From the NCBI RefSeq assembly GCF_013280595.1, contig NZ_JAAATY010000018.1, forward strand, positions 62,001-126,000: 64,000 bases of DNA. The letters are read 5' to 3'. The stretch is from Kibdelosporangium persicum (GTDB lineage Bacteria > Actinomycetota > Actinomycetes > Mycobacteriales > Pseudonocardiaceae). Shown here piece after piece: positions 1 to 64,000 of this stretch. Below the pieces are notes generated by a model. That model had not been told where the DNA came from. It did no database searches and saw only the letters and a program-made list of their open reading frames with translations. The position numbers were made by a program, and so were the translations under genes. Numbering within the stretch: position 1 is the first letter of the stretch; every line of letters begins with the position of its first letter.

Positions 1-556
1 ACGCGACGGGCATGTCGTTCGGACATACGGCGGCGCGGTGGAACGCGGCGTGCGGGAGAAAGACGCGCGAAACTCCGCCGAAAAGGAGGAAATCGCCAGG
101 AACGCCGCGGCGGTGATCGAGGACGGCGAGATCGTCGTGCTCGACGCGGGCACCACCACCGGCAGGCTGGCGGCGCACCTCACGCACCGCAGGCTGACCG
201 TCGTCACCAACGGCCTCACCGCCATCCTCGCGCTGGCCGAGAGCCCGACCGTGGAGTTGATCATCCTCGGTGGACGGTTGCGGCAGCCGAACGCGGCGAT
301 CATCGGCGCCACGGTGAGCGAGCAGCTGCGGCACATCGGAGCCGATCGGGTGTTCCTCGGCACCGATGGGCTGCATCCGCAAAAAGGTCTGTGTTCACCG
401 AGTCTCGAACAGGCGCACCTGAAGCACACGATGCTGCATAGCGCACGACACGCATACGTGCTGGCTGATCATTCCAAGATGGGCCAGGAACCGTTCTCCT
501 ACTGGACTCCCCTTGACAGGCCGTACACCGTGCTGACGAACCAGCCCGTGATCTGA
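1..556 (+). CDS. DeoR-family transcriptional regulator, 3' part
   Basis: This is the C-terminal part of a DeoR/GlpR-type repressor. The reading frame is open from base 2, so the N-terminal helix-turn-helix lies outside the window. The visible part begins with the linker RTYGGAVERGVREK and continues into the sugar-phosphate-sensing domain, with the family's VVLDAGTTTGRLA segment, VVTNGLTAI and a late FLGTDGLHPQKGL stretch. DeoR regulators usually control nearby sugar or polyol catabolism and are released by a phosphorylated sugar. The target cannot be told from here, because the following aminotransferase is not a typical DeoR partner. Confidence 0.9.
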   Translation, partial: RDGHVVRTYGGAVERGVREKDARNSAEKEEIARNAAAVIEDGEIVVLDAGTTTGRLAAHLTHRRLTVVTNGLTAILALAESPTVELIILGGRLRQPNAAIIGATVSEQLRHIGADRVFLGTDGLHPQKGLCSPSLEQAHLKHTMLHSARHAYVLADHSKMGQEPFSYWTPLDRPYTVLTNQPVI

Positions 557-632
557 CCGAGACATCCCCTGAACCGGACGCACACGATTGCCCGTATGAA
601 CGGTGCAGCCGCCAAGAGACGGGAGTGATCGC

Positions 633-1802
633 GTGCGACACGGCCACAGTGTGGACACCAGCTTGTTCCAGCGTGCGGCGCACAGCCCGTCATACTTCGA
701 GCTGATCCGGGGGATGGGCGACGGCGGCAGGCAGATCGCGGACTTCTGCATCCCGTGCAACCCGTACTTCCCGACGCCGGAGATGTTCGGTGAGCTGGCC
801 AAGAACCTCGAGATGGTGCTGAAGTTCTACCCGAGCGACGCGGGCACCATCGCGGGCAGGCTCGCCCGGATCCTCGGGCTCAACCCGGCGACCGTCGCCA
901 TGTCGAACGGCTCCACCGAGCTGATCACGTGGATGGACCACCTGTGGTTCAAGGAAAGCGTGGCGGTGCCGATCCCGACCTTCGGGCGGTGGACCGACCA
1001 GCCGCTGGAGACCGGCAAACGCGTCGACATGTACCCGTTGCAGGAAAGCAGCGACTTCAACCTGAGCATCGACGACTACGTCAAGTTCATCCGGAAGCGT
1101 AAATCCCGGGTCGCGGTGCTGTGCAACCCGAACAATCCCGACGGCGGCTACCTGCCGCGCCGCGAGATCGTCCGGTTCATGGACGAGCTGGCCGACCTCG
1201 ACCTCGTGGTGATCGACGAGTCGTTCATCGACTTCGTCGAGGTGGAACGGCATCCCTCGGTGGCGACGGACGCGACGATCCGCCCGAACGTGGTGGTGCT
1301 CAAGAGCCTCGGGAAGAACTTCGGCCTGCACGGCATCCGGTTCGGCTACCTCGTGGCCAACCCCGCGCTCGCGGGCAGGATGGCCAAGACCTTGCCCAAG
1401 TGGAACCTGAACTCGCTGGCCGAAACGGTCGTGTTCATGCTGGAGGAGCACGCCGCCGACTACGCGGAAAGCCTGCAGCTACTGGCCCGCGACCGTTACC
1501 GGATGGGCATGGAACTGGCCAGGAACCCGGATCTGACGGTCTACTCGTCGCAGGCGAACTTCCTGCTCGTCAAGCTGGCGGCGACCATCGACGGGCTGGC
1601 GCTGCGGGACTTCCTGTTGCAGCGCCACCAGGTCTTCATCCGCGAATGCGGCAACAAACTGGGAATGAGCAGCCAGTTCGTCCGCCTGGTGGTGCGTCCG
1701 GAACAGGACGTTCAGCGTCTGGTCGAAGGACTGCGTGCGTTCACCAAGACCCGATGGGAGCACGACCATGCCACCCCTGCCCTCGTCCACAGCGTGTCCT
1801 GA
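633..1802 (+). CDS. Class I/II PLP-dependent aminotransferase, HisC/CobD-like
   Basis: This is a 389-aa fold-type I PLP enzyme resembling histidinol-phosphate aminotransferase and threonine-phosphate decarboxylase. It shows the cofactor-binding NPNNPDGG segment, the DESFIDF stretch and the PLP-lysine motif SLGKNFGLHGIRFGY. The GTG at 633 is preferred because GGGAG lies 8 nt upstream; the frame also opens at 603. The substrate is not evident, since there are no histidine or cobalamin genes nearby. The gene follows the DeoR gene by 76 bp and overlaps a downstream 29-codon ORF. Aminotransferase fold is certain, specificity unknown. Confidence 0.85.
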   Translation: MRHGHSVDTSLFQRAAHSPSYFELIRGMGDGGRQIADFCIPCNPYFPTPEMFGELAKNLEMVLKFYPSDAGTIAGRLARILGLNPATVAMSNGSTELITWMDHLWFKESVAVPIPTFGRWTDQPLETGKRVDMYPLQESSDFNLSIDDYVKFIRKRKSRVAVLCNPNNPDGGYLPRREIVRFMDELADLDLVVIDESFIDFVEVERHPSVATDATIRPNVVVLKSLGKNFGLHGIRFGYLVANPALAGRMAKTLPKWNLNSLAETVVFMLEEHAADYAESLQLLARDRYRMGMELARNPDLTVYSSQANFLLVKLAATIDGLALRDFLLQRHQVFIRECGNKLGMSSQFVRLVVRPEQDVQRLVEGLRAFTKTRWEHDHATPALVHSVS

Positions 1803-1857
1803 CGACTGGACCGAACTGGTCGACTACATCGAGGTCTTCCGGCGCACACGGCGTTGA
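1768..1857 (+). CDS. Small ORF, 29 aa, overlapping the aminotransferase end
   Basis: A 29-codon ORF starts with ATG at 1768. GGGAG (1756-1760) lies 7 nt upstream, inside the aminotransferase's last codons. The peptide begins MPPLPSSTACPDDW, continues TELVDYIEVF and ends RRTRR. It has one Cys, an acidic/aromatic core and a basic tail. The good ribosome-binding site and overlap suggest translational coupling to the aminotransferase. Its size would suit a regulatory or precursor peptide, but no family is recognised and chance cannot be excluded. Confidence 0.4.
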   Translation: MPPLPSSTACPDDWTELVDYIEVFRRTRR

Positions 1858-1914
1858 CGCCGCACAGGTTTCTCGGGTGCCGCTGGTTCGGCGGCCGGCG
1901 GCACCCGAGCCCCG

Positions 1915-2427
1915 TCACACCGGACGGCGGGTGCGGCGCCACGCGATCACGATCAGCGCGACCAGGCCGAACAGCGGGATCGTGCTGATCGCCCAGCTCA
2001 GCCCGAGCGGCGGTCCCGGCTGCTCCATCACCTTGAGGTTGCGCAGTTCACCCGTTCCGGTACCCGCGGGTCCTTCGATGTCGAACCGCATGGTCCAGTC
2101 GCCGGGCTCGGGCAGGCTGTACACGTCCAGGCCCCAGACCTCGCGCTTGCGCGGGTGCCGCGCGAGCCGTTCGCCCTCACGCTCCTCGCCGAGGCTCAGC
2201 ATCACCACACCTGCCTTGCCGGTGATGCCGTCGTCCGGCGCGAACGTGAAGTCCAGGGACTGCATGGCTTTCAGCGGCCACGTGCTGAAGCCGACGGTCA
2301 CGTTGTACGGCCCGGCTTGCACTTTCTCGGTGTGCACGATGTTCACCGGCTCGTACGCCGAAGCCGGTGCCGCCAGCCCGAACAGCAGCAGGATGGCGGA
2401 GAGCAGGCACAAGGCGGTCTTACGCAT
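1915..2427 (-). CDS. Secreted/membrane-anchored FixH/YtkA-like protein
   Basis: This 170-aa protein has an N-terminal signal peptide (MRKTALCLLSAILLLFGLAA, cut near ASA-Y), an extracytoplasmic beta-rich domain, and one C-terminal membrane helix around residues 142-162 followed by RRTRRPV. The layout resembles small FixH/YtkA or CopC-like proteins, but no diagnostic metal ligands were found. It is the last gene of a four-gene minus-strand operon and overlaps the preceding membrane-protein gene by 8 bp. Function unknown; a role with that membrane protein is inferred from the overlap. Confidence 0.7.
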   Translation of the reverse strand: MRKTALCLLSAILLLFGLAAPASAYEPVNIVHTEKVQAGPYNVTVGFSTWPLKAMQSLDFTFAPDDGITGKAGVVMLSLGEEREGERLARHPRKREVWGLDVYSLPEPGDWTMRFDIEGPAGTGTGELRNLKVMEQPGPPLGLSWAISTIPLFGLVALIVIAWRRTRRPV

Positions 2428-3514
2428 GGCTCGTTTCCTTTGCTGGAGCGAGGTGTCGCAGCATCTGCCCGAAGCGCCTGCCGAGCAGCCCGGCGAGGGC
2501 GCCGAACACGGTGCCGAGCAGGACCGTGAAGACGTAGGGAGTGGTGTCCGGCAGGGAAGCGCCGTACACCAGTGACGTCTGCAGCGGCGCGCAGACCGTG
2601 ACGATCAGGCCGCCGACGGCACCGGCCACGGCAGCGGGCAGTTTGCGCAGAAGCTCGACGGCCACTGCCACGATCAGCAGGCACATCGGGATCATCGACG
2701 GCAGAGCCGGGACACCGTCGACGTAGTCGCGCACCGGCAACCCGGTCGCGTCGGCGTACACCTCCGCGGCCCAGGGGGAGAACCACCAGAACACGGCTTG
2801 CAGCACCGCCACGACAGCCGCGACGGCAAGCGCGCCTCCGCGGCGACCGACCGCTCCGGCACCCATGAGCAGGATCAACACCGACATGAACGCGACGCCG
2901 ACATCCACTGAGTCGACCGTGCCGCGAGGCAAGGCCTGGAGGCCCAGCACAGTGACCATGCTGAACGACAGCAACACGGCAGCGCTGCCGATCGTGCCGA
3001 AGAGGCCCCAGCGGTGTTCGCGCGCGGTCGCGAAGACCATGACCGCGCCGACCATGGTGATCGAGACCGAGAGCAGCAGCCCGATGTGCGGCGGCGACGC
3101 GATCACCGCGTCGAAGCCGTACAAGCCGTGCCACCACTGGTCCCACAGGCCGTACAGCAGGAAGGACGCCGCGCCGATGCCGGAGATCAGGTAGCCGACC
3201 GGCGCGGCGAACGTCCGGCCGAACACGCCGACCGCACGCCCGCCCACGATCGGATCTGTTCGCTGGCCACGCCGTTGCGCGGCCGTGGTCATCAGAACCA
3301 CGACCAGGCTCGCGATTCCGGCGACGGCACTGCCGGAGTACAGGAACAAGTGCGGCATCGTGAAGAACGTGTCCGGCCCGACGTCCGAGTGCCACTGGAT
3401 GTCCCAGGTGAGGCCGACGAGCGAGAGGAACGTCCCGCCGAGTACGAAACTCGCGGGCACCAGGCCTTTCGGCACGCTCCTGGCTTCGGCGGCCACCGAC
3501 GCGGTCAGGTCCAT
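2420..3514 (-). CDS. Polytopic membrane protein of unknown function
   Basis: This 364-aa protein has about ten hydrophobic segments. Outward-looking motifs rich in Trp and His include WDIQWHSDVGPDTFF, TMPHLFLYSG and SPPHIGLLL, an arrangement that hints at metal or heme handling but is not a proven signature. The ATG at 3514 follows a weak GGTGG. It sits between two FixH-like genes, overlapping the downstream one by 8 bp and lying 13 bp from the upstream one, so the proteins probably form a complex. I do not recognise a named family. Confidence 0.65.
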   Translation of the reverse strand: MDLTASVAAEARSVPKGLVPASFVLGGTFLSLVGLTWDIQWHSDVGPDTFFTMPHLFLYSGSAVAGIASLVVVLMTTAAQRRGQRTDPIVGGRAVGVFGRTFAAPVGYLISGIGAASFLLYGLWDQWWHGLYGFDAVIASPPHIGLLLSVSITMVGAVMVFATAREHRWGLFGTIGSAAVLLSFSMVTVLGLQALPRGTVDSVDVGVAFMSVLILLMGAGAVGRRGGALAVAAVVAVLQAVFWWFSPWAAEVYADATGLPVRDYVDGVPALPSMIPMCLLIVAVAVELLRKLPAAVAGAVGGLIVTVCAPLQTSLVYGASLPDTTPYVFTVLLGTVFGALAGLLGRRFGQMLRHLAPAKETSHA

Positions 3515-3527
3515 TGATCCACCCCTT

Positions 3528-3908
3528 TCAGGTGAGCAGCAGGGGGACGACGACCCGGTCGGTCCCCAGCGAAACGGTTACTTCCCACTGACCCGCCATC
3601 GGCAGGTCGACGCTGTCCACGCGGTAGCGCCCAGGCTGGTGCGGCGACGCGGTGACCGGGCTGAGGGCGTGACCCATCTGCGGCATCGCCGGTTCGATCG
3701 TGACGTCGCCGGTCGCGGGATTGCCTGCCCGGTCGGTGATTTCGATGTCGAGTGAGTTGACGCCCTGCTTGAGCGGCTGTGCGGAGACTTTGAAGCTGTA
3801 GCGCTGCGAGTCGGCGACAAGCTGGTGCGTGTCGCCGGATCTCGGCCACAGCAACAGCGCGGCCACGGCGACGATGGCCACGCCCAGTGCGGTCAGGAGA
3901 ATTTTCAT
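3528..3908 (-). CDS. FixH-family membrane-anchored protein
   Basis: This 126-aa protein has an N-terminal signal anchor (MKILLTALGVAIVAVAALLL) followed by a small extracytoplasmic beta-sandwich. The segment PAMPQMGHALSPVTA and the later GRYRVDSVDLPMAGQWEV match the FixH/YtkA-like pattern (MPxMGH, then PGxYxxxxxxPMxGxW). FixH proteins assist assembly of metal-containing membrane complexes. The ATG at 3908 overlaps the stop of the preceding gene in an ATGA, showing tight translational coupling. The frame extends to 4199, but that part antisenses the upstream gene pattern and is not used. Confidence 0.8.
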   Translation of the reverse strand: MKILLTALGVAIVAVAALLLWPRSGDTHQLVADSQRYSFKVSAQPLKQGVNSLDIEITDRAGNPATGDVTIEPAMPQMGHALSPVTASPHQPGRYRVDSVDLPMAGQWEVTVSLGTDRVVVPLLLT

Positions 3909-5251
3909 CCCTGCACCCCTTGGGGAACTTCGACGACTGCCGGCACGGTGAGGACCGTGTAGTCGCGCTCGACCTGAATCCACACCAGATACCGGCCGGG
4001 CAACGGGAAGGAATAGGTGAACGACACGTCGGGGCCGTACGCGGCGACGCTCTCGTCCGGTTTGTCCGGCATCCCCGGTGTGGGCGGGATCATCGCGTGG
4101 ACGTGCGCCCAGATCGGGGCTGCGCTGGACGTCGCGGCCGGGGTCTGGCTGTCGGTGACGGGTCCGACGACGATCATGTGGCCGAGCATGCCCAGCCACG
4201 GCTGCAGATCACGGGTACCGAACTTCGCGGTGATCGTGCTCGGCGAGCCTGCCGCGCGGATCTGCGTGGTCAGGTCCGCCTTTCCTTCGTTCGTGTGAGA
4301 TTTCCCTTCGCCTGTCACCGTTATGGATGAACGCAGCAGTTGCACTCCCCCGCCGCGCCGGGCGATCTCGGCGGCGATCGCGTGCACGCCCGGTTCCGGC
4401 TTGAGCCGCGCCCGGAATTCGCCCGGTGCGACCCGGATCGGGTGCAGGTGCTGGAGCCGGCCGCTCGGCGAAATCACCACAAGGTGTATGAACGCGTTGT
4501 CGTGCACCAGAAGGTCGTCGACGGGACGGCCGGACGAACCATCGGTCAGGCTCAGCGTGAGGTCGTTGCCCGTGATGCTCGGTACCAGGTTCACCGGCGG
4601 CCGCGAGAAGTCCACTATGGACGTTCGCTGGTACGGGTCGTTGACGTTGTCGAACGTCGGATCGAGGTCCTCGCCCGGTGCCGGTGGCTGCGGGATCATC
4701 GGCGCGAGCACGGCGGCCGTCACGGCGACCGCGAGCGCGGCGATCATCCCGCCAGCGGGCACGATGGCCAGCCCGGTCCGTCCCCTGACGCCCAGCACCA
4801 GAGCGACGACCAGGAGCAACCCGGCCGCGACGAACCCGCCGTAGGTGGCGTTCTCCCATGGGGACGACACGATCGCGGGGACGACGAACGGGATCGTGGC
4901 CTCGTCGACCTTGAGCTCCCACGGACCGGCACGGTCCACGTGGACCGTGCCGGAGTAGAAGCCCGGTGTGCCACCGAGTTCCACCTTCGTCGTACTGGTG
5001 GGCGATCCGGCGGCGCCGGCGCTCACCGTGACCACGCCGGGCGGTGATCCGGCGTGCGTCACCAGATCGATGTGCACCGGCCCGGGGACCTCGGCGACCC
5101 GGCGGATGATCACGGTCAGTTCGCGATCGCCCAGGGTCTGCGCCACGTGGATGTCGGCGCCCGTCTGGGCACCGTCGGCCAGCGCCGGAGCGGTGATTCC
5201 CAGCAGCGTCCCCAGCGTGAACAGCACGATCGAGAGAGTTCGCATCGGCAT
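3905..5251 (-). CDS. Large secreted/membrane protein with His-rich HxHP and FixH-like domains
   Basis: This is a protein of about 448 aa and the first gene of the minus-strand operon. A signal peptide ends near APALADGA. A YtkA-like domain follows (VHIDLVTHAGSPPG, later FYSGTVHVDRAGPWELKV), then about three membrane helices (near residues 135-205), then a domain with FIHLVVISPSGRLQHLHPI and a final domain with GMLGHMIVV, WAHVHAM and PGRYLVWIQVERD. The repeated His motifs suggest periplasmic copper or other metal binding (inference). Start may be ATG 5251 or 5245. The gene is divergent from a histidine kinase. Confidence 0.7.
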   Translation of the reverse strand: MPMRTLSIVLFTLGTLLGITAPALADGAQTGADIHVAQTLGDRELTVIIRRVAEVPGPVHIDLVTHAGSPPGVVTVSAGAAGSPTSTTKVELGGTPGFYSGTVHVDRAGPWELKVDEATIPFVVPAIVSSPWENATYGGFVAAGLLLVVALVLGVRGRTGLAIVPAGGMIAALAVAVTAAVLAPMIPQPPAPGEDLDPTFDNVNDPYQRTSIVDFSRPPVNLVPSITGNDLTLSLTDGSSGRPVDDLLVHDNAFIHLVVISPSGRLQHLHPIRVAPGEFRARLKPEPGVHAIAAEIARRGGGVQLLRSSITVTGEGKSHTNEGKADLTTQIRAAGSPSTITAKFGTRDLQPWLGMLGHMIVVGPVTDSQTPAATSSAAPIWAHVHAMIPPTPGMPDKPDESVAAYGPDVSFTYSFPLPGRYLVWIQVERDYTVLTVPAVVEVPQGVQG

Positions 5252-5304
5252 GGATGCAACCAGGAAGCGCCCCGCGTTTCGTCCTTTCGCGGGTTGAATC
5301 CGCG

Positions 5305-5332
5305 TCCCCTGCACGGGGGATACGGACCCCCG
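5305..5332. promoter_or_regulatory. G/C-tract inverted repeats between divergent operons
   Basis: TCCCC-TGCACG-GGGGA (5305-5320) overlaps CGGGGG-ATACGGA-CCCCCG (5314-5332). The two mutually exclusive palindromes lie between the secreted-protein operon and the histidine kinase gene. They may be an operator for the response regulator or another repressor; no regulator is assigned. Confidence 0.3.
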
Positions 5333-5378
5333 AGAAGAAGGAGTGCCCCGGCCGCGCGATGCGGCAGGATGCCAGACG

Positions 5379-6503
5379 ATGCTCCCCACCAGTGTGTCCT
5401 TGAAACGCCAGTCATGGCTGGTCGCTGCTGTGTGCATGGTCGCCGACGGCACGGCTGTCGTGCTGTACGGCTGTCACACGTGGCAGAACTGGCTGACGCT
5501 CGTGATGACGCTCGCTGTCGACGCGGCGCTCGCCGGACCTGCCCGTCTTTCGGGCTATGTCGCGTTCGCGCACGCGGCCGTCCCCCTCATGGCGATTTCG
5601 GTCGGCGACTGGACTCCGGCCAACGACGCGGGGATGTTGATCGCGGGCTACCGGGCGGGAGCCTGGTTGCACGGCGTACCGGCGGTCGCGTCCCTGATCG
5701 TGTTGGCGGCGAGTCTGCTGCTCTGCGGGTGGATCGAGAGCGGCGACCCGAGCCGGGGCATCGTCATGATGGGCAAAGCCGCGGTCCTGCCGTGGCTGGT
5801 CGGCCGGTACACCACCGCTCGGCGCGCGTACCTCGCCGAACTGGAACGGCGTTCGGAGCTGGAACGGCGTGACGCGCGGGAAGCCGTGGCCAAGGCGATC
5901 GCGGAAGAACGCAGTTCCATCGCGCGTGACCTGCACGACGTGATCGTGCACCACGTCAGCGCGATCGGGGTGCACGCCGGAGCGGCACGGCTGGGCCTGC
6001 CCACGGGCAACACGAGGCTGGAGTCCTCGTTGCGGTCTGTCGAGACCGCCAGCCGCGCGGCCATGGTGGACCTGCGTCATCTGCTCGATCTGCTGCACGG
6101 CGACAACTCCGAAGGGGCGCGTCAGCCCGGGCTGGACAACCTCGACGAACTGTTCGAGGGCGTGCGAGCGGCTGGTTCGCCCGCGCGCCTGACCGTGTGC
6201 GGGGTTCCGCAGGGCATCTCGGAGTCGTTGAGCGTAACGGTGTACCGGATCGTGCAGGAGATGCTGACCAACGCCTTGCGGCACGGTGATTCCACCGGGG
6301 TGGCGGTCACACTGGAGTACGGGCCGGATTCGCTGACCGTGACGTCGGTGAACAAGGTCGGCACCGAGCGGGAGCCTGCGGGAGTGGTCAGGCGAGGCCT
6401 GGCCGGCATCCGCAACCGGGCCGGTATGTTCGCCGGCCGGACCACTGCCGGCCTGGAGCCGGACGGCGAGACGTGGCGGACGAGCGTGAGGTTCCCGGTA
6501 TGA
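5379..6503 (+). CDS. Sensor histidine kinase (HisKA_3 / NarL-type partner)
   Basis: This sensor kinase of about 374 aa belongs to the group pairing with LuxR/NarL response regulators. The N-terminal half has four to five membrane segments. The dimerisation box ERSSIARDLHDVIVHHVSAI carries the phospho-accepting His (about residue 186), and the HATPase domain has QEMLTNALRHG and GLAGIRNRAGMF. ATG 5379 is chosen because AGGA lies 9 nt upstream; GTG 5343 abuts its own possible SD. The stop overlaps the response-regulator start (ATGA). The divergent metal-protein-like operon is a plausible target (inference). Confidence 0.9.
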   Translation: MLPTSVSLKRQSWLVAAVCMVADGTAVVLYGCHTWQNWLTLVMTLAVDAALAGPARLSGYVAFAHAAVPLMAISVGDWTPANDAGMLIAGYRAGAWLHGVPAVASLIVLAASLLLCGWIESGDPSRGIVMMGKAAVLPWLVGRYTTARRAYLAELERRSELERRDAREAVAKAIAEERSSIARDLHDVIVHHVSAIGVHAGAARLGLPTGNTRLESSLRSVETASRAAMVDLRHLLDLLHGDNSEGARQPGLDNLDELFEGVRAAGSPARLTVCGVPQGISESLSVTVYRIVQEMLTNALRHGDSTGVAVTLEYGPDSLTVTSVNKVGTEREPAGVVRRGLAGIRNRAGMFAGRTTAGLEPDGETWRTSVRFPV

Positions 6504-7174
6504 CACTGCGAGTGTTGCTGGCCGACGATCACGCCATGCTGCGATCCGGCATGCGCGCGATCTTCGACACCCAGCCGGACCTGGAGTGTGTCGCCGAGGT
6601 GGCCGACGGCCGGGCCGCCGTCGCCGAGGTGGCCCGGCTGCGCCCGGACGTGGCGGTGCTGGACATCCGGATGCCCAGACTGGACGGGCTCGGCGCGACC
6701 GAGGAGATTCTCGCCGACCAGGACAACCGCACCAAAGTCGTCCTGCTGACGACGTACGACAGCGACGAATACGTGTACCGGGCGTTGCGGGCCGGGGCCA
6801 GTGGCTTCCTGCTGAAGTCGTTGCCACCCGAAGAGATGATCTCCGCGATCCGGGTGGCCGCGCGCGGTGACGCGCTGATCGATCCTTCGGTGACACAACG
6901 CCTGATCGCGCGGTTCGCGGTCGGCATCACGCCGCCGGTCACCCCACCGGAACTGGACCAGCTCACCGCCCGCGAACGGGAGGTGCTGCAACTGATCGCG
7001 GCCGCGTACAGCAACGCGGAGATCGCCGCGAAGCTGCACGTGGGCGATGAGACGGTGAAGACCCACGTGTCACGGGTGCTCGCCAAACTCGGACTGCGCG
7101 ACCGTGTGCACGCCGTGGCCTACGCGCACCTCAACGGACTGGTGACCGGACGGCATCCTCTTCCACCGGGGTGA
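6500..7174 (+). CDS. LuxR/NarL-family response regulator
   Basis: This 224-aa protein has a receiver domain with the acidic pocket (LLADDHAML), the phosphorylation site Asp55 in VAVLDIRMPRLDG, the switch Thr (VVLLTTYDSDEY) and Lys (GFLLKSLPPEEM), followed by a LuxR-type helix-turn-helix (LTAREREVLQLIA, SNAEIAAKLHV, ETVKTHVSRVLAKLGLRDR). The ATG at 6500 overlaps the kinase stop codon, so the two are translationally coupled and form one two-component system. All key residues are present. Confidence 0.95.
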   Translation: MTLRVLLADDHAMLRSGMRAIFDTQPDLECVAEVADGRAAVAEVARLRPDVAVLDIRMPRLDGLGATEEILADQDNRTKVVLLTTYDSDEYVYRALRAGASGFLLKSLPPEEMISAIRVAARGDALIDPSVTQRLIARFAVGITPPVTPPELDQLTAREREVLQLIAAAYSNAEIAAKLHVGDETVKTHVSRVLAKLGLRDRVHAVAYAHLNGLVTGRHPLPPG

Positions 7175-7366
7175 GCCCGGCCTGCTTGCCGTCCCGCTCA
7201 CAGCCCTTCGCCAGAACCCGCATGGCGCCTTGCTTTCGCAGAGGACCGTTCGCGGCCACCGTTCTCCGCTCACAGCGGAATCGCTACAAGCGAACAGGAT
7301 TGTCACCCGACAGGGGGAAGCCAGCGAAAATCCCAGAATCAGAACGCTGGGTGCGACCATGGCGCG

Positions 7367-8209
7367 GTGACCGTGCCGAGTCGACCGACGTTCCTGCGCC
7401 GCAAACTGGGCGCGAAACTCCGGCGAATGCGCGAGCAGGCCGGACTCTCCCTGGACGAGGCAGCATCCCGGCTGGACAAGACGCGCAGTGCCCTGCACCG
7501 CGTCGAGACCGGCGAGACGAGAGTGGACGTGCACCTCGCTCGCTCGATCATGGACGTCTACGACATCTTCGACACCACATTGCTGGACGAGGTGCGCCAG
7601 GCTTTCAAGCCGCCCTGGCACTGGGCATACGGCATCAAGCGGCGCGGATATGTCGACGCCGAGACCGAAGCCGCACGCGTCCATGAGTACGTGGTGCTTG
7701 ATATGCCGGGCCTGCTGCAGACCAAGGCATACATGCGGGCGCTCTTCGCCGGTGGCATTCCCCGATCCGAGCAGGTGATCGACCGGGACATCACCGTCCG
7801 CACCATTCGCCAGTACCGGCTGACTGACCCTGACCGACCGCTCGAACTGGTTGTCGTCGTTCATGAAGCGGCACTACATCGCGAACTGGGCGGCCGAGAG
7901 GTGATGCGGGCACAACTGTGGCACTTGATCGAGATGTCCCAGCTCACCACTGTGACACTCCAGGTTCTTCCACTCAGCCAAGGCGCGCACCTCGTCCCCA
8001 ACGCGCCCTTCTTCGTACTGAGCTTCGCTGACGAGGAGGACCCCGAACTACTGCACGTCGAACATCCAGGTGGCTCCATCCAGACCGAGGAACCCGCGGA
8101 GGTACAAGCCGCTAAACTCGCGTTCGAGCAGGCGCAATCCGTTGCGCTGAGTCCCGCCGATTCCATCGCTTTGCTAGAGCGGTTGGCCGTCGAACTGTAT
8201 GGCTTGTGA
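7367..8209 (+). CDS. XRE-type helix-turn-helix protein with DUF5753
   Basis: This 280-aa protein has an N-terminal Cro/C1-type helix-turn-helix (LGAKLRRMREQAGLSLDEAA, about residues 10-65) and a DUF5753 C-terminal domain (VLDMPGLLQTKAYMRALF). This architecture is abundant in filamentous actinobacteria, usually paired with a DUF397 gene as here, and is linked to developmental or antibiotic regulation in some species. GTG 7367 is used; the ATG at 7359 is out of frame and stops at once. The stop overlaps the DUF397 start. Confidence 0.9.
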   Translation: MTVPSRPTFLRRKLGAKLRRMREQAGLSLDEAASRLDKTRSALHRVETGETRVDVHLARSIMDVYDIFDTTLLDEVRQAFKPPWHWAYGIKRRGYVDAETEAARVHEYVVLDMPGLLQTKAYMRALFAGGIPRSEQVIDRDITVRTIRQYRLTDPDRPLELVVVVHEAALHRELGGREVMRAQLWHLIEMSQLTTVTLQVLPLSQGAHLVPNAPFFVLSFADEEDPELLHVEHPGGSIQTEEPAEVQAAKLAFEQAQSVALSPADSIALLERLAVELYGL

Positions 8210-8396
8210 GGTGCGTGTCGTGGACAGCCTGGACTGGCGCAAGAGCAGCCGCAGTACCAGCGGCAGCGATGCCGGATGTGTCGAGGTTGCTCAACTTCCC
8301 CGCCTCGCAGCCGTCCGGGACTCCAAGAACCCCGAGGCCGGTGTCCTCACTTTCCCCGCGGCCCCCTGGGCCACTTTTCTCGCCGCCCTCGACTAG
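8199..8396 (+). CDS. DUF397 protein
   Basis: This 65-aa protein contains DUF397: DWRKSSRSTSGSDAGCVEVA, then VRDSKNPEAGVLTF and the closing WATFLAAL. These small acidic proteins are the partners of XRE-DUF5753 regulators and may act like anti-sigma or anti-regulator factors (known for some Streptomyces pairs; inferred here). The ATG at 8199 lies inside the end of the upstream gene, giving an 11-bp overlap and probable coupling. GTG codons at 8211 or 8217 are alternative starts. Confidence 0.9.
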   Translation: MACEVRVVDSLDWRKSSRSTSGSDAGCVEVAQLPRLAAVRDSKNPEAGVLTFPAAPWATFLAALD

Positions 8397-8434
8397 CGAT
8401 GGGTCGCCGGTATGGCGACCCACCACTCACCTGA

Positions 8435-8902
8435 TCACTGGAACCAGGGCATGTCCGCCTTCGGCTCCACCGGCGTACGCTCCTTGACCTTGCTCCACGA
8501 GAAGCCGTACCTGGCGAAGGTCTGGCCGTCGACGATGTGCCGGAATCCGAAGTAGGCGTCCCAGATGTACACCCGGGGGTCCCCGGGTTCCTTGACCAGT
8601 TCCGCGTCGTACAACGGAACGGGATTCGGATAGCAGGACAGGACGCCGTCGTTGATCACGTAGCTCCAGCTGTCCCACAACGAGAAGTACGTCGCCTGGT
8701 CCGGAATGGACCGCAGCCGGAAGTCCGGGTCGACCAGGTAGATCGCCGGACTGGTGGAAGTCTTGACTCGCTGCCCTGGCTGTGGGCAAGAGGCAGGCGC
8801 GGCTTGCTCCGACGCTGCCGCGACGGTGGGTGTCACCAGCGCGAACACCATTCCGGCGACAGCTGTGAGCACGGCGTGACCAGCACGCCTTGTCTTGTTC
8901 AT
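8435..8902 (-). CDS. Secreted protein with two tandem aromatic motifs
   Basis: This 155-aa protein carries a Sec signal peptide (cleavage near VAAASEQAAPASC). The mature part holds two copies of a related motif: IYLVDPDFRLRSIPDQATYF and VYIWDAYFGFRHIVDGQTFA, each with aromatic/Asp-rich starts and an R-(S/H)-I-x-D/P core, about 60 residues apart. Two Cys could form a disulphide. I recognise it only as an actinobacterial secreted hypothetical. It is a single gene with a G-rich SD (GGGGG) about 12 nt from the ATG at 8902. Confidence 0.7.
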   Translation of the reverse strand: MNKTRRAGHAVLTAVAGMVFALVTPTVAAASEQAAPASCPQPGQRVKTSTSPAIYLVDPDFRLRSIPDQATYFSLWDSWSYVINDGVLSCYPNPVPLYDAELVKEPGDPRVYIWDAYFGFRHIVDGQTFARYGFSWSKVKERTPVEPKADMPWFQ

Positions 8903-9068
8903 GAGAACTGCAACCCCCTAGAGAAAACGAACCTCGCAGACCGTACAGACGTCCGGCTGCACCCACAACGGGGCCATTCCGCCGCGCCCGCTGCGCCGAA
9001 CGGCCGGACCATCAGCCTGTTTTCGCAGGTCAGAGGGCACGCCGCAAAAACTGTCGGACCCCCGATGC

Positions 9069-12000
9069 ATGATGGTCAGCGTGGACGAACTCGACCTCTT
9101 CTCACCCGCGACCCGTGACTGGTTCGCCGGAGCCTTCGCGGCCCCGACCCAGGCGCAGGCCGGGGCGTGGCGCGCGGCCGCCGCGGGTGAGCACGCGCTG
9201 GTCGTGGCGCCCACCGGATCAGGCAAGACGCTCGCCGCGTTCCTCTGGGGCCTCGACCGGCTGGCCACCCAGCCCGCCCCCAGCGAGCCGAAACACCGCT
9301 GCCGGGTCCTGTACATCTCCCCGCTCAAGGCGCTCGCGGTGGATGTCGAGCGCAACCTGCGGGCCCCGCTTGCCGGTATCCGGCAGGCCGCGCACCGGCT
9401 GGGACTGACTCCTCCGGCCATCTCGGTCGGCATGCGCACCGGCGACACCCCGGCCGACGAACGCCGGTCGTTCGCCAGAACCCCGCCGGACATCCTGGTG
9501 ACCACGCCCGAATCCCTCTTCCTGCTGCTGACGTCGGCGGCGCGGGAATCGCTCAAGGGCATCGAGACTGTGATCGTCGACGAGGTGCACGCGGTGACCG
9601 GCACCAAACGCGGCGCGCACATGGCGTTGTCACTGGAACGGCTGGACGCGCTTTTGCCCGAACCGGCGCAGCGGATCGGGCTCTCGGCCACTGTGCGTCC
9701 CATCGAGGAGGTCAGTGCTTTCCTCGCGGGCGGCCGCCCGGTCACCGTCGTCCAGCCGAAGACGGCCAAGACCGTGGAGGTCACCGTCCAGGTCCCGGTC
9801 GAGGACATGGCCAACATCGACACCCCTCAGGCGCCCGGCCCCACCGGGGAGCTCCCGGTCGAGGACGGGATCGGCACGCTCGAGGAGATCGGCGCGCCCC
9901 GGCGGCCGTCGATCTGGCCCGCGGTCGAGGAACGCATCCTCAGCCTGGTGCGTGGGCACCGCTCGACGATCGTGTTCGCCAATTCCCGGCGGCTCGCTGA
10001 ACGGCTCACCGCAAGACTCAACGAGCTCGCAGAAGAACAGCCCTGGGAACTGGACCGCTTCCCAGCCGAAGCGATCGGTCAGTCCGGGTACTCCGGCGGC
10101 GCCTCGCCGGTGATCGCCCGGGCGCACCACGGTTCGATGGCGCGCGAACAGCGCACCGTCGTGGAGGAGGAGCTGAAGTCCGGCCGGCTCCCGTGCGTCG
10201 TCGCGACGTCCTCGCTGGAACTCGGGATCGACATGGGCGCCGTCGATCTCGTCGTCCAGGTCGAGGCGCCGCCGACGGTCGCGTCCGGCCTGCAACGCGT
10301 CGGCCGGGCCGGGCATCACGTGGGCGCGGTGTCCCGAGGCGTGATGTTCCCCAAGTTCCGTGGCGACCTGGTGTCGTGCGCGGTGGTCGCGGAACGCATG
10401 CGCGACGGGGCGATCGAGGCGCTGCGATATCCCCGCAACCCGTTGGACGTACTGGCGCAGCACATCGTGGCGATGGTCGCACTCGAAGCATGGACCATCG
10501 ACGAGCTGTCCACAGTGGTCCGGCGGGCCGCGAACTTCGCGTCGTTGCCGCAGTCCGCTCTGGAGTCCGTGCTGGACATGCTGTCCGGGCGGTATCCCAG
10601 CGAGGAGTTCGGCGAACTGCGGCCACGGGTGACGTGGGACAGGATCACCGGCGAGTTGCGCGGCCGTCCGGGCGCGCAGCGGCTGGCGGTCACGTCCGGC
10701 GGCACCATTCCCGACCGGGGGCTGTTCACCGTGATGACCCCGCCCAGTGAAGGGCGTGCGGGGTCACGGGTCGGCGAACTGGACGAGGAGATGGTCTACG
10801 AGTCCAGAGTCGGCGACACCTTCCTGCTCGGCACGTCGGCGTGGCGTGTCGAGGACATCACCCACGACCGGGTGATCGTGCTGCCCGCACCGGGGCAGCC
10901 TGCCCGGATGCCGTTCTGGAAGGGTGACGCACCCGGGCGTCCCTTGGAACTCGGCCGTGCGATGGGAAAGTTCCTGCGCGAACTGTCCACATTGGAGGAC
11001 GCCAGGGCCAGGGAACGGGCCGCTTCGGCAGGTCTGGACGAATGGGCGACGGACAACCTGCTGGCCTACCTCGCCGAGCAGAAACAAGCCACGAGACACG
11101 TGCCGGACGACCGGACGGTGCTGGTCGAGCGGTTCCGGGACGAGCTCGGCGACTGGCGGCTGGTCGTGCACTCGCCGTTCGGCGCACGCGTCAACGCACC
11201 ATGGGCGTTGGCCATCGCCGCGCGGCTGCGCGAGCAACGCGGTATCGACGCCCAGATGGCGCACTCCGACGACGGGATCGTCATGCGGCTGCCGGACGCC
11301 GTGGACGACTCGGGCGCCGAAGTCACCGCGACAGCCGAGGACGTTCTGCTCGATCCGGAGGAGATCGAGCAGATCGTGGTGGCCGAGGTGGGTGGTTCGG
11401 CGTTGTTCGCGGCCCGGTTCCGCGAATGCGCCGCCCGCTCGCTCCTGCTGCCCCGAAGGGATCCACGACGGCGCAGTCCGCTGTGGCAACAGCGCCAGCG
11501 CGCGGCGCAGTTGCTGTCGGTGGCGGCGAAGTACGAGCGGTTCCCGGTGGTGCTGGAGGCCATGCGGGAGTGCCTGCAGGACGTGTACGACCTGAACGGC
11601 TTGCGTGAGCTGATGACGGACGTGCGCTCCCGGCGGGTGCGTGTGGTCGATGTGGAGACGCCGACACCGTCCCCCTTCGCCCGCAGCCTGCTGTTCGGCT
11701 ACGTGGGGATGTTCCTGTACGAGACGGACACGCCACTGGCCGAGCGGCGTGCCGCGGCCTTGTCGCTGGACTCGTCCCTGCTGGCGGAGCTGCTCGGCTC
11801 CGAGGCGATCCGGGAACTGCTGGACGCCGATGTGGTGGCCGAGGTCGAGCGGTCACTGCAACGGCTCGATCCGGACAGGCACGCCAGGCACGCGGAGGAC
11901 GCGTCCGACCTCCTGCGTTTCCTCGGTGACCTGACCGAACAAGAAGCCGCCGCGCGCGGCATCAGGCCGGAGTGGCTGGCCGAGCTGATCGCCCAGCGCC

Positions 12001-13649
12001 GGGTGATCAGGGTGCGGATCGCCGGTGAAACCCGCAACGTCGGCATCGAGGACGCCGGCCGGATGCGGGACGCACTCGGGGTGGCGCTGCCGGTCGGTGT
12101 GCCGGAGGCGTTCACCGAGCCGGTCGCCGACCCACTCGGTGATCTGCTCGCCCGTTACGCCCGCACGCACGGCCCGTTCCCCGCGGCGGAGGCCGCGGCC
12201 AGGTTCGGGCTGGGCACAGCGGTGGTGACCGGTGTGCTGGACCGGCTGGCCGGTACCGGGCGGCTCGTCCGTGGCGAGCTGCGGCCGGGCGGCACACACA
12301 CCGAATACTGCGACGCCGAGGTGTTGCGTCGCCTGCGCCGAGCTTCGTTGGCGCGGCTCAGGGCTGAGGTGGAGCCGGTCGAGCAGGCCGCGCTCGGGCG
12401 ATTTCTCCCCAGTTGGCACGGTGTGGGGAAGCGTTTGCGCACCGCGCCGACAGCGGACGACGTGTTGTCCGTGGTGGAACAGCTCGCGGGGACTCCCCTC
12501 CCGGCGAGCGCGCTCGAGTCGTTGATCCTGCCGGCACGGCTGCCAGGCTTCTCCCCTGCTCTGCTCGACGAGCTCACCGCGGCGGGCGAGGTCACCTGGT
12601 GTGGCAGTGGTTCGCTGGCCGGGGGCGATGGCTGGATCGCCCTCGCGCCCGCGGACGTCGCCGACCTGTTGCTGCCGGACGTGGAGGAGAACGTCCCGGA
12701 CTCCCCCGTGCACCAGGCCATCCTGTCCGCGTTGGACGGTGGTGCGCTGTTCTTCAGGCAACTGGCCGACCGGATCGGCTCCACCGACGACCAAGAGGTG
12801 GTCACCGCCCTCTGGGACTTGGTGTGGGCCGGTCTGGTCACCAACGACACACTCAACCCGTTGCGCGCCTTGGTGTCCGGCCGTGGAGCAACCCACAAGC
12901 CACGCCGCTCGGCACCGCGCGGCCGCTACGCCCGCATCCGAGCCCAACGCCCGGCGATGCCCAGCAGGACCGGCCCGCCCACGGTCGGCGGCCGCTGGTC
13001 CCTGGCGGTCGAACGGGAGTCCGACCCCACCCGCCGCGCCCATGCCCGCGCCGAGGCTTTCCTTGAACGCCATGGTGTGCTCACTCGCGGCGCACTGGAC
13101 ACCGAACGCGTCACGGGCGGCTTCAGCGGCGTGTACAAGGTTTTGCGCGCGATGGAGGAATCCGGCCAGGTCATCCGCGGCTACGTGGTCGAGGGGCTCG
13201 GCGCGGCCCAGTTCGCCGCCCGCGGCGCCGTCGACCGTCTCCGTGCCCTGTCCCGCACAGCAGGCCGCGACCCCGAGCCCGTCGGTGCGACAGTGCTCGC
13301 CGCCGCCGACCCCGCCCAGCCTTATGGCGCGGCCCTTCCGTGGCCGGCCACCGTCGGCGAGACAAAGCACCGCCCGGCCCGCAAAGCCGGCGCACTGGCG
13401 GTTCTCGTCGACGGCGAACCGGCCCTCTACGTCGAACGAGGCGGAAAGTCCCTGCTGTCCTTCACCGAGGACGACAAGGCACTGCGCTCCGCCGCCGAAG
13501 CCCTCTCCCGCGCCGTCCGCGAGGGCTGGCTAGGTCAGCTCGCCGTCCAACGCACCGACGGCGACATCGCCCTCACGTCCCACCTCGCCGACATCCTCCG
13601 CGACGCCGGCTTCCGCGCCACCCCCAAAGGCCTCCGCCTCCGCGCCTGA
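9069..13649 (+). CDS. lhr: Lhr-type large superfamily 2 ATP-dependent DNA helicase
   Basis: This 1526-aa protein has the full Lhr layout. The helicase core has Walker A APTGSGKT (about residue 47-54), the DEVH box in IVDEVHAV (about 171), SATV, and the helicase C-terminal domain with SLELGID and QRVGRAGH. A winged-helix/Lhr core follows, then the long C-terminal extension seen in bacterial Lhr. The mycobacterial homologue is a 3'-5' translocating DNA/RNA-DNA helicase induced by DNA damage. Start could be ATG 9069 or GTG 9081; a weak CATGAT lies 7 nt before 9081. It stands alone, and the 22-bp repeat array begins at its stop. Confidence 0.95.
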   Translation: MMVSVDELDLFSPATRDWFAGAFAAPTQAQAGAWRAAAAGEHALVVAPTGSGKTLAAFLWGLDRLATQPAPSEPKHRCRVLYISPLKALAVDVERNLRAPLAGIRQAAHRLGLTPPAISVGMRTGDTPADERRSFARTPPDILVTTPESLFLLLTSAARESLKGIETVIVDEVHAVTGTKRGAHMALSLERLDALLPEPAQRIGLSATVRPIEEVSAFLAGGRPVTVVQPKTAKTVEVTVQVPVEDMANIDTPQAPGPTGELPVEDGIGTLEEIGAPRRPSIWPAVEERILSLVRGHRSTIVFANSRRLAERLTARLNELAEEQPWELDRFPAEAIGQSGYSGGASPVIARAHHGSMAREQRTVVEEELKSGRLPCVVATSSLELGIDMGAVDLVVQVEAPPTVASGLQRVGRAGHHVGAVSRGVMFPKFRGDLVSCAVVAERMRDGAIEALRYPRNPLDVLAQHIVAMVALEAWTIDELSTVVRRAANFASLPQSALESVLDMLSGRYPSEEFGELRPRVTWDRITGELRGRPGAQRLAVTSGGTIPDRGLFTVMTPPSEGRAGSRVGELDEEMVYESRVGDTFLLGTSAWRVEDITHDRVIVLPAPGQPARMPFWKGDAPGRPLELGRAMGKFLRELSTLEDARARERAASAGLDEWATDNLLAYLAEQKQATRHVPDDRTVLVERFRDELGDWRLVVHSPFGARVNAPWALAIAARLREQRGIDAQMAHSDDGIVMRLPDAVDDSGAEVTATAEDVLLDPEEIEQIVVAEVGGSALFAARFRECAARSLLLPRRDPRRRSPLWQQRQRAAQLLSVAAKYERFPVVLEAMRECLQDVYDLNGLRELMTDVRSRRVRVVDVETPTPSPFARSLLFGYVGMFLYETDTPLAERRAAALSLDSSLLAELLGSEAIRELLDADVVAEVERSLQRLDPDRHARHAEDASDLLRFLGDLTEQEAAARGIRPEWLAELIAQRRVIRVRIAGETRNVGIEDAGRMRDALGVALPVGVPEAFTEPVADPLGDLLARYARTHGPFPAAEAAARFGLGTAVVTGVLDRLAGTGRLVRGELRPGGTHTEYCDAEVLRRLRRASLARLRAEVEPVEQAALGRFLPSWHGVGKRLRTAPTADDVLSVVEQLAGTPLPASALESLILPARLPGFSPALLDELTAAGEVTWCGSGSLAGGDGWIALAPADVADLLLPDVEENVPDSPVHQAILSALDGGALFFRQLADRIGSTDDQEVVTALWDLVWAGLVTNDTLNPLRALVSGRGATHKPRRSAPRGRYARIRAQRPAMPSRTGPPTVGGRWSLAVERESDPTRRAHARAEAFLERHGVLTRGALDTERVTGGFSGVYKVLRAMEESGQVIRGYVVEGLGAAQFAARGAVDRLRALSRTAGRDPEPVGATVLAAADPAQPYGAALPWPATVGETKHRPARKAGALAVLVDGEPALYVERGGKSLLSFTEDDKALRSAAEALSRAVREGWLGQLAVQRTDGDIALTSHLADILRDAGFRATPKGLRLRA

Positions 13650-13903
13650 CCCCGGCGTGTCCACCATTCCGACACCCCGAAATACACATTCCGGCACCCA
13701 GAAATGACCGTTCCGGCACAGTGAAATCCCTAGCCGGCGGCTGAAAGCCGGGCACGGCGGACTCACTGTGCCGGAAGGCGAAACTCGAGGTGCCGCAACG
13801 TGCATCTCGGGGTGCAGGAACGTGCATCTCACTGTGCCGGAAGGCGAAACTCGGGGTGCTGGAACGTGCAACTCGGGGTGCTGGAAAGGTGGACACGGCG
13901 GGG
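13650..13903. repeat. Inverted array of nine 22-bp tandem units
   Basis: The gap between the helicase and the SRPBCC gene is filled by nine 22-bp units: three in minus orientation (13660-13681, 13682-13703, 13704-13725), a 36-bp centre (13726-13761) with a CCGGC/GCCGG hairpin, and six in plus orientation (13762-13893). The core is GTGC(C)GGAA, often followed by CGTGCA. Units 13762-13783 and 13828-13849 are identical. Both outer ends share GGTGGACACG then a G-run, so the array is bounded symmetrically. The innermost units can form a long stem (TTCCGGCACAGTGA / TCACTGTGCCGGAA). Confidence 0.85.
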
Positions 13904-13943
13904 CGGTGCTGGTTCGGCGCTGGGGGTGGACGACCGTTCCGGC

Positions 13944-14420
13944 TCACCTGTTCGCGGTGGTGAGTTCCTCGAGACGGTCCATCGAGTCGCGGATGCCGTG
14001 TTCCATCCCGGACGCCACGGCGGCGTCACGGCCTTCGACCGACGGGTACACCGAATGGGTGTGCAGGCGGGTCCGCCCGCCGGGCAGCTCCGTCAGCGTC
14101 ATCGTCTCGATGGCGACCTGGTGCGGAACGCCTTCGAACTCGAAGGTCTGGATGACCATCTCGTTCGGCACGACCGTGTGGAAGACGCCGCGGAAGGCGT
14201 ACTCGCCGTTGTCGTCGCGGTGGAGGTAGCGATAGCTGCCGCCGGGCCGGGCGTCGTAGTCGATCACCTCGATCTGCACGTCGCGTGGCCCCAGCCACTG
14301 CCCGACCAGGTCGGGATCGGTCTGCGCCCGGTAGAGCCGCGCGGGCGTCGCGTCGAACTCCCGCACGACGTCGATGAACGGCGTGCCGGGCTGGGCGGTG
14401 ATGGTGGTCGGGTTGGTCAT
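13944..14420 (-). CDS. SRPBCC/AHSA1-domain protein
   Basis: This 158-aa START-like protein of the AHSA1 group has FIDVVREFDATPARLYRAQ at the N-terminal strand-helix, QWLGPRDVQIEV, YRYLHRD, FRGVFHTV and a C-terminal helix (GMEHGIRDSMDRLEELT). Genes of this type next to an ArsR repressor are very common in actinobacteria. The ligand is unknown. The ATG at 14420 overlaps the stop of the ArsR gene (ATGA), so the two are co-translated, and the longer frame upstream is not used. Confidence 0.9.
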   Translation of the reverse strand: MTNPTTITAQPGTPFIDVVREFDATPARLYRAQTDPDLVGQWLGPRDVQIEVIDYDARPGGSYRYLHRDDNGEYAFRGVFHTVVPNEMVIQTFEFEGVPHQVAIETMTLTELPGGRTRLHTHSVYPSVEGRDAAVASGMEHGIRDSMDRLEELTTANR

Positions 14421-14761
14421 TTCTCCTGCTCCTTCATCTGTTCCAGGACGGTGTCCAGTTGCCGGAACCGGCTTTCGGTGGCCAGCCGGTACTCGTCGAT
14501 CCAGCTGGTCAGCTCCTCCAGCGCGGCCGCGTTGAGGTGACACGGCCTGCGCTGCGCGTCCCGGCTGCGGGTGATCAAACCGGCCGCTTCGAGCACCTGG
14601 ATGTGCCGGGACACCGCCTGTTTGGTGATCGGGAACGGCTCCGCGAGCTCGTTGAGCGTCGCGTCGCCCCGTGAGAGGCGCGCGATCAGCCCACGCCGGA
14701 TCGGGTCGCCCAGCGCGGTGAACGCCCGGTCAAGACGGTCGTCCAGGTCATCGTCGGCCAT
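14417..14761 (-). CDS. ArsR-family winged-helix repressor
   Basis: This protein of about 114 aa has the ArsR fold: ALGDPIRRGLIARLSRG, NELAEPFPITKQAVSRHIQV (recognition helix), LEAAGLITRSRDAQRRPCHL. No metal-binding Cys pair is present in the DNA-binding helix, so it belongs to the non-metal ArsR group that accompanies AHSA1/SRPBCC proteins. ATG 14761 is used; a TTG at 14770 is an alternative. It is the first gene of a two-gene operon and probably represses itself at the inverted repeat just upstream. Confidence 0.9.
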   Translation of the reverse strand: MADDDLDDRLDRAFTALGDPIRRGLIARLSRGDATLNELAEPFPITKQAVSRHIQVLEAAGLITRSRDAQRRPCHLNAAALEELTSWIDEYRLATESRFRQLDTVLEQMKEQEK

Positions 14762-14763
14762 CT

Positions 14764-14801
14764 TAGTCAACCAATCGCTTTATCAACGGATTTGTTGACT
14801 A
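14764..14801. promoter_or_regulatory. Probable ArsR operator
   Basis: TAGTCAAC (14764-14771) and GTTGACTA (14794-14801) form a perfect 8-bp inverted repeat, 30 bp between starts, directly upstream of the ArsR gene. Position and symmetry suit autoregulation; binding is inferred. Confidence 0.55.
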
Positions 14802-14873
14802 TAGGCATGAGACGGGTCGCGGCGCAAGTCCCTCGGCCGGTTTCGCGTCGCGGCGGACCACCCCTGAGAGGCA

Positions 14874-14906
14874 TTGACTTCGTAAAGAAAGTTCCCTATT
14901 AATAGG
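14874..14906 (+). promoter_or_regulatory. Promoter with palindromic operator for the glucosaminidase gene
   Basis: TTGACT (14874-14879) and TATTAA (14897-14902) are spaced 17 bp, a good sigma-70-type promoter. The -10 lies inside the perfect palindrome CCTATTAATAGG (14895-14906), so a repressor bound there would block transcription. The regulator is not encoded next to it. Confidence 0.55.
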
Positions 14907-14933
14907 CGGTCCCTGGCCCTGAGGAGGCCCCGC

Positions 14934-17564
14934 ATGTCCGCCTTTCGGGTGCGTGTCGCCCTTGCCCTGGCTGTCCTACTGACTCTCTCGCTGGCGCCTG
15001 CCAGCACCGCCGCTCCCGCCGACGTGGTGACCACGTTGTCCGAGGCGGAGTCCGGCACCACCGCCATCGCCGGCTGGCAGATCCAGTCGTCGGCCCAGGT
15101 CTCCGCGACCGGTGCGGAGATCTCCCAGCCGCGCTACGACGATTCCCGGTGGTACCGCGTCGGCCCACGCTCGACCGTGCTGGCCGGGCTGGTGCAGAAC
15201 GGGCGCTACCCCGACTTGTTCCACGGCACGAACATGCGCGACAACGTCAACCGTGCCGACTTCCAGGTGCCGTGGTGGTACCGCACCGAGTTCCACGTGC
15301 GTGACCGCTCGCCCAACACCGTGCTCAAGATCCCCGGTGTGACCTCACGCGGTGAGGTGTTCCTCAACGGCACCGAACTGGGCGACGTCGTCGGCACCTA
15401 CAACGCGCGCGAGTTCGACATCAGCGCACTGGTCAAGCCCGGCCGCAACGCACTCGCGATCAAGGTCGCGCCCGCCGATCCGAAGAAGGACTTCACGATC
15501 AGCTGGATCGACTGGGCGCAGCCGGCTCCGGACAACAACATGGGCCTGTTCCGCGACGTCGAGATCGCGCGCGGCGGTGCGGTGTCGCTGGCCGGGGCGT
15601 ACGTGCACACCAAGCTCGCGCTGCCCGGCATGGGTTCCGCGGAGGTGCAGGCGTTCGCCGAGGTGCGCAACACCACCGACAGGCCGCAAACCGTTGCGCT
15701 GCAAGGTGAAGTCGCCTCACGATGGCTCAACCAGGTTGTGCGGCTGAACGCGAACGAGACGAAGACCGTGGCGTTCACGCCGGAAACGCTGCGCAATCCC
15801 CGCGTGTGGTGGCCCTACCAGTACGGTGAGCAACCGCTGTACCGGCTGGATCTGACCGCACGGGTGAACGGCCGGACAACCGACCGCACCGGTACGACGT
15901 TCGGTATCCGCGACGTCGTGTCGAACCTCAATGCTAAGGGCGACCGGCAGTTCATCATCAACGGCAGGCAGATCCAGATCCGCGGCGGCGGCTGGGCGTC
16001 GGACCTGTTGCTGCGCACGCAGCCGGACCGCCTTGAGGCACAGTTGCGCTACACGCGCGACATGGGCCTGAACGCCATCCGCCTGGAAGGCAAGCTGGAG
16101 ACGCCGGAGTTCTACGAGCTGGCTGACCGCTACGGCATCATGCTGCTGCCCGGCTGGGAATGCTGCGACAAGTGGGAGCCGTGGACCGGCTGGGGCGGCG
16201 AGGCCTGGACGCCGGAGGACTACCCGATCGCGCAAGGTTCGCTCAACGCCCAGGCGCGCTTCCTGCGTAACCACCCGAGTGTGATCGCGTTCCTGATCGG
16301 CAGTGACATCTCGCCGCCGGAGGACGTGCAGCGGATGTACCTGGCCGAGTTCGAGAAGGTCGGCTGGCCCAATCCGGTGCTGCCCGCGGCTTCCCTCAAC
16401 GGTGGCCCGCGGCCGCCGCTCGGCTCGTCCGGCAGCAAGATGGAAGGCCCGTACGACTGGGTCCCGCCGGTCTACTGGTACGGCGACAAGCTGGGCGCTG
16501 CCTTCGGGTTCGCCGGTGAGCTGAGCGCCGGACACTCCATCCCCGCCCTGGACACCGTGCGGGGCATGCTGAACGCGACCGAGCAGGAGCAGCTGTGGCG
16601 TGAGCCTGCGACGCCGCAGTTCCACACCGGCCGCGGCAACGAACCCTTCAACAACCTCTACCTGTTCAGCAACGCGCTGGCGCAGCGGTACGGCACGCCG
16701 ACCAGCCTGGCCGACTACGTCGACAAGGCGCAGCTGGCGAACTACGAGCAGGTCCGTGCCCAGTTCGAGGCGAACGCGCGGCGGATGACCGCCGAGCGGC
16801 CCGCCACCGGCTTCATCTACTGGATGCTCAACAACGCCTGGCCGTCGCTGAACTGGCACCTGTACAGCTACGACCTCAACCCGGCAGGCGCCTACTTCGG
16901 TGCGAAGAAGGCGAACGAGCCGATCCACATCCAATACTCGTACGACGACCGCTCGGTGGTCATCGTCGGCCAGGGCCCGAAGAAGGCCGACCAGCTGACG
17001 GCGCTGGCCGAGGTCTACACGATCGACGGAAAACTGGTGCACAGCCAGACCAAGAGCGGGATTTCCGTTTCGCTGCCGGGTTTGGCGGAGGTGTTCACGT
17101 TGCCGGCGGTGCAGAACCTGTCGGCGACGTACTTCGTCCGGTTGAAGCTGACCGACGGGCACGGCAAGGACGTCAGCAGGAACACGTATTGGTTGTCGTC
17201 GAAGCCGGACATCCCGGACTGGGACAACAGCGAGTGGTACTACACGCCGGTCAGCCAGTTCGCGGACCTGAAAGGACTGGCTGCGCTGCCGAACGCGTCG
17301 GTCGACGTGCGTGCCCGCAGCTTCGGTGACAAGACGACGGTGACCGTTCGCAACACGTCCAGCACCATCATTCCGGCGGTGCAGCTCACGCTGCGCAAGG
17401 CGGACGGCTCGCAGCTGTTGCCGGTGACCTGGTCGGACAACTACGTGGCGCTCTGGCCGGGTGAGTCGATCACCGTCCAGGCGTCGCACGAACCGGCGCG
17501 GCGGCCCACTGTGGACATCGGCGGGATCAACGTGGCGACGCAGAGGCTGGCCGCCACACAATAA
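14934..17564 (+). CDS. csxA: Secreted exo-beta-D-glucosaminidase, GH2 (CsxA-like)
   Basis: This 876-aa enzyme probably releases glucosamine from the non-reducing end of chitosan oligomers outside the cell. A signal peptide ends near APASTAAPAD. The GH2 sugar-binding, immunoglobulin-like and TIM-barrel domains follow. The catalytic acid is the Asp of FLIGSDISPP (residue 458), where other GH2 enzymes have NE; this substitution marks exo-glucosaminidases. The nucleophile is Glu529 in GFAGELSAG. GAGGAGG lies 6 nt before the ATG. The gene stands alone between its own promoter and a strong terminator, as expected for a regulated secreted hydrolase. Confidence 0.88.
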   Translation: MSAFRVRVALALAVLLTLSLAPASTAAPADVVTTLSEAESGTTAIAGWQIQSSAQVSATGAEISQPRYDDSRWYRVGPRSTVLAGLVQNGRYPDLFHGTNMRDNVNRADFQVPWWYRTEFHVRDRSPNTVLKIPGVTSRGEVFLNGTELGDVVGTYNAREFDISALVKPGRNALAIKVAPADPKKDFTISWIDWAQPAPDNNMGLFRDVEIARGGAVSLAGAYVHTKLALPGMGSAEVQAFAEVRNTTDRPQTVALQGEVASRWLNQVVRLNANETKTVAFTPETLRNPRVWWPYQYGEQPLYRLDLTARVNGRTTDRTGTTFGIRDVVSNLNAKGDRQFIINGRQIQIRGGGWASDLLLRTQPDRLEAQLRYTRDMGLNAIRLEGKLETPEFYELADRYGIMLLPGWECCDKWEPWTGWGGEAWTPEDYPIAQGSLNAQARFLRNHPSVIAFLIGSDISPPEDVQRMYLAEFEKVGWPNPVLPAASLNGGPRPPLGSSGSKMEGPYDWVPPVYWYGDKLGAAFGFAGELSAGHSIPALDTVRGMLNATEQEQLWREPATPQFHTGRGNEPFNNLYLFSNALAQRYGTPTSLADYVDKAQLANYEQVRAQFEANARRMTAERPATGFIYWMLNNAWPSLNWHLYSYDLNPAGAYFGAKKANEPIHIQYSYDDRSVVIVGQGPKKADQLTALAEVYTIDGKLVHSQTKSGISVSLPGLAEVFTLPAVQNLSATYFVRLKLTDGHGKDVSRNTYWLSSKPDIPDWDNSEWYYTPVSQFADLKGLAALPNASVDVRARSFGDKTTVTVRNTSSTIIPAVQLTLRKADGSQLLPVTWSDNYVALWPGESITVQASHEPARRPTVDIGGINVATQRLAATQ

Positions 17565-17587
17565 CTGTTTCGGAGGAGTACACGTTC

Positions 17588-17623
17588 GTGTGGAGTGCGC
17601 TGGGTGACCGGCGCACTCCACAC
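17588..17623 (+). terminator. Rho-independent-type terminator after csxA
   Basis: GTGTGGAGTGCGC (17588-17600) pairs perfectly with GCGCACTCCACAC (17611-17623) around a 10-nt loop and is followed by TTTC. It lies between convergent genes and can serve both. Confidence 0.8.
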
Positions 17624-17641
17624 TTTCGGGTGAATCCCGCG

Positions 17642-18307
17642 TCAGTCACCGCGGAGTCGCACGCAGCACTCCCCCGGCGTCGGTTCGAGCACCGCGCGCA
17701 CGGTGGGTGCCCGCAGGCCCTCCAGCAGTCCGCTGAGGAACGCCTGGTTGATCCCACAGACCAGCGCGGGCTCCTTGGCCGCGAGCGGGTGGAACGGGCA
17801 GTCGCGCAGCCGCAGGCAGGTCGGGCTGTCCCTGGCCGGTTCGAAGCCGTGCCTGGCCAGCAGCTCCTGGGCCACGGTCAGCGCGCGTTCGGAGCCCAAT
17901 CGGCCCAGCTTCGCCTTGTCCCGCTCGCTTGTCCCGAGCTTCTCGCCGCGCTGGGCCGCCGCCCGGACGGCCGCGTCCTGGACGTCCTCGGCCACCACGG
18001 CATCCATCAGGATTTCGGCGAGGACGTCGTGCTGTCGCTGCGGGATGGCCACCCGGACGTCCACGTTGGCCGGTTCGTAGACCTTCGGGGCGCGCCCGAC
18101 CTTCCCAGCCGCTTGGTAGCCCGCCCGCAGCAGGCCCGCGTCCACCAGTTTGTCCAGGTGGAAGGCGGCCAGTTTGCGGGAGATGCCCACCGATGCCGCG
18201 GCTTCGTCCCGGGTCACCGGGCGTCGCTCGGCCCGGATGAACGTGTACATCCGCCAGCGCAGGTTGTCGTCCAGCGCCGCGATCGCCTTGATGTCCGCCG
18301 AGCTCAC
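17642..18307 (-). CDS. Winged-helix regulator with C-terminal Cys cluster (SufR-like)
   Basis: This protein of about 221 aa has an N-terminal winged helix (AAASVGISRKLAAFHLDKLV then DAGLLRAGY). Its C-terminal part is Cys-rich: TCLRLRDCPFHPLA, ALVCGINQAF and GECCV. The spacing resembles the Fe-S-binding Cys pattern of the SufR family of iron-sulfur regulators. GTG 18307 is used, with AGGAGG directly before it; no better in-frame start exists downstream. It is divergent from folE and a ferredoxin reductase gene, which are its likely targets. Fe-S binding is inferred from the Cys pattern only. Confidence 0.75.
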   Translation of the reverse strand: MSSADIKAIAALDDNLRWRMYTFIRAERRPVTRDEAAASVGISRKLAAFHLDKLVDAGLLRAGYQAAGKVGRAPKVYEPANVDVRVAIPQRQHDVLAEILMDAVVAEDVQDAAVRAAAQRGEKLGTSERDKAKLGRLGSERALTVAQELLARHGFEPARDSPTCLRLRDCPFHPLAAKEPALVCGINQAFLSGLLEGLRAPTVRAVLEPTPGECCVRLRGD

Positions 18308-18322
18308 CCTCCTACCATATCG

Positions 18323-18396
18323 CCAACTTGGATGTTCTAAACCACACTCCTTGACCTTTTCTGCGAATAAGACCAAGATTTGTTAGCGTAACTTGG
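18323..18396. promoter_or_regulatory. Divergent control region, regulator / folE
   Basis: CCAACTTGG (18323-18331) and AACTTGG (18390-18396) are repeated 65 bp apart, and GACCAAG (18371-18377) opposes CTTGGGTC (18392-18399). These half-sites between divergent genes are candidate binding sites for the Cys-rich regulator. Confidence 0.4.
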
Positions 18397-18413
18397 GTCA
18401 AGAGGAGTCGCAT

Positions 18414-19013
18414 ATGCGTGCCGCAACCGGCCTGCGGGTCGTCCACGAGCCGGACACCGGGGTCGACCTCGCCGCCGCGGAGAACGCCGCGGCGGCGTTC
18501 CTTCACGCACTGGGCGTGTCGACCGATTCGGAGAGCCTGCGTGGCACGCCGGGCCGGATGGCCCGGGCCTACGCCGAGCTGTTCAGCCCGCGTCCGTTCG
18601 ACCTGACGACGTTTCCCAACGACGAGGGCTACGACGAGCTCGTCCTGGCCCGCTCCATTCCGGTCCGGTCGGTGTGCGAGCACCATCTGCTGCCGTTCGT
18701 CGGCACCGCCCACGTCGGCTACCTGCCAGGCGAACGCATCCTCGGGCTGTCGAAGCTCGCCAGGATCGTCGAGTACTTCGCCTGCCGCCCGCAGGTCCAG
18801 GAACGGCTGACCAAACAGGTCGCCGACTGGCTCAACGACCACCTGCACCCGCGCGGTGTCGGCGTGGTGATCGAGGCCGAACACACCTGTATGACCCTGC
18901 GAGGGGTCCTGGCCGGCGGCTCGACCACGGTCACCTCTACCTTGCTGGGCAGTCTGCGTGACGACGCCCGCTCACGCCAGGAGTTCTTCGCGCTCAGCGG
19001 CGTCCACGCCTGA
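18414..19013 (+). CDS. folE: GTP cyclohydrolase I (type IA)
   Basis: This 199-aa enzyme converts GTP to 7,8-dihydroneopterin triphosphate, the first step of folate and pterin synthesis. The zinc ligands are visible: the Cys and His of SVCEHHLLPF and the later Cys in AEHTCMTLRGV; GYLPGERILGLSKLAR is the usual helix. The ATG at 18414 has AGAGGAG upstream. It is not beside folP, folB or folK; instead it is followed 17 bp later by a ferredoxin reductase gene and lies opposite a Cys-rich regulator. This may be a second, conditionally expressed copy (inference). Confidence 0.92.
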   Translation: MRAATGLRVVHEPDTGVDLAAAENAAAAFLHALGVSTDSESLRGTPGRMARAYAELFSPRPFDLTTFPNDEGYDELVLARSIPVRSVCEHHLLPFVGTAHVGYLPGERILGLSKLARIVEYFACRPQVQERLTKQVADWLNDHLHPRGVGVVIEAEHTCMTLRGVLAGGSTTVTSTLLGSLRDDARSRQEFFALSGVHA

Positions 19014-19030
19014 ACCTTGGAGGAATTCGC

Positions 19031-20215
19031 GTGACCACCTTCGTCATCGTCGGCGGCGGCCTTGCCGGGGCCAAAGGCGCGGAAGCGCTGCGGGACCAGG
19101 GATTCGACGGCGACATCGTGCTCGTCACCGACGAGCGGGACCGGCCCTACGAACGACCGCCGCTGTCGAAGGACTACTTGCAGGGCAAGGCCGAACGCGA
19201 CAGCGTGTTCGTGCACGGGCCGGACTGGTACGCCGAGAACGACGTGGACCTGCGGCTCGGCGTGTCCGCCACCGCCATCGATCGCGCCGCGCACCAGGTA
19301 CGACTGTCCGACGGCTCGTCCGTCGAGTACGCGAAACTGTTGCTGGCCACCGGATCCAGCCCGCGTGAGTTCCCGGGTGCCGAGGATGCGCTGTACCTGC
19401 GCAAGATCGGCGACTCGGAACGGATCAAGGCGGCGATCGTCAACTCGTCCCGGTTGATCGTGATCGGCGCGGGCTGGATCGGCCTGGAGGTCACGGCCGC
19501 GGCGCGCAACGCGGGCGTCGAGGTGACCGTCCTGGAAGCCGCGACGCAGCCGTTGCTGGCCGCGGTCGGGCCGGAGGTCGCTGAGGTGTACGCGAATCTG
19601 CACCGCGCCAACGGCGTGGACCTGCGCCTGGGCATCGAGGTCGACCAGGTCGGCGCCAAGAGCGTCGGCCTCGTGGACGGCACGGTCGTGGAGGCCGACG
19701 CCGTGCTGGTCGGCATCGGCGCGGCCCCGAACGTCTCCCTGGCCAAGGCGGCGGGGCTGGAGGTGGACAACGGCGTGCTCGTGGACGCCTCGCTGCGCAC
19801 GTCCGACCCCGACATCTTCGCGGCAGGCGACATCGCCAACGCCGAAAACCCCGGGCTGGGCAAGCGGGTCCGCGTCGAGCACTGGGCGAACGCGCTCAAC
19901 CAGCCCGCCGTGGCCGCGACCGGGATGCTCGGCGGGTCGGCGGCCTACGACGAGTTGCCGTACTTCTACACCGACCAGTACGACCTGGGCATGGAGTACA
20001 TCGGCGACATCACCGGGTACGACCGCGTGGTGTTCCGGGGCGACAAGCCGGGCCGCGAGTTCATCGCGTTCTGGCTCAAGGACAACCGTGTCCTGGCCGG
20101 GATGAACGTCAACATCTGGGACGTGGTCGACCCCGTCAAGGCACTGATCCGGGCCGGCAGGCAGGTCGACCCGGATCGGCTGGCCGACCCGGAGGTCCCG
20201 CTCGAGGAGATCTAG
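19031..20215 (+). CDS. FAD-dependent NAD(P)H:ferredoxin/rubredoxin-type reductase
   Basis: This 394-aa flavoprotein has two Rossmann dinucleotide-binding sites: FAD at [18 protein letters not shown] and NAD(P)H at [19 protein letters not shown]. It also has the family FAD motif with [10 protein letters not shown], and [12 protein letters not shown]. Such enzymes pass electrons to ferredoxins serving P450s or dioxygenases. The GTG at 19031 has GGAGGA 5-6 nt upstream. It is the second gene of the folE operon, and its stop overlaps the convergent acdS stop in a CTAG. Confidence 0.92.
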
Positions 20216-21204
20216 AACTCCAGCGTGCTGTACGCGTTCAACGCGGGCTGCCCGCCGAGGTGCGCGTACAGCACCGTGGAATCCTTCGCGATCTCCCCGG
20301 AGGCGACCAGGTCGATCATCCCGGCCATGGACTTGCCCTCGTAGACCGGATCGGTGATCATCGCCTCGGTCCGGGCCGCGAGTTTCATCGCCTCGATCGT
20401 CCGGTCGTCCGGAATTCCGTACGTGCCGGCGTGGTAACGCTCGTCCAGTTCGATGTGGTCGTCCGAGATGGACGTTCCGACCAGTTCGGCGGTCCGCCGG
20501 GCGATCCGGGTGACCGCGTCCCGCGTCTCCGCGGGCTTGGCCGACGCGTCGATGCCGATCACCCTGCGGTCGCCCGCGAAACCGGCGACCATCCCGGCCT
20601 GTGTGCTGCCGGTGACCGAACAGACCACGATCGTGTCGAAGAAAACACCCAGTTCGGCTTCCTGGCGGCGTACTTCCGCCGCCCAGCCGGCGAAGCCGAG
20701 GCCGCCGAGCGGGTGGTCCGAGGCGCCCGCCGGGATCGAGTACGGCTTGCCGCCACTCGCGTGGACCTCGTCGATCGCGCGCTGCCACGATTCCCTGATG
20801 CCGATGCTGAACCCGGACGGGTCAAGCCGGACGTCGGCGCCCATCAGGCGGCTCAGCTGGATGTTGCCGGTGGTGGCGTAGCCCGGGTCGGTCCAGTCCA
20901 CCCACTTCTCCTGCACCAGAACGCATTTCAGGCCCGCACGAGCGGCGGCCGCGGCGACTTGCCTGGTGTGGTTGGACTGCACGCCCCCGATGGACACGAG
21001 CGTGTCGCAGCCGGTGGCGATCGCGTCGGCGACGAGGTACTCCAGTTTGCGGGTTTTGTTGCCGCCAAAGGCAAGTGGCGAGTTTCCGTCCTCACGCTTG
21101 GCCCACAGTCGAGCTCCACCCAAATGTGTGGTGAGGCGTTCGAGCGGGTGAATCGGCGACGGGCCGAACAGCAGGGGGTAGCGGGCGAAGTTCTCCAGTG
21201 TCAC
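20212..21204 (-). CDS. acdS: 1-Aminocyclopropane-1-carboxylate deaminase
   Basis: This 330-aa PLP enzyme cleaves the ethylene precursor ACC to 2-oxobutyrate and ammonia. It starts with the family's [19 protein letters not shown]. The PLP lysine is Lys50 in [11 protein letters not shown], and [13 protein letters not shown] holds the catalytic Ser. The specificity pair separating true deaminases from D-cysteine desulfhydrases is present: Glu in DPVYEGKSM and Leu in [10 protein letters not shown]. Start GTG 21204 overlaps the GntR gene stop (GTGA). The gene suggests a plant- or fungus-associated soil lifestyle (inference). Confidence 0.92.
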
Positions 21205-21851
21205 GTTTTCTCCTTCAACAACACGGCCAAAGTCGCCCAGTTGCGCTCGGCGAGGTCAGCGGCCAGGCTCGCGTCGCCCGCTTCGCAGGCGGCGATGATC
21301 CGCTCGTGCATCGGTGCCGAGTCACGCCCCAACGGTGAACCCAGGTACAGGTAGATAGCGCGGTGCAGCAACGGCGTGTACCGCTGGATCGTCGCGGCGA
21401 CCGCACGGTTCTCACTCGCCTGCACCAGGACGTCGTGGAACGCGTCGTCGCACGCGATCGCGTCCTCCAACGCGCTCGCGTCGACCGCCGACGCGAACCT
21501 CAAGTTGGCCGCACGCATCGCGTCGAGGTGCCGCGGGGTGAGCTTCGGGACGGCGAGACGCGTGGCCAGCCCGTGCATCGACTGCACCACCGCGTGCGCG
21601 TCGCGGACCGCGGCCGAGTCCAATTGAGTCACGCGGGTGTAGCTGTGCGGCTTGGTCTCGATCAAGCCTTCGTCGGCCAGCCGGGCGAGCGCCTCCCGGA
21701 CCGGTGTGCGGGACAGACCCATCTGCGCGGCCAGCTCGACGTCCTTGACCGGTGTGCCCGGAGCCAGTTCGCCCGCGACGATCGCACGCCGGATGGCACT
21801 GAGCGCCTGATCGCTGAGCAGAGCCCGGTCGAGCCGACCAATATATTGCAT
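21201..21851 (-). CDS. GntR/FadR-family regulator of acdS
   Basis: This 216-aa regulator has an N-terminal GntR winged helix ([37 protein letters not shown]) and an FCD C-terminal domain with the metal-type residues in DDAFHDVL and the later His of MHERIIAAC. It is co-transcribed with acdS (GTGA overlap), so it probably controls ACC use. The ATG at 21851 is preceded by TAGCCT and a 6-nt gap with no SD, indicating a leaderless mRNA. Confidence 0.9.
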
Positions 21852-21857
21852 TTCACT

Positions 21858-21863
21858 AGGCTA
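21858..21863 (-). promoter_or_regulatory. -10 box, leaderless GntR-acdS mRNA
   Basis: TAGCCT on the minus strand lies 6 nt before the ATG at 21851, the usual spacing for a transcript starting at the start codon. Confidence 0.6.
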
Positions 21864-21902
21864 ACAGCCGAGGTCAAGGGGCCTCTTCACTGGCACGAAA
21901 GG

Positions 21903-21927
21903 TTTGCAAAGAGTAGACTTTGCAAAG
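21903..21927 (+). promoter_or_regulatory. Leaderless promoter flanked by TTTGCAAA palindromes
   Basis: TTTGCAAAG occurs at 21903-21911 and 21919-21927, flanking the -10 TAGACT (21914-21919), which sits 7 nt before GTG 21927. Each TTTGCAAA is a perfect palindrome. Binding by the gene's own product would block its promoter. Confidence 0.6.
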
Positions 21928-22427
21928 TGCCCCCACCGGACCATCCGATTCGCGCCGCGCTGCTCGCGCTGCTGCGTGAGCGGGACACCGTGACCTCGAC
22001 CCAGGCCGCGCAGGCCCTGGGCTTCAGCTCGGGACTGTGCTCGTTCCACCTGCGCCAGCTCGCGCGGTACGGCTACGTTGAGGAGGCCGCCACGACCGAC
22101 GGCCGAGCCCGGCCGTGGCGGCTGGCCGGTCAGCCGGACGGGCCCGACCTCGGCCTGCTGGCCCGCGAGCTGGAGGACGAGGGCTATCAGCGCTGGCTGC
22201 AGCACAAGGACAGCGCTCCGGCCGACTGGTCGACCGACGACGCCTTCAGTTCGGTGCTCTTCCTCGAACCCGGGGAACTGGCCGAAGTGGGCGCGCAGAT
22301 CCGGGCGGTGCTCGCCCGGTACGCCACCCGGGAGGTCAGCCCGGCCGCCAGGCCCGTCGCCGCGGTTGCCCGGTTGTTCCCCTTGCTCCCCGTCGAACAG
22401 GAGACGACATGGCCGTCCGAGAGTTGA
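21927..22427 (+). CDS. ArsR-like winged-helix protein, leaderless
   Basis: This 166-aa protein has an N-terminal winged helix (STQAAQALGFSSGLCSFHLR, QLARYGYVEEA, then a basic wing RARPWRL) and a helical C-terminal part (LARELEDEGYQRWLQH and beyond). It is probably a helix-turn-helix regulator of the ArsR superfamily acting on the two TTTGCAAA sites at its promoter. GTG 21927 is chosen because a TAGACT box lies 7 nt upstream; the long upstream frame is a shadow. It overlaps the deformylase gene by 19 bp. Confidence 0.8.
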   Translation: MPPPDHPIRAALLALLRERDTVTSTQAAQALGFSSGLCSFHLRQLARYGYVEEAATTDGRARPWRLAGQPDGPDLGLLARELEDEGYQRWLQHKDSAPADWSTDDAFSSVLFLEPGELAEVGAQIRAVLARYATREVSPAARPVAAVARLFPLLPVEQETTWPSES

Positions 22428-22918
22428 GATACCTTGGCGACCCGGTCCTCACCACCCCCGCCGACCCGGTCACCCACTTCGACCGCAAGCTCAAAGCGCT
22501 CGTCGACGACCTGATGGACACAGTGTTACTGCCGGGCCGTGCCGGTCTGGCCGCACCGCAGATCGGCGTCGGGCTGCGGGTGTTCAGCTACAACGTCGGC
22601 GGGCTGCACGGGTACGTGGTCAATCCGCACCTGGTCGACCTGTCCGAGGAGACGCAGGAAGGCCCGGAAGGCTGCTTGTCCGTGCCGGAGTTGTGGTTCC
22701 CGACACGGCGTGCCGCGGAGGCGACCGTGAAAGGCGTCGACGTCAAGAACAAGCCGATCTCGGTCACCGGCACCAAGGAACTGGCACGTTGCCTGCAGCA
22801 CGAGGTGGACCATCTGGACGGCAAGCTCTACCTCGACCGGCTGGATCCCGAGGTCCGCAGGGAGGCCATGCGCAAAGCCCGGGAATCCCGGTGGTTCTGG
22901 CGCGGGAACGGTCAGTGA
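22409..22918 (+). CDS. def: Peptide deformylase
   Basis: This 169-aa metalloenzyme removes the N-formyl group from nascent proteins. All three motifs are intact: AGLAAPQIGVGLR (motif I, here RAGLAAPQIG), EGCLSVPE with the Cys ligand, and QHEVDHLDGKLY with the HExxH ligands. The ATG at 22409 lies inside the upstream regulator gene, with AGGAG 5 nt before it. Linkage to a small regulator rather than to fmt suggests an accessory deformylase, possibly a resistant second copy (inference). The stop overlaps the convergent transporter gene by 7 bp. Confidence 0.92.
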   Translation: MAVRELRYLGDPVLTTPADPVTHFDRKLKALVDDLMDTVLLPGRAGLAAPQIGVGLRVFSYNVGGLHGYVVNPHLVDLSEETQEGPEGCLSVPELWFPTRRAAEATVKGVDVKNKPISVTGTKELARCLQHEVDHLDGKLYLDRLDPEVRREAMRKARESRWFWRGNGQ

Positions 22919-24123
22919 ACCGTGAGGGCGCGGCCCGCGCCGAGGCCCACGGCCGCCTGCGCCAGCGCCGCGGCCATCAGCACGGCCAGCGGCAGTGACC
23001 AGCCGTGCGTCCAGTCGTGCAGGGCTCCGAAAAGGACCGGGCCGGTGGTCGCGAAGAGGTAGCCGATCGACTGCGCCATGCCGGAAAGCGCCGCCGCGCC
23101 AAAGGAATCCGCGGCTCGCAGGGTGAAGAACAGCAGGGCGAGCACGAAGCAGATCCCACTGGCCAGGCCGACGACCACGGCCCAGAGCACGGCCAGTCCG
23201 GGTGCCACGAGCATGCCCGCGTACCCGCAGAGGCTCATCAGCGAACCACCTGTCGCCAGCAGCCGCTGATCGCGCATCTTGTTGGCCACCAACGGGATCG
23301 CGGCGCTCATGGTCACTCCGAGCACCTGCAGGAGCAGCAGCAGCCAGCCGCTGTTCTCCTCGCTGATCCCGTTGTCGTTCATGATCGCCGGGAACCACGC
23401 GAGCACGATGTAGAAGCCGAACGACTGCAGGCCCATGTACGCCGTCACCTGCCACGCCAGCGCGGAGCGCCACGGCGCGCCGGCAGCGTCCACCGTCGGT
23501 ACGACCGGTTGTGCTTGACGGCCGAGTGCCTGCGGAGCCCAGACCGCGAACCCGATCAGGGCCAGCCCGGCGAGGCAGCCCAGGGCCATGCGCCAGCCGC
23601 CCGGCAGCACGCCGGCCAGCGGCACCGCGAGCCCGGACACCAGAGCGCCGACGACCCCCATGGTGACGGAGTAGAGGCTCGTCATCGGCGCCACCCGGTC
23701 CGGGAAGTCCCGCTTGAGCAGCGCGGGCAGCAACACGTTGCCCACCGCGATGGCCATGCCCAGCAGCACCGTGCCCAGCCAGAGCAGTCCGGTCACCGGC
23801 ACGGACCGCAGGACGATCCCGGCCGCAAGGGTCAGCAGGGCGTACCAGGTCAGCCGCTCCATGCCGACCCGGCGGGCCACTTTGGGCACCTGCGGCGAGA
23901 ACACCGCGAAGGTCAGCAGCGGCAGCGCGCTGAGCAGGCCCGCCTGTCCCGCGCTGAGCCCTTCCGAGCGCCTGATCGTCTCCATCAGCGGGCCGACCGC
24001 GGTCAACGCGCCTCGCAGGTTGGCGGCCACCAGGAGAATCCCGGCGATGAGCAGCACCCGTCGCGCGGTTGTCATCCGGGCGTCCGCCACCCGATCGCTG
24101 ATCGTGCTCACGTCAGCGCTCAT
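22912..24123 (-). CDS. MFS transporter, CynX/NimT-like
   Basis: This transporter of about 403 aa has twelve predicted membrane helices. The pattern LLIAGILLVAANLRGALTAV at helix 1 followed by VGPLMETIRRSEGLS is typical of the CynX/NimT branch (cyanate, 2-nitroimidazole and related small organic exporters or importers). ATG 24123 has GGCGG upstream; GTG 24135 is an alternative. It is convergent with def and stands alone. The substrate is not known. Confidence 0.85.
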   Translation of the reverse strand: MSADVSTISDRVADARMTTARRVLLIAGILLVAANLRGALTAVGPLMETIRRSEGLSAGQAGLLSALPLLTFAVFSPQVPKVARRVGMERLTWYALLTLAAGIVLRSVPVTGLLWLGTVLLGMAIAVGNVLLPALLKRDFPDRVAPMTSLYSVTMGVVGALVSGLAVPLAGVLPGGWRMALGCLAGLALIGFAVWAPQALGRQAQPVVPTVDAAGAPWRSALAWQVTAYMGLQSFGFYIVLAWFPAIMNDNGISEENSGWLLLLLQVLGVTMSAAIPLVANKMRDQRLLATGGSLMSLCGYAGMLVAPGLAVLWAVVVGLASGICFVLALLFFTLRAADSFGAAALSGMAQSIGYLFATTGPVLFGALHDWTHGWSLPLAVLMAAALAQAAVGLGAGRALTVH

Positions 24124-24229
24124 GTCACCGCCCACTTGGTCCAGATCGTCGCCGACGGATCATCCTACGTATCTGTCGACGATCGGCCAATGACGCGTTG
24201 TGAGCAGTTTGTCGGCTACCCAGCTTCCG

Positions 24230-24958
24230 CTAGCGCGGCGGCGTCAGGACACAGAACTCGTTGTCCTCAGGATCGGCCATCACCTCCCACGGCACATCCC
24301 CCTGGCCGATGTCGATCGGCCTGGCGCCGGACCGGCGGAGCCTGTCCACCTCGGCCTGCTGGGCGTCGCCTGCGTGCGGGCGGACATCGAGGTGCAGCCG
24401 GTTCATGACCGTCTTGGGCGGGTGCCCGGTCAGGAACTCCAGCCACGGGCCCCGGCCGTTGGGCGCCCGCAACGCGAATTCGCCATGGGGCTTGGCGGTC
24501 AGGTTCCATCCGGTCGCGTCGCGCCAGAACCGGCTGAGGGCACCGGCGTCGACCGACTGGACGACGATCGCCGCGATCGGACCGGCGTCCTGGTAGACCT
24601 CGCGGGGCTCCAGGACGCAGAACTCGTTGCCGTCCGGGTCGGCCATCACCTCCCACGGCACGTCCCGCTGGCCGATGTCGATCGGCTTGGCCCCGAGGCC
24701 CTTCGCTCGTTCGATGATCTCGGCCTGGTCGGCGGGCGTGGCGCTGGCCAGGTCGAGATGGACGCGGTTCTGGACCACCTTCGGCTGGTCGTCCCGGTCG
24801 AACACCAGGTCAAGGTGCCAGCCCTGGGACTCGGGCGCACGGACGTCGATCTCGCCGTGCTCGGCCACGACCGGCCAGCCCACCAGCCGCGACCAGAACT
24901 CGGCGAGAGCCTCCGGGTTCGCGGTGTGGAAGATGACGTTCTCCAGTCTGGTAGCCAT
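24230..24958 (-). CDS. VOC-family protein, two glyoxalase-like domains
   Basis: This 242-aa protein is made of two tandem VOC domains, about 1-120 and 125-242. Both repeat the same elements: RVHLDL / RLHLDV, KPIDIGQRDVPWEVMADPDG / RPIDIGQGDVPWEVMADPED, and NEFCVLEP / NEFCVLTP. This shows internal duplication. Function may be glyoxalase-like, dioxygenase-like or drug-binding; the usual metal ligands (His in HLD, Glu in NEF) occur in each half. The ATG at 24958 has TAGCTT 6 nt upstream and no SD. Confidence 0.9.
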   Translation of the reverse strand: MATRLENVIFHTANPEALAEFWSRLVGWPVVAEHGEIDVRAPESQGWHLDLVFDRDDQPKVVQNRVHLDLASATPADQAEIIERAKGLGAKPIDIGQRDVPWEVMADPDGNEFCVLEPREVYQDAGPIAAIVVQSVDAGALSRFWRDATGWNLTAKPHGEFALRAPNGRGPWLEFLTGHPPKTVMNRLHLDVRPHAGDAQQAEVDRLRRSGARPIDIGQGDVPWEVMADPEDNEFCVLTPPR

Positions 24959-24964
24959 GCCCGC

Positions 24965-24970
24965 AAGCTA
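24965..24970 (-). promoter_or_regulatory. -10 box, leaderless VOC gene
   Basis: TAGCTT on the minus strand, 6 nt before the ATG at 24958. Confidence 0.55.
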
Positions 24971-25041
24971 GCAGCGGGCACCGACATCCGACGGGCGGGC
25001 AGGGCCGCCGGCCCGGCCCGCTCGGCGGCCCTTCGGGCACG

Positions 25042-25821
25042 TCAGCGGGTCGCGAGCCGCATCAGTGCCCACATCTGGTTGATCGCGTCGAAATCTCCTT
25101 CCCGGGTGACGGCTCGTTCACCGAGCCGGCCCCACAGGTAGCGGTACACGTTCGCCGGCGGCCCGGTGACTTCGGCGTCGATCCGGCCGATGTCGGCCCG
25201 GTCGATGTCCGAACCGGGGACGCGCCACGCGCCGACGCCCCCCGTTGTCACACGGACCAGCCATGCTCTGCCGCCGGTCCGGACGGCGACCGTGCCGTCC
25301 CGCGCGCCGACGACGCCCTGGACTGTCAGGCGATGGCCGAACCAGAGCGTGAGGACCTCGTCGACGCCGTCGACGGCGAGGTCGTCAGCGATCTCGCCGA
25401 CCGGCCGGTCCAGCGCCGCCTGGACGTCCATCCGGTGGACCACGGTCTCGTGCGCCATCCGGCGGCGCCAGAAACCGTACGTCGAATCCGCCGCCCACCA
25501 GGTGGAGCACGGCTCCGCCGGGTCGTGCCGGGCGAGTTCGTCGACCAGCTCACGCACGCCGCTGATCACGTAGTCCCGCGACGACTGGAACGGCCCCGGC
25601 TGACGCTGCCACGTCTCGGGGGCGTCCCCGGTCCGCATCCACTCCAGCGCCATCCGGTACACACTGCCCACGTGCCTGGCCGTTTCCCCGACGGTCAGGC
25701 CCGGACAGTTCGGGATTCTCAGGTCCTCTCTCGCCCCGTCAACCGTCTCGGCCAGCACCGTGGCCTCGATCTCCAGGACGTCCAGCAGTCGTGCCTGATC
25801 GAACAGTGCCTTACCGCTCAC
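25042..25821 (-). CDS. Maleylpyruvate isomerase-family, mycothiol-dependent-type protein
   Basis: This 259-aa protein of the DinB-like four-helix fold used by mycothiol-dependent enzymes has LTVGETARHVGSVYRMALEW with the first metal His, and RRRMAHETVVHRMDVQAAL with the later Glu and His ligands. The C-terminal domain (DGVDEVLTLWFGHRL onward) is the usual extension. GTG 25821 overlaps the stop of the HEPN gene (GTGA), making a two-gene operon. The substrate is unknown; detoxification by mycothiol conjugation is a plausible role. The longer frame to 26253 is antisense and not used. Confidence 0.88.
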   Translation of the reverse strand: MSGKALFDQARLLDVLEIEATVLAETVDGAREDLRIPNCPGLTVGETARHVGSVYRMALEWMRTGDAPETWQRQPGPFQSSRDYVISGVRELVDELARHDPAEPCSTWWAADSTYGFWRRRMAHETVVHRMDVQAALDRPVGEIADDLAVDGVDEVLTLWFGHRLTVQGVVGARDGTVAVRTGGRAWLVRVTTGGVGAWRVPGSDIDRADIGRIDAEVTGPPANVYRYLWGRLGERAVTREGDFDAINQMWALMRLATR

Positions 25822-26240
25822 CCCGGGACGACCCGGGCGATCAGACCGATGAACACACCCGCCTGCCTGACCAGGTCGTCGGCCGAACGAGCGCTGACCA
25901 GCCGGACCCGGCCGGCCTGCACCGCCGCCCGCGTTCGCGAGTGGGCCGCGAAGAACGCGGACCATTCCCGAAGCTCGGGCGCGACCGACGACAACAACGT
26001 CCACGCACTGGTGGGGCGGGCGCGGCCCCGGTGCGGACGGCCGCGGTGCGCGAGCATCGCGGCGGCCGCTCGTAGCGCGGACAGATACGCCTGAGTGAAC
26101 CGCTCGGCGGGTTCGGTCTCCGCCTCCGCCGCCGCGATGCCGCATTCGGCCTGGCGCAGCAGTGAAGCCGGTGATCCCGAGGCCCAGGAACGGTTGCCTC
26201 GACGCGAGGGGGAGCTTGGGAAGTCGACTCTGGTTGACAT
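25818..26240 (-). CDS. SAV_6107-type HEPN domain protein
   Basis: This 140-aa helical protein matches the actinobacterial SAV_6107 HEPN family: LLRQAECGIAAAEAETEPAE, RFTQAYLSALRAAAAMLAHR, TSAWTLLSSVAPELREWSAF. HEPN domains often bind nucleotides or act as RNases with antitoxins, but the RxxxxH catalytic motif is not clear here. ATG 26240 has GAGGAGG 4 nt upstream. It is first in a two-gene operon whose promoter carries a perfect LexA box, so DNA-damage induction is expected (inference). Confidence 0.82.
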   Translation of the reverse strand: MSTRVDFPSSPSRRGNRSWASGSPASLLRQAECGIAAAEAETEPAERFTQAYLSALRAAAAMLAHRGRPHRGRARPTSAWTLLSSVAPELREWSAFFAAHSRTRAAVQAGRVRLVSARSADDLVRQAGVFIGLIARVVPG

Positions 26241-26350
26241 CAGGCCTCCTCACGTCCCTCGGCGCGACCAGGCGGCCGCGCCGAATCCACCGTGGGGAAG
26301 CCGGTGGGCCCGGTGGCGAGGCGCTTCCCCCGCCCCACCACCGGGCAGTC

Positions 26351-26381
26351 GTGTTCGATTTCGAACACGTGTTCGAGTCTA
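26351..26381 (-). promoter_or_regulatory. Perfect LexA (SOS) box at the HEPN operon promoter
   Basis: TCGAACACGTGTTCGA (26361-26376) fits the actinobacterial LexA consensus TCGAAC-N4-GTTCGA exactly. A further GTGTTCGA half lies at 26351-26358, making an overlapping palindrome. On the minus strand a TAGACT -10 (26376-26381) abuts the box, placing LexA over the start of transcription of the HEPN gene. The YbaK gene on the other side begins 62 bp away. Confidence 0.8.
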
Positions 26382-26438
26382 CCTGGGCGACGGCAGCCGC
26401 TCAAGCTGCTTCAACCCTGGTCATGGTGTGATTACGGG

Positions 26439-26951
26439 GTGACCACCGACCATCCGGCCGTCGCCAAGTTCACCGCCGCCCTGCTCGAGGCCGGCCAGAC
26501 CGAATCCGCCCACGGGATCCGATTCCTCGACGACGAGGTGCGCACCGCCGCCGCGGCGGCGAACGCGCTGGGTGTCGAGGTCGGCGCGATCGCCAACAGC
26601 TTGATCTTCCGGGCCGCGCACGGGGACACCGTCGAGCCGCTGCTCGTCCTGACGTCAGGCGCGCACCGGGCGGACACCGGCCGCGTCGCGCGACTCGTCG
26701 GTGCGGACCGGATCGACAAGGCGGACCCCGCCTTCGTCAGGGCGAACACCGGCCAGGCGATCGGCGGCGTGGCCCCGTCTGGTCACCCGAGGCGCATCCG
26801 GACGCTCGTGGACAACCATCTGGCGACATATGACGTGGTTTGGGCGGCGGCTGGGCACCCTAAATCCGTATATCCCACTACGTTCGAGCAGCTGCTCGCC
26901 CTCACCGGGGGGACGGCCACGGACGTTCGAAGCGTGGAGGATGATTCCTGA
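26439..26951 (+). CDS. YbaK/EbsC-family aminoacyl-tRNA editing domain protein
   Basis: This 170-aa free-standing editing domain of the YbaK/ProX type hydrolyses mischarged aa-tRNAs. It shows EVGAIANSLIFR with the conserved Lys replaced by Asn/Ser around the usual position, VLTSGAHRADTGRVARLVG, and GQAIGGVAPSGHP, the characteristic loop. GTG 26439 is chosen; the frame opens upstream without support. It overlaps the following GNAT gene by 11 bp. The exact tRNA substrate cannot be told. Confidence 0.88.
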   Translation: MTTDHPAVAKFTAALLEAGQTESAHGIRFLDDEVRTAAAAANALGVEVGAIANSLIFRAAHGDTVEPLLVLTSGAHRADTGRVARLVGADRIDKADPAFVRANTGQAIGGVAPSGHPRRIRTLVDNHLATYDVVWAAAGHPKSVYPTTFEQLLALTGGTATDVRSVEDDS

Positions 26952-27525
26952 CGTGACCGCGGTGCCATCGCACAGAAGCCAGCTCGTCGAGCTGTCGGCC
27001 GACGCGTTGCGGGCGCGGCTCTACGAGGCCTTAGGCCTGTACATCACGGCCATGGGCTATCCGAAGGGAACCGCTGAACAACGAGCGCCCATGTGGCTGG
27101 CGCACATGCTGCGCGAGGGGTGGCGTTGTGTCGCGGCGCTGGACCAGAACGACGAGCTCACCGGGATCTGCTACGGCTACAAGGGCGCTCCCGGCCAGTG
27201 GTGGCACGAGCAGGTCCGCCGCGGGGTGCTCGAACTGGCCGGTCCCGGCGTCGCCGACGAGTGGATGCGCGACTATTTCGAGCTGACCGAGTTGCACGTC
27301 CGGCCGGACAGCCAGGGCAGGGGCACCGGCGAGCGGCTGTTGCGGATGCTGCTGGACGGCGTGCCGCAGGACCGCGTGCTGCTGTCCACGCCGGAAGGCA
27401 AGACCAGGGCGTGGAGCCTGTACCGCCGGGTTGGCTTCGTCGACGTGCTGCGCAACTACCGGTTCACCGGGGACCCACGGCCGTTCGCCGTGCTGGGGCG
27501 TCAGCTTCCGATGACGCCCTCGTGA
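26941..27525 (+). CDS. GNAT N-acetyltransferase
   Basis: This acetyltransferase of about 194 aa has the GNAT core: LTGICYGYKGAPG (strand 3), then ELTELHVRPDSQGRGTGERL, the acetyl-CoA pyrophosphate-binding Q/R-x-x-G-x-G/A motif, and AWSLYRRVGFVDVLRNYRF at the end. ATG 26941 overlaps the YbaK gene; GTG 26953, 12 nt after GGAGG, is an equally possible start. The acceptor is unknown. The stop codon lies within a hairpin of a dispersed repeat family. Confidence 0.88.
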   Translation: MIPDVTAVPSHRSQLVELSADALRARLYEALGLYITAMGYPKGTAEQRAPMWLAHMLREGWRCVAALDQNDELTGICYGYKGAPGQWWHEQVRRGVLELAGPGVADEWMRDYFELTELHVRPDSQGRGTGERLLRMLLDGVPQDRVLLSTPEGKTRAWSLYRRVGFVDVLRNYRFTGDPRPFAVLGRQLPMTPS

Positions 27526-27556
27526 GTGGCTTGCCGAAGCACGCCACCCACGAGGG
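27517..27556 (+). terminator. Hairpin, CTCGTGAGTG family, copy 1
   Basis: CCCTCGTGAGTGGC (27517-27530) pairs with GCCACCCACGAGGG (27543-27556) with one mismatch and a 12-nt loop. It contains the GNAT stop codon. The arms match hairpins at 41380 and 59494. It probably acts as terminator. Confidence 0.65.
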
Positions 27557-27800
27557 GGTTCCGCCGCGCTCTTAGGGCCGTGGCGCGGGCAGCGCGGGCG
27601 GAACCGATAACCGCGGCGGCGGTGGGCGGCGCGACCGCGGTCTGGCCCAATGCCGTTGGCGGGTTCCCGGCGAAGATCCGCGCCACGTCGATGGTAAGCA
27701 CCGCCGCCCGTTCTGACCTGGAAGAACATCGAATTTCACCGGATGGGATGGTTCGCCTGGCGTAACGCTCCGAAAGTGGTTGGATACGTGCCGCGATCGC
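27557..27800. other. Intergenic region with degenerate coding-like minus strand
   Basis: No gene is called in the 349 bp before the aldo/keto reductase. The minus strand of 27501-27701 reads as a 66-aa frame (ARIFAGNPPTALGQTAVAPP, then RARRNPLVGG) that looks protein-like but has no start signal. GGTTCCGCC (27558-27566) and GGCGGAACC are inverted and can form a second hairpin. It may be a degraded repeat. Confidence 0.35.
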
Positions 27801-27805
27801 TTGAC

Positions 27806-27844
27806 TGACAGATATTGAAATCTGTCATCGCAACGCGCATACTT
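27806..27844 (+). promoter_or_regulatory. TetR-type operator overlapping the AKR promoter
   Basis: TGACAGAT-ATTGAA-ATCTGTCA (27806-27827) is a perfect 8-bp inverted repeat. The -35 TTGAAA (27815-27820) is inside it and the -10 CATACT is at 27839-27844 (18 bp spacing). The TetR gene downstream in the same operon is the likely repressor. Confidence 0.6.
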
Positions 27845-27874
27845 GAGTCGACCCCGAACACAGGAGGAGATCCA

Positions 27875-28870
27875 GTGCGCAACCGTCGACTTGGCACGAC
27901 CGGCCCCGAGGTGTCCGAGCTGGGACTCGGCGCGATGGGCATGTCCGACATGTACGGACCGGCCGACGAGACCGAGAGCGTCGCGACCATCCACGCCGCG
28001 CTCGACAGCGGCATCACGCTGATCGACACCGGCGACTTCTACGGCATGGGCCACAACGAGATGCTGATCGGCCGCGCGCTGCGCGACCGTGTCCGCGAGG
28101 ACGTCGTGATCAGCGTGAAGTTCGGCGCCCAGCGCGGCCCGGACGGCCAGTGGCTCGGCTACGACGCCAGCCCCACCGGCGTGAAGACGGCCCTCGCCTA
28201 TTCGCTGCGCCGGCTGGGCACCGACTACATCGACATCTACCGGCCCGCACGGCTCGACCCGAACGTCCCGATCGAGGACACGGTCGGCGCGATCGCCGAG
28301 ATGGTCCAGGCCGGCTACGTCCGGCACATCGGCCTGTCCGAGGTCGGCGCCGAGACCGTCCGCCGGGCCAACGCCGTGCACCCGATCGCCGACCTGCAGA
28401 TCGAGTACTCGCTGATCAGCCGTGGCGTCGAGGAGAACATCCTGCCGGCCCTGCGGGAACTGGGCATCGGCCTGACCGCGTACGGCGTGCTCTCGCGCGG
28501 CCTGCTGTCCGGCCACTGGACGAAGGACCGGACGAACGCGCCCACCGACTTCCGCGCGCACAGCCCGCGGTTCCAGGGCGAGAACCTGGCCCACAACCTC
28601 ACGCTGGTCGAGGCGTTGCGGGAGATCGCCGGCCAGAAGTCGGTGTCCGTCGCCCAGATCGCGATCGCCTGGGTACTGTCGCGGGGTGAAGACATCGTGC
28701 CGCTGGTCGGTGCCCGCAGACGGGACCGGCTCGCCGAGGCGACCGGAGCGCTGGACGTCGGCCTGTCCGAGGAAGATCTCGCTGTGATCGAGAAGACCGT
28801 GCCGAGCGACGCGGCCGCGGGCGAGCGGTACGCGCCCGCCCAGATGCGGACCCTGGACAGCGAGCGCTGA
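27875..28870 (+). CDS. Aldo/keto reductase
   Basis: This 331-aa NADPH-dependent oxidoreductase has a TIM barrel. It shows LGTTGPEVSELGLGAMGMSD, the catalytic Asp/Tyr in LIDTGDFYGMGHNE and the Lys in VVISVKFG. The usual catalytic His is replaced (DIYRPARLDPNVP instead of the QHRVDP type), a variant seen in a branch of this family. C-terminal VPLVGARRRDRL binds the cofactor phosphate. GTG 27875 follows AGGAGGAGA by 4-6 nt. The stop overlaps the TetR gene start (TGATG). Substrate unknown. Confidence 0.9.
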   Translation: MRNRRLGTTGPEVSELGLGAMGMSDMYGPADETESVATIHAALDSGITLIDTGDFYGMGHNEMLIGRALRDRVREDVVISVKFGAQRGPDGQWLGYDASPTGVKTALAYSLRRLGTDYIDIYRPARLDPNVPIEDTVGAIAEMVQAGYVRHIGLSEVGAETVRRANAVHPIADLQIEYSLISRGVEENILPALRELGIGLTAYGVLSRGLLSGHWTKDRTNAPTDFRAHSPRFQGENLAHNLTLVEALREIAGQKSVSVAQIAIAWVLSRGEDIVPLVGARRRDRLAEATGALDVGLSEEDLAVIEKTVPSDAAAGERYAPAQMRTLDSER

Positions 28871-29481
28871 TGGCGGAAACCCTGACGGCGGAGCAGATCC
28901 TCGATGCGGCGCAGGACGTCCTGCGCCGCTTCGGCCCGAGCAAGGCGACCGTCGTCGACGTCGCCCGCGCGCTGGGCGTCAGCCACGGCAGCGTGTACCG
29001 GCACTTCCCGAGCAAGGCCGCGCTCCGGGAAGCCGTGACGCGGCAATGGTTACACCGCTCGCACGCGCCGGTCGCGAAAGCCGCTGGCGCGGATCTGCCC
29101 GCGCCCGAACGGTTGCGCAACTGGCTGGCGACCCTGTTCGACACCAAGCGGCACAAGGTCCTGGACGATCCCGAACTGTTCGCCACGTTCACCGCGCTGG
29201 TGGTGGAGAACAGCACGGTGGTCGCCGATCACATCGCCGACCTGACCGGGGAGATCGCCCGGATCCTGCGGGACGGCGTGGCAGCCGGTGAGTTCGCGCC
29301 GATCGAGGACGTCGACCGGACCGCGCGTGCCGTTTTCGACGCCACCGCCCGGTTCCACGACCCGGCCTACTCGGGCGACTGGACGCGGGACGGCATCGAC
29401 CAGGCCTTCGATGCCGTCTGCGTCCTGATCCTGACGAGCCTAACCGCGCAGCCCGGCCGCGAGGTTGTCCAGCCCCATTGA
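28870..29481 (+). CDS. TetR-family repressor
   Basis: This 203-aa protein has the TetR helix-turn-helix at residues 8-55 (AEQILDAAQDVLRRFGPSKA, VVDVARALGVSHGSVYRHF) and a C-terminal ligand domain of the TetR_C group. Its ATG overlaps the reductase stop, so both are made from one mRNA. It probably represses the operon at the palindrome around 27806-27827, with an aldehyde or ketone as inducer (inference). The last 42 bp overlap the convergent DUF885 gene. Confidence 0.92.
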   Translation: MAETLTAEQILDAAQDVLRRFGPSKATVVDVARALGVSHGSVYRHFPSKAALREAVTRQWLHRSHAPVAKAAGADLPAPERLRNWLATLFDTKRHKVLDDPELFATFTALVVENSTVVADHIADLTGEIARILRDGVAAGEFAPIEDVDRTARAVFDATARFHDPAYSGDWTRDGIDQAFDAVCVLILTSLTAQPGREVVQPH

Positions 29482-31101
29482 GCCCAGGCGCAGCGCGCGC
29501 ATGTGGAAGTCCTTGGAGTCGAAGGCTTCCCCGTCGCGGCGGCGCGCCTCGTCGCGCAGCTGCAACCAGTAGCGCTCGCCGAGCTTGTACGACGGTGCCT
29601 GTCCCGGCCAGCCGAGGTACCGGTCGATCTCGTCCGGCACGAGCGCGGCGTCGGAGATCGTGCGGGTCAGCATGAACTCGAGGCCCAGGTCGGGCGTCCA
29701 CCGCTCGCCGTCGTGGAACCCGGCGCCCTGGGGGATCTCCAGCTCCAGGTGCATGCCGATGTCGATGATCACCCGGGCGGCCCGGAACTGGTGCGCGTCC
29801 AGCATGCCCATCAGGTTGCCGTCGTCGGTCAGGTAGCCGAGCTCCTGCATCAGCCGTTCCGCGTACAGCGCCCAGCCTTCGCCGTGCCCGGACACCCAGC
29901 CGAACAGCCGCTGGTAGCGGTTGAGCGACTCGGCCTGGTACACGCCGGTGGCGATCTGCAGGTGATGCCCGGGAACGCCCTCGTGGTACACAGTGGACAC
30001 CTCACGCCAGGTGCTGAACTCCTCGCGGCCCGGGGGCAGCGACCACCACATCGCGCCGGCACGGGAGAAGTCGTCGCTCGGGCCGGTGTAGTACGCGCCC
30101 GCGCCACCGCCGTCCGGCGCGATCCGGCAGTCCAGCCGCATCAACGGATCCGGGATGTCGAAGTGCACGCCGCGCAGCTCGGCCAGTGCCGCGTCGGACA
30201 ACTGCTGCATCCACTGCTCGAACTGACGGCGGCCCTGGATGCGGTAGCGCGGGTCGGCGTCCAGCGCGGCGGCCGCCTCGGCCAGGGTCGCGCCCTTCTT
30301 GATCCGCTCGGCGACCGCGGTCATCTCCTTCTCCACGCGGAAAAACTCGTCCCAGCCCCACTCGTAGGCCTCGTGCAGGTCGAGTTTCGCGCCGAGGAAG
30401 TACCGCGACCACACCTCGTAGACGTCCTCGCCGACAGCGTCCTTCTTCGGCGCCTTGTCGGCGACGTCCTCGCGCAGGAAACGCGCCAGTTCCCGGTACG
30501 CCTCGGAGGCCGCCCGCGCGGGCGCCTCCAGCCGGACGTTCTCGGGCGCGTCCTTCACCAGCGTCGCGAAGAACGAGTCACCGTGGGCGCCCGACCACGT
30601 CTCGCACTGCTCAGCGACCTTTGTCACCTGACGTAGTGCGGCCAGTCTGCCGTTGTCCGCGGCGTGCAGCAGGCTCGCCTTGATGCCCTCGACCGCGTCG
30701 GGCACCTTGGCCAGCCGCGTGCCGATGTCGGCCCACTGCTGCTCGGTCCCGGTCGGCATCAGGTCGAAGACCGCGCGGACGTTCTGCACCGAGCTGGCGA
30801 TCACGTTGAGGTTGCCGATGTCCAGGCCGGCCTCGTGCAACTCCACTTCGAGCCCGACACGTTCGAGGAAGTGCGCCTTGGCGGCCCGCTCCGAGTCGTC
30901 GGCCGGCTCCAGTGCCTCGATCTGCCGCACCGCGCGGGCCGCCAGCCGGGCGCGTTCCCGGTAGCCGTCAGGGGAGAAGTCGGTCATCTCCGACTCGTAG
31001 CCGGTGAGCCCGGCGTAGTCGGCGGAGATCGGGTCAAGGGTGGCGTACTCGTCCACGAAACGGTCACTCGCCTCGTGGACCCCCGCAGTGTGGTTGGCCA
31101 T
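29440..31101 (-). CDS. DUF885 protein, peptidase-like
   Basis: This 553-aa protein matches DUF885, a large helical family with a metallopeptidase-like site. The signature YHEGVPGHHLQ (HExxxHH-type) and the distal GHGEGWALYAERLM helix with Glu are present, as is FMLTRTISDAALVPDEIDRY near the end. There is no signal peptide, so it is cytoplasmic. The family's activity is largely untested; peptidase function is inferred. It is a single gene, convergent and overlapping the TetR gene. Confidence 0.88.
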   Translation of the reverse strand: MANHTAGVHEASDRFVDEYATLDPISADYAGLTGYESEMTDFSPDGYRERARLAARAVRQIEALEPADDSERAAKAHFLERVGLEVELHEAGLDIGNLNVIASSVQNVRAVFDLMPTGTEQQWADIGTRLAKVPDAVEGIKASLLHAADNGRLAALRQVTKVAEQCETWSGAHGDSFFATLVKDAPENVRLEAPARAASEAYRELARFLREDVADKAPKKDAVGEDVYEVWSRYFLGAKLDLHEAYEWGWDEFFRVEKEMTAVAERIKKGATLAEAAAALDADPRYRIQGRRQFEQWMQQLSDAALAELRGVHFDIPDPLMRLDCRIAPDGGGAGAYYTGPSDDFSRAGAMWWSLPPGREEFSTWREVSTVYHEGVPGHHLQIATGVYQAESLNRYQRLFGWVSGHGEGWALYAERLMQELGYLTDDGNLMGMLDAHQFRAARVIIDIGMHLELEIPQGAGFHDGERWTPDLGLEFMLTRTISDAALVPDEIDRYLGWPGQAPSYKLGERYWLQLRDEARRRDGEAFDSKDFHMRALRLGSMGLDNLAAGLRG

Positions 31102-31187
31102 GGTCCGGACGGTACCCGCTGGGGTTGTGCCCCGAACCCGCCGGATTTCGCAAAAGGCTGGACATGACTGCCGGTGGGCACGACTGG

Positions 31188-31193
31188 CATAGT
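31188..31193 (+). promoter_or_regulatory. -10 box, leaderless lppM
   Basis: CATAGT lies 6 nt before GTG 31200. TGACTG at 31165-31170 is a possible -35 with 17 bp spacing. Confidence 0.55.
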
Positions 31194-31199
31194 GGCCGC

Positions 31200-31889
31200 G
31201 TGCACCACGCTGCCCGCCGTTCAGCCCGCCGGTGGGCTGCCGTGCCCCTACTGCTCGTGCTGGCGTTCGCCCTCAGCGGCTGCGTGCGGGTGCGCGCGGC
31301 GATGGCGATCGACGCCCACGACCTGATCTCCGGCACCCTGGAGATCGGCACCGTCCAGGTCAAGCCCGAGGAGATCGGCCCGCAGCTGACCGTCCCGGCC
31401 GAGCTGTCCAGCCAGGTCACCATGGAGCCGTACAAGGCGGACGGCTACGTCGGGCAGACCGTGCGGTTCACCCGGCTCAGCTTCGACCAGCTGCGCACGC
31501 TCAGCGAGTCGATCAGCTCGGTGGCCAGCCGCTACAAGCTGAACTTCCGGCGGTCCGGCGACATCGTGTCGCTGGCCGGGGTGGCCGACCTGAGCCAGTT
31601 GCGGCAGGACGGCGTCGACGTGCAGCTCAAGATCGCCTTCCCCGGCCCGGTCGGCAAGACCAACGGCATCCTGGAGATGGACAACAACATCTCGTGGAAG
31701 CTCACCCCCGGCCGGATCACCGACATCACCGCGACCTCGCAGTACAACGCCGACACCGGACTGTCGTGGACCCGGTGGGTGCTTTTGGTGGGCGCCGGAG
31801 CCGTGGGCACGGCGTTGATCGTGCTGGCCCTGGCGCTGTACACACACCGGCGCAACAGGCGCAAGGAACAGATGTCGGAGTACGTCTAG
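31200..31889 (+). CDS. lppM: LppM-family lipoprotein
   Basis: This 229-aa lipoprotein has the signal peptide LLLVLAFALSGC with the lipobox Cys, an extracytoplasmic LppM domain (MAIDAHDLISGTLEIGTVQV to ATSQYNADTGLSW) and a C-terminal helix (VLLVGAGAVGTALIVLALAL) ending in a basic tail. Mycobacterial LppM (Rv2171) is linked to phagosome manipulation. GTG 31200 is chosen over ATG 31164 because a -10 box lies 6 nt upstream. The gene is convergent with metF, with stop codons overlapping in CTAG, and it opens the block resembling Rv2171-Rv2187. Confidence 0.88.
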   Translation: MHHAARRSARRWAAVPLLLVLAFALSGCVRVRAAMAIDAHDLISGTLEIGTVQVKPEEIGPQLTVPAELSSQVTMEPYKADGYVGQTVRFTRLSFDQLRTLSESISSVASRYKLNFRRSGDIVSLAGVADLSQLRQDGVDVQLKIAFPGPVGKTNGILEMDNNISWKLTPGRITDITATSQYNADTGLSWTRWVLLVGAGAVGTALIVLALALYTHRRNRRKEQMSEYV

Positions 31890-32773
31890 GCAGTGCGGCT
31901 GGGCACCAGTCCCAGCCTGCCGAGCACCTCTTTCGTCGCCTTCGCCCGGTTGAACGTGTAGAAGTGCAGCACGTCCACGCCCTCGGCGAGCAACTGCTGG
32001 CACATTTCCGTCACCACATCGATGCCCTCGGCACGGAACGCCTTCGGGTCGTCCGCCAGCGGCTCCAGCCGGGCCGCGATGTGCGGCGGCACGGGCGCGC
32101 CGGACAGCTCCACCGTCTTGCTCAGCATCTTCGGGGTGGTGAGAGGCATCACACCGGGCAGGATCGGGGCGTCACAGCCGCGCGCGGCCACCCGGTCACG
32201 CAGCCGCAGGAAGTCCTCCGCCGAGTAGCACAGCTGGCCGATCGCGAAGTCCGCGCCCGCGCGCAGCTTGCTCACCAGCCGGTCGGCGTCCATCTCCACG
32301 TCCGTGCAGCGCGGGTGCCCGTACGGGAACGCGGCCACACCCACGCAGAACTCGCCCAGCTCCCGCACCAGGCGCACGAGGTCCTCGGCGTAGCTCAGGC
32401 CCTGCGGATGCTTGACCCACTCCCCCATCGGGTCGCCCGGCGGGTCGCCGCGCAGCGCGAGCACGTTGCGCACGCCCACGGCCGCGTACCAGCCGATGAC
32501 GTTGCGCAGCTCGGCCACGGAGTGGTCGACCGCGGTCAGGTGCGCCATCGGCACCAGCGTGGTCTCCCTGGCCACTCGCCCGGTCGTCCGGATCGTGCGG
32601 TCGCGGCGGGATCCGCCCGCACCGTACGTCACCGAGACGAACGCAGGGTCCAGGCCTTCGAGTTCGCGGATCGAGCGCCACAGGATCTGCTCGTCGGCGT
32701 CGTCTCGGGGCGGCATGAACTCGACGGAGAACGTCGCTCGGCCGATATGGATGCGCTCCAGTACGGACGTCAT
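31886..32773 (-). CDS. metF: 5,10-methylenetetrahydrofolate reductase
   Basis: This 295-aa flavin-dependent reductase reduces 5,10-methylene-THF to 5-methyl-THF, the methyl donor of the methionine synthase encoded further along. It shows FSVEFMPPRDDADEQILWRS with the catalytic Glu, FVSVTYGAGGSRRDRTI, and ALRGDPPGDP for folate binding. The ATG at 32773 has TAGGAT 7 nt upstream and no SD, so the mRNA is probably leaderless. It is divergent from the polyprenyl synthase gene. Confidence 0.93.
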   Translation of the reverse strand: MTSVLERIHIGRATFSVEFMPPRDDADEQILWRSIRELEGLDPAFVSVTYGAGGSRRDRTIRTTGRVARETTLVPMAHLTAVDHSVAELRNVIGWYAAVGVRNVLALRGDPPGDPMGEWVKHPQGLSYAEDLVRLVRELGEFCVGVAAFPYGHPRCTDVEMDADRLVSKLRAGADFAIGQLCYSAEDFLRLRDRVAARGCDAPILPGVMPLTTPKMLSKTVELSGAPVPPHIAARLEPLADDPKAFRAEGIDVVTEMCQQLLAEGVDVLHFYTFNRAKATKEVLGRLGLVPSRTA

Positions 32774-32780
32774 GACCAAA

Positions 32781-32786
32781 ATCCTA
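32781..32786 (-). promoter_or_regulatory. -10 box, leaderless metF
   Basis: TAGGAT on the minus strand, 7 nt before ATG 32773. Confidence 0.55.
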
Positions 32787-32842
32787 TCGGGATCGGCGAC
32801 CCCGCCGCGTCGGCCAACCGAGCCTGGACGCACTATGGAGGG

Positions 32843-33913
32843 GTGCACCCGACCACCATCGACGAGTCCGTCCGAGCCCACGTCGAACTCACTCTGACGG
32901 AGTACCTGGCGGCCAAACAGTCCACAATGGCCAGCCTGACCCAGGAGCTCGCGGACGCTCTCGACGCCCTGGTCGAGTTCATCCTGCGGGGCGGCAAACG
33001 CATCCGGCCGACCTTCGCGTGGTGGGGCTGGCGGGGCGCGGGCGGCCAGCCGGACGCTCCGGCCGTACTGCGTGCGGTCAGTGGTCTCGAGCTGATCCAG
33101 GCGTGTGCTCTCGTGCACGACGACCTGATGGACGCCTCCGCCGTGCGACGGGGTTCGCCGACCGTGCACGTGACGTTCGAGCGGCTGCACCGGGAGCGGG
33201 GCTGGCTGGGGCCCTCGGACCGGTTCGGCATGGCGGCCGCGATCCTGCTCGGCGACATCGCGCTGGCCTGGGCGGACGACATGTTCTACGGCTCGGGTGT
33301 CTCGGCCACCCGGATCGCGGCGGCCAGCGAGCCGTGGCAGGCGATGCGCTCGGAGATGCTCGCGGGCCAGTACCTGGACATCCTCACGCAGGTCGAGGGC
33401 GACGAGTCGCCGGAGGCGGCGCTACGGGTGGCGCGGATGAAGACCGCCGCGTACACCGTGGAGCGGCCGCTGCAGATGGGCGCCACGCTGGCCGGCGCCG
33501 ACCCTGAGGTGATCGAGCGGCTGCGGGCGTTCGGCGCGGACATCGGCGTGGCGTTCCAGCTGCGGGACGACCTGCTCGGCGTGTTCGGCGACACCGAGGT
33601 GACCGGCAAGCCCGCCGGTGACGACCTGCGGGAAGGCAAGCGGACCCTGCTCGTGGCACTCGGTCTGCGGCGGGCGACCGAGGCGGGCGCGGCCGTGCTG
33701 CGGGACTGCCTGGGCCGTCAGGACCTCACCGGCGACGACGTCAACCGGGCGCGTGCGGTGCTGGTCGAGTCCGGTGCCGTGGACGCTGTCGAGCACAGGA
33801 TCGAGGCGTTGACGTCGACCGCGATGCGGGCGTTGACGTCGACCGACCTCGCCGAGCCCGCGGGCGACCGGCTCGCCGAGCTCGCGGTGGCCGCGACCAG
33901 GAGGAACCACTGA
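32843..33913 (+). CDS. Polyprenyl (geranylgeranyl-type) diphosphate synthase
   Basis: This 356-aa trans-prenyltransferase condenses isopentenyl diphosphate units. The first aspartate-rich motif is HDDLMDAS and the second is LRDDLLGVFGD; GGKRIRPTFA carries the substrate-binding Lys/Arg. It lies in the position of mycobacterial idsA2 next to metF, and it is followed immediately by a phytoene desaturase-type gene, so a C20 product for carotenoids is likely (inference). GTG 32843 has CACTAT 6 nt upstream and also GGAGGG, so leaderless or SD-led initiation is possible. The much longer upstream frame is a shadow. Confidence 0.9.
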   Translation: MHPTTIDESVRAHVELTLTEYLAAKQSTMASLTQELADALDALVEFILRGGKRIRPTFAWWGWRGAGGQPDAPAVLRAVSGLELIQACALVHDDLMDASAVRRGSPTVHVTFERLHRERGWLGPSDRFGMAAAILLGDIALAWADDMFYGSGVSATRIAAASEPWQAMRSEMLAGQYLDILTQVEGDESPEAALRVARMKTAAYTVERPLQMGATLAGADPEVIERLRAFGADIGVAFQLRDDLLGVFGDTEVTGKPAGDDLREGKRTLLVALGLRRATEAGAAVLRDCLGRQDLTGDDVNRARAVLVESGAVDAVEHRIEALTSTAMRALTSTDLAEPAGDRLAELAVAATRRNH

Positions 33914-35376
33914 GAACCGTCACCGGCCGGACTGATCACGTCGTCGTGGTCGGCGCCGGGCTCGCCGGCCTGTCCTGCACGCTGCACCTGCTCGGGGCCG
34001 GGCGCCAGGTCACCTTGCTGGAAACCGCGCCGACGCCCGGCGGACGCGCGGGCCGGACGCGGATCGGCGACTACACCGTGGATTCGGGCGCGAGCGTGCT
34101 GACCATGCCCGAGCTGATCGAGGACGCGCTGGCGCGGGTCGGGGCGCCGATGCTGGACCTGGTCAAGCTCGATCCGGCCTACCGGGCGCATTTCGCCGAC
34201 GGCAGCACGATCCACGTGCACTCCGACGCCGCGGCGATGGAGGACGAGATCCGCCGGGCAGCCGGCCCGAAGGACGCTCTCGGCTACCGTGAGCTGCGGC
34301 GATGGCTGTCCGAGCTGTACCGCGTCGAGCGGGACTCGTTCATCGGCGCGAACTTCGACTCACCGCTCGACCTGCTCGGTTCACGACTGGCCAGCCTGAT
34401 CGCGCTCGGCGGGTTCGGGCGGCTCGGGCCCGCGATCGCCAAGCACCTGTCGGACGACCGGTTGCGCCGGTTGTTCTCGTTCCAGTCGCTCTACGCGGGT
34501 GTGCCGCCGCGGCGGGCTTTGGCGGCGTACGCGGTGATCGCGTACATGGACACCATCGCGGGCGTGTGGTTCCCGCGTGGCGGTGTGGCCGCGGTCGCCG
34601 AACACATGGCGCAGGCGGCCTCGAAGGCGGGCGCTGACGTGCGGTACTCCTGCGGCGCCGCATGGCTGGAGCGCGTGGGTTCCCGCGTGACGGCCGTGCG
34701 CACCACATCGGGTGAGCGGATTCTTTGTGACGCGGTGGTCCTGACGCCCGATCTGCCCGTCGCCCGCGGGTTGCTGGGTCTGCCGTCCCGCCGTGTGGTG
34801 CCGCTGCAGTGGTCGCCGTCGGCCGTGGTCCTGCACGCGGGCGTGAACCGGTCGTGGGACTCGCTCGGCCATCACACGATCTTCTTCGGCGACGCGTGGG
34901 ACCGGACGTTCGACGAGATCACCCGGCGCGGCACGCTGATGAGCGACCCGTCCCTGCTGGTCACGAGGCCGACCGCGACCGATCCGGCGCTCGCCCCGCA
35001 AGGCCGTGAGGTGGTCCAGGTGCTGGCGCCGTGCCCGAATCTGCGGACGTCCCGGATCGACTGGCCCCGGGTCGGGCCCGCGTACCGCGACGAGCTGGTC
35101 GGCGTGCTGGAGCGGCGCGGCCTGACCGGGTTCGGCGAGTCGATCGAGGTCGAGGAGCTGGTCACACCGGCCGAGTGGGAAGCGCGGGGCATGGGCGCGG
35201 GCACGCCGTTCTCGCTGGCGCACTCGTTCCGGCAGACCGGCCCGTTCCGGCCGCGCAACCTGGTTTCCGGCGTGGACAACGCCGTGCTGGCGGGCTGCGG
35301 CACGACTCCTGGCGTCGGCATCCCGCCTGTCGTGATCTCCGGACGCCTCGCCGCCCAGAGAATCACCGGAAGGTAG
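33910..35376 (+). CDS. crtI: Phytoene desaturase-type FAD oxidoreductase, probable CTG start
   Basis: This 488-aa flavoprotein of the CrtI/amine-oxidase fold shows FAD-binding HVVVVGAGLAGLSCTLHLL, GGRAGRTRIGDYTVDSGASV, and the closing FAD motif NAVLAGCGTTPGVGIPPVV. It probably desaturates phytoene, with the synthase gene downstream. AGGAGG (33899-33904) lies 5 nt before CTG 33910, which overlaps the previous stop (CTGA). Starting there gives LRTVTGRTDHVVVVGAG, an intact beta-alpha-beta fold, whereas the first GTG (33946) would cut into the FAD site. Other flavin oxidoreductase roles remain possible. Confidence 0.85.
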   Translation: MRTVTGRTDHVVVVGAGLAGLSCTLHLLGAGRQVTLLETAPTPGGRAGRTRIGDYTVDSGASVLTMPELIEDALARVGAPMLDLVKLDPAYRAHFADGSTIHVHSDAAAMEDEIRRAAGPKDALGYRELRRWLSELYRVERDSFIGANFDSPLDLLGSRLASLIALGGFGRLGPAIAKHLSDDRLRRLFSFQSLYAGVPPRRALAAYAVIAYMDTIAGVWFPRGGVAAVAEHMAQAASKAGADVRYSCGAAWLERVGSRVTAVRTTSGERILCDAVVLTPDLPVARGLLGLPSRRVVPLQWSPSAVVLHAGVNRSWDSLGHHTIFFGDAWDRTFDEITRRGTLMSDPSLLVTRPTATDPALAPQGREVVQVLAPCPNLRTSRIDWPRVGPAYRDELVGVLERRGLTGFGESIEVEELVTPAEWEARGMGAGTPFSLAHSFRQTGPFRPRNLVSGVDNAVLAGCGTTPGVGIPPVVISGRLAAQRITGR

Positions 35377-35427
35377 CGAATATGTGCCGGACTGGGCCGT
35401 GGAGTCCGACTGCAGCCCGTAGTCAAC

Positions 35428-35433
35428 TAACGT
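35428..35433 (+). promoter_or_regulatory. -10 box, leaderless lipoprotein gene
   Basis: TAACGT, 7 nt before GTG 35441. The same box and spacing recur at 48265. Confidence 0.55.
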
Positions 35434-35440
35434 TGATGCC

Positions 35441-36811
35441 GTGACACGGCACCGAATCGGCATCCTCGCGGTGGCGGTTCTGCTGTCTTCCGGGTGCACC
35501 GGGGACGAGCCGTCGCCCAACGGCCCCCCGCCGCCGCGCATCGTCACGACCGACGCGGTCGACCAGTCCATTGTGGACCTCAGAAGCGCGGGCGCGGTGC
35601 ACTACAACGGTTCGCTGACCGCCCCCGCGGGCGACACGGTGACCATGAAGGTCACGGTCACCAAGGCGGGCGAGGCCATCGGCGACCTTTCGGTCAACGG
35701 GCTGCCCGCCGCGGTCCTCGTGGTCGGCCACACGCTGTACCTCAAGGCCGGGCTGGACTTCTGGCTCAAGCTCTCCGGTGTGCCGGACTCGACCGCGCCG
35801 ACCGTGGCCGACCGGTGGGTGAAGGCGCCCGGCGTGCTGCTCGGCGTGGACATCGAGCGGATCTTCGACACCGAGACGCTGCCCGCGCTGTTCGGCAGAC
35901 CCGTCGGCGGCCAGGCGCCGGATGCCGTCAAACGCACCAAGGTCGCCGGTCAGGAAGTCCTGGAGGTGCCGACCGACACCGGCGTGCTCTACCTCGGGGT
36001 GAACCCGCCGCACGGGCTGGTCCGGTTCGACCTGACCAAGTCGGGCAAGACGGACCCGACCAAGGTGCGTGACCTGGCGTTCAGCGTCACGGACGCGACC
36101 GCCGACATGGCCGCGCTCTACCGCGACCTCGCCGCGAGAACGGCCGAACTCGACACCGCCTACGACCCGTTCACCGGCGTCAGGCAGGGCGCGCACAGGT
36201 TCCAGAACTGCGGCGCGACCAGCTGCGCGATCGTGGTCGAGCTGACCAACACGGGCAAGCAGCCGATCCGCGTGGCGGTCAAGGCGACCTGGACCGGAGC
36301 CGGCGCCGTCATCGGCTCCTGCGAGAGCCGGGTGGGGCCGCTGCAACCCAACCAGGCAGGCAGTGCGACGTGCACGCTCGCCTCGCCGCAGTGGACACAG
36401 TTCTACCGCCGCGCGCAATCCGTGGCCGGGCAGCATCCGTACGGCGCCGAATGGACGGCTATGGCGCTGATCACCCCGCCTGACCCGACCGAGCTGCGCA
36501 CATTGGCGACGTCGGCGGAGACACCGGTCGCCAACCCGCAGGGCAACCAGCACGTGTACGTGATCCGCGACAGCGCGGGCAAGGACGACAAGCACATCTG
36601 GAAGTACGGCGTCTCGACCGGCCCCGAGTGGCGCAGGATCGCCGATGACCAGCTGAAATACTGCAAGGCGAGCGGTAAGGCCGACTGTGTCGCCGAGGAG
36701 GTCGCCGCGACCGGCGACCCGGCCTCCGCGCACGCTTTGGCCCGCCAGCTGGTCGACGCATACCGTGGCCGGGCCGGTTCGTGCCCGCCTGCCCAGTGGG
36801 TCGGGTGTTGA
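35441..36811 (+). CDS. Lipoprotein with LppX/LprG-like N-terminal domain
   Basis: This 456-aa secreted lipoprotein has a signal peptide ending in LLSSGC. Residues about 40-240 resemble the LppX/LprAFG lipid-carrier fold (VDQSIVDLRSAGAVHYNGSL, AAVLVVGHTLYLKAG). The C-terminal half contains a Cys-bearing immunoglobulin-like segment (NCGATSCAIVVELTNTGKQP) and a final part with more Cys pairs (YCKASGKADCVAEE, SCPPAQWVGC). LprG-type proteins carry acylated glycolipids to the outer envelope, which fits the adjacent mannosyltransferase. The domain call is tentative. Confidence 0.75.
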   Translation: MTRHRIGILAVAVLLSSGCTGDEPSPNGPPPPRIVTTDAVDQSIVDLRSAGAVHYNGSLTAPAGDTVTMKVTVTKAGEAIGDLSVNGLPAAVLVVGHTLYLKAGLDFWLKLSGVPDSTAPTVADRWVKAPGVLLGVDIERIFDTETLPALFGRPVGGQAPDAVKRTKVAGQEVLEVPTDTGVLYLGVNPPHGLVRFDLTKSGKTDPTKVRDLAFSVTDATADMAALYRDLAARTAELDTAYDPFTGVRQGAHRFQNCGATSCAIVVELTNTGKQPIRVAVKATWTGAGAVIGSCESRVGPLQPNQAGSATCTLASPQWTQFYRRAQSVAGQHPYGAEWTAMALITPPDPTELRTLATSAETPVANPQGNQHVYVIRDSAGKDDKHIWKYGVSTGPEWRRIADDQLKYCKASGKADCVAEEVAATGDPASAHALARQLVDAYRGRAGSCPPAQWVGC

Positions 36812-36828
36812 CCTACGCTGGCGCCGCC

Positions 36829-38103
36829 ATGGTCCTCGCTCCTTCCCCCACGCAGCACCGGCTGACGGTCGCGCTCGGGTTCGTCGGCTCGGCCGCGATC
36901 GGTGCGAGCACGTTCGTGCCCGGTGGCCGGGTCGTGTTCTACGTGGGCGTCGCGGCTTTCGTGTGGGCGTGGCTGCGGCTTCGGACGTGTGACAAGCGGC
37001 AGATCCTGACGGCGATCGGTGTCTGGGCGGTGCCGCTGCTCGTGCCGCTGCCGATCCTGAGCCAGGACGTGTACATCTACCTGGCGCAGGGCGCCATCGC
37101 GCACGCCGGGCTGGACCCGTACACCGTCGGGCCGTCCGGATTGGACAGTCCACTGACCGATCGGGTCAGCTGGGTGTGGGAGAACACGCCTTCGCCGTAC
37201 GGACCGCTGTTCATCCTGCTGATGAAGAGCATCGTCGCGGTGGTCGGGCCCAACGTCGTGGTGGCGGCTTTCGTGACCAAGGTCGTGATCGCGAGCGGTC
37301 TCGTGCTGCTGTGCGCGGCGTTGCCCGGCCTGGCACGGCATCTGGGCGGTACGCCGGAGCAGGCGTTGTGGATCGGCGTGGCGAACCCGTTGGTGCTGGT
37401 GCATCTGACCGGCGGGCCGCACAACGACCTGTTGATGGTCGCTTTCCTGGCCGCCGGGACATTGCTCGTGCTCGACCGCAGGCATGTCGCGGGCATCGCG
37501 GTGGTGGCGCTGGCGATGAGCATCAAGGTGACCGCCGGGCTCGTGCTGCCGTTCCTGGTGTGGGTGTGGGCGGCACGGGTGAAGCGCTGGGGTTTTGTCA
37601 CCGCCGCTGGTGCCGGGGCACTGGTCACTGTCGTCGTTTTCGGGCTGTGCACGCTCGCCGCGGGCGTCGACCTGGGTTGGCTGGGCGCGCTCGACGGGAA
37701 CGCGCTGCTGATCCACTGGCTGTCGATCCCGACCGGGATCGGCGAGCTGTTCGGGATCATCCCGGTCGCCCGGATCATCGGCTGGGGACTGCTCGCCGGG
37801 ATCGTCGTCCTGCTGTGGGGCCGTTGCCGGTCCGGCGGCCCGGCGGCGATCTCCGCCGCCGCTTGGGCGTTGCTGGCGACCGTGCTGCTGTCGTCGGTCA
37901 CGATGCCGTGGTACTTCACATGGCCGCTGGTCCTGGCCGCCGGATTCGCGCTCCGGCCGGCGATTGTGGCGGGAATCTCGGTGTGGCTTGTGCTTGTCAA
38001 CTATCCCAACGGGGATACCGGTCTCTACAACTGGTGGTGGGTGCTGCTGACCGCGGCAGCAGGTGTTTTCGTCTGGTGGACGGTACGGCGTGAGTACGCG
38101 TGA
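36829..38103 (+). CDS. Polyprenol-phosphomannose-dependent alpha-(1-6)-mannosyltransferase, MptA/B-type
   Basis: This glycosyltransferase of about 424 aa belongs to the GT-C class with ten or more membrane helices. Catalytic and family elements are [18 protein letters not shown] with the first-loop Asp, [19 protein letters not shown] and [10 protein letters not shown]. It extends mannan chains of lipomannan or similar envelope glycans on the outer face of the membrane. It occupies the place of mptA (Rv2174). ATG 36829 is used; GTG 36805, overlapping the lipoprotein stop, is an alternative. Confidence 0.85.
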
Positions 38104-39106
38104 GCTGGATGCGGCTGGGATCACTGATCCTGACCTGCGGGCCGCGTACGCCGAAAGCAAGGCCATCAACGCCAGCCACGGCCGGACGTACTTCCTGGCC
38201 ACTCGGCTGTTGCCGATCGCCGACCGCCCGGCCGTCCACGCGCTGTACGGCTTCGCCCGGATCGCGGACGACATCGTCGACGGCACGCTCCCGAAGGCGC
38301 AGCAGACCATGGAGTTGCTGGCCCTGGAGCGGACCATGTGGGACGGCGGCCGGCCTGTGCTGCGCGCCCTGGCCGACACGGTCCGGCGCTACCGGATCGA
38401 CCGGCGGCTGTTCACCGACTTCCTCGCGTCCATGCGGATGGATCTGCACGTCAAGGAGTACGCGACCTACGCCGACCTCGCCGAGTACGTCTACGGCTCG
38501 GCGAGCGTGATCGGGTTGCAGATGCTTCCCGTACTGGGCACGGTCTCGCCGCGTGAGGAGGCTGAGCCGTACGCCGCCGCGCTCGGTGAGGCGTTCCAGC
38601 TGACCAACTTCCTGCGGGACGTCGGCGAGGACCTCGACCGTGGCCGCGTGTACCTGCCGTCGGACGAACTGGCCGCGTTCGGCGTCGACCGTGACCGCCT
38701 GCGTTGGGCCCGCCGGACCGGACAGCACGACCCGTACGTACGCAGGGCGCTCGCCCATATGGTCGCTCGTACCGAGGCGATTTATCGCCGCGCCGAACCG
38801 GGCATCGCGATGCTTCGGCCGTGGTCGCGGCCGTGCGTGAGCACCGCCGCGAAGCTGTACCGGGGCATCCTCGACGAGATCGTGGCAGCGGACTACGCGA
38901 TCCTCAACCGGCGCGCGGTCGTCCCCACCGGGCAGCGGTTACGGGTCGCACTGCCCGGCGCCGCGGCGTCACTCGGTCAGAACGCCAGGGCCTGGGCCCT
39001 GCGCTTGACCTCCCGGCCCCGGTCGCCCCGCAGCGCGTCGATCGGCGTGCCGGGCAGCGACTCGTCAGCGGTGAACAGCCACCGCAGGATCTCGCTCGGC
39101 GAGTAA
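38090..39106 (+). CDS. crtB: Phytoene/squalene synthase-family protein
   Basis: This 338-aa head-to-head prenyl synthase has both Asp-rich motifs: RIADDIVDG, and [26 protein letters not shown] and [15 protein letters not shown] also match. With the polyprenyl synthase and desaturase upstream it completes a route from C20 diphosphate to phytoene and desaturated carotenoid. GTG 38090 overlaps the mannosyltransferase by 14 bp. The last 43 codons run antisense through the convergent DNA-binding protein gene, and the protein is about 30-40 residues longer than typical family members at that end. Confidence 0.88.
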
Positions 39107-39345
39107 CCCGAGTCCACCAGCAGGGTGATCGTCCCGGGCAGGCCCTTGACCACCTCGTCGCCGTCGGTCAGGAAGACCGCCGGGACGAGCAGCTCGCCGT
39201 TCCTGCGCACCGCGATCAGCTGGTGGTCCCGCAGGGCCTGCTGAACGCGGCTGACCGGACGGTCGAACCGGTCGGCCACCTCCCGCAGGGTCAACACCTC
39301 CACCGCTGGGTCGAGCACATCGTCAGCAATGGGAATCGCACTCAC
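38977..39345 (-). CDS. Rv2175c-like DNA-binding protein
   Basis: This 122-aa protein has an N-terminal winged-helix-like domain ([40 protein letters not shown]) and a C-terminal helical domain ([30 protein letters not shown]). Its location beside a pknL-position kinase and its fold match Rv2175c, a DNA-binding substrate of PknL in M. tuberculosis. GTG 39345 has CATCGT 8 nt upstream. It is divergent from the kinase and overlaps the phytoene synthase gene by 130 bp at its 3' end. Confidence 0.85.
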
Positions 39346-39418
39346 GACTGAACACGATGCCACATGCCGGACGTATGAGAAATGAGGCAGGCCGACCCAC
39401 AGGGGGCGAACCGATCCG

Positions 39419-39424
39419 TACGAT
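39419..39424 (+). promoter_or_regulatory. -10 box, leaderless pknL
   Basis: TACGAT, 7 nt before GTG 39432. Confidence 0.6.
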
Positions 39425-39431
39425 CGCACAC

Positions 39432-41375
39432 GTGCAGGAAAGAGGCGGGCTTGGAATGGCGACGTTGCTCGAGCAGCGTTACCGGGTCGACGCGCCGCTG
39501 GCCCGCGGCGGTATGTCGGCTGTCTACCGTGGCATGGACACCCGGCTCGAGCGGCCGGTGGCGATCAAGGTGATGGATCACCGGTTCGCCGAGGACCGGT
39601 CGTTCGTCGACCGGTTCGAGCGCGAGGCGAGAGCCGCGGCGAGCCTGCACCACCCGAACGTGATCGCCGTGCACGACCAGGGCTTCGACGGGGACCACGT
39701 GTTCCTGGTGATGGAGCTGGTCGACGGCGGCACCTTGCGTGACCTGCTGACCGAGCGCGGACGGCTGACCGTGCCGCTGGCGTTGTCGGTGCTCGAACCG
39801 GTGCTGTCGGCGCTGGCCGCGGCGCACCAGAACGGCCTGGTGCACCGGGACGTCAAGCCGGAGAACGTGCTGATCGGCAAGAACGGCGTGGTCAAGGTCG
39901 GCGACTTCGGCCTGGTCAAGGCCATGGCCAGCGGGAACAACACCAGCAACAGCGTCATCCTCGGCACGGTCGCGTACCTGTCGCCGGAGCAGGTGACCAC
40001 AGGCGCGACCACCGCCCGCGGCGACGTGTACTCCGCGGGCGTGCTGCTGTACGAGATGCTCACGGGCACGCCGCCGTACGTCGGCGACACGCCGCTGTCC
40101 GTGGCGTACCGGCACGTGAACGACGACGTGCCTCCGCCGAGCCTGTCCGCCCCCGGCATCCCGAAGGCGCTGGACGAGCTCGTACTGCGCGCGACCCGCC
40201 GTGACCCGATGGCCCGTCCGGCCGACGCAGGCGCGTTCCTGCACGAAGTCGAGCGCGTCCGGCACGCGATCGGCGCCCCGCTCGTGCCGATCCCCGCTTC
40301 GGCGCACGGCATGAAGACCATGCCGTCCGTGCCCGCCGACGCGACCGTCCAGACCGTGCCCGTCCAGGCGCCTCCTGCCGTCGCCAGCGTGTCCGGACCG
40401 CGAGGCACGCGGGCCATGCTGCGCACCGACCTGGACCGTGAGCCCCCGTCGACCGGCCCGCAACCGGTGGCCTCCCCGTCGTCGCCGAGGAAGCGCTTCC
40501 CCGTGCCGAAGTGGGGCATCGCCGCGGCCGTGCTGGCGGTCGTCGCGATCGTCGCCACGTTCCTGCTGACCAGCGGACCCGACCCGGTCGCCATCCCGAA
40601 CGTCGCGGGCAAGGACAAGGCCACCGCGGTCGCCGAGATCGAACAGGCCCAGCTCGTGCCGACGGTGCTCGAGTCCCGCAGCGACAAGGTCGACCGCAAC
40701 AAGGTGATCAGGACCGACCCGCCGACCGGCACGCTGCTGCCGGGCTCCGCGGTGAACGTGTACGTCTCGGCCGGCCCGCCGATCGTGCCCGAGGTCGAAC
40801 CCGGCGCCACGGTGCAGGCGGTCGAAGAGGCGCTGAAGAAGCAGGACCTGAAAGCACGCCTGGCGGCGGACGAGGACAGGTACGACAACAACGTGCCCCA
40901 GGGCGCCGTGCTGACCGTGTCCCCCAGCCCGGGAACGCAGCTCAAGCTCGGCGACTCGGTGACGTTGATCCTCAGCAAGGGTCCCGCGCCGTTGAAGCCG
41001 CTGCCGGACGTGCGCGGCAAAACCGAGGCCGAGGCCCGTCAGCTCGTCGAGGAGGCCGGGTACACGGCCACCGTCCGTGCCCAGTTCGACGAGCGGGTCG
41101 ACGGCGGACGGGTGATCTCCACCAGCCCCGAGGCCGGCGCCGTCGCCGAGGACAAGAAGGTCACGCTGCTCGTCTCGAACGCCGTCACGGTGCCCGACCT
41201 GCGCAACAAGCGGCTCAACGAGGCCAGGGACCAGCTCGACAAGCTCGGCCTGAAACTGGAGGTCGCCTTCGGCAACGACCGCGGCAACCGGCGGATCTTC
41301 GCCCAGGGCCCGAACGCCGGGGCCCGCGTGCAGAAGGGCTCGACCGTCCGCGTCGGCGTCGACTTCTTCGGCTGA
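39432..41375 (+). CDS. pknL: Serine/threonine kinase with PASTA repeats at the pknL locus
   Basis: This 647-aa membrane kinase has its kinase domain at residues about 10-280: glycine loop LARGGMSAVYRG, Lys46 in PVAIKVM, catalytic Asp140 in HRDVKPENVL, DFGLVKA and GTVAYLSPEQ. A Pro-rich linker follows, then one membrane helix (about 362-382), then four PASTA repeats (IPNVAGKDKATA, VPEVEPGATVQA, LPDVRGKTEAEA, VPDLRNKRLNEA) for muropeptide sensing. Mycobacterial PknL at this locus lacks PASTA, so this form looks like PknB/StkP. GTG 39432 is preferred over ATG 39456 because of the -10 box. Likely substrate: the divergent DNA-binding protein. Confidence 0.92.
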   Translation: MQERGGLGMATLLEQRYRVDAPLARGGMSAVYRGMDTRLERPVAIKVMDHRFAEDRSFVDRFEREARAAASLHHPNVIAVHDQGFDGDHVFLVMELVDGGTLRDLLTERGRLTVPLALSVLEPVLSALAAAHQNGLVHRDVKPENVLIGKNGVVKVGDFGLVKAMASGNNTSNSVILGTVAYLSPEQVTTGATTARGDVYSAGVLLYEMLTGTPPYVGDTPLSVAYRHVNDDVPPPSLSAPGIPKALDELVLRATRRDPMARPADAGAFLHEVERVRHAIGAPLVPIPASAHGMKTMPSVPADATVQTVPVQAPPAVASVSGPRGTRAMLRTDLDREPPSTGPQPVASPSSPRKRFPVPKWGIAAAVLAVVAIVATFLLTSGPDPVAIPNVAGKDKATAVAEIEQAQLVPTVLESRSDKVDRNKVIRTDPPTGTLLPGSAVNVYVSAGPPIVPEVEPGATVQAVEEALKKQDLKARLAADEDRYDNNVPQGAVLTVSPSPGTQLKLGDSVTLILSKGPAPLKPLPDVRGKTEAEARQLVEEAGYTATVRAQFDERVDGGRVISTSPEAGAVAEDKKVTLLVSNAVTVPDLRNKRLNEARDQLDKLGLKLEVAFGNDRGNRRIFAQGPNAGARVQKGSTVRVGVDFFG

Positions 41376-41379
41376 ACCA

Positions 41380-41427
41380 CCTCGTGAGTGGTTATCAGGG
41401 TTAGAACACCGATAACCACTCACGAGG
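41380..41427 (+). terminator. Perfect 17-bp hairpin, CTCGTGAGTG family, copy 2
   Basis: CCTCGTGAGTGGTTATC (41380-41396) pairs perfectly with GATAACCACTCACGAGG (41411-41427). The loop is AGGGTTAGAACACC and GGTTTTTA follows. It separates convergent pknL and aroG. The loop core GGGTTAGAACAC recurs in the copy at 59494. Confidence 0.85.
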
Positions 41428-41432
41428 GGTTT

Positions 41433-42833
<1,401 letters not shown>

Positions 42834-42863
42834 AGAGGTCGGCGACCGACTTTTGTCGTCAGG

Positions 42864-42869
42864 CAGGAT
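42864..42869 (+). promoter_or_regulatory. -10 box, DUF2891 gene
   Basis: CAGGAT, 8 nt before ATG 42878, within the short divergent region with aroG. Confidence 0.4.
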
Positions 42870-42877
42870 TGGGGCCC

Positions 42878-43885
42878 ATGTCCTCACTTCCCGGCACGAA
42901 CCGGTTGGCAGGCGAGACCGCGAACCGGTTGCTGCAGACCGCCATCGCCAACATCCAGCGCGACTATCCGGTGCACTGGACCAGGGTGATCTCCGGCCCG
43001 GACGACCTCGTGCCGCACCGGCGGCTGCACCCGGTGTTCGCCGGTTCGTTCGACTGGCACTCGTGTGTGCACCAGACGTGGCTGGCGGTCCGCCTGCTGC
43101 GGCTCTACCCCGGCTTACCCGAGGCGTCCGCGGCCGGCTCCGTGCTCACCTCGTTGATCACTCCGGAGGGGTGCGCGACCGAGGCGGCCTACTTCACGAC
43201 CGGCACCGCCTGGGAGCGTCCGTACGGCTGGGCATGGTTGTTCATGCTGGACGCCGAACTGGCGGGCACCCCGTGGTCTGTCACCCCGCTGACAGAGGTT
43301 CTCCGGGTGAACTGGCTCAAGTGGATCCAGGCGGCACGGTTGCCCGTCCGCGTCGGCACCCACGCGAACACCGCGTTCGCCACCGGACTCGTGCTGGACG
43401 CCGCCCGGGCGAAAGGTGACGAAGAACTCGCCGAGGCGTGCACGTCCGCGGCACTGCGCTGGTACTTCGACGACGCCGGATACGGCGGTTTCGAGCCGGA
43501 CGCGGCCGACTTCCTCTCCCCCGCCCTGGCCGAGGCCGACCTGATGCGCCGGGTGCTGGACGGCCCCGAGTTCGCCCAGTGGTTCGACGCGTTCCTGCCG
43601 GACCTCACCGCGGAGCGCTGGCAGGTCCTGCGTGAACCCGTCCCCGTGGACAACCCGAGCGACCCGTACGGCTCGCATCTGTCCGGGCTGCTGCTGTCGC
43701 GGGCATGGGCCTGGCGCGCCATCGCCGAGACGTTGCCGGACTCGCACCGGTACACGGCTCTGGCGCGCGAGGCCGCCGAGGCCCACTCCACGGCCGGCTG
43801 GGACTACGTCTTCGGGTACGGCTACAACGCCGAGCACTGGCTCGGCACGTTCGCCGCGTACCTCGAAATCGGGGCGCTGTCCTAG
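42878..43885 (+). CDS. DUF2891-family protein
   Basis: This 335-aa protein has the DUF2891 signature near the N-terminus (HPVFAGSFDWHSCVHQTWLA) and the later RVGTHANTAFATGLVLDAA, SDPYGSHLSGLLLSRAWAW and HSTAGWDYVFGYGYNAEHWL. The many His and Trp residues suggest a toroid of alpha-hairpins like glycoside-processing enzymes, but no activity is established for the family. It is a single gene divergent from aroG and convergent with metH. ATG 42878 is used. Confidence 0.85.
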   Translation: MSSLPGTNRLAGETANRLLQTAIANIQRDYPVHWTRVISGPDDLVPHRRLHPVFAGSFDWHSCVHQTWLAVRLLRLYPGLPEASAAGSVLTSLITPEGCATEAAYFTTGTAWERPYGWAWLFMLDAELAGTPWSVTPLTEVLRVNWLKWIQAARLPVRVGTHANTAFATGLVLDAARAKGDEELAEACTSAALRWYFDDAGYGGFEPDAADFLSPALAEADLMRRVLDGPEFAQWFDAFLPDLTAERWQVLREPVPVDNPSDPYGSHLSGLLLSRAWAWRAIAETLPDSHRYTALAREAAEAHSTAGWDYVFGYGYNAEHWLGTFAAYLEIGALS

Positions 43886-43890
43886 CTAGG

Positions 43891-47493
<3,603 letters not shown>

Positions 47494-47496
47494 GAT

Positions 47497-47519
47497 CGCC
47501 TCCCACCATCTGGGAGGCG
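47497..47519 (-). promoter_or_regulatory. RBS-masking hairpin of metH
   Basis: CGCCTCCCA and TGGGAGGCG form a perfect 9-bp stem around a 5-nt loop. Its 3' arm contains the metH ribosome-binding site. The 5' arm shares 47514-47519 with the riboswitch P1 stem, so the two structures exclude each other. Confidence 0.75.
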
Positions 47520-47585
47520 CCCTTGTTGACCTTCGTGCCAGGCCGAGCGTGGCGGACCTCCCCGGTCCGTTGCAGCGCCTCTCGG
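47514..47585 (-). ncRNA. S-adenosylhomocysteine (SAH) riboswitch
   Basis: The metH leader matches the SAH riboswitch: 5' CCGAGAGGCGCTGCAAC, a GGACC/GGTCC hairpin, then GCCACGCTCGG and finally GGGCGCCTC. P1 pairs GAGGCGC with GCGCCTC, and CCGAG with CTCGG makes the pseudoknot. Known SAH riboswitches sit upstream of metH and ahcY and turn expression on. Here ligand-stabilised P1 would consume the strand that otherwise masks the RBS. Confidence 0.85.
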
Positions 47586-47597
47586 CCTAGGCTTCGT

Positions 47598-47603
47598 AGG
47601 TTA
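47598..47603 (-). promoter_or_regulatory. -10 box of the metH transcript
   Basis: TAACCT on the minus strand would start transcription near 47590, right at the riboswitch 5' end. Confidence 0.5.
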
Positions 47604-47638
47604 CCGGGAAAGCGCACGCCTTGCACACATCCTCCAGC

Positions 47639-47644
47639 TAGCCT
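47639..47644 (+). promoter_or_regulatory. -10 box, DUF1152 remnant
   Basis: TAGCCT, 6 nt before GTG 47651. Confidence 0.5.
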
Positions 47645-47650
47645 CGTGCG

Positions 47651-48134
47651 GTGTTCTCATTATCCGAACCGCCGCTGTTCACACGCCTGCGGAACGCTCA
47701 ACGGGTTCTCGTCGCGGGTGCGGGCGGAGGCTTCGACGTCTACGCCGGAATCCCGTTGGCACTGGCGTTGCGCGCGAACGGCAAGGAGGTTCACCTCGCC
47801 AATCTGTCCTTCACCAATCTATCGGGGCTGGACACGGATTCCTGGCCGGCGCCGGGGGTCGCGGCGATCACTCCGTCAACTGGGGGCGTGCGGGGCGGAT
47901 ACTTCCCGGAAAGAGTGCTGGCTTCGTGGCTGGAACTGGAAGGTCTGCCGTCCACCGTGTACGCGTTCCCACGGCTCGGTGTCCAACCGCTACGGATCGC
48001 GTACACCTCGCTGCTCTCGCATCTTGGGATCGACGCACTGGTCCCTGGTCGACGGCGGAACGGACATCCTGCTGCGCGGTGACGAGGTCAGCCTCGGCAC
48101 CCCGGAAGAGGACATGACGAGATCGGCCCCGTGA
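47651..48134 (+). pseudogene. DUF1152 gene, frameshifted and truncated
   Basis: The first 130 codons match DUF1152 (QRVLVAGAGGGFDVYAGIPL, KEVHLANLSFTNLSGLD, YFPERVLASWLELEGLPSTV). At 48043-48045 there is CCC where CC would keep the frame: the protein should read DALVLVDGGTDILLRGDE, and it resumes as LVDGGTDILLRGDE in the next frame. That frame stops at 48134 after GTPEEDMT, far short of the usual 300 or more residues. So there is one frameshift plus loss of the 3' half. In the original frame it ends at 48082 (143 codons). Confidence 0.75.
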
Positions 48135-48264
48135 AGAGCCGCAGCGGGCGGGATGAGCTTGAACACGTTTATCCGACGGCCAGAATCTGCCGGGTCTGCC
48201 TGGCGTGAGCATCGTCAGACCCGGCCGTTGCGGGCTTTGCTGGACGGTTGATCGACCAGGGACC

Positions 48265-48270
48265 TAACGT
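48265..48270 (+). promoter_or_regulatory. -10 box, ankyrin-propeller gene
   Basis: TAACGT, 7 nt before GTG 48278. Confidence 0.55.
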
Positions 48271-48277
48271 GACAGCC

Positions 48278-49552
48278 GTGGACCTGCACAGCGCCGTCGC
48301 GAGCGGTGATGCGGACGCGGTCCGCGCGCTGCTCGCGGGTGGGGCGGCGTTGTCGGTCACGGACGACGACGGCAACACGCCGTTGGAGGTGGCGAAGGAT
48401 CCGGACATCGCGCGGCTGCTCATCTCGGCGGGTGCTCCGGTCAGGACCAGCGGCGATTCCTCCCCGCTGCACCGGGCGGTCGCGTTCGGGTGGACGGATG
48501 TGGCGGACATGCTGCTCGAACGAGGTGCCGATCCGGGGTGCCGGGACGAGTTCGGGGACCTGCCGCAGGACCTGTTACCTCCAGGCCCGTCCGACCTGCG
48601 GGAACGGATGGCGCGGAGGCTTCGCTACCACGGGCGGTCGGCCCGGTTGGGGCTCGACGAGGTGGAGCACGGCCCGCAGCAGACGGTGGCGATCCGGCCG
48701 CATCGGGCGGAGGCGTTGACCACGATGTACCGCGGCACCGTGCTCGTCAGGTGGGAGCTTGAGCCGCGGATCAAGCCGTTGGAGATCCTGCGGGTCGGGT
48801 CCCGTACCGACCTTCGAGGGCCGGTCGGCTCGTTCACCGGTCCGTTGGTGGCGTTCGCCGGTGAGAAGTCCGTGCAGCTCAGGCAATGGGCGGCGGTCCG
48901 GCTGACGCACGAACTGCCGGACGTCCCGACCGGCAGCCTCGCCATGGCGCCGGACGGCGAACGGCTCGCCATCGGCGGCGACCAGAAGCTGCGGATCGTC
49001 GAGACCTCGACCGGCCGCACGCTCGCCGGCGACCAGGATCTCGACCACACCGACTGGGAAGGGCTCGGCGACACCCGGGTCACGCCCGAGTTCTCCCCCG
49101 ACGGCCAACGGCTCGCGGTCGGCAATTCCATGCGGGGCAGCTGGTGGCTGACCGTTCTGGACATCGCCAGGGACGGCCATCTCCGGCACCGCTACGACCG
49201 GCGTGACCCGCAGCCGTGGAGTTCCGAAGTGTCCGGAACGCTGCGGTTCTCCCCGGACGGGGAGCTCATCGCGATGTGGGTGCATCCGACCGGTGTCGTG
49301 GCGACTCGGACCACGAACGGCGAAGCCGCGTGGACGCACGAGATGCAGTCCCGGACCGGCACTCTGTGTTTCACCGGTGACGGCCGGACCCTGGCTGTCG
49401 GCACCGCGTCCGGAGTGTCCTGGTTGGACGCTTACACCGGCAGGCCGCGTGGCCGCGAGACCACCTTCGGCGCGGTGAACGACCTCGCGTTCGCCGACCA
49501 CTGCGGCATGCTCGCGGCCACGAGCACCGGTCTGCACCGGCTGATGGGCTGA
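48278..49552 (+). CDS. Ankyrin-repeat and WD40-like beta-propeller protein
   Basis: This 424-aa protein has about three ankyrin-type repeats in residues 1-100 (LHSAVASGDADAVRALLAGG, DDDGNTPLEVAKDPDIARLL, PLHRAVAFGWTDVADMLLER). The rest reads as beta-propeller blades of the WD40/TolB kind: SLAMAPDGERLAIGGD, RVTPEFSPDGQRLAVG, TLRFSPDGELIAMW, TLCFTGDGRTLAVGT. No enzyme motif or signal peptide is seen, so it is probably a cytoplasmic scaffold. The fusion is uncommon in bacteria. GTG 48278 is chosen from the -10 spacing; no SD is present. Confidence 0.78.
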   Translation: MDLHSAVASGDADAVRALLAGGAALSVTDDDGNTPLEVAKDPDIARLLISAGAPVRTSGDSSPLHRAVAFGWTDVADMLLERGADPGCRDEFGDLPQDLLPPGPSDLRERMARRLRYHGRSARLGLDEVEHGPQQTVAIRPHRAEALTTMYRGTVLVRWELEPRIKPLEILRVGSRTDLRGPVGSFTGPLVAFAGEKSVQLRQWAAVRLTHELPDVPTGSLAMAPDGERLAIGGDQKLRIVETSTGRTLAGDQDLDHTDWEGLGDTRVTPEFSPDGQRLAVGNSMRGSWWLTVLDIARDGHLRHRYDRRDPQPWSSEVSGTLRFSPDGELIAMWVHPTGVVATRTTNGEAAWTHEMQSRTGTLCFTGDGRTLAVGTASGVSWLDAYTGRPRGRETTFGAVNDLAFADHCGMLAATSTGLHRLMG

Positions 49553-49576
49553 ACCGTCAGCAGGCGACGGTGATGG

Positions 49577-50500
49577 TCACGGGACAAGGCTTCGTTCACC
49601 ACTCGGCGCCCGGCGTTCCCGCCCGCTCCGAACACTGTCATCCGCGTGGGTCGCTCCTTGGGTCTGGGCCGCGATCAGCGACAGCAGCACGATCACCGCG
49701 CCGATCACCTGGGCCGTGGTGAGTTCCTGGCCGAGGGCCAGCCAGCCGACGAGGGTGGCGACCACCGGGCTGAGCAGGCTGAGGAAGGTGACGTTCACGG
49801 CGGTCAACGACCGGATGCCGCGGAACCACAGGACGTACGTCACCGCGGCGCCGATGATCGACAGATACCCGAATCCCAGCAGGTTCACGCCGGTGACCTG
49901 TGCGGGCACCCCTTCGAAGAGCAGCGTCACGGGAAGCAGCAGCACGCCACCGGCGACGAGCTGCCACCCGGTGGTCGCCAGCACCGGCGCGGGCGCCACC
50001 CACCGCTTGCTCAGCACCACGCCACTGCCCATCACAAAAGCTCCGGCGAGCGCGGCGAAAACACCGACCGCGTCCAGTTGTGCGTTGGCACGCAGGACAA
50101 GCAGGGCGACGCCGAAGACGCCGGCCACTCCCGCCAGCGCTTTGCGCAGCGTGAGCCGGTCGTTGAGGACCAGGGCCGACAGGCCCACCACGATCAACGG
50201 CTGGATCGCGCCGACCGTGGCCGCCACACCGCCCGGAAGCCGGTACGCGGCAAGGAAAAGCAGCGGCATGAAGGCACCGATGTTGAGGGTGCCGAGGATC
50301 AGGGCACGCCACCACCAGTCGCCCTGGGGCAGGCGGCGGGTGACGGCGAGCAGCAACAGCCCGGCGGGCAGGGTGCGGGCCAGCGCCGCGAACAACGGCC
50401 GGTCCGGCGGCAGCATTTCCGTGGTGACGAAGTAGGTGGTCCCCCAGATCATGGGCGCCAGCGCGGTCACCAGCACGAGAGCGATCCGATTGCTTAGCAC
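49577..50500 (-). CDS. EamA/DMT-family transporter
   Basis: This 307-aa protein has ten membrane helices in two EamA repeats (ALAPMIWGTTYFVTTEMLPP at the start of the first; SLLSPVVATLVGWLALGQEL in the second). DMT members export amino acids, nucleosides or drugs. It is divergent from a MarR gene whose probable operators cover its own -10 and start codon (GTG 50500, TACATT 6 nt upstream), so it is probably the MarR-regulated efflux target. Confidence 0.9.
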   Translation of the reverse strand: MLSNRIALVLVTALAPMIWGTTYFVTTEMLPPDRPLFAALARTLPAGLLLLAVTRRLPQGDWWWRALILGTLNIGAFMPLLFLAAYRLPGGVAATVGAIQPLIVVGLSALVLNDRLTLRKALAGVAGVFGVALLVLRANAQLDAVGVFAALAGAFVMGSGVVLSKRWVAPAPVLATTGWQLVAGGVLLLPVTLLFEGVPAQVTGVNLLGFGYLSIIGAAVTYVLWFRGIRSLTAVNVTFLSLLSPVVATLVGWLALGQELTTAQVIGAVIVLLSLIAAQTQGATHADDSVRSGRERRAPSGERSLVP

Positions 50501-50525
50501 TAAGACAATGTATCTCAGCGCTAAG
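50493..50525. promoter_or_regulatory. Paired MarR-type operators
   Basis: CTTAGCACTAAG (50493-50504, perfect) and CTCAGCGCTAAG (50514-50525, one mismatch) are 12-bp palindromes exactly 21 bp apart, two helical turns. They flank the transporter's -10. A related TTAG...CTAA lies at 50544-50558 nearer the MarR gene. Confidence 0.65.
50507..50512 (-). promoter_or_regulatory. -10 box, leaderless EamA gene
   Basis: TACATT on the minus strand, 6 nt before GTG 50500. Confidence 0.55.
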
Positions 50526-50569
50526 CTATCTCGGTAGGGTGAATTAGCTCACCACTAAGACAGTTCGGC

Positions 50570-50575
50570 TATCAT
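50570..50575 (+). promoter_or_regulatory. -10 box, leaderless MarR gene
   Basis: TATCAT, 7 nt before ATG 50583. Confidence 0.55.
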
Positions 50576-50582
50576 TCGCCGC

Positions 50583-51080
50583 ATGGCCGACCACGTCGAC
50601 ATGGTGCTCGATCAGTGGCGCAGAAGGCGTCCCGACCTGGACGTCTCGCCGATGGGGGTGATCGGGCGGCTGTCCCGGCTCACCCAGCTGGTGAACACCG
50701 AGCTGGCCAGGACGTTCGCCGAACACGACCTGGACCGGGCCTCGTTCGATGTCCTGGCGACCCTGCGGCGGTCCGATCCGCCGCACCAGCTGACGCCGAA
50801 CGACCTGATGAAGGCGTCCATGGTCACGTCGGGGGCGGTCACCCAGCGGCTGGACCGGCTGGAAGCGCGCGGACTGGTGCGGCGGACCCGCAACGAGGCG
50901 GACGGCCGCAGCGTCAAGGTCTCGCTGACCGAGGAAGGCCGGGACCTGATCGACCGGGTGCTGCCGCGACACCTGGAGACGGAGAACCGCGTGCTGGGCG
51001 CGCTCACCGGCAAACAGCGGGACACGCTGGCCAGGACGCTGCGGGAACTGCTGGAATCCCTGGGCGACACCCAGGAGTGA
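50583..51080 (+). CDS. MarR-family repressor
   Basis: This 165-aa winged-helix dimer has FDVLATLRRSDPPHQLTPND, LMKASMVTSGAVTQRLDRLE (recognition helix), then the wing RGLVRRTRNEADGRSVKVSL. N- and C-terminal helices (LTQLVNTELARTF; LARTLRELLESLG) form the dimer interface. It probably represses the divergent EamA transporter and itself at the CTTAGnnCTAAG sites, and is relieved by a phenolic or drug-like ligand as usual for the family (inference). The mRNA looks leaderless. Confidence 0.92.
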   Translation: MADHVDMVLDQWRRRRPDLDVSPMGVIGRLSRLTQLVNTELARTFAEHDLDRASFDVLATLRRSDPPHQLTPNDLMKASMVTSGAVTQRLDRLEARGLVRRTRNEADGRSVKVSLTEEGRDLIDRVLPRHLETENRVLGALTGKQRDTLARTLRELLESLGDTQE

Positions 51081-51131
51081 GGTGGACGGGCCGCCGCGTC
51101 CCGCGGGATCCGGGCGGCCCGCCCACCGTGA

Positions 51132-52916
51132 TCACTTCACCTTGCACGCCGCCTGCGACTCGGCGATCACCAAGTCACCGGCGAGGGTGTCGAGCGCTAC
51201 CGCGCGCTGCGTCACCGAGGTCGCGGTCTTGACGGTGCTGTTCAACTTCAGCGAGCCGACCACCAACGGGACGGTGACCGGCTTGGAACCGACCGGGATC
51301 GCCACGCCGTCGATCCGCAGCGAGCCGACCTTCGACCCACCGGCCGGCTTGCCCTTGCCGCAGTTCGCGGCCGCCTGCGACTCGATCAGCCCGATCTCGA
51401 CGTCCTGGCCGAGCGCGGTGATCTTCACCGTGCCCACCGAGGCCTGGGAGGTGGCCTGGCTGGTCTTCGCCGACACCGCACCGACCTGCACGGACAACAG
51501 ACCGGCGTTGAGGTTCGCCGAGGCCACGGCTTTGGTGTCGTTCTTGCACGACGTCTTGGCCGGGTTGGCGACAGCGATCTTCTTGCTGAGCAGGTTCACG
51601 GCGTTCGCCGTGCACGAATGCACGGTGATGATGCCACCGTCATCGTCCTTGATGGTGATGGTGGCGGTGTCGACCACGCTGCCGCCCATCGACAGCGTCA
51701 CCGTGAACGTCTCGTCGTACTCGCCGTAGTCGTCCTCGACGATCCGGACCGTGATCTGTTTACGGGTTTCCCCTGGCGCGAACGTCACCTCGCCGTTGAC
51801 GGCGGCGTAATCCGCCGGCGCGGTCGCCGTGCCGTCGGAAGTCCGGTACTGCACGGTGATCGGACTACGGCTCGGCGCGTCCAGACTCAGGGCGATGGTC
51901 GCGGTCTCCCCCTCCGTTTCGCTGGTCGCGGCGGCCTGCACACCCGGCACGCGGACCGTGATGGTCTGTGCGAGGCCCTGCGAGGCACCGTTGATCAGGA
52001 AGTCGACCTTGCAGCGGTACGTGCCCGGCGCCGTTCCGGGCTTGACCGCGATCGTCTCGGCGAATTCGACTGCCCGTCCACTCTGGACAGTCTGGCTCGC
52101 CGGGGTGAGCGTCGTGGTCAGCTGCGAGGCACAGTCGACCAGGCGGTGCGTCACCGTGGCGTCGAGGTTCGTGACACCGTCCAGGACGGCCTGGGCGACC
52201 GCCGCCGGGGAACTGCCCGGCATCAGCCTGCCGCCGGTCTGCGACGTGATGGCCGTGGCCTGACCCAGGTTGTCCAGCCCGCCGCCGTCGGTCCCGGCGA
52301 TCGGCACCGCGACCACCCGGATTCCCCTGGCCTGCAGGGCACCGATCGCCTGCTGCAGCGTGCGCCCGAGGCTCGGGTTCGCCGACCGTGCGTCCCCGAA
52401 CCAGGCGACGATCCTGCTGCCGCCCTGACGGAAGGCGATCGCGTCGGTGGCGATCCGGTAGTGCGCGTTGATGAAGTCGGTCGTCGGGATCCCGCCGCCG
52501 CCCGCGTTGTCGATCCACTTCTGGGTGGCGGCGCGGACCTGTTCCTGGCTGCCGGTCAACGCCTGGTTCACCGTGAACGCCAGTGGCCCGTCGACGTTGT
52601 GTTTGTACTCGGCGACCGCGAACCGGGCGGACGGCTGGATGTCCAGGATCCGGTCGGTGATCGCGTCGGCGTTCGCCCGGACGTTCTCCATGACGTCGAT
52701 CATGCTTCCGGTGGTGTCGCCGAGCAGCACGATGTCGGGGTTCGGCGGAACGACCGGGGTGGTGACCTTCTTGGTCAGGGTGGCACTGCCGCCGGGCCCC
52801 AGGGTGAAGTCCACCGACGCCGGATCCACCGGCGCGGGCGCGGACGCCGCCGGTACGGCGAAACCGGCGAACAGCGCGGCTGACGCCACGGTCAGCGCCA
52901 GCGTTCTTTTGGGCAT
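51132..52916 (-). CDS. Secreted VWA and Calx-beta protein with choice-of-anchor P-type C-terminus
   Basis: This 594-aa secreted protein has a signal peptide ending near VPAASAPAPV and a von Willebrand A domain with metal site DTTGSM (in DIVLLGDTTGSMIDVMENV) at about 60-260. A Cys pair follows (VDCASQL; YRCKVDF), then a Calx-beta domain at about 330-430 (SDGTATAPADYAAVNGEVTF, ITVRIVEDDYGEYDETFTV). The C-terminal part (HSCTANAVNLLSK, ESQAAANCGKGK, ESQAACKVK) resembles choice-of-anchor P proteins. It is likely an adhesion or matrix protein. AAGGAGG lies 4 nt before the ATG. Confidence 0.82.
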   Translation of the reverse strand: MPKRTLALTVASAALFAGFAVPAASAPAPVDPASVDFTLGPGGSATLTKKVTTPVVPPNPDIVLLGDTTGSMIDVMENVRANADAITDRILDIQPSARFAVAEYKHNVDGPLAFTVNQALTGSQEQVRAATQKWIDNAGGGGIPTTDFINAHYRIATDAIAFRQGGSRIVAWFGDARSANPSLGRTLQQAIGALQARGIRVVAVPIAGTDGGGLDNLGQATAITSQTGGRLMPGSSPAAVAQAVLDGVTNLDATVTHRLVDCASQLTTTLTPASQTVQSGRAVEFAETIAVKPGTAPGTYRCKVDFLINGASQGLAQTITVRVPGVQAAATSETEGETATIALSLDAPSRSPITVQYRTSDGTATAPADYAAVNGEVTFAPGETRKQITVRIVEDDYGEYDETFTVTLSMGGSVVDTATITIKDDDGGIITVHSCTANAVNLLSKKIAVANPAKTSCKNDTKAVASANLNAGLLSVQVGAVSAKTSQATSQASVGTVKITALGQDVEIGLIESQAAANCGKGKPAGGSKVGSLRIDGVAIPVGSKPVTVPLVVGSLKLNSTVKTATSVTQRAVALDTLAGDLVIAESQAACKVK

Positions 52917-53093
52917 AGCACCTCCTTCGATGCGCGCAGCCCTGTGAGCCTTGCGTGGAGGTTGGCCTGGGACAACACATGCGGGTGACGTCTGCGCTAC
53001 GGCGCGGAAGGTGTGCCCTTTCGGGCGGAGGTCCGGACCGTAACGGCGCTGTCAGCGGTCCAATTGGCCGTCCTGGGCGACCGCGGTGCCGGT

Positions 53094-53429
53094 CTACCGG
53101 CGTGCCGGAGGTTCGATCTCGGCTCCGACCTGGGCCGCACGGGCGCCGCCCCAGTCGTACAGCGCCTGCAGAACCGGCCGGAGCGAATCGTCGGCCAGGG
53201 AGTACGACACGGCGAGCGGCAGGCCGGACTCGACGGTGCGTTCCACCAGCCCCGCCGCTTCGAGTTCGCGCAGCCGTTGGGTGAGCATCTTCTCGGTGAT
53301 GCCCGGGATCAACCGGCGCAGCTCGCCGTACCGCGACGAACCTTCCTTCAGCTGCGCCAGGATCACCACGGCCCACTTCCCGCCGAGGGTGTCGACCGCG
53401 AACTCGACCGGGCACGAGTACCTTCTCAC
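53094..53429 (-). CDS. HxlR-family winged-helix regulator
   Basis: This 111-aa protein has the HxlR pattern: YSCPVEFAVDTLGGKWAVVI with the redox-type Cys, LAQLKEGSSRYGELRRLIPG, ITEKMLTQRLRELEAAGLVE, then YSLADDSLRPVLQALYDWG. The Cys near the N-terminus is the thiol that senses quinones or electrophiles in several members. GTG 53429 is set by TACTTT 7 nt upstream and no SD. It is divergent from the monooxygenase-globin gene, its likely target. Confidence 0.9.
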   Translation of the reverse strand: MRRYSCPVEFAVDTLGGKWAVVILAQLKEGSSRYGELRRLIPGITEKMLTQRLRELEAAGLVERTVESGLPLAVSYSLADDSLRPVLQALYDWGGARAAQVGAEIEPPARR

Positions 53430-53436
53430 GCACCAG

Positions 53437-53449
53437 AAAGTACGTACTT
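53437..53449 (-). promoter_or_regulatory. HxlR promoter with palindromic operator
   Basis: The perfect palindrome AAGTACGTACTT (53438-53449) overlaps the minus-strand -10 TACTTT (53437-53442). GTAC-type palindromes are usual HxlR sites, so autoregulation and control of the divergent gene are likely. Confidence 0.65.
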
Positions 53450-53482
53450 GAGCGGCCGTTGCCAAAGTGGTCGACTGCACCC

Positions 53483-54163
53483 GTGATCATCGAGTACGTC
53501 CACTACCGCGTCCCGGCCGGCCAGACCGCGGCTTTCGAGGAGGCCTGCCGCAAGGCCGCGCAGGCACTGTCCGCCTCGCCGCATTGCCGTACCTACGACT
53601 TGTCGCGTAACGAGAACCGCTACACATTACGGATCACCTGGACGACACCGCAGGAGATCCCGGAACTCGCCGGATACGAGTCGGCCAGCCACCGGGAAGA
53701 GCCGATCGATCTCGCACCCACGTTGTACGAATGGGCGGGCGGCGCCGAGGCGTTCGAGAGGCTGTTCACCGCGTTCTACGCGAAAGTCGCCGAAGACCCC
53801 GTGCTGGCACCGGTTTTCGCCGGGATGCACCCGGATCACCCGAAGCACGTGGCCTTGTGGCTCGGCGAGGTGTTCGGCGGCTCCAAGGTCTATTCCGAAC
53901 GGCACGGCGGCCACCGGCACATGATCTCCCGGCACCTCGGCCGGGCACTCACCGAAAAGCACCGCAGGCAATGGGTGAATTTGCTGATCGACACCGCGGA
54001 CGAGGCCGATCTGCCGTCGGACGCGGAGTTCCGGTCGGCTTTCGTGGGCTACCTGGAATGGGGCACCCGGATGGCGTTGATGTTCTCCCGGCCCGGCGTC
54101 GAGGCCGAGGTCGCCGAGCCCATGCCGACGTGGAGCTGGGGTGAGGTCCGGCCCTGGTTCTAG
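53483..54163 (+). CDS. Antibiotic-biosynthesis-monooxygenase domain fused to a truncated hemoglobin
   Basis: This 226-aa fusion has residues about 1-85 as an ABM (dimeric alpha-beta barrel) domain (VIIEYVHYRVPAGQTAAFEE, ALSASPHCRTYDLSRNEN). Residues about 90-226 are a group II truncated globin: AFERLFTAFYAKVAEDPVLA, DHPKHVALWLGEVFGG, and HRHMISRHLGRALTEKHRRQ with the proximal His, closing YLEWGTRMALMFSRPG. Such chimeras are known in streptomycetes and probably use heme-bound oxygen for quinone or electrophile oxidation. GTG 53483 is the start. Control by the divergent HxlR regulator is inferred. Confidence 0.88.
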   Translation: MIIEYVHYRVPAGQTAAFEEACRKAAQALSASPHCRTYDLSRNENRYTLRITWTTPQEIPELAGYESASHREEPIDLAPTLYEWAGGAEAFERLFTAFYAKVAEDPVLAPVFAGMHPDHPKHVALWLGEVFGGSKVYSERHGGHRHMISRHLGRALTEKHRRQWVNLLIDTADEADLPSDAEFRSAFVGYLEWGTRMALMFSRPGVEAEVAEPMPTWSWGEVRPWF

Positions 54164-54271
54164 CGAACGTCGAACCCGATCGACCGCGCGACCGTCATGG
54201 CCTGCTCCACGCCGATCATCGTGCCTTTCCGTGCGGCGCCGACGGGGTGAGCGACGACAGGTCGCTGAGGT

Positions 54272-54502
54272 TCATCCGACGAGCTTGTCCAGCGGGACGT
54301 CGACAGCCCTGGCGATGGCGGCGACGGTGAAGAAGGCGGGCGTCGGAATCCGGCCGTGCTCGATCTTACGCAGGGTCTCCACCGAGATCCCGGCCGCCTC
54401 GGCGACCTCGACCGTGGTCCGGCTCGCGCGTGCGGCACGCAGAGCCTCACCCAGGCGGACACCGCGTTCGCGGTCCTCGGGAGTCAGTGGTGGTCGCACC
54501 AT
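54272..54502 (-). CDS. Small XRE-family helix-turn-helix protein
   Basis: This 76-aa protein is almost only a helix-turn-helix: RLGEALRAARASRTTVEVAE, AAGISVETLRKIEHGRIPTP, FFTVAAIARAVDVPLDKLV. It is likely a dimeric repressor of the divergent oxidase-like gene at the palindrome between them. ATG 54502 is the start; the long frame extending to 55336 is antisense to the next gene. Confidence 0.85.
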   Translation of the reverse strand: MVRPPLTPEDRERGVRLGEALRAARASRTTVEVAEAAGISVETLRKIEHGRIPTPAFFTVAAIARAVDVPLDKLVG

Positions 54503-54528
54503 GAGCCCGATGATAGTGCCGCGATTGA

Positions 54529-54555
54529 CCTCGACCGCGGTTGAGGTTCTAGCGT
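54529..54555. promoter_or_regulatory. XRE operator and leaderless promoter
   Basis: CCTCGACCGCGGTTGAGG (54529-54546) is an 18-bp palindrome with one mismatched pair. It abuts the plus-strand -10 TAGCGT (54550-54555), which is 7 nt before ATG 54563. Confidence 0.6.
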
Positions 54556-54562
54556 CCGGGCC

Positions 54563-55468
54563 ATGGTGATCGACTCTCGAGTGTCCGAAGTGCTGACGCA
54601 CGTGCGCGTGGTGGAACTGGCCACGGTGGGCAAGGACGGCAGGCCGCAGGCGCGGCCCATGTCCGCGATCTGGGTGCCGGACAAGGGCCACATCGTGCTC
54701 ACCACTCCACCGGCGTTCCCGCAGAAGGTGTTCAACATCCGGCGGGACGGCCGGGTCGCGCTGCTCTACTCCGACATGACCGGCAGCGGCCTCGACGGCG
54801 GGACAGCGGTCCTGGTGCAGGGCAAGGCCAGCGCTCCGGCGGTCGTGGCCGGAACGGAGGATCTCTCGGACTTCTGGCGCGCGGTCTACGCGCGTAACGC
54901 CGGATACGCCAAGGACCTCAGGGACCCGGGGTACCGGGCCAGGATGGACTGGTACTACTGGCGGCTGCCGATGTTCGTCACGCCTGAGCGTGTCCATGTC
55001 TTCGACACGACGCCCGTCGGCGGCGCGCTGGAGCCGTTCCCGTCGTCGGACCTGCCGATGTCCGAGCAGATCAAGGACGCGGTCTCGCGCTACCCCACGG
55101 CCGTGCTCACCGCGTTGGACGACACAGGGCATCCGTACTCCGTGCGCGCCGAGGTGTCCGAAGACCTGACAGTCACCCCGTTGCAGCCGTTCGCGGGCAA
55201 GCCGGGACCGGCGAGCTTGTTGTGGCACCGGCACGACGGCAGCACCGGCGGCATGCTTTCGTTGCTGGTCACGGGCACTCTCAGCGGCTCGGGTTTCGTC
55301 CCGGAGCGCATTCCCGGGGCGCTGCCCGGCGAGCACGAGGCCGGGCCCGAGCGGGACTGGATCGCCCTGGGCAGGCGGCGTTCGCTGGAGTACCTGGCGA
55401 AACGCGGGCTGGACGTGCCTGTGGTGGACTGGGACGCCTTGGTCGGCTACGCCTCCCGGGAAGTGTGA
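54563..55468 (+). CDS. Pyridoxamine 5'-phosphate oxidase-like flavoprotein, two-domain
   Basis: This 301-aa protein has an N-terminal split-barrel FMN/F420-binding fold (VVELATVGKDGRPQARPMSA, VLTTPPAFPQKVFNIRRDGR, LLYSDMTGSG). The C-terminal half looks like a second related domain (AVLTALDDTGHPYSVRAEVS, ASLLWHRHDG), so it is a tandem PPOX-like protein. In actinobacteria such proteins are F420- or heme-binding oxidoreductases or quinone reductases; the activity is unknown. The mRNA is leaderless. A small XRE gene is divergent and probably regulates it. Confidence 0.82.
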   Translation: MVIDSRVSEVLTHVRVVELATVGKDGRPQARPMSAIWVPDKGHIVLTTPPAFPQKVFNIRRDGRVALLYSDMTGSGLDGGTAVLVQGKASAPAVVAGTEDLSDFWRAVYARNAGYAKDLRDPGYRARMDWYYWRLPMFVTPERVHVFDTTPVGGALEPFPSSDLPMSEQIKDAVSRYPTAVLTALDDTGHPYSVRAEVSEDLTVTPLQPFAGKPGPASLLWHRHDGSTGGMLSLLVTGTLSGSGFVPERIPGALPGEHEAGPERDWIALGRRRSLEYLAKRGLDVPVVDWDALVGYASREV

Positions 55469-55478
55469 TACGAATACT

Positions 55479-55492
55479 GGGATAGTTATCCC
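55479..55492. promoter_or_regulatory. GGGATAGTTATCCC inverted repeat before map
   Basis: GGGATA and TATCCC are a perfect 6-bp inverted repeat with a 2-nt centre, 16 bp before the map start. It could be an operator or the end signal of the upstream gene. Confidence 0.35.
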
Positions 55493-55507
55493 TGCCAGGA
55501 GAGCGTG

Positions 55508-56275
55508 ATGGTCGAACTCAAGACACCTGCCGAACTGGAGCTGATGCGCGAAGCGGGCAAAGTGGTGGCCGCGGCGCTGGCCGCGACCAAGGAAGCGGCG
55601 GCTCCCGGCGTGTCACTGCGCGAGTTGGACACCATCGCGGCCGAGGTGATCGCGTCCCGCGGCGCCAAGTCGTCGTTCCTGCACTACCACCCGCACTTCG
55701 CCCCGACGCCGTTCCCCGGCGTGATCTGCGCGTCGGTCAACGACCTTGTCGTGCACGGAATCCCGGACGACTACAAGCTCGAAGAAGGCGACCTGCTGAG
55801 CATCGACTGCGGCGCGCACGTCGCCGGATTCCACGGGGACGCGGCGATCTCCTTCACCATCGGCGAACCGGCGCGGGAAGACGCGCGGCTGATCGAGCAC
55901 ACGCGGGAGGCGCTGTACGCGGGCATCGCCGCGGCCAGAGTCGGCAACCGGCTCGGCGACGTCTCCCACGCCATCGGCAAGATCGGCCGCGAGCACGGTT
56001 ACGGCCTGCTGATGGGCTACGGCGGGCACGGGGTCGGTCGCAAGATGCACGAGGAACCCCATGTGCCGAACGAGGGAAAAGCCGGTCGTGGCCTGAAACT
56101 GCGAGCGGGCCTGGTGATCGCGATCGAGCCGATGTTCATCGCGGGCGGGCGCGACACGTTCACCACCGACCCCGACGGCTGGGGCCTGCGCAGTTCGGAC
56201 CGGTCCCGGGCGGCGCACTGGGAGCACACGATCGCGGTCACCCCACAGGGCCCGGTGATCCTCACCGAGCCGTGA
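55508..56275 (+). CDS. map: Methionine aminopeptidase, type I
   Basis: This 255-aa dinuclear metalloprotease removes the initiator Met. The metal ligands are visible: Asp in LSIDCGAHV, Asp in GFHGDAAISF, His in GHGVGRKMHEEP, Glu in VIAIEPMF and Glu in HWEHTIAV; YHPHFAPTPFPGVICASVND supplies the first active-site His. There is no N-terminal zinc-finger extension. ATG 55508 has AGGA 8 nt upstream; GTG 55505 is possible. It is probably not in an operon with a partner, and a strong terminator follows. Confidence 0.95.
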   Translation: MVELKTPAELELMREAGKVVAAALAATKEAAAPGVSLRELDTIAAEVIASRGAKSSFLHYHPHFAPTPFPGVICASVNDLVVHGIPDDYKLEEGDLLSIDCGAHVAGFHGDAAISFTIGEPAREDARLIEHTREALYAGIAAARVGNRLGDVSHAIGKIGREHGYGLLMGYGGHGVGRKMHEEPHVPNEGKAGRGLKLRAGLVIAIEPMFIAGGRDTFTTDPDGWGLRSSDRSRAAHWEHTIAVTPQGPVILTEP

Positions 56276-56300
56276 GCCGGTCCACTGTAGACAGCGAAAT

Positions 56301-56324
56301 GCCCCCGATGTCGCCATCGGGGGC
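56301..56324 (+). terminator. Bidirectional terminator, map / pfkA
   Basis: GCCCCCGATG (56301-56310) pairs perfectly with CATCGGGGGC (56315-56324) around TCGC, between the convergent genes. Confidence 0.8.
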
Positions 56325-56345
56325 CTGGTGGTCGATTGTGGACGA

Positions 56346-57371
56346 TCAGCCGAAGAAGACTTCGGCCTCCTGGTAACGCTCGAGCGGAACGGTCTTCAGC
56401 TCCGCGGTGGCCTCGGCCAGCTTCACGCGGACGATGTCCGTGCCGCGCAACGCGACCATCACGCCGAAGTCGCCGTCGTGCACCGCGTCGACCGCGTGCA
56501 GACCGAACCGGGTCGCCAGGACACGGTCGTACGCGGTCGGCGTGCCGCCGCGCTGCGTGTGGCCGAGCACCACGGCACGGGACTCCTTGCCCGTCCGCTG
56601 GGCGATCTCCTCGGCCAGCCACGTGCCGACGCCGCCCAGCCGGACGTGCCCGAACGCGTCCTTCTCGCCACTGGTGAGCACCTCGGCGCCGCCCTCGGGG
56701 ACCGCGCCCTCGGCCACGACGATGATCGGCGCGTACTCGCGCTCGAACCGCCGCTCGACCCACTCGACGACCTTCGCGACGCTGAACTCGCGCTCCGGCA
56801 CCAGGATCACGTTCGCGCCGCCCGCGAGGCCGGAGTGCAGCGCGATCCAGCCCGCGTGCCGGCCCATGACCTCGACGACGAGCGCACGGTGGTGCGACTC
56901 GGCCGTGGTCCGCAGCCGGTCGATCGCCTCGGTCGCGATGTGCACCGCGGTGTCGAACCCGAAGGTGTAGTCCGTCGCGCCGAGATCGTTGTCGATCGTC
57001 TTGGGCACGCCGACCACGCCGACACCGTCATCGGTCAGCCGCTTGGCCACCCCGAGCGTGTCCTCGCCACCGATCGCGACCAGCGCGTCGATGCCCTGGT
57101 CGGCCAGGACCTTCTTGATCTTTTCGACGCCGCCGTCGACCTTGTACGGGTTGGTGCGCGACGAGCCGAGGATCGTGCCGCCGCGGGTGAGGATGTCTTC
57201 GACCTGGTCGAGCCCGATGGGCTTCGACTTGCCTTCGAGTGGACCCTGCCAGCCGTTGCGGAACCCGACGATCTCCCAGCCGTGAGCCTCGATGCCCTTC
57301 CTGGTCACGGCCCTGATCACCGCGTTCAGCCCTGGACAGTCGCCACCACCGGTGAGTACGCCTATACGCAT
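56346..57371 (-). CDS. pfkA: 6-Phosphofructokinase, PPi-dependent type by signature
   Basis: This 341-aa enzyme forms fructose 1,6-bisphosphate. The glycine loop is LTGGGDCPGLNAVIRA and the catalytic segment PKTIDNDLGATD. Two residues mark pyrophosphate use rather than ATP: Asp104 in GGEDTLG (Gly in ATP enzymes) and Lys124 in GVPKTIDND; both are known in the Amycolatopsis methanolica PPi-PFK. MGRHAGWIALHSGLAGGAN and RGGTPTAYDR follow as usual. It is a single gene with ATG at 57371 and a terminator on its 3' side shared with map. Confidence 0.9.
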   Translation of the reverse strand: MRIGVLTGGGDCPGLNAVIRAVTRKGIEAHGWEIVGFRNGWQGPLEGKSKPIGLDQVEDILTRGGTILGSSRTNPYKVDGGVEKIKKVLADQGIDALVAIGGEDTLGVAKRLTDDGVGVVGVPKTIDNDLGATDYTFGFDTAVHIATEAIDRLRTTAESHHRALVVEVMGRHAGWIALHSGLAGGANVILVPEREFSVAKVVEWVERRFEREYAPIIVVAEGAVPEGGAEVLTSGEKDAFGHVRLGGVGTWLAEEIAQRTGKESRAVVLGHTQRGGTPTAYDRVLATRFGLHAVDAVHDGDFGVMVALRGTDIVRVKLAEATAELKTVPLERYQEAEVFFG

Positions 57372-57458
57372 GCGTGCAGGGTGTCACGCGCTGGATCGGT
57401 AAAGCAACCGGGTCCGGCTTAACACGCGGGAAACCGTCCCACTTAGTGAAATCGGGCC

Positions 57459-57962
57459 TCAGCGGACCGGGAAGCCCTTGCGCAGCCGCTCGATCTCGAT
57501 CACGTTCCAGCGTGCCAGGTTGTGCCGCGCGTCGGCCAGCGCGTCGTGCGCGTCGGTCGGCGGGTTCGGCAGCGGGGGCTTGCCCACGTCCTCCCACCGC
57601 TGGCGCAGGTCACGCGTGAACCGCGGCAACTGGCGAGGCAGCGCGGGCATCGCGCCCCAGAGCTGAGCCAGCGCCACGTGGTCGTACGCGGCGAACCAGG
57701 CCCACAGCTCCACACTCTCGCCGCGCGGGCTGAGGAACTCCATCAGGTCCTCACGGATGGTCCTGCGGTCGCGCCACGCCTTGTCGCCCGGCGCCGGGAG
57801 CTTGTCCAGCACGTTCTCCCGCACCCACTGGCCGGCCTTGTTCGGGTCGAACTCGGTCGAGACGGCGTAGAACTCCCTGCCGTCCTCGGCTACGACACCG
57901 ATCGACACCAGGTCGATGGTCACTCCGTCTTCGATGAACTCGGTATCGTAGAAAAACCGCAC
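57459..57962 (-). CDS. Polyadenylate-specific 3'-exoribonuclease AS
   Basis: This 167-aa DEDDh exoribonuclease of the Rv2179c type is specific for adenylate tails. It begins MRFFYDTEFIEDGVTIDLVS, with the catalytic Asp6 and Glu8. The middle Asp is in AYDHVALAQLWG, and the last His/Asp pair is in DAHDALADARHNLARW. It probably removes poly(A) from RNA fragments. GTG 57962 has TAAGGT 7 nt upstream, so it is leaderless. It precedes the plsC gene on the other side by 21 bp. Confidence 0.93.
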   Translation of the reverse strand: MRFFYDTEFIEDGVTIDLVSIGVVAEDGREFYAVSTEFDPNKAGQWVRENVLDKLPAPGDKAWRDRRTIREDLMEFLSPRGESVELWAWFAAYDHVALAQLWGAMPALPRQLPRFTRDLRQRWEDVGKPPLPNPPTDAHDALADARHNLARWNVIEIERLRKGFPVR

Positions 57963-57969
57963 CCGTACA

Positions 57970-57975
57970 ACCTTA
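57970..57975 (-). promoter_or_regulatory. -10 box, leaderless RNase AS gene
   Basis: TAAGGT on the minus strand, 7 nt before GTG 57962. Confidence 0.6.
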
Positions 57976-57983
57976 GTTGTGAA

Positions 57984-58751
57984 TCATCCGGCTCTGGTCT
58001 CGGGGATGCGATCGGTGTCATCGCGCTGTGACTCACCGCGTTGGGCGGGCACACCGCCGGGCGCCTGCCCGTCGGTCTGCATCTCCTTGACCTTCGCGGC
58101 GTACATGTCCACGTACTCCTGGCCGGAGAGCTCCATCAGCGCGTACATCACCTCGTCGGTGATCGACCGCTCCACGAACCGGTCGCCGGACAGGCCCTCG
58201 TAGCGGGAGAAGTCCAACGGCTTGCCGAACTTCACCCTGATCTTGGTCGGCTTCCACATCTTCGAGCCGATCGGGTTGGCGACGTCCGTGCCGAACATCG
58301 CCACCGGGATGACCGGCACGCCCGCCTCGAGGGCGATCCGCGCCATGCCCGTCTTGCCCTTGTAGAGCCGGCCGTCGGGCGAACGGGTGCCCTCCGGGTA
58401 GATGCCCAGCAGGTGGCCTTCGCGCAGCAGCCGGATGCCGGTGTCCAGCGCGGCCTGCGCGGCCGAGCCGCCGGTCCGGTCGATCGGGATCTGGCCCATC
58501 CCGGTGAAGAACCACTTCTTGAAGGCGCCCTTGATGCCCTTCTCGGTGAAGTACTCCAGCTTCGCCGGGAACGTCACCCGCCGTCCCGGGATCACCAGCG
58601 GCATGAAGAACGAGTCGGAGACCGCGAGGTGGTTGCTCGCCAGGATCGCGCCGCCGGACTTCGGGATGTTCTCCAGCCCCTCCGCCTCCGGGCGGAAGAA
58701 CAGCCGCAGGACCGGCCCGAGGAGGATGTGTTTCATGACGAAGTACAGCAC
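57984..58751 (-). CDS. 1-Acyl-glycerol-3-phosphate acyltransferase (PlsC family)
   Basis: This membrane-associated acyltransferase of about 255 aa makes phosphatidic acid. Catalytic motif I HX4D is SNHLAVSDSFF, motif III is GIYPEGTRSPDGRLYKGK, and PVIPVAMFGTDV forms motif IV. GTG 58751 gives VLYFVMKHILLGPVLRLF, aligning with the start of Rv2182c. AGGAGG lies 11 nt upstream, and ATG 58736 is an alternative. The long upstream frame is antisense to the next gene. It probably shares an operon with RNase AS downstream, though the latter has its own promoter. Confidence 0.9.
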   Translation of the reverse strand: MLYFVMKHILLGPVLRLFFRPEAEGLENIPKSGGAILASNHLAVSDSFFMPLVIPGRRVTFPAKLEYFTEKGIKGAFKKWFFTGMGQIPIDRTGGSAAQAALDTGIRLLREGHLLGIYPEGTRSPDGRLYKGKTGMARIALEAGVPVIPVAMFGTDVANPIGSKMWKPTKIRVKFGKPLDFSRYEGLSGDRFVERSITDEVMYALMELSGQEYVDMYAAKVKEMQTDGQAPGGVPAQRGESQRDDTDRIPETRAG

Positions 58752-58947
58752 CGTGAAGAGCGCCTCCTGCCCCTGACTGCCCACCGACTGCCCGCAGGAC
58801 AGCCTACGAACAGTGCCCGCCCGGGCACAACGCGGCCGTCGCCACCCTTGTCGCGGATAACAACGCGCAAAAGAGCCGGAAGTAACTGGCCAACCGTACC
58901 GGTGTCCGTGCGACGATGGCGGTACGAGGCTGAGCTTGAGGAGGGTC

Positions 58948-59493
58948 ATGAAGGGCGGGTCTGACGGGCCGGAGGACGTTGACGCCGCGTTCGCGCAGAT
59001 CGTCGCCGACCTGGAACGCGAGGGCCTTGGCTCCGCCGTGCAGGCCGACTTGGACCGCGAGGCCGAGGCGGAGTCCCGCGCGGAGCACACCAGCACGGCC
59101 GAACCGGACGCCGAGCCGCCCGGCGACGAGGACAAACCCGTCACATCCACGAAAACCGGCCGGCTGGACGAACCGGACCTCCCGGAGATCTCCGCACCGG
59201 CCACCGCGGGCTGGCGCGGCCACGAGACCGAGATGGACTGGGCGTGGAGCTCGGACGACGACCACTACGTGCCGCCTGAGCCGCCGCCCATCCCCCGGCC
59301 GAGCCCGCTGACCATCCTCGCCCTGGTGCTGATGCTGATCGCGCTGCTGCTGCTGGTCGCGCCCGGCCTGATCGGGCTGGCCACCCGGGTGGCGACACCG
59401 ATCGCGCTGGTCTCCGCCGCCGTCGGGATCGGCCTGGTGGTGCTGCGGATCCGGCAGAACAACGACGACGGCGACAACGGCGCCCAGGTCTGA
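58948..59493 (+). CDS. Rv2183c-like membrane protein
   Basis: This 181-aa protein has an acidic, disordered N-terminal part (VDAAFAQIVADLEREGLGSA; EAESRAEHTSTAEPD), a Trp-containing linker (TAGWRGHETEMDWAWSSDDD) and two C-terminal membrane helices (LTILALVLMLIALLLLVAPG; IALVSAAVGIGLVVLRI). ATG 58948 has GAGGAGG 4 nt upstream. Its place beside plsC matches Rv2183c, whose function is unknown. It is convergent with fadD15 across a repeat-family hairpin. Confidence 0.82.
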   Translation: MKGGSDGPEDVDAAFAQIVADLEREGLGSAVQADLDREAEAESRAEHTSTAEPDAEPPGDEDKPVTSTKTGRLDEPDLPEISAPATAGWRGHETEMDWAWSSDDDHYVPPEPPPIPRPSPLTILALVLMLIALLLLVAPGLIGLATRVATPIALVSAAVGIGLVVLRIRQNNDDGDNGAQV

Positions 59494-59539
59494 CCTCGTG
59501 AGTGTTTGTCCGGGTTAGAACACGCATAACCACTCACGA
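59494..59539 (+). terminator. Hairpin, CTCGTGAGTG family, copy 3
   Basis: TCGTGAGTG and CACTCACGA pair at the base, with mismatches further in. The loop CGGGTTAGAACACG shares GGGTTAGAACAC with copy 2 at 41380. It separates convergent genes and ends right at the fadD15 stop. Confidence 0.7.
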
Positions 59540-61333
59540 TCAATGACCTGCGTAAATGGCTTCGATGCGGTCGGCGTACTTCGAGGCGATGATCTCGCGG
59601 CGCAGCTTGAGGCTTGGCGTGATCTCGCCGCGCTCCTCGCTGAAGTCCTGCGGCAGCACGGTGAAGCCGCGGATCGACTCGGCCCGGGAGACCGAGGTGT
59701 TGGCCTCGTCCACCGCTGACTGCAGTTCGGCCCGCAGCTCGGGGTCGTCGGCGAGCTCGGCGACCGTGCCGCGCTTGCCGTTGCGGGTCTTCCAGCCCGC
59801 GAAGTACTCCTCGTCGAGGGTGATCAGCGCACCGATGAACGGCTTCCGGTCGCCCACCACCAGGCACTGGCTGATCAGCGGGTGCGTGCGCAGCCGGTCC
59901 TCCAGCACCGCGGGCGCCACGTTCTTGCCGCCCGCGGTGACGATGATCTCCTTCTTGCGGCCGGTGATCGCCAGGAAACCGTCGTCGTCCAGCGTGCCCA
60001 GGTCGCCGGTGTGGAACCAGCCGTCCCGCAGGGCCTCCCGCGTGGCCTCCGGGTTATGCCAGTAGCCGCGGAACACCATGTCCCCGGACAGCAGCACCTC
60101 GCCGTCGTCGGCGATCCGCACGGCCGCACCCGCGACCGGGCGGCCGACCGTGCCGGCCTTGAAGTCCGAGCCGGTGTTCACGGCGATCGCGGCGGACGTC
60201 TCGGTCAGGCCGTAGCCCTCGAAGACCGGGACGCCGATGCCGCGGAAGAAGTGCGCGAGCCGCTCCCCCAGCGGCGCTCCGCCGGAGATGGCCGCCTCGC
60301 AGCGCCCGCCGAGCGCCAGCCGCAGCTTGCCGTAGACCAGCCGGTCGGCGACCAAGTGCTTGGCGCGCAGGGCGATCCCGGGCTTCGGGGTGGTGCTGTA
60401 CTCGATCGCCAGCGCCTCGGCGGTGTCGAAGATCCCGCCCTTGCCCTCGGCGTGCGCCTTCTGCTTCGCGGTGTTGTAGACCTTCTCGAACACGCGGGGC
60501 ACCGCCACCACGAACGTCGGGCGGAACGTACCGAGGTCCTTGACCAGCGTCTTGACGTCCGGCAGGTGGCCGACCGTGGTGCGGGCGTACACGCAGCAGA
60601 TCGCGATGGCCCTGGCGAACACGTGCGCCAACGGCAGGAACACCAGCATGGAGTTGCCCGCGCGCAGCAGATGCGGGAACGCCTTGATGTCCGCACGCAC
60701 CTCGGCCAGCAGGTTGCGGTGCGTCAGCTCGACGCCCTTGGGACGGCCGGTGGTGCCGGACGTGTACACGAGCGTGGCCACGGAATCGGCCCGCACCCCG
60801 CGGTGCAGGTCGTGGACGGCTTCCTCGTCGACCTCGGCGCCCAGCGCGGTCAGCTCGTCGACGGCCGGGGCGAGGTCCTCGCCCGCCTCGATCTGCCAGA
60901 CCCTGGTCAGCTCGGGCAGCCGGTCAACGAGCCCGTCGACGGTCGCGTGGTGCGCGGCGGTCTCCACGACCACCGCCCGCGCGCCCGAGTCGGCCAGGAT
61001 CCACTCGACCTGTTCGGCCGAGGACGTCTCGTAGATCGGCACGGTCACGCCGCCCGCGGTCCAGATCGCGAAGTCCAGCAACGACCACTCGTACCGCGTC
61101 TTGGACAGCAGCGCGACCCGGTCACCGGGCCGCACCCCGGCGGCGATCAGTCCTTTCGCGACCGCGAGCACGTGCGCGGCGAACTCACGGGCGGTCACGT
61201 CCACCCACGAACCGTCCACCAGACGCCGGAAACTGACCGCGTCACCGAAGCGGTCGGCGTTGGCCCAGACCATGTCGGTGAGGTTCTCTTCGTCGGTCAC
61301 CGTTACCGTGGCCGGCGCACTGTATTCCCGCAC
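59540..61333 (-). CDS. fadD15: Long-chain fatty acid-CoA ligase, FadD15 type
   Basis: This 597-aa adenylate-forming enzyme activates long fatty acids. The ATP motif is LVYTSGTTGRPKGVELTHRN, the adenine motif GYGLTETSAAIAVNTG, then DGWFHTGDLGTLDDDGFLAI and the C-terminal Lys motif GRKKEIIVTAGGKNVAPAVL. GTG 61333 (protein VREYSAPATVTV) is chosen because TAAGTT lies 8 nt upstream; the ATG at 61372 has no support. Its position after the SRPBCC and Rv2186c-like genes matches Rv2187. It likely feeds acyl-CoA to envelope lipid synthesis with plsC. Confidence 0.93.
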   Translation of the reverse strand: MREYSAPATVTVTDEENLTDMVWANADRFGDAVSFRRLVDGSWVDVTAREFAAHVLAVAKGLIAAGVRPGDRVALLSKTRYEWSLLDFAIWTAGGVTVPIYETSSAEQVEWILADSGARAVVVETAAHHATVDGLVDRLPELTRVWQIEAGEDLAPAVDELTALGAEVDEEAVHDLHRGVRADSVATLVYTSGTTGRPKGVELTHRNLLAEVRADIKAFPHLLRAGNSMLVFLPLAHVFARAIAICCVYARTTVGHLPDVKTLVKDLGTFRPTFVVAVPRVFEKVYNTAKQKAHAEGKGGIFDTAEALAIEYSTTPKPGIALRAKHLVADRLVYGKLRLALGGRCEAAISGGAPLGERLAHFFRGIGVPVFEGYGLTETSAAIAVNTGSDFKAGTVGRPVAGAAVRIADDGEVLLSGDMVFRGYWHNPEATREALRDGWFHTGDLGTLDDDGFLAITGRKKEIIVTAGGKNVAPAVLEDRLRTHPLISQCLVVGDRKPFIGALITLDEEYFAGWKTRNGKRGTVAELADDPELRAELQSAVDEANTSVSRAESIRGFTVLPQDFSEERGEITPSLKLRREIIASKYADRIEAIYAGH

Positions 61334-61341
61334 GTCACGTG

Positions 61342-61347
61342 AACTTA
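61342..61347 (-). promoter_or_regulatory. -10 box, leaderless fadD15
   Basis: TAAGTT on the minus strand, 8 nt before GTG 61333. Confidence 0.5.
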
Positions 61348-61374
61348 GTACAGAGACCGTGACACCATGCACCT

Positions 61375-61764
61375 GTGCCTGCAGTGGACGTCGTCGACGA
61401 GACCTTCCTCGCCGTGCCCCCGCCAGTGGTCAAAGCCGCCTTCGCCGACCGGGGCGGGTGGCGCAGGATGTGGCCTGACCTCACCCTCGAGGTGTACGCC
61501 GACCGCGGCGACGAAGGCCTGCGGTGGACCGTGCGCGGCGCGTTGACCGGCACGATGGAGGTGTGGCTCGAACCGATGCTCGACGGCACGCTGCTGCACT
61601 ACTTCCTGCGCGCCGACATGCCCGGACGGCCCGGTCCCCGCGACATCCGGCGGGAGCTGACCCGCCGCCAGTTCGCCGCCAAGAACATCGCCTTCGACCT
61701 GAAGGCCCAGCTGGAGGACGGCCGCCGTCCTGGCTGCCCGCCGAGGACCGAAACCGTAGAGTGA
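61375..61764 (+). CDS. SRPBCC-like protein, Rv2186c position
   Basis: This 129-aa small START/cyclase-fold-like protein shows VDVVDETFLAVPPPVVKAAF, DLTLEVYADRGDEGLRWTVR, GTMEVWLEPMLDGTLLHYFL, then a basic helix (RELTRRQFAAKNIAFDLKAQ). Length and place match Rv2186c. It is divergent from fadD15 (41 bp). The stop codon overlaps the -10 box of the next gene. Lipid binding is plausible but unproven. Confidence 0.8.
   Translation: MPAVDVVDETFLAVPPPVVKAAFADRGGWRRMWPDLTLEVYADRGDEGLRWTVRGALTGTMEVWLEPMLDGTLLHYFLRADMPGRPGPRDIRRELTRRQFAAKNIAFDLKAQLEDGRRPGCPPRTETVE
61757..61762 (+). promoter_or_regulatory. -10 box, leaderless phosphoesterase gene
   Basis: TAGAGT, 6 nt before GTG 61769, overlapping the previous gene's last codons. 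Confidence 0.6.
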
Positions 61765-61768
61765 ACTC

Positions 61769-62557
61769 GTGCGTGTCCACGTGGTTTCCGATGTCCATGG
61801 CAATTCGGAGGCGTTGGCCAGGGCCGGGGACGGCGCCGACGCGCTCGTCGTGCTCGGCGACCTGATCGACTTCGTCGACTACCACGACCACGGCAGCGGC
61901 ATCCTCGGCCGCGTGTTCGGCGCGGAGAAGGTCGCCAGGTTCGCGCAGCTGCGGCGCAGCCGTCAGCTCAAGGAGCTCAGCGAGTACTCCCGCTCGTTGT
62001 GGGCGAGCCTGGACAACGCCGCCGACGTGGTGCAGGAAGCGCTGTACGAGCAGTACACGCGCCTGTTCGCGGCGATGACGGCGCCGACGTACGCCACGCC
62101 GGGCAACGTCGACGTGCCGGATCTGTGGCCGGAGTTCTCCCGGGACGGCCTGACCGTCCTGGACGGCGAGGTCGCGGAGATCGACGGGCTGCGGTTCGGG
62201 TTCGTCGGCGGCGCGTTGCTGTCGCCGGGCGGACGTGTCCGGCGGTCCGGGGCGTGGTTTCCGTACCTGCGCACCGAGGACGACTACAACGCCTCGGTCG
62301 GCAAGCTGACGGACGTCGACGTGCTGTGCACGCACATCCCGCCCGCTGTGCCGGAACTCACCTACGACGTCGTGGCGCGACGCCCCGAGCTCGGGTCGTA
62401 CGCGTTACGCGAGTTGATCATCGAGCAACGGCCGCGGTGGTCGTTGTTCGGTCACGTGCACCAACCGCTCTCCGGGAGGATGCGGTTCGCCTGGACCGAC
62501 TGCATCAATGTCGGGCACTTCCAGCGCAGGCAGGTGCCGCACGTGCTGCGCTGGTGA
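61769..62557 (+). CDS. Calcineurin-like metallophosphoesterase
   Basis: This 262-aa protein has the metallophosphoesterase motifs in order: VVSDVHGNSEAL (DxH), VVLGDLIDFVDY (GDxxD), TPGNVDVP (GNxD, replacing GNHD), CTHIPP and SLFGHVHQPL (GHxH). The Asn-His pair of the third motif is changed to GNVD. Substrate unknown, cytoplasmic. GTG 61769 is set by TAGAGT 6 nt upstream. It sits inside the conserved block between the Rv2186c-like and Rv2185c-like genes, probably read together with them. Confidence 0.88.
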   Translation: MRVHVVSDVHGNSEALARAGDGADALVVLGDLIDFVDYHDHGSGILGRVFGAEKVARFAQLRRSRQLKELSEYSRSLWASLDNAADVVQEALYEQYTRLFAAMTAPTYATPGNVDVPDLWPEFSRDGLTVLDGEVAEIDGLRFGFVGGALLSPGGRVRRSGAWFPYLRTEDDYNASVGKLTDVDVLCTHIPPAVPELTYDVVARRPELGSYALRELIIEQRPRWSLFGHVHQPLSGRMRFAWTDCINVGHFQRRQVPHVLRW

Positions 62558-62567
62558 CCTCACCAGG

Positions 62568-62573
62568 TAGCCT
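62568..62573 (+). promoter_or_regulatory. -10 box, leaderless SRPBCC gene
   Basis: TAGCCT, 7 nt before ATG 62581. Confidence 0.6.
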
Positions 62574-62580
62574 GCCCGGC

Positions 62581-63021
62581 ATGGCCGACGAGTCCACCCA
62601 GTCCATCACCGTAGAGGCAGACGCGGACACGATCATGGGCGTGATCGCCGATTTCGCCGCGTACCCGGAGTGGACCGGGGCGGTGAAAGAGACCGAGGTC
62701 CTCACCGAGGACGGCGACGGCCAGGCCACCCAGGTCCGGTTCGTCATCGACGCCGGGATGTTCAAGGACACGTACACGCTGGAGTACGAGTGGGCCGAGG
62801 ACGGCCTGTCGGTGAACTGGCACCTGGTGAAGGGCCAGATGCAGCGCTCGCAGCGCGGCCGCTACCTGCTGGAGCCGCAGGGTGACGACGCGACCAAGGT
62901 GACGTACACGCTGTCGGTGCAGCTGGCCGTGCCGATGATCGGCATGTTCCGCCGCAAGGCCGAAAAGATGATCATGGACATCGCGCTGAAGGACCTCAAG
63001 CGCCGCGCCGAAGGGTTGTAA
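62581..63021 (+). CDS. SRPBCC/polyketide cyclase-like protein, Rv2185c type
   Basis: This 146-aa START-like protein shows QSITVEADADTIMGVIADFA, AYPEWTGAVKETEVLTEDGD, YTLEYEWAEDGLSVNWHLVK and the C-terminal helix MIMDIALKDLKRRAEGL. The family binds lipids or polyketide-like ligands in a large pocket. Its place next to an ArsA-type ATPase matches Rv2185c/Rv2184c. The ATG at 62581 has a -10 box 7 nt upstream. The ATPase gene follows 8 bp later. Confidence 0.9.
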   Translation: MADESTQSITVEADADTIMGVIADFAAYPEWTGAVKETEVLTEDGDGQATQVRFVIDAGMFKDTYTLEYEWAEDGLSVNWHLVKGQMQRSQRGRYLLEPQGDDATKVTYTLSVQLAVPMIGMFRRKAEKMIMDIALKDLKRRAEGL

Positions 63022-63029
63022 CCACCGCC

Positions 63030-64000
63030 TTGCGGATCCTGCTGTTCACCGGAAAGGGCGGGGTGGGCAAGACCACCCTGGCCGCGGCCACCGCGGTGCG
63101 GCTGGCCGGGCGCGGGCGCGAGACGCTGGTCGTGTCCACCGACCCGGCGCACTCGCTGGCGGACGCGTTCGGCACCAAGCTCACCGGTGCCCCCGCGCTG
63201 GTGGACGCCCGGCTGCACGCGGCGCACGTGGACACCCGTGGCCTCGTCGATTCGGCGTGGGACGAGCTGCGCGCCCAGCTGCGGGCCGTGCTGGCCGGCG
63301 CCGGCGTGGACGAGCTCGACGCCGAAGAGCTGACCGTCGTGCCCGGCCTGGACGAACTGCTGGCGTTGACCGAGGTGGCCCGGCTGGCCAGGACCGGCCA
63401 GTGGGACACGGTCGTGGTCGACTGCGGGCCGACCGCGGAGACGTTGCGGCTGCTGGCGTTGCCCGACGCGATCGCGACCTACCTGCGGCGCGCGTTTCCC
63501 GCCCGCTCGGTCCGGGGAATGGTCTCCGGTATGGGACGACAGGGCTGGATCGACGCGGTCGGCAGGCTCGCCACGCACCTGACGGAACTGCGTGACCTGC
63601 TGGCCGATCCGAAGGTCACCGGAGTACGGCTGGTGTTGACACCGGAACGGCTGGTGGTCGCCGAGAGCAAGCGCACACTGGCGGCGTTGGCACTGCGGGA
63701 CATCCGGGTGGACGGGATGATCGCCAACCGGCTGGTGCCCAAGGCCGGGATGCGCCGTGGCCCGGCGGCCACGTGGCTACGGACCCGGCGGGCCGAGCAG
63801 GACACCGTGCTGGCCGAACTGCGTGCCTCCACACCGACCGAGCTGCGCGTGGTCGAGCACCGCGCGGCCGAACCGGTCGGCCTGGAAGCCTTGGCTTCGT
63901 TGGCCGACGAGCTGTACGGGCGGTCGGACCCGTTGGGCGCCAGTACTTCCCGCCCGCCGTCGTTGCTGCAGATCCGGCCGGAGGGCACGGGCTATGTCCT
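63030..64000 (+). CDS. ArsA/Get3-type ATPase, 5' part
   Basis: An open frame of 323 codons starts at TTG 63030 and runs off the window. The deviant Walker A LLFTGKGGVGKTTLAAATAV is typical of ArsA/GET3 ATPases; TLVVSTDPAHSLADAFGTKL is the switch I region and VVVDCGPTAETLRLLALPD is switch II. The protein matches Rv2184c by place. It probably assists membrane targeting or metal handling, unknown in actinobacteria. The TTG start is used since no ATG or GTG lies near; GTAACC stands upstream without SD. Confidence 0.88.
   Translation, partial: MRILLFTGKGGVGKTTLAAATAVRLAGRGRETLVVSTDPAHSLADAFGTKLTGAPALVDARLHAAHVDTRGLVDSAWDELRAQLRAVLAGAGVDELDAEELTVVPGLDELLALTEVARLARTGQWDTVVVDCGPTAETLRLLALPDAIATYLRRAFPARSVRGMVSGMGRQGWIDAVGRLATHLTELRDLLADPKVTGVRLVLTPERLVVAESKRTLAALALRDIRVDGMIANRLVPKAGMRRGPAATWLRTRRAEQDTVLAELRASTPTELRVVEHRAAEPVGLEALASLADELYGRSDPLGASTSRPPSLLQIRPEGTGYV

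Follow-up and report, generated by a model that had tools for sequence, protein, structure and literature searches.

The systems closest to the element described here are the REPs, which, according to the available text of PMC3733652, comprise hundreds of dispersed, mostly intergenic palindromes that are preferentially located near gene 3' ends, in convergent or co-directional contexts. The same text describes CGTC-tagged REPs, which are palindromic and have no dedicated transposase; its available parts do not mention Actinobacteria in connection with them.

The arrays of 22-bp units that we identified in Kibdelosporangium persicum resemble the REP/BIME/REPIN group in that they are also high-copy, dispersed, extragenic, palindromic and located near 3' ends. 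However, they consist of direct tandem repeats of 22 bp forming two outward arms, whereas a REP is a single hairpin of 20–40 bp. Moreover, the GTAG tag is absent (both ends carry CGTGTCCACC), PF01797 has no match in K. persicum, and some arrays are one-armed and lack a hairpin. They also differ from the CGTC-tagged REPs, whose tag is unpaired and present at one end, since the array ends read CGTG, are paired with the other end of the element and border tandem arms.

Two further systems deserve comparison. The arrays share with MITEs their small size, non-coding nature, sharp ends and terminal inverted repeats (CGTGTCCACC / GGTGGACACG), but have no target duplication and vary in the number of internal units. 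One-arm arrays resemble Rho-dependent terminators (rut) in placing C-rich, G-poor, unstructured RNA past a stop codon, whereas two-arm arrays are structured; to our knowledge, rut sites do not form sequence families that are dispersed and made up of exact tandem units. Because of the missing PF01797 match, GTAG or CGTC tag, target duplication and T-tract, and because of the tandem arms, we classify the array as a variant within the dispersed extragenic palindromic 3'-end repeats that lies outside any named family. A literature search, with subscription journals mostly outside its coverage, found no description of such an element in Kibdelosporangium or Pseudonocardiaceae.

Anatomy of the array behind lhr

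The analysed stretch of K. persicum DNA (64,000 nucleotides, hereafter the window) contains an inverted array of 22-bp units at positions 13650–13903, which occupies most of the gap between a convergent gene pair. The upstream gene, for which we retain the name lhr given in the earlier note (9069–13649, plus strand), ends directly at the left arm. The opposing gene (13944–14543, minus strand; AHSA1/SRPBCC-like by eye) has a stop codon separated by 50 nt from the right arm; its start was placed at 14420 by our codon-score caller and at 14543 in the list of open reading frames. Both stops (13649 and 13944) point into the gap.

The left arm (13660–13725, minus strand), which is C-rich on the lhr sense strand, contains three units, and the right arm (13762–13893, plus strand) contains six. 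They are separated by a 36-bp centre (13726–13761) with a small G+C-rich hairpin. This 3 + 36 bp + 6 layout, proposed in the earlier note, was confirmed by reading, by matrix scoring and by repeat finders. According to the 22-bp matrix, the reverse units begin at 13660, 13682 and 13704 and the forward units fill 13762–13893, all steps being exactly 22 bp. Tandem Repeats Finder reported the two arms with period 22 (scores 75 and 126), together with a period of 66 (score 215), the values 126 and 215 being the highest among 53 rows. The two identical units that had been noticed are units 1 and 4 of the right arm (CTCACTGTGCCGGAAGGCGAAA at 13762 and again at 13828), and the similar closing sequences are CCCCGGCGTGTCCACC and GGTGGACACGGCGGGG. 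Within these, the left end CGTGTCCACC lies at 13656–13665 (its TCCACC is also the start of the first unit) and the right end GGTGGACACG at 13888–13897.

The array had been described as symmetric. The arms are indeed inverted, but they are not mirror images, as they contain three and six units, respectively, and differ in their linkers. Nor does the unit length equal two helical turns, as had been stated: two turns of B-DNA correspond to about 21 bp, which 22 bp slightly exceeds. A coding repeat was rejected, since 22 is not a multiple of 3 and the codon-score caller accepts no open reading frame across the array. A CRISPR array was also rejected, in agreement with the earlier note, as the 22-bp units abut and there are no unique spacers between them.

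An inverted-repeat search defined arms of 78 nt (13650–13727 / 13826–13903) with 78% complementarity. The predicted RNA folds were far more stable than those of shuffled sequences (z −8.6 and −10.4 on the two strands; in neither case did any of 100 shuffles reach so low a value). Despite this strong hairpin, the array is not intrinsic-terminator-like: one T-tailed site was found between 13000 and 15000, against 0.8 expected. Rfam contained no known family matching the array; the sole Rfam match of the window was a SAH riboswitch at 47508–47589 on the minus strand (RF01057, 46.7 bits).

Family size and distribution

The end motif GTGTCCACCNTTCCGGCAC occurs 237 times in the K. persicum genome with at most one mismatch and 311 times with two mismatches, as against 0 and 1 occurrences, respectively, of the reversed pattern. 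BLAST of the lhr array against its own genome gave at least 117 matches in at least 40 places (the best 40 of 134 candidates). The earlier suggestion of a dispersed REP-like repeat family was therefore upheld by genome-wide searches with both the end motif and the array.

The array loci comprised 39 plus 35 further K. persicum loci, four longer stretches that span known arrays, as well as 20 loci from genome G004. This sample is not random: 40 places are those that match the lhr array best, and the remainder are exact matches to the end motif or the unit. Using a 22-bp unit matrix trained on the first 39 further K. persicum loci, we found 557 units in 97 arrays of the window and the sampled K. 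persicum and G004 loci. Same-arm units are spaced by exactly 22 bp in 385 of 404 cases (and by 44 bp in eight), so the phase seen behind lhr is kept elsewhere, as the earlier note had anticipated. Two arms were present in 56 of the 97 arrays, with a centre of 26–29 bp in 29 of them, and the reverse units always come first, no forward unit preceding a reverse one in any array examined. The unit consensus, built from 72 unit pairs, is CTCGGGGTGCCGGAAnGGTGGACACGGGGTGCCGGAATGGTGGA, the core of which (GGTGCCGGAA) is far better conserved than the linkers. The consensus of 153 arm ends is CGTGTCCACC, and there is little conservation outside it.

The possibility of a mobile element with target duplication, raised in the earlier note, was not sustained: none of 58 two-arm arrays with intact ends is flanked by an exact duplication of at least 5 nt (flank matches of k = 5–9). 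The transposase search, performed with PF01797 only (RAYT, Y1 transposase), gave no match in K. persicum or in G007, the two genomes richest in copies. A RAYT-driven REP in K. persicum was accordingly rejected. Elsewhere, PF01797 was matched twice in G003 and once in G004 (both carriers of the arrays), and twice each in the motif-poor genomes G005 and G006.

Among eight Kibdelosporangium genomes, the end motif was found 339, 237, 173 and 99 times in four and 0–3 times in the other four; it was absent from 52 genomes of other genera included in the same search. In a 397-genome sample of the order, 1–3 matches were detected in 11 genomes besides K. persicum. This probe, which pointed to one genus, proved too narrow, and a unit profile (R1) reached diverged arrays in other genera. 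At E ≤0.001 it matched at least 18 of 150 genomes of the family, four of them Kibdelosporangium; outside this genus there were at least 29 matches in G029, at least 15 in G418, at least 8 in G398 and at least 1–2 in the others, all counts being lower bounds from the best 42 candidates per genome scored under strict filters. No match to R1 was obtained in 295 other genomes of a phylum sample, for which the best 21 candidates per genome were scored under strict filters.

Five of six loci from other genera have arms just past a called stop, with the C-rich strand as the sense strand. An inverted 22-bp array with the ends CGTGTCCCAC / GGGGGACACG lies between convergent genes in G398 (locus L304), units separate convergent genes in G418 (L302), and a run of 22-bp units TTCAGGCACCCCGTGTCGAACG follows a TAA in G029 (L303), also between convergent genes. 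In G445 (L300) units TTCCGGCACCGCGAGTCGCACC follow a TGA at the contig end, and in G440 (L301) two units precede the stop of one gene. The match in G027 (L306) falls within a script-called open frame.

At the lhr site itself, no such unit was found in six named relatives (L048–L053) or, with 1.5-kb flanks, in seven other genomes of the genus (L129–L135), and the array at this locus seems to be private to the K. persicum genome. The earlier note had treated relatives without the units as evidence against its reading; such absence was observed at this single locus, and the family nonetheless occupies many other sites in three of those genomes. One of the named relatives, L050 (JOAA01000010.1), is entered as Rhodococcus rhodnii NRRL B-16535; its lhr shares 94% identity with that of the window, and the record is probably a mislabelled Kibdelosporangium.

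Tandem arrays of period 21–28 with other sequences were observed within about 750 bases behind lhr at 12 of 80 other Pseudonocardiales loci (L048, L054, L057, L062, L066, L068, L073, L081, L087, L096, L105 and L110). The one in Amycolatopsis anabasis (L066) has 21-bp units and a similar design, and its match to R1 is weak (E 0.03). In G151, which represents another genus of the family, three copies of GTGTCGACCCTTCCGGCAC lie on three contigs.

Placement, strand composition and turnover

Genes around 98 arrays (76 from K. persicum and 22 from G004) were called with a home-made codon-score caller rather than an annotation pipeline. A stop codon is faced by 115 of the 155 arm ends and a start codon by 40. 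The arm-to-stop distance has a median of 8 nt and a mode of 5 nt (22 cases), and 85 of the 115 ends lie within 20 nt of the stop; in five, the called stop falls within the first unit. The start-facing ends are more distant (median 84.5 nt; 3 of 40 within 20 nt). The gaps holding the arrays are convergent in 48 cases, co-directional in 40 and divergent in 10, as against 15, 26 and 15, respectively, of the 56 gaps of the window (Fisher p 0.010 for the convergent excess and 0.012 for the divergent deficit); such p values over arrays overstate independence, because the arrays share ancestry. Among the 41 one-arm arrays of this set, a stop within 30 nt is faced by the outer end in 16, by the inner end in six and by both in one (p 0.04). 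The bias was weaker in 20 arrays of G003 and G007 picked as good matches: a stop lies opposite 18 of 33 ends, and convergent gaps account for 4 of the 14 two-arm arrays.

The sense strand of the 557 units contains 5244 C and 2644 G. The median of the best C-over-G skew is 0.37 in 101 long arms, compared with 0.02 at 21 gene ends elsewhere in the window, and a rut-like rule is satisfied by 97 of the 101 arms and 8 of the 21 gene ends; the counts over arms are not independent, because the strand bias belongs to one shared unit sequence. Predicted folding distinguished the two types of array. The very long hairpin envisaged in the earlier note can form in the two-arm copies (55 folded; median z −8.9, 54 below −3), whereas one-arm arrays folded in the sense direction showed no structure (median z 0.3 over 39 folds, with no value below −3).

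The idea that this hairpin is upheld by covariation was rejected. In the 56 two-arm loci, the innermost units match at 14.66 of 22 positions within a locus and at 15.26 after shuffling across loci, so that two arms from one locus are no better matched than two arms taken from separate loci. A slight gain within a locus is confined to the three variable positions u3–u5 (1.66 vs 1.42; 21 of 2000 shuffles did as well). In 42 of the 56 two-arm arrays of K. persicum and G004, the innermost linkers fall into different classes (GGTGGA/GGTCAA vs GTGCAT types; Fisher p 3e-4), which means that the cores pair and the linkers do not. In a second set (G003 and G007) they differ in 7 of 14 arrays, giving 49 of 70 for the two sets pooled (reached by 3 of 10,000 shuffles), and in all eight G003/G007 arrays at orthologous gaps, which are not independent of the first set. 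The difference at first looked like avoidance of perfect palindromes and is offered as a lead only.

Seven K. persicum arrays share their site with an orthologue in G004, and the number of units differs in several of them, e.g. 2+2 vs 4+2 (L036/L189) and 3+3 vs 2+1 (L040/L192). The pair L202/L169 was discarded, as only the array is in common. Adjacent units of the same arm are the most alike (17.2 of 22 positions, compared with 14.9 for units of opposite arms and 15.2 for random units), which indicates that the arms grow by tandem duplication, each independently. At one site, where K. persicum, G003 and G007 carry arrays, G004 retains only the end fragment GTGTCCGCCGG.

Ten convergent K. persicum arrays were compared with the orthologous gaps of up to seven genomes (63 comparisons, of which 24 were dropped as non-comparable). 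The 39 comparable gaps contain (i) an array in 14 cases, all in G003, G004 or G007, (ii) a CTCGTGAGTG palindrome in six, and (iii) another strong hairpin in six; eight are shorter than 30 bp, and five have neither array, palindrome, hairpin nor short gap. For example, the array near position 4000 of L182 is replaced by CTCGTGAGTG palindromes in G001, G002 and G007. These comparisons indicate that the array and unrelated palindromes swap places at convergent gene ends.

The latter palindromes are copies of a very uniform 46-bp sequence (CTCGTGAGTG..CACTCACGAG) and form another dispersed family, with a window copy at 41375–41432 in a convergent gap. Like the arrays, they lie right past the stops, in the same convergent gaps of orthologues, but each is a single near-perfect palindrome of unrelated sequence without tandem units. 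There are 307 copies in K. persicum and 301, 89, 86, 53, 12, 4 and 2 in seven other genomes of the genus (reversed-pattern control, 0). A genome-level trade-off between the two families was not seen among the eight genomes, K. persicum and G007 being rich in both. In G001, which has no intact end motif, the gap orthologous to that of L152 (L219) contains a degenerate array with the ends GTGTCCGCC; the family may therefore predate the four rich genomes and be decaying in the others.

Termination as a possible function, and rival explanations

How genes end in G+C-rich actinomycetes, in which T-tailed terminators are scarce, is poorly settled, and the arrays bear on this question. Our preferred, still tentative reading, to which we assign a probability of roughly 45%, sees in the array a dispersed, REP-like 3'-end element whose main role is to terminate or insulate transcription in both directions. 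In this reading, an arm is a run of 22-nt units set just past the stop codon of the incoming gene, so that the transcript passes the stop, about 5 nt, CGUGUCCACC and then the AUUCCGGCACCCCGAAAUGCAC-type repeats. The RNA of the arm is C-rich and G-poor, like the strands onto which Rho loads. If the opposite gene is faced by a second arm, the transcript also continues into the complement and can fold into a long imperfect hairpin. Arms gain and lose single 22-bp units, and these changes may tune the strength of the stop. The sequence comparisons establish the anatomy, the copy number, the position past stops, the sense-strand bias, the turnover of units and the replacement by other palindromes; termination itself, the involvement of Rho and the effect of unit number are inferred. 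We place a strand-specific, possibly Rho-assisted terminator first, because one-arm arrays are unfolded and the arms share their strand composition; the hairpin is seen as an addition in two-arm copies, because the one-arm arrays do not fold.

Several observations count in favour of termination: the stop-facing ends, the nearby stops found more often at the outer than at the inner end of one-arm arrays, the convergent excess, the direction kept in the diverged loci L300–L304, the C-richness of the sense strand together with the rut-like scores, the replacement by palindromes or hairpins at orthologous sites and the strong folding of two-arm copies. Against it stand the 40 of 155 ends that face a start, the arrays in 40 co-directional and 10 divergent gaps, the T-tract at chance level, the weaker bias in G003 and G007, the lack of arm covariation, and the eight orthologous convergent gaps of under 30 bp that hold no element at all.

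The close rival, which we regard as a serious possibility, is a selfish or neutral REP-like repeat, found behind stops because insertion elsewhere is selected against, and spreading by a transposase in trans, by gene conversion or by cruciform copying. It would account for end motifs by the hundreds in four of the eight genomes of the genus and 0–3 in the others, for the sharp CGTGTCCACC ends with little conserved outside, and for presence or absence at orthologous sites, including the end fragment left in G004. Placement alone cannot tell a terminator from a repeat that is simply tolerated, because REPs of other phyla occupy similar sites, according to the available text of PMC3733652. However, neither the target duplication (58 arrays) nor PF01797 (the two copy-richest genomes) was found, and diverged arrays from other genera retain the same orientation relative to stops, which is not required of a neutral repeat.

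The arrays might instead offer binding sites to a nucleoid or regulatory protein, one bound per unit at the core GGTGCCGGAA, for instance marking or insulating gene borders; the earlier note had suggested an iteron-like platform. The sequence features that suggest this are the core, which is better conserved than the linkers, and the 22-bp spacing in 385 of 404 cases. Constant spacing alone does not point to phased protein binding, though, because slippage or unequal crossing-over gives the same result, and it follows from tandem duplication; moreover, 22 bp drifts against the B-DNA turn across several units, and a binding site in double-stranded DNA would not be expected to have a strand direction tied to stops. 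We consider this explanation improbable. Least probable of all is an mRNA stabiliser or RNase processing site, in which the two-arm hairpin would protect or cut 3' ends without ending transcription: two-arm copies do fold very stably, and unpaired innermost linkers in 42 of 56 of them would split the duplex into short helices, but 41 of the 98 arrays are one-armed, none of the 39 folded is structured, and the linker difference failed to repeat in the second set (7 of 14).

A more far-reaching version of the terminator reading, which we consider rather doubtful, is that the arrays represent a Pseudonocardiaceae class of modular, copy-number-tuned terminators, in which every gene has its own sense-oriented arm of C-rich 22-nt loading sites a few nucleotides past the stop, the unit number acts as a rheostat, and short palindromes can substitute as bidirectional terminators at convergent pairs. 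Orthologous gene pairs with no array, few units, many units or another palindrome constitute natural test cases. If the arrays terminate transcription, they represent a novel type of insulator that is modular and bidirectional; if they do not, they are a large palindromic repeat family without a RAYT, spreading by some other way.

At one K. persicum locus (L156:3000–4130; contig C4, approximately 391037–392165), a left and a right arm flank a gene of about 900 bp, the C-terminal part of whose product is Vsr/DUF559-type nuclease-like by eye. This arrangement represents either an insertion into the centre of an array or two separate one-arm arrays.
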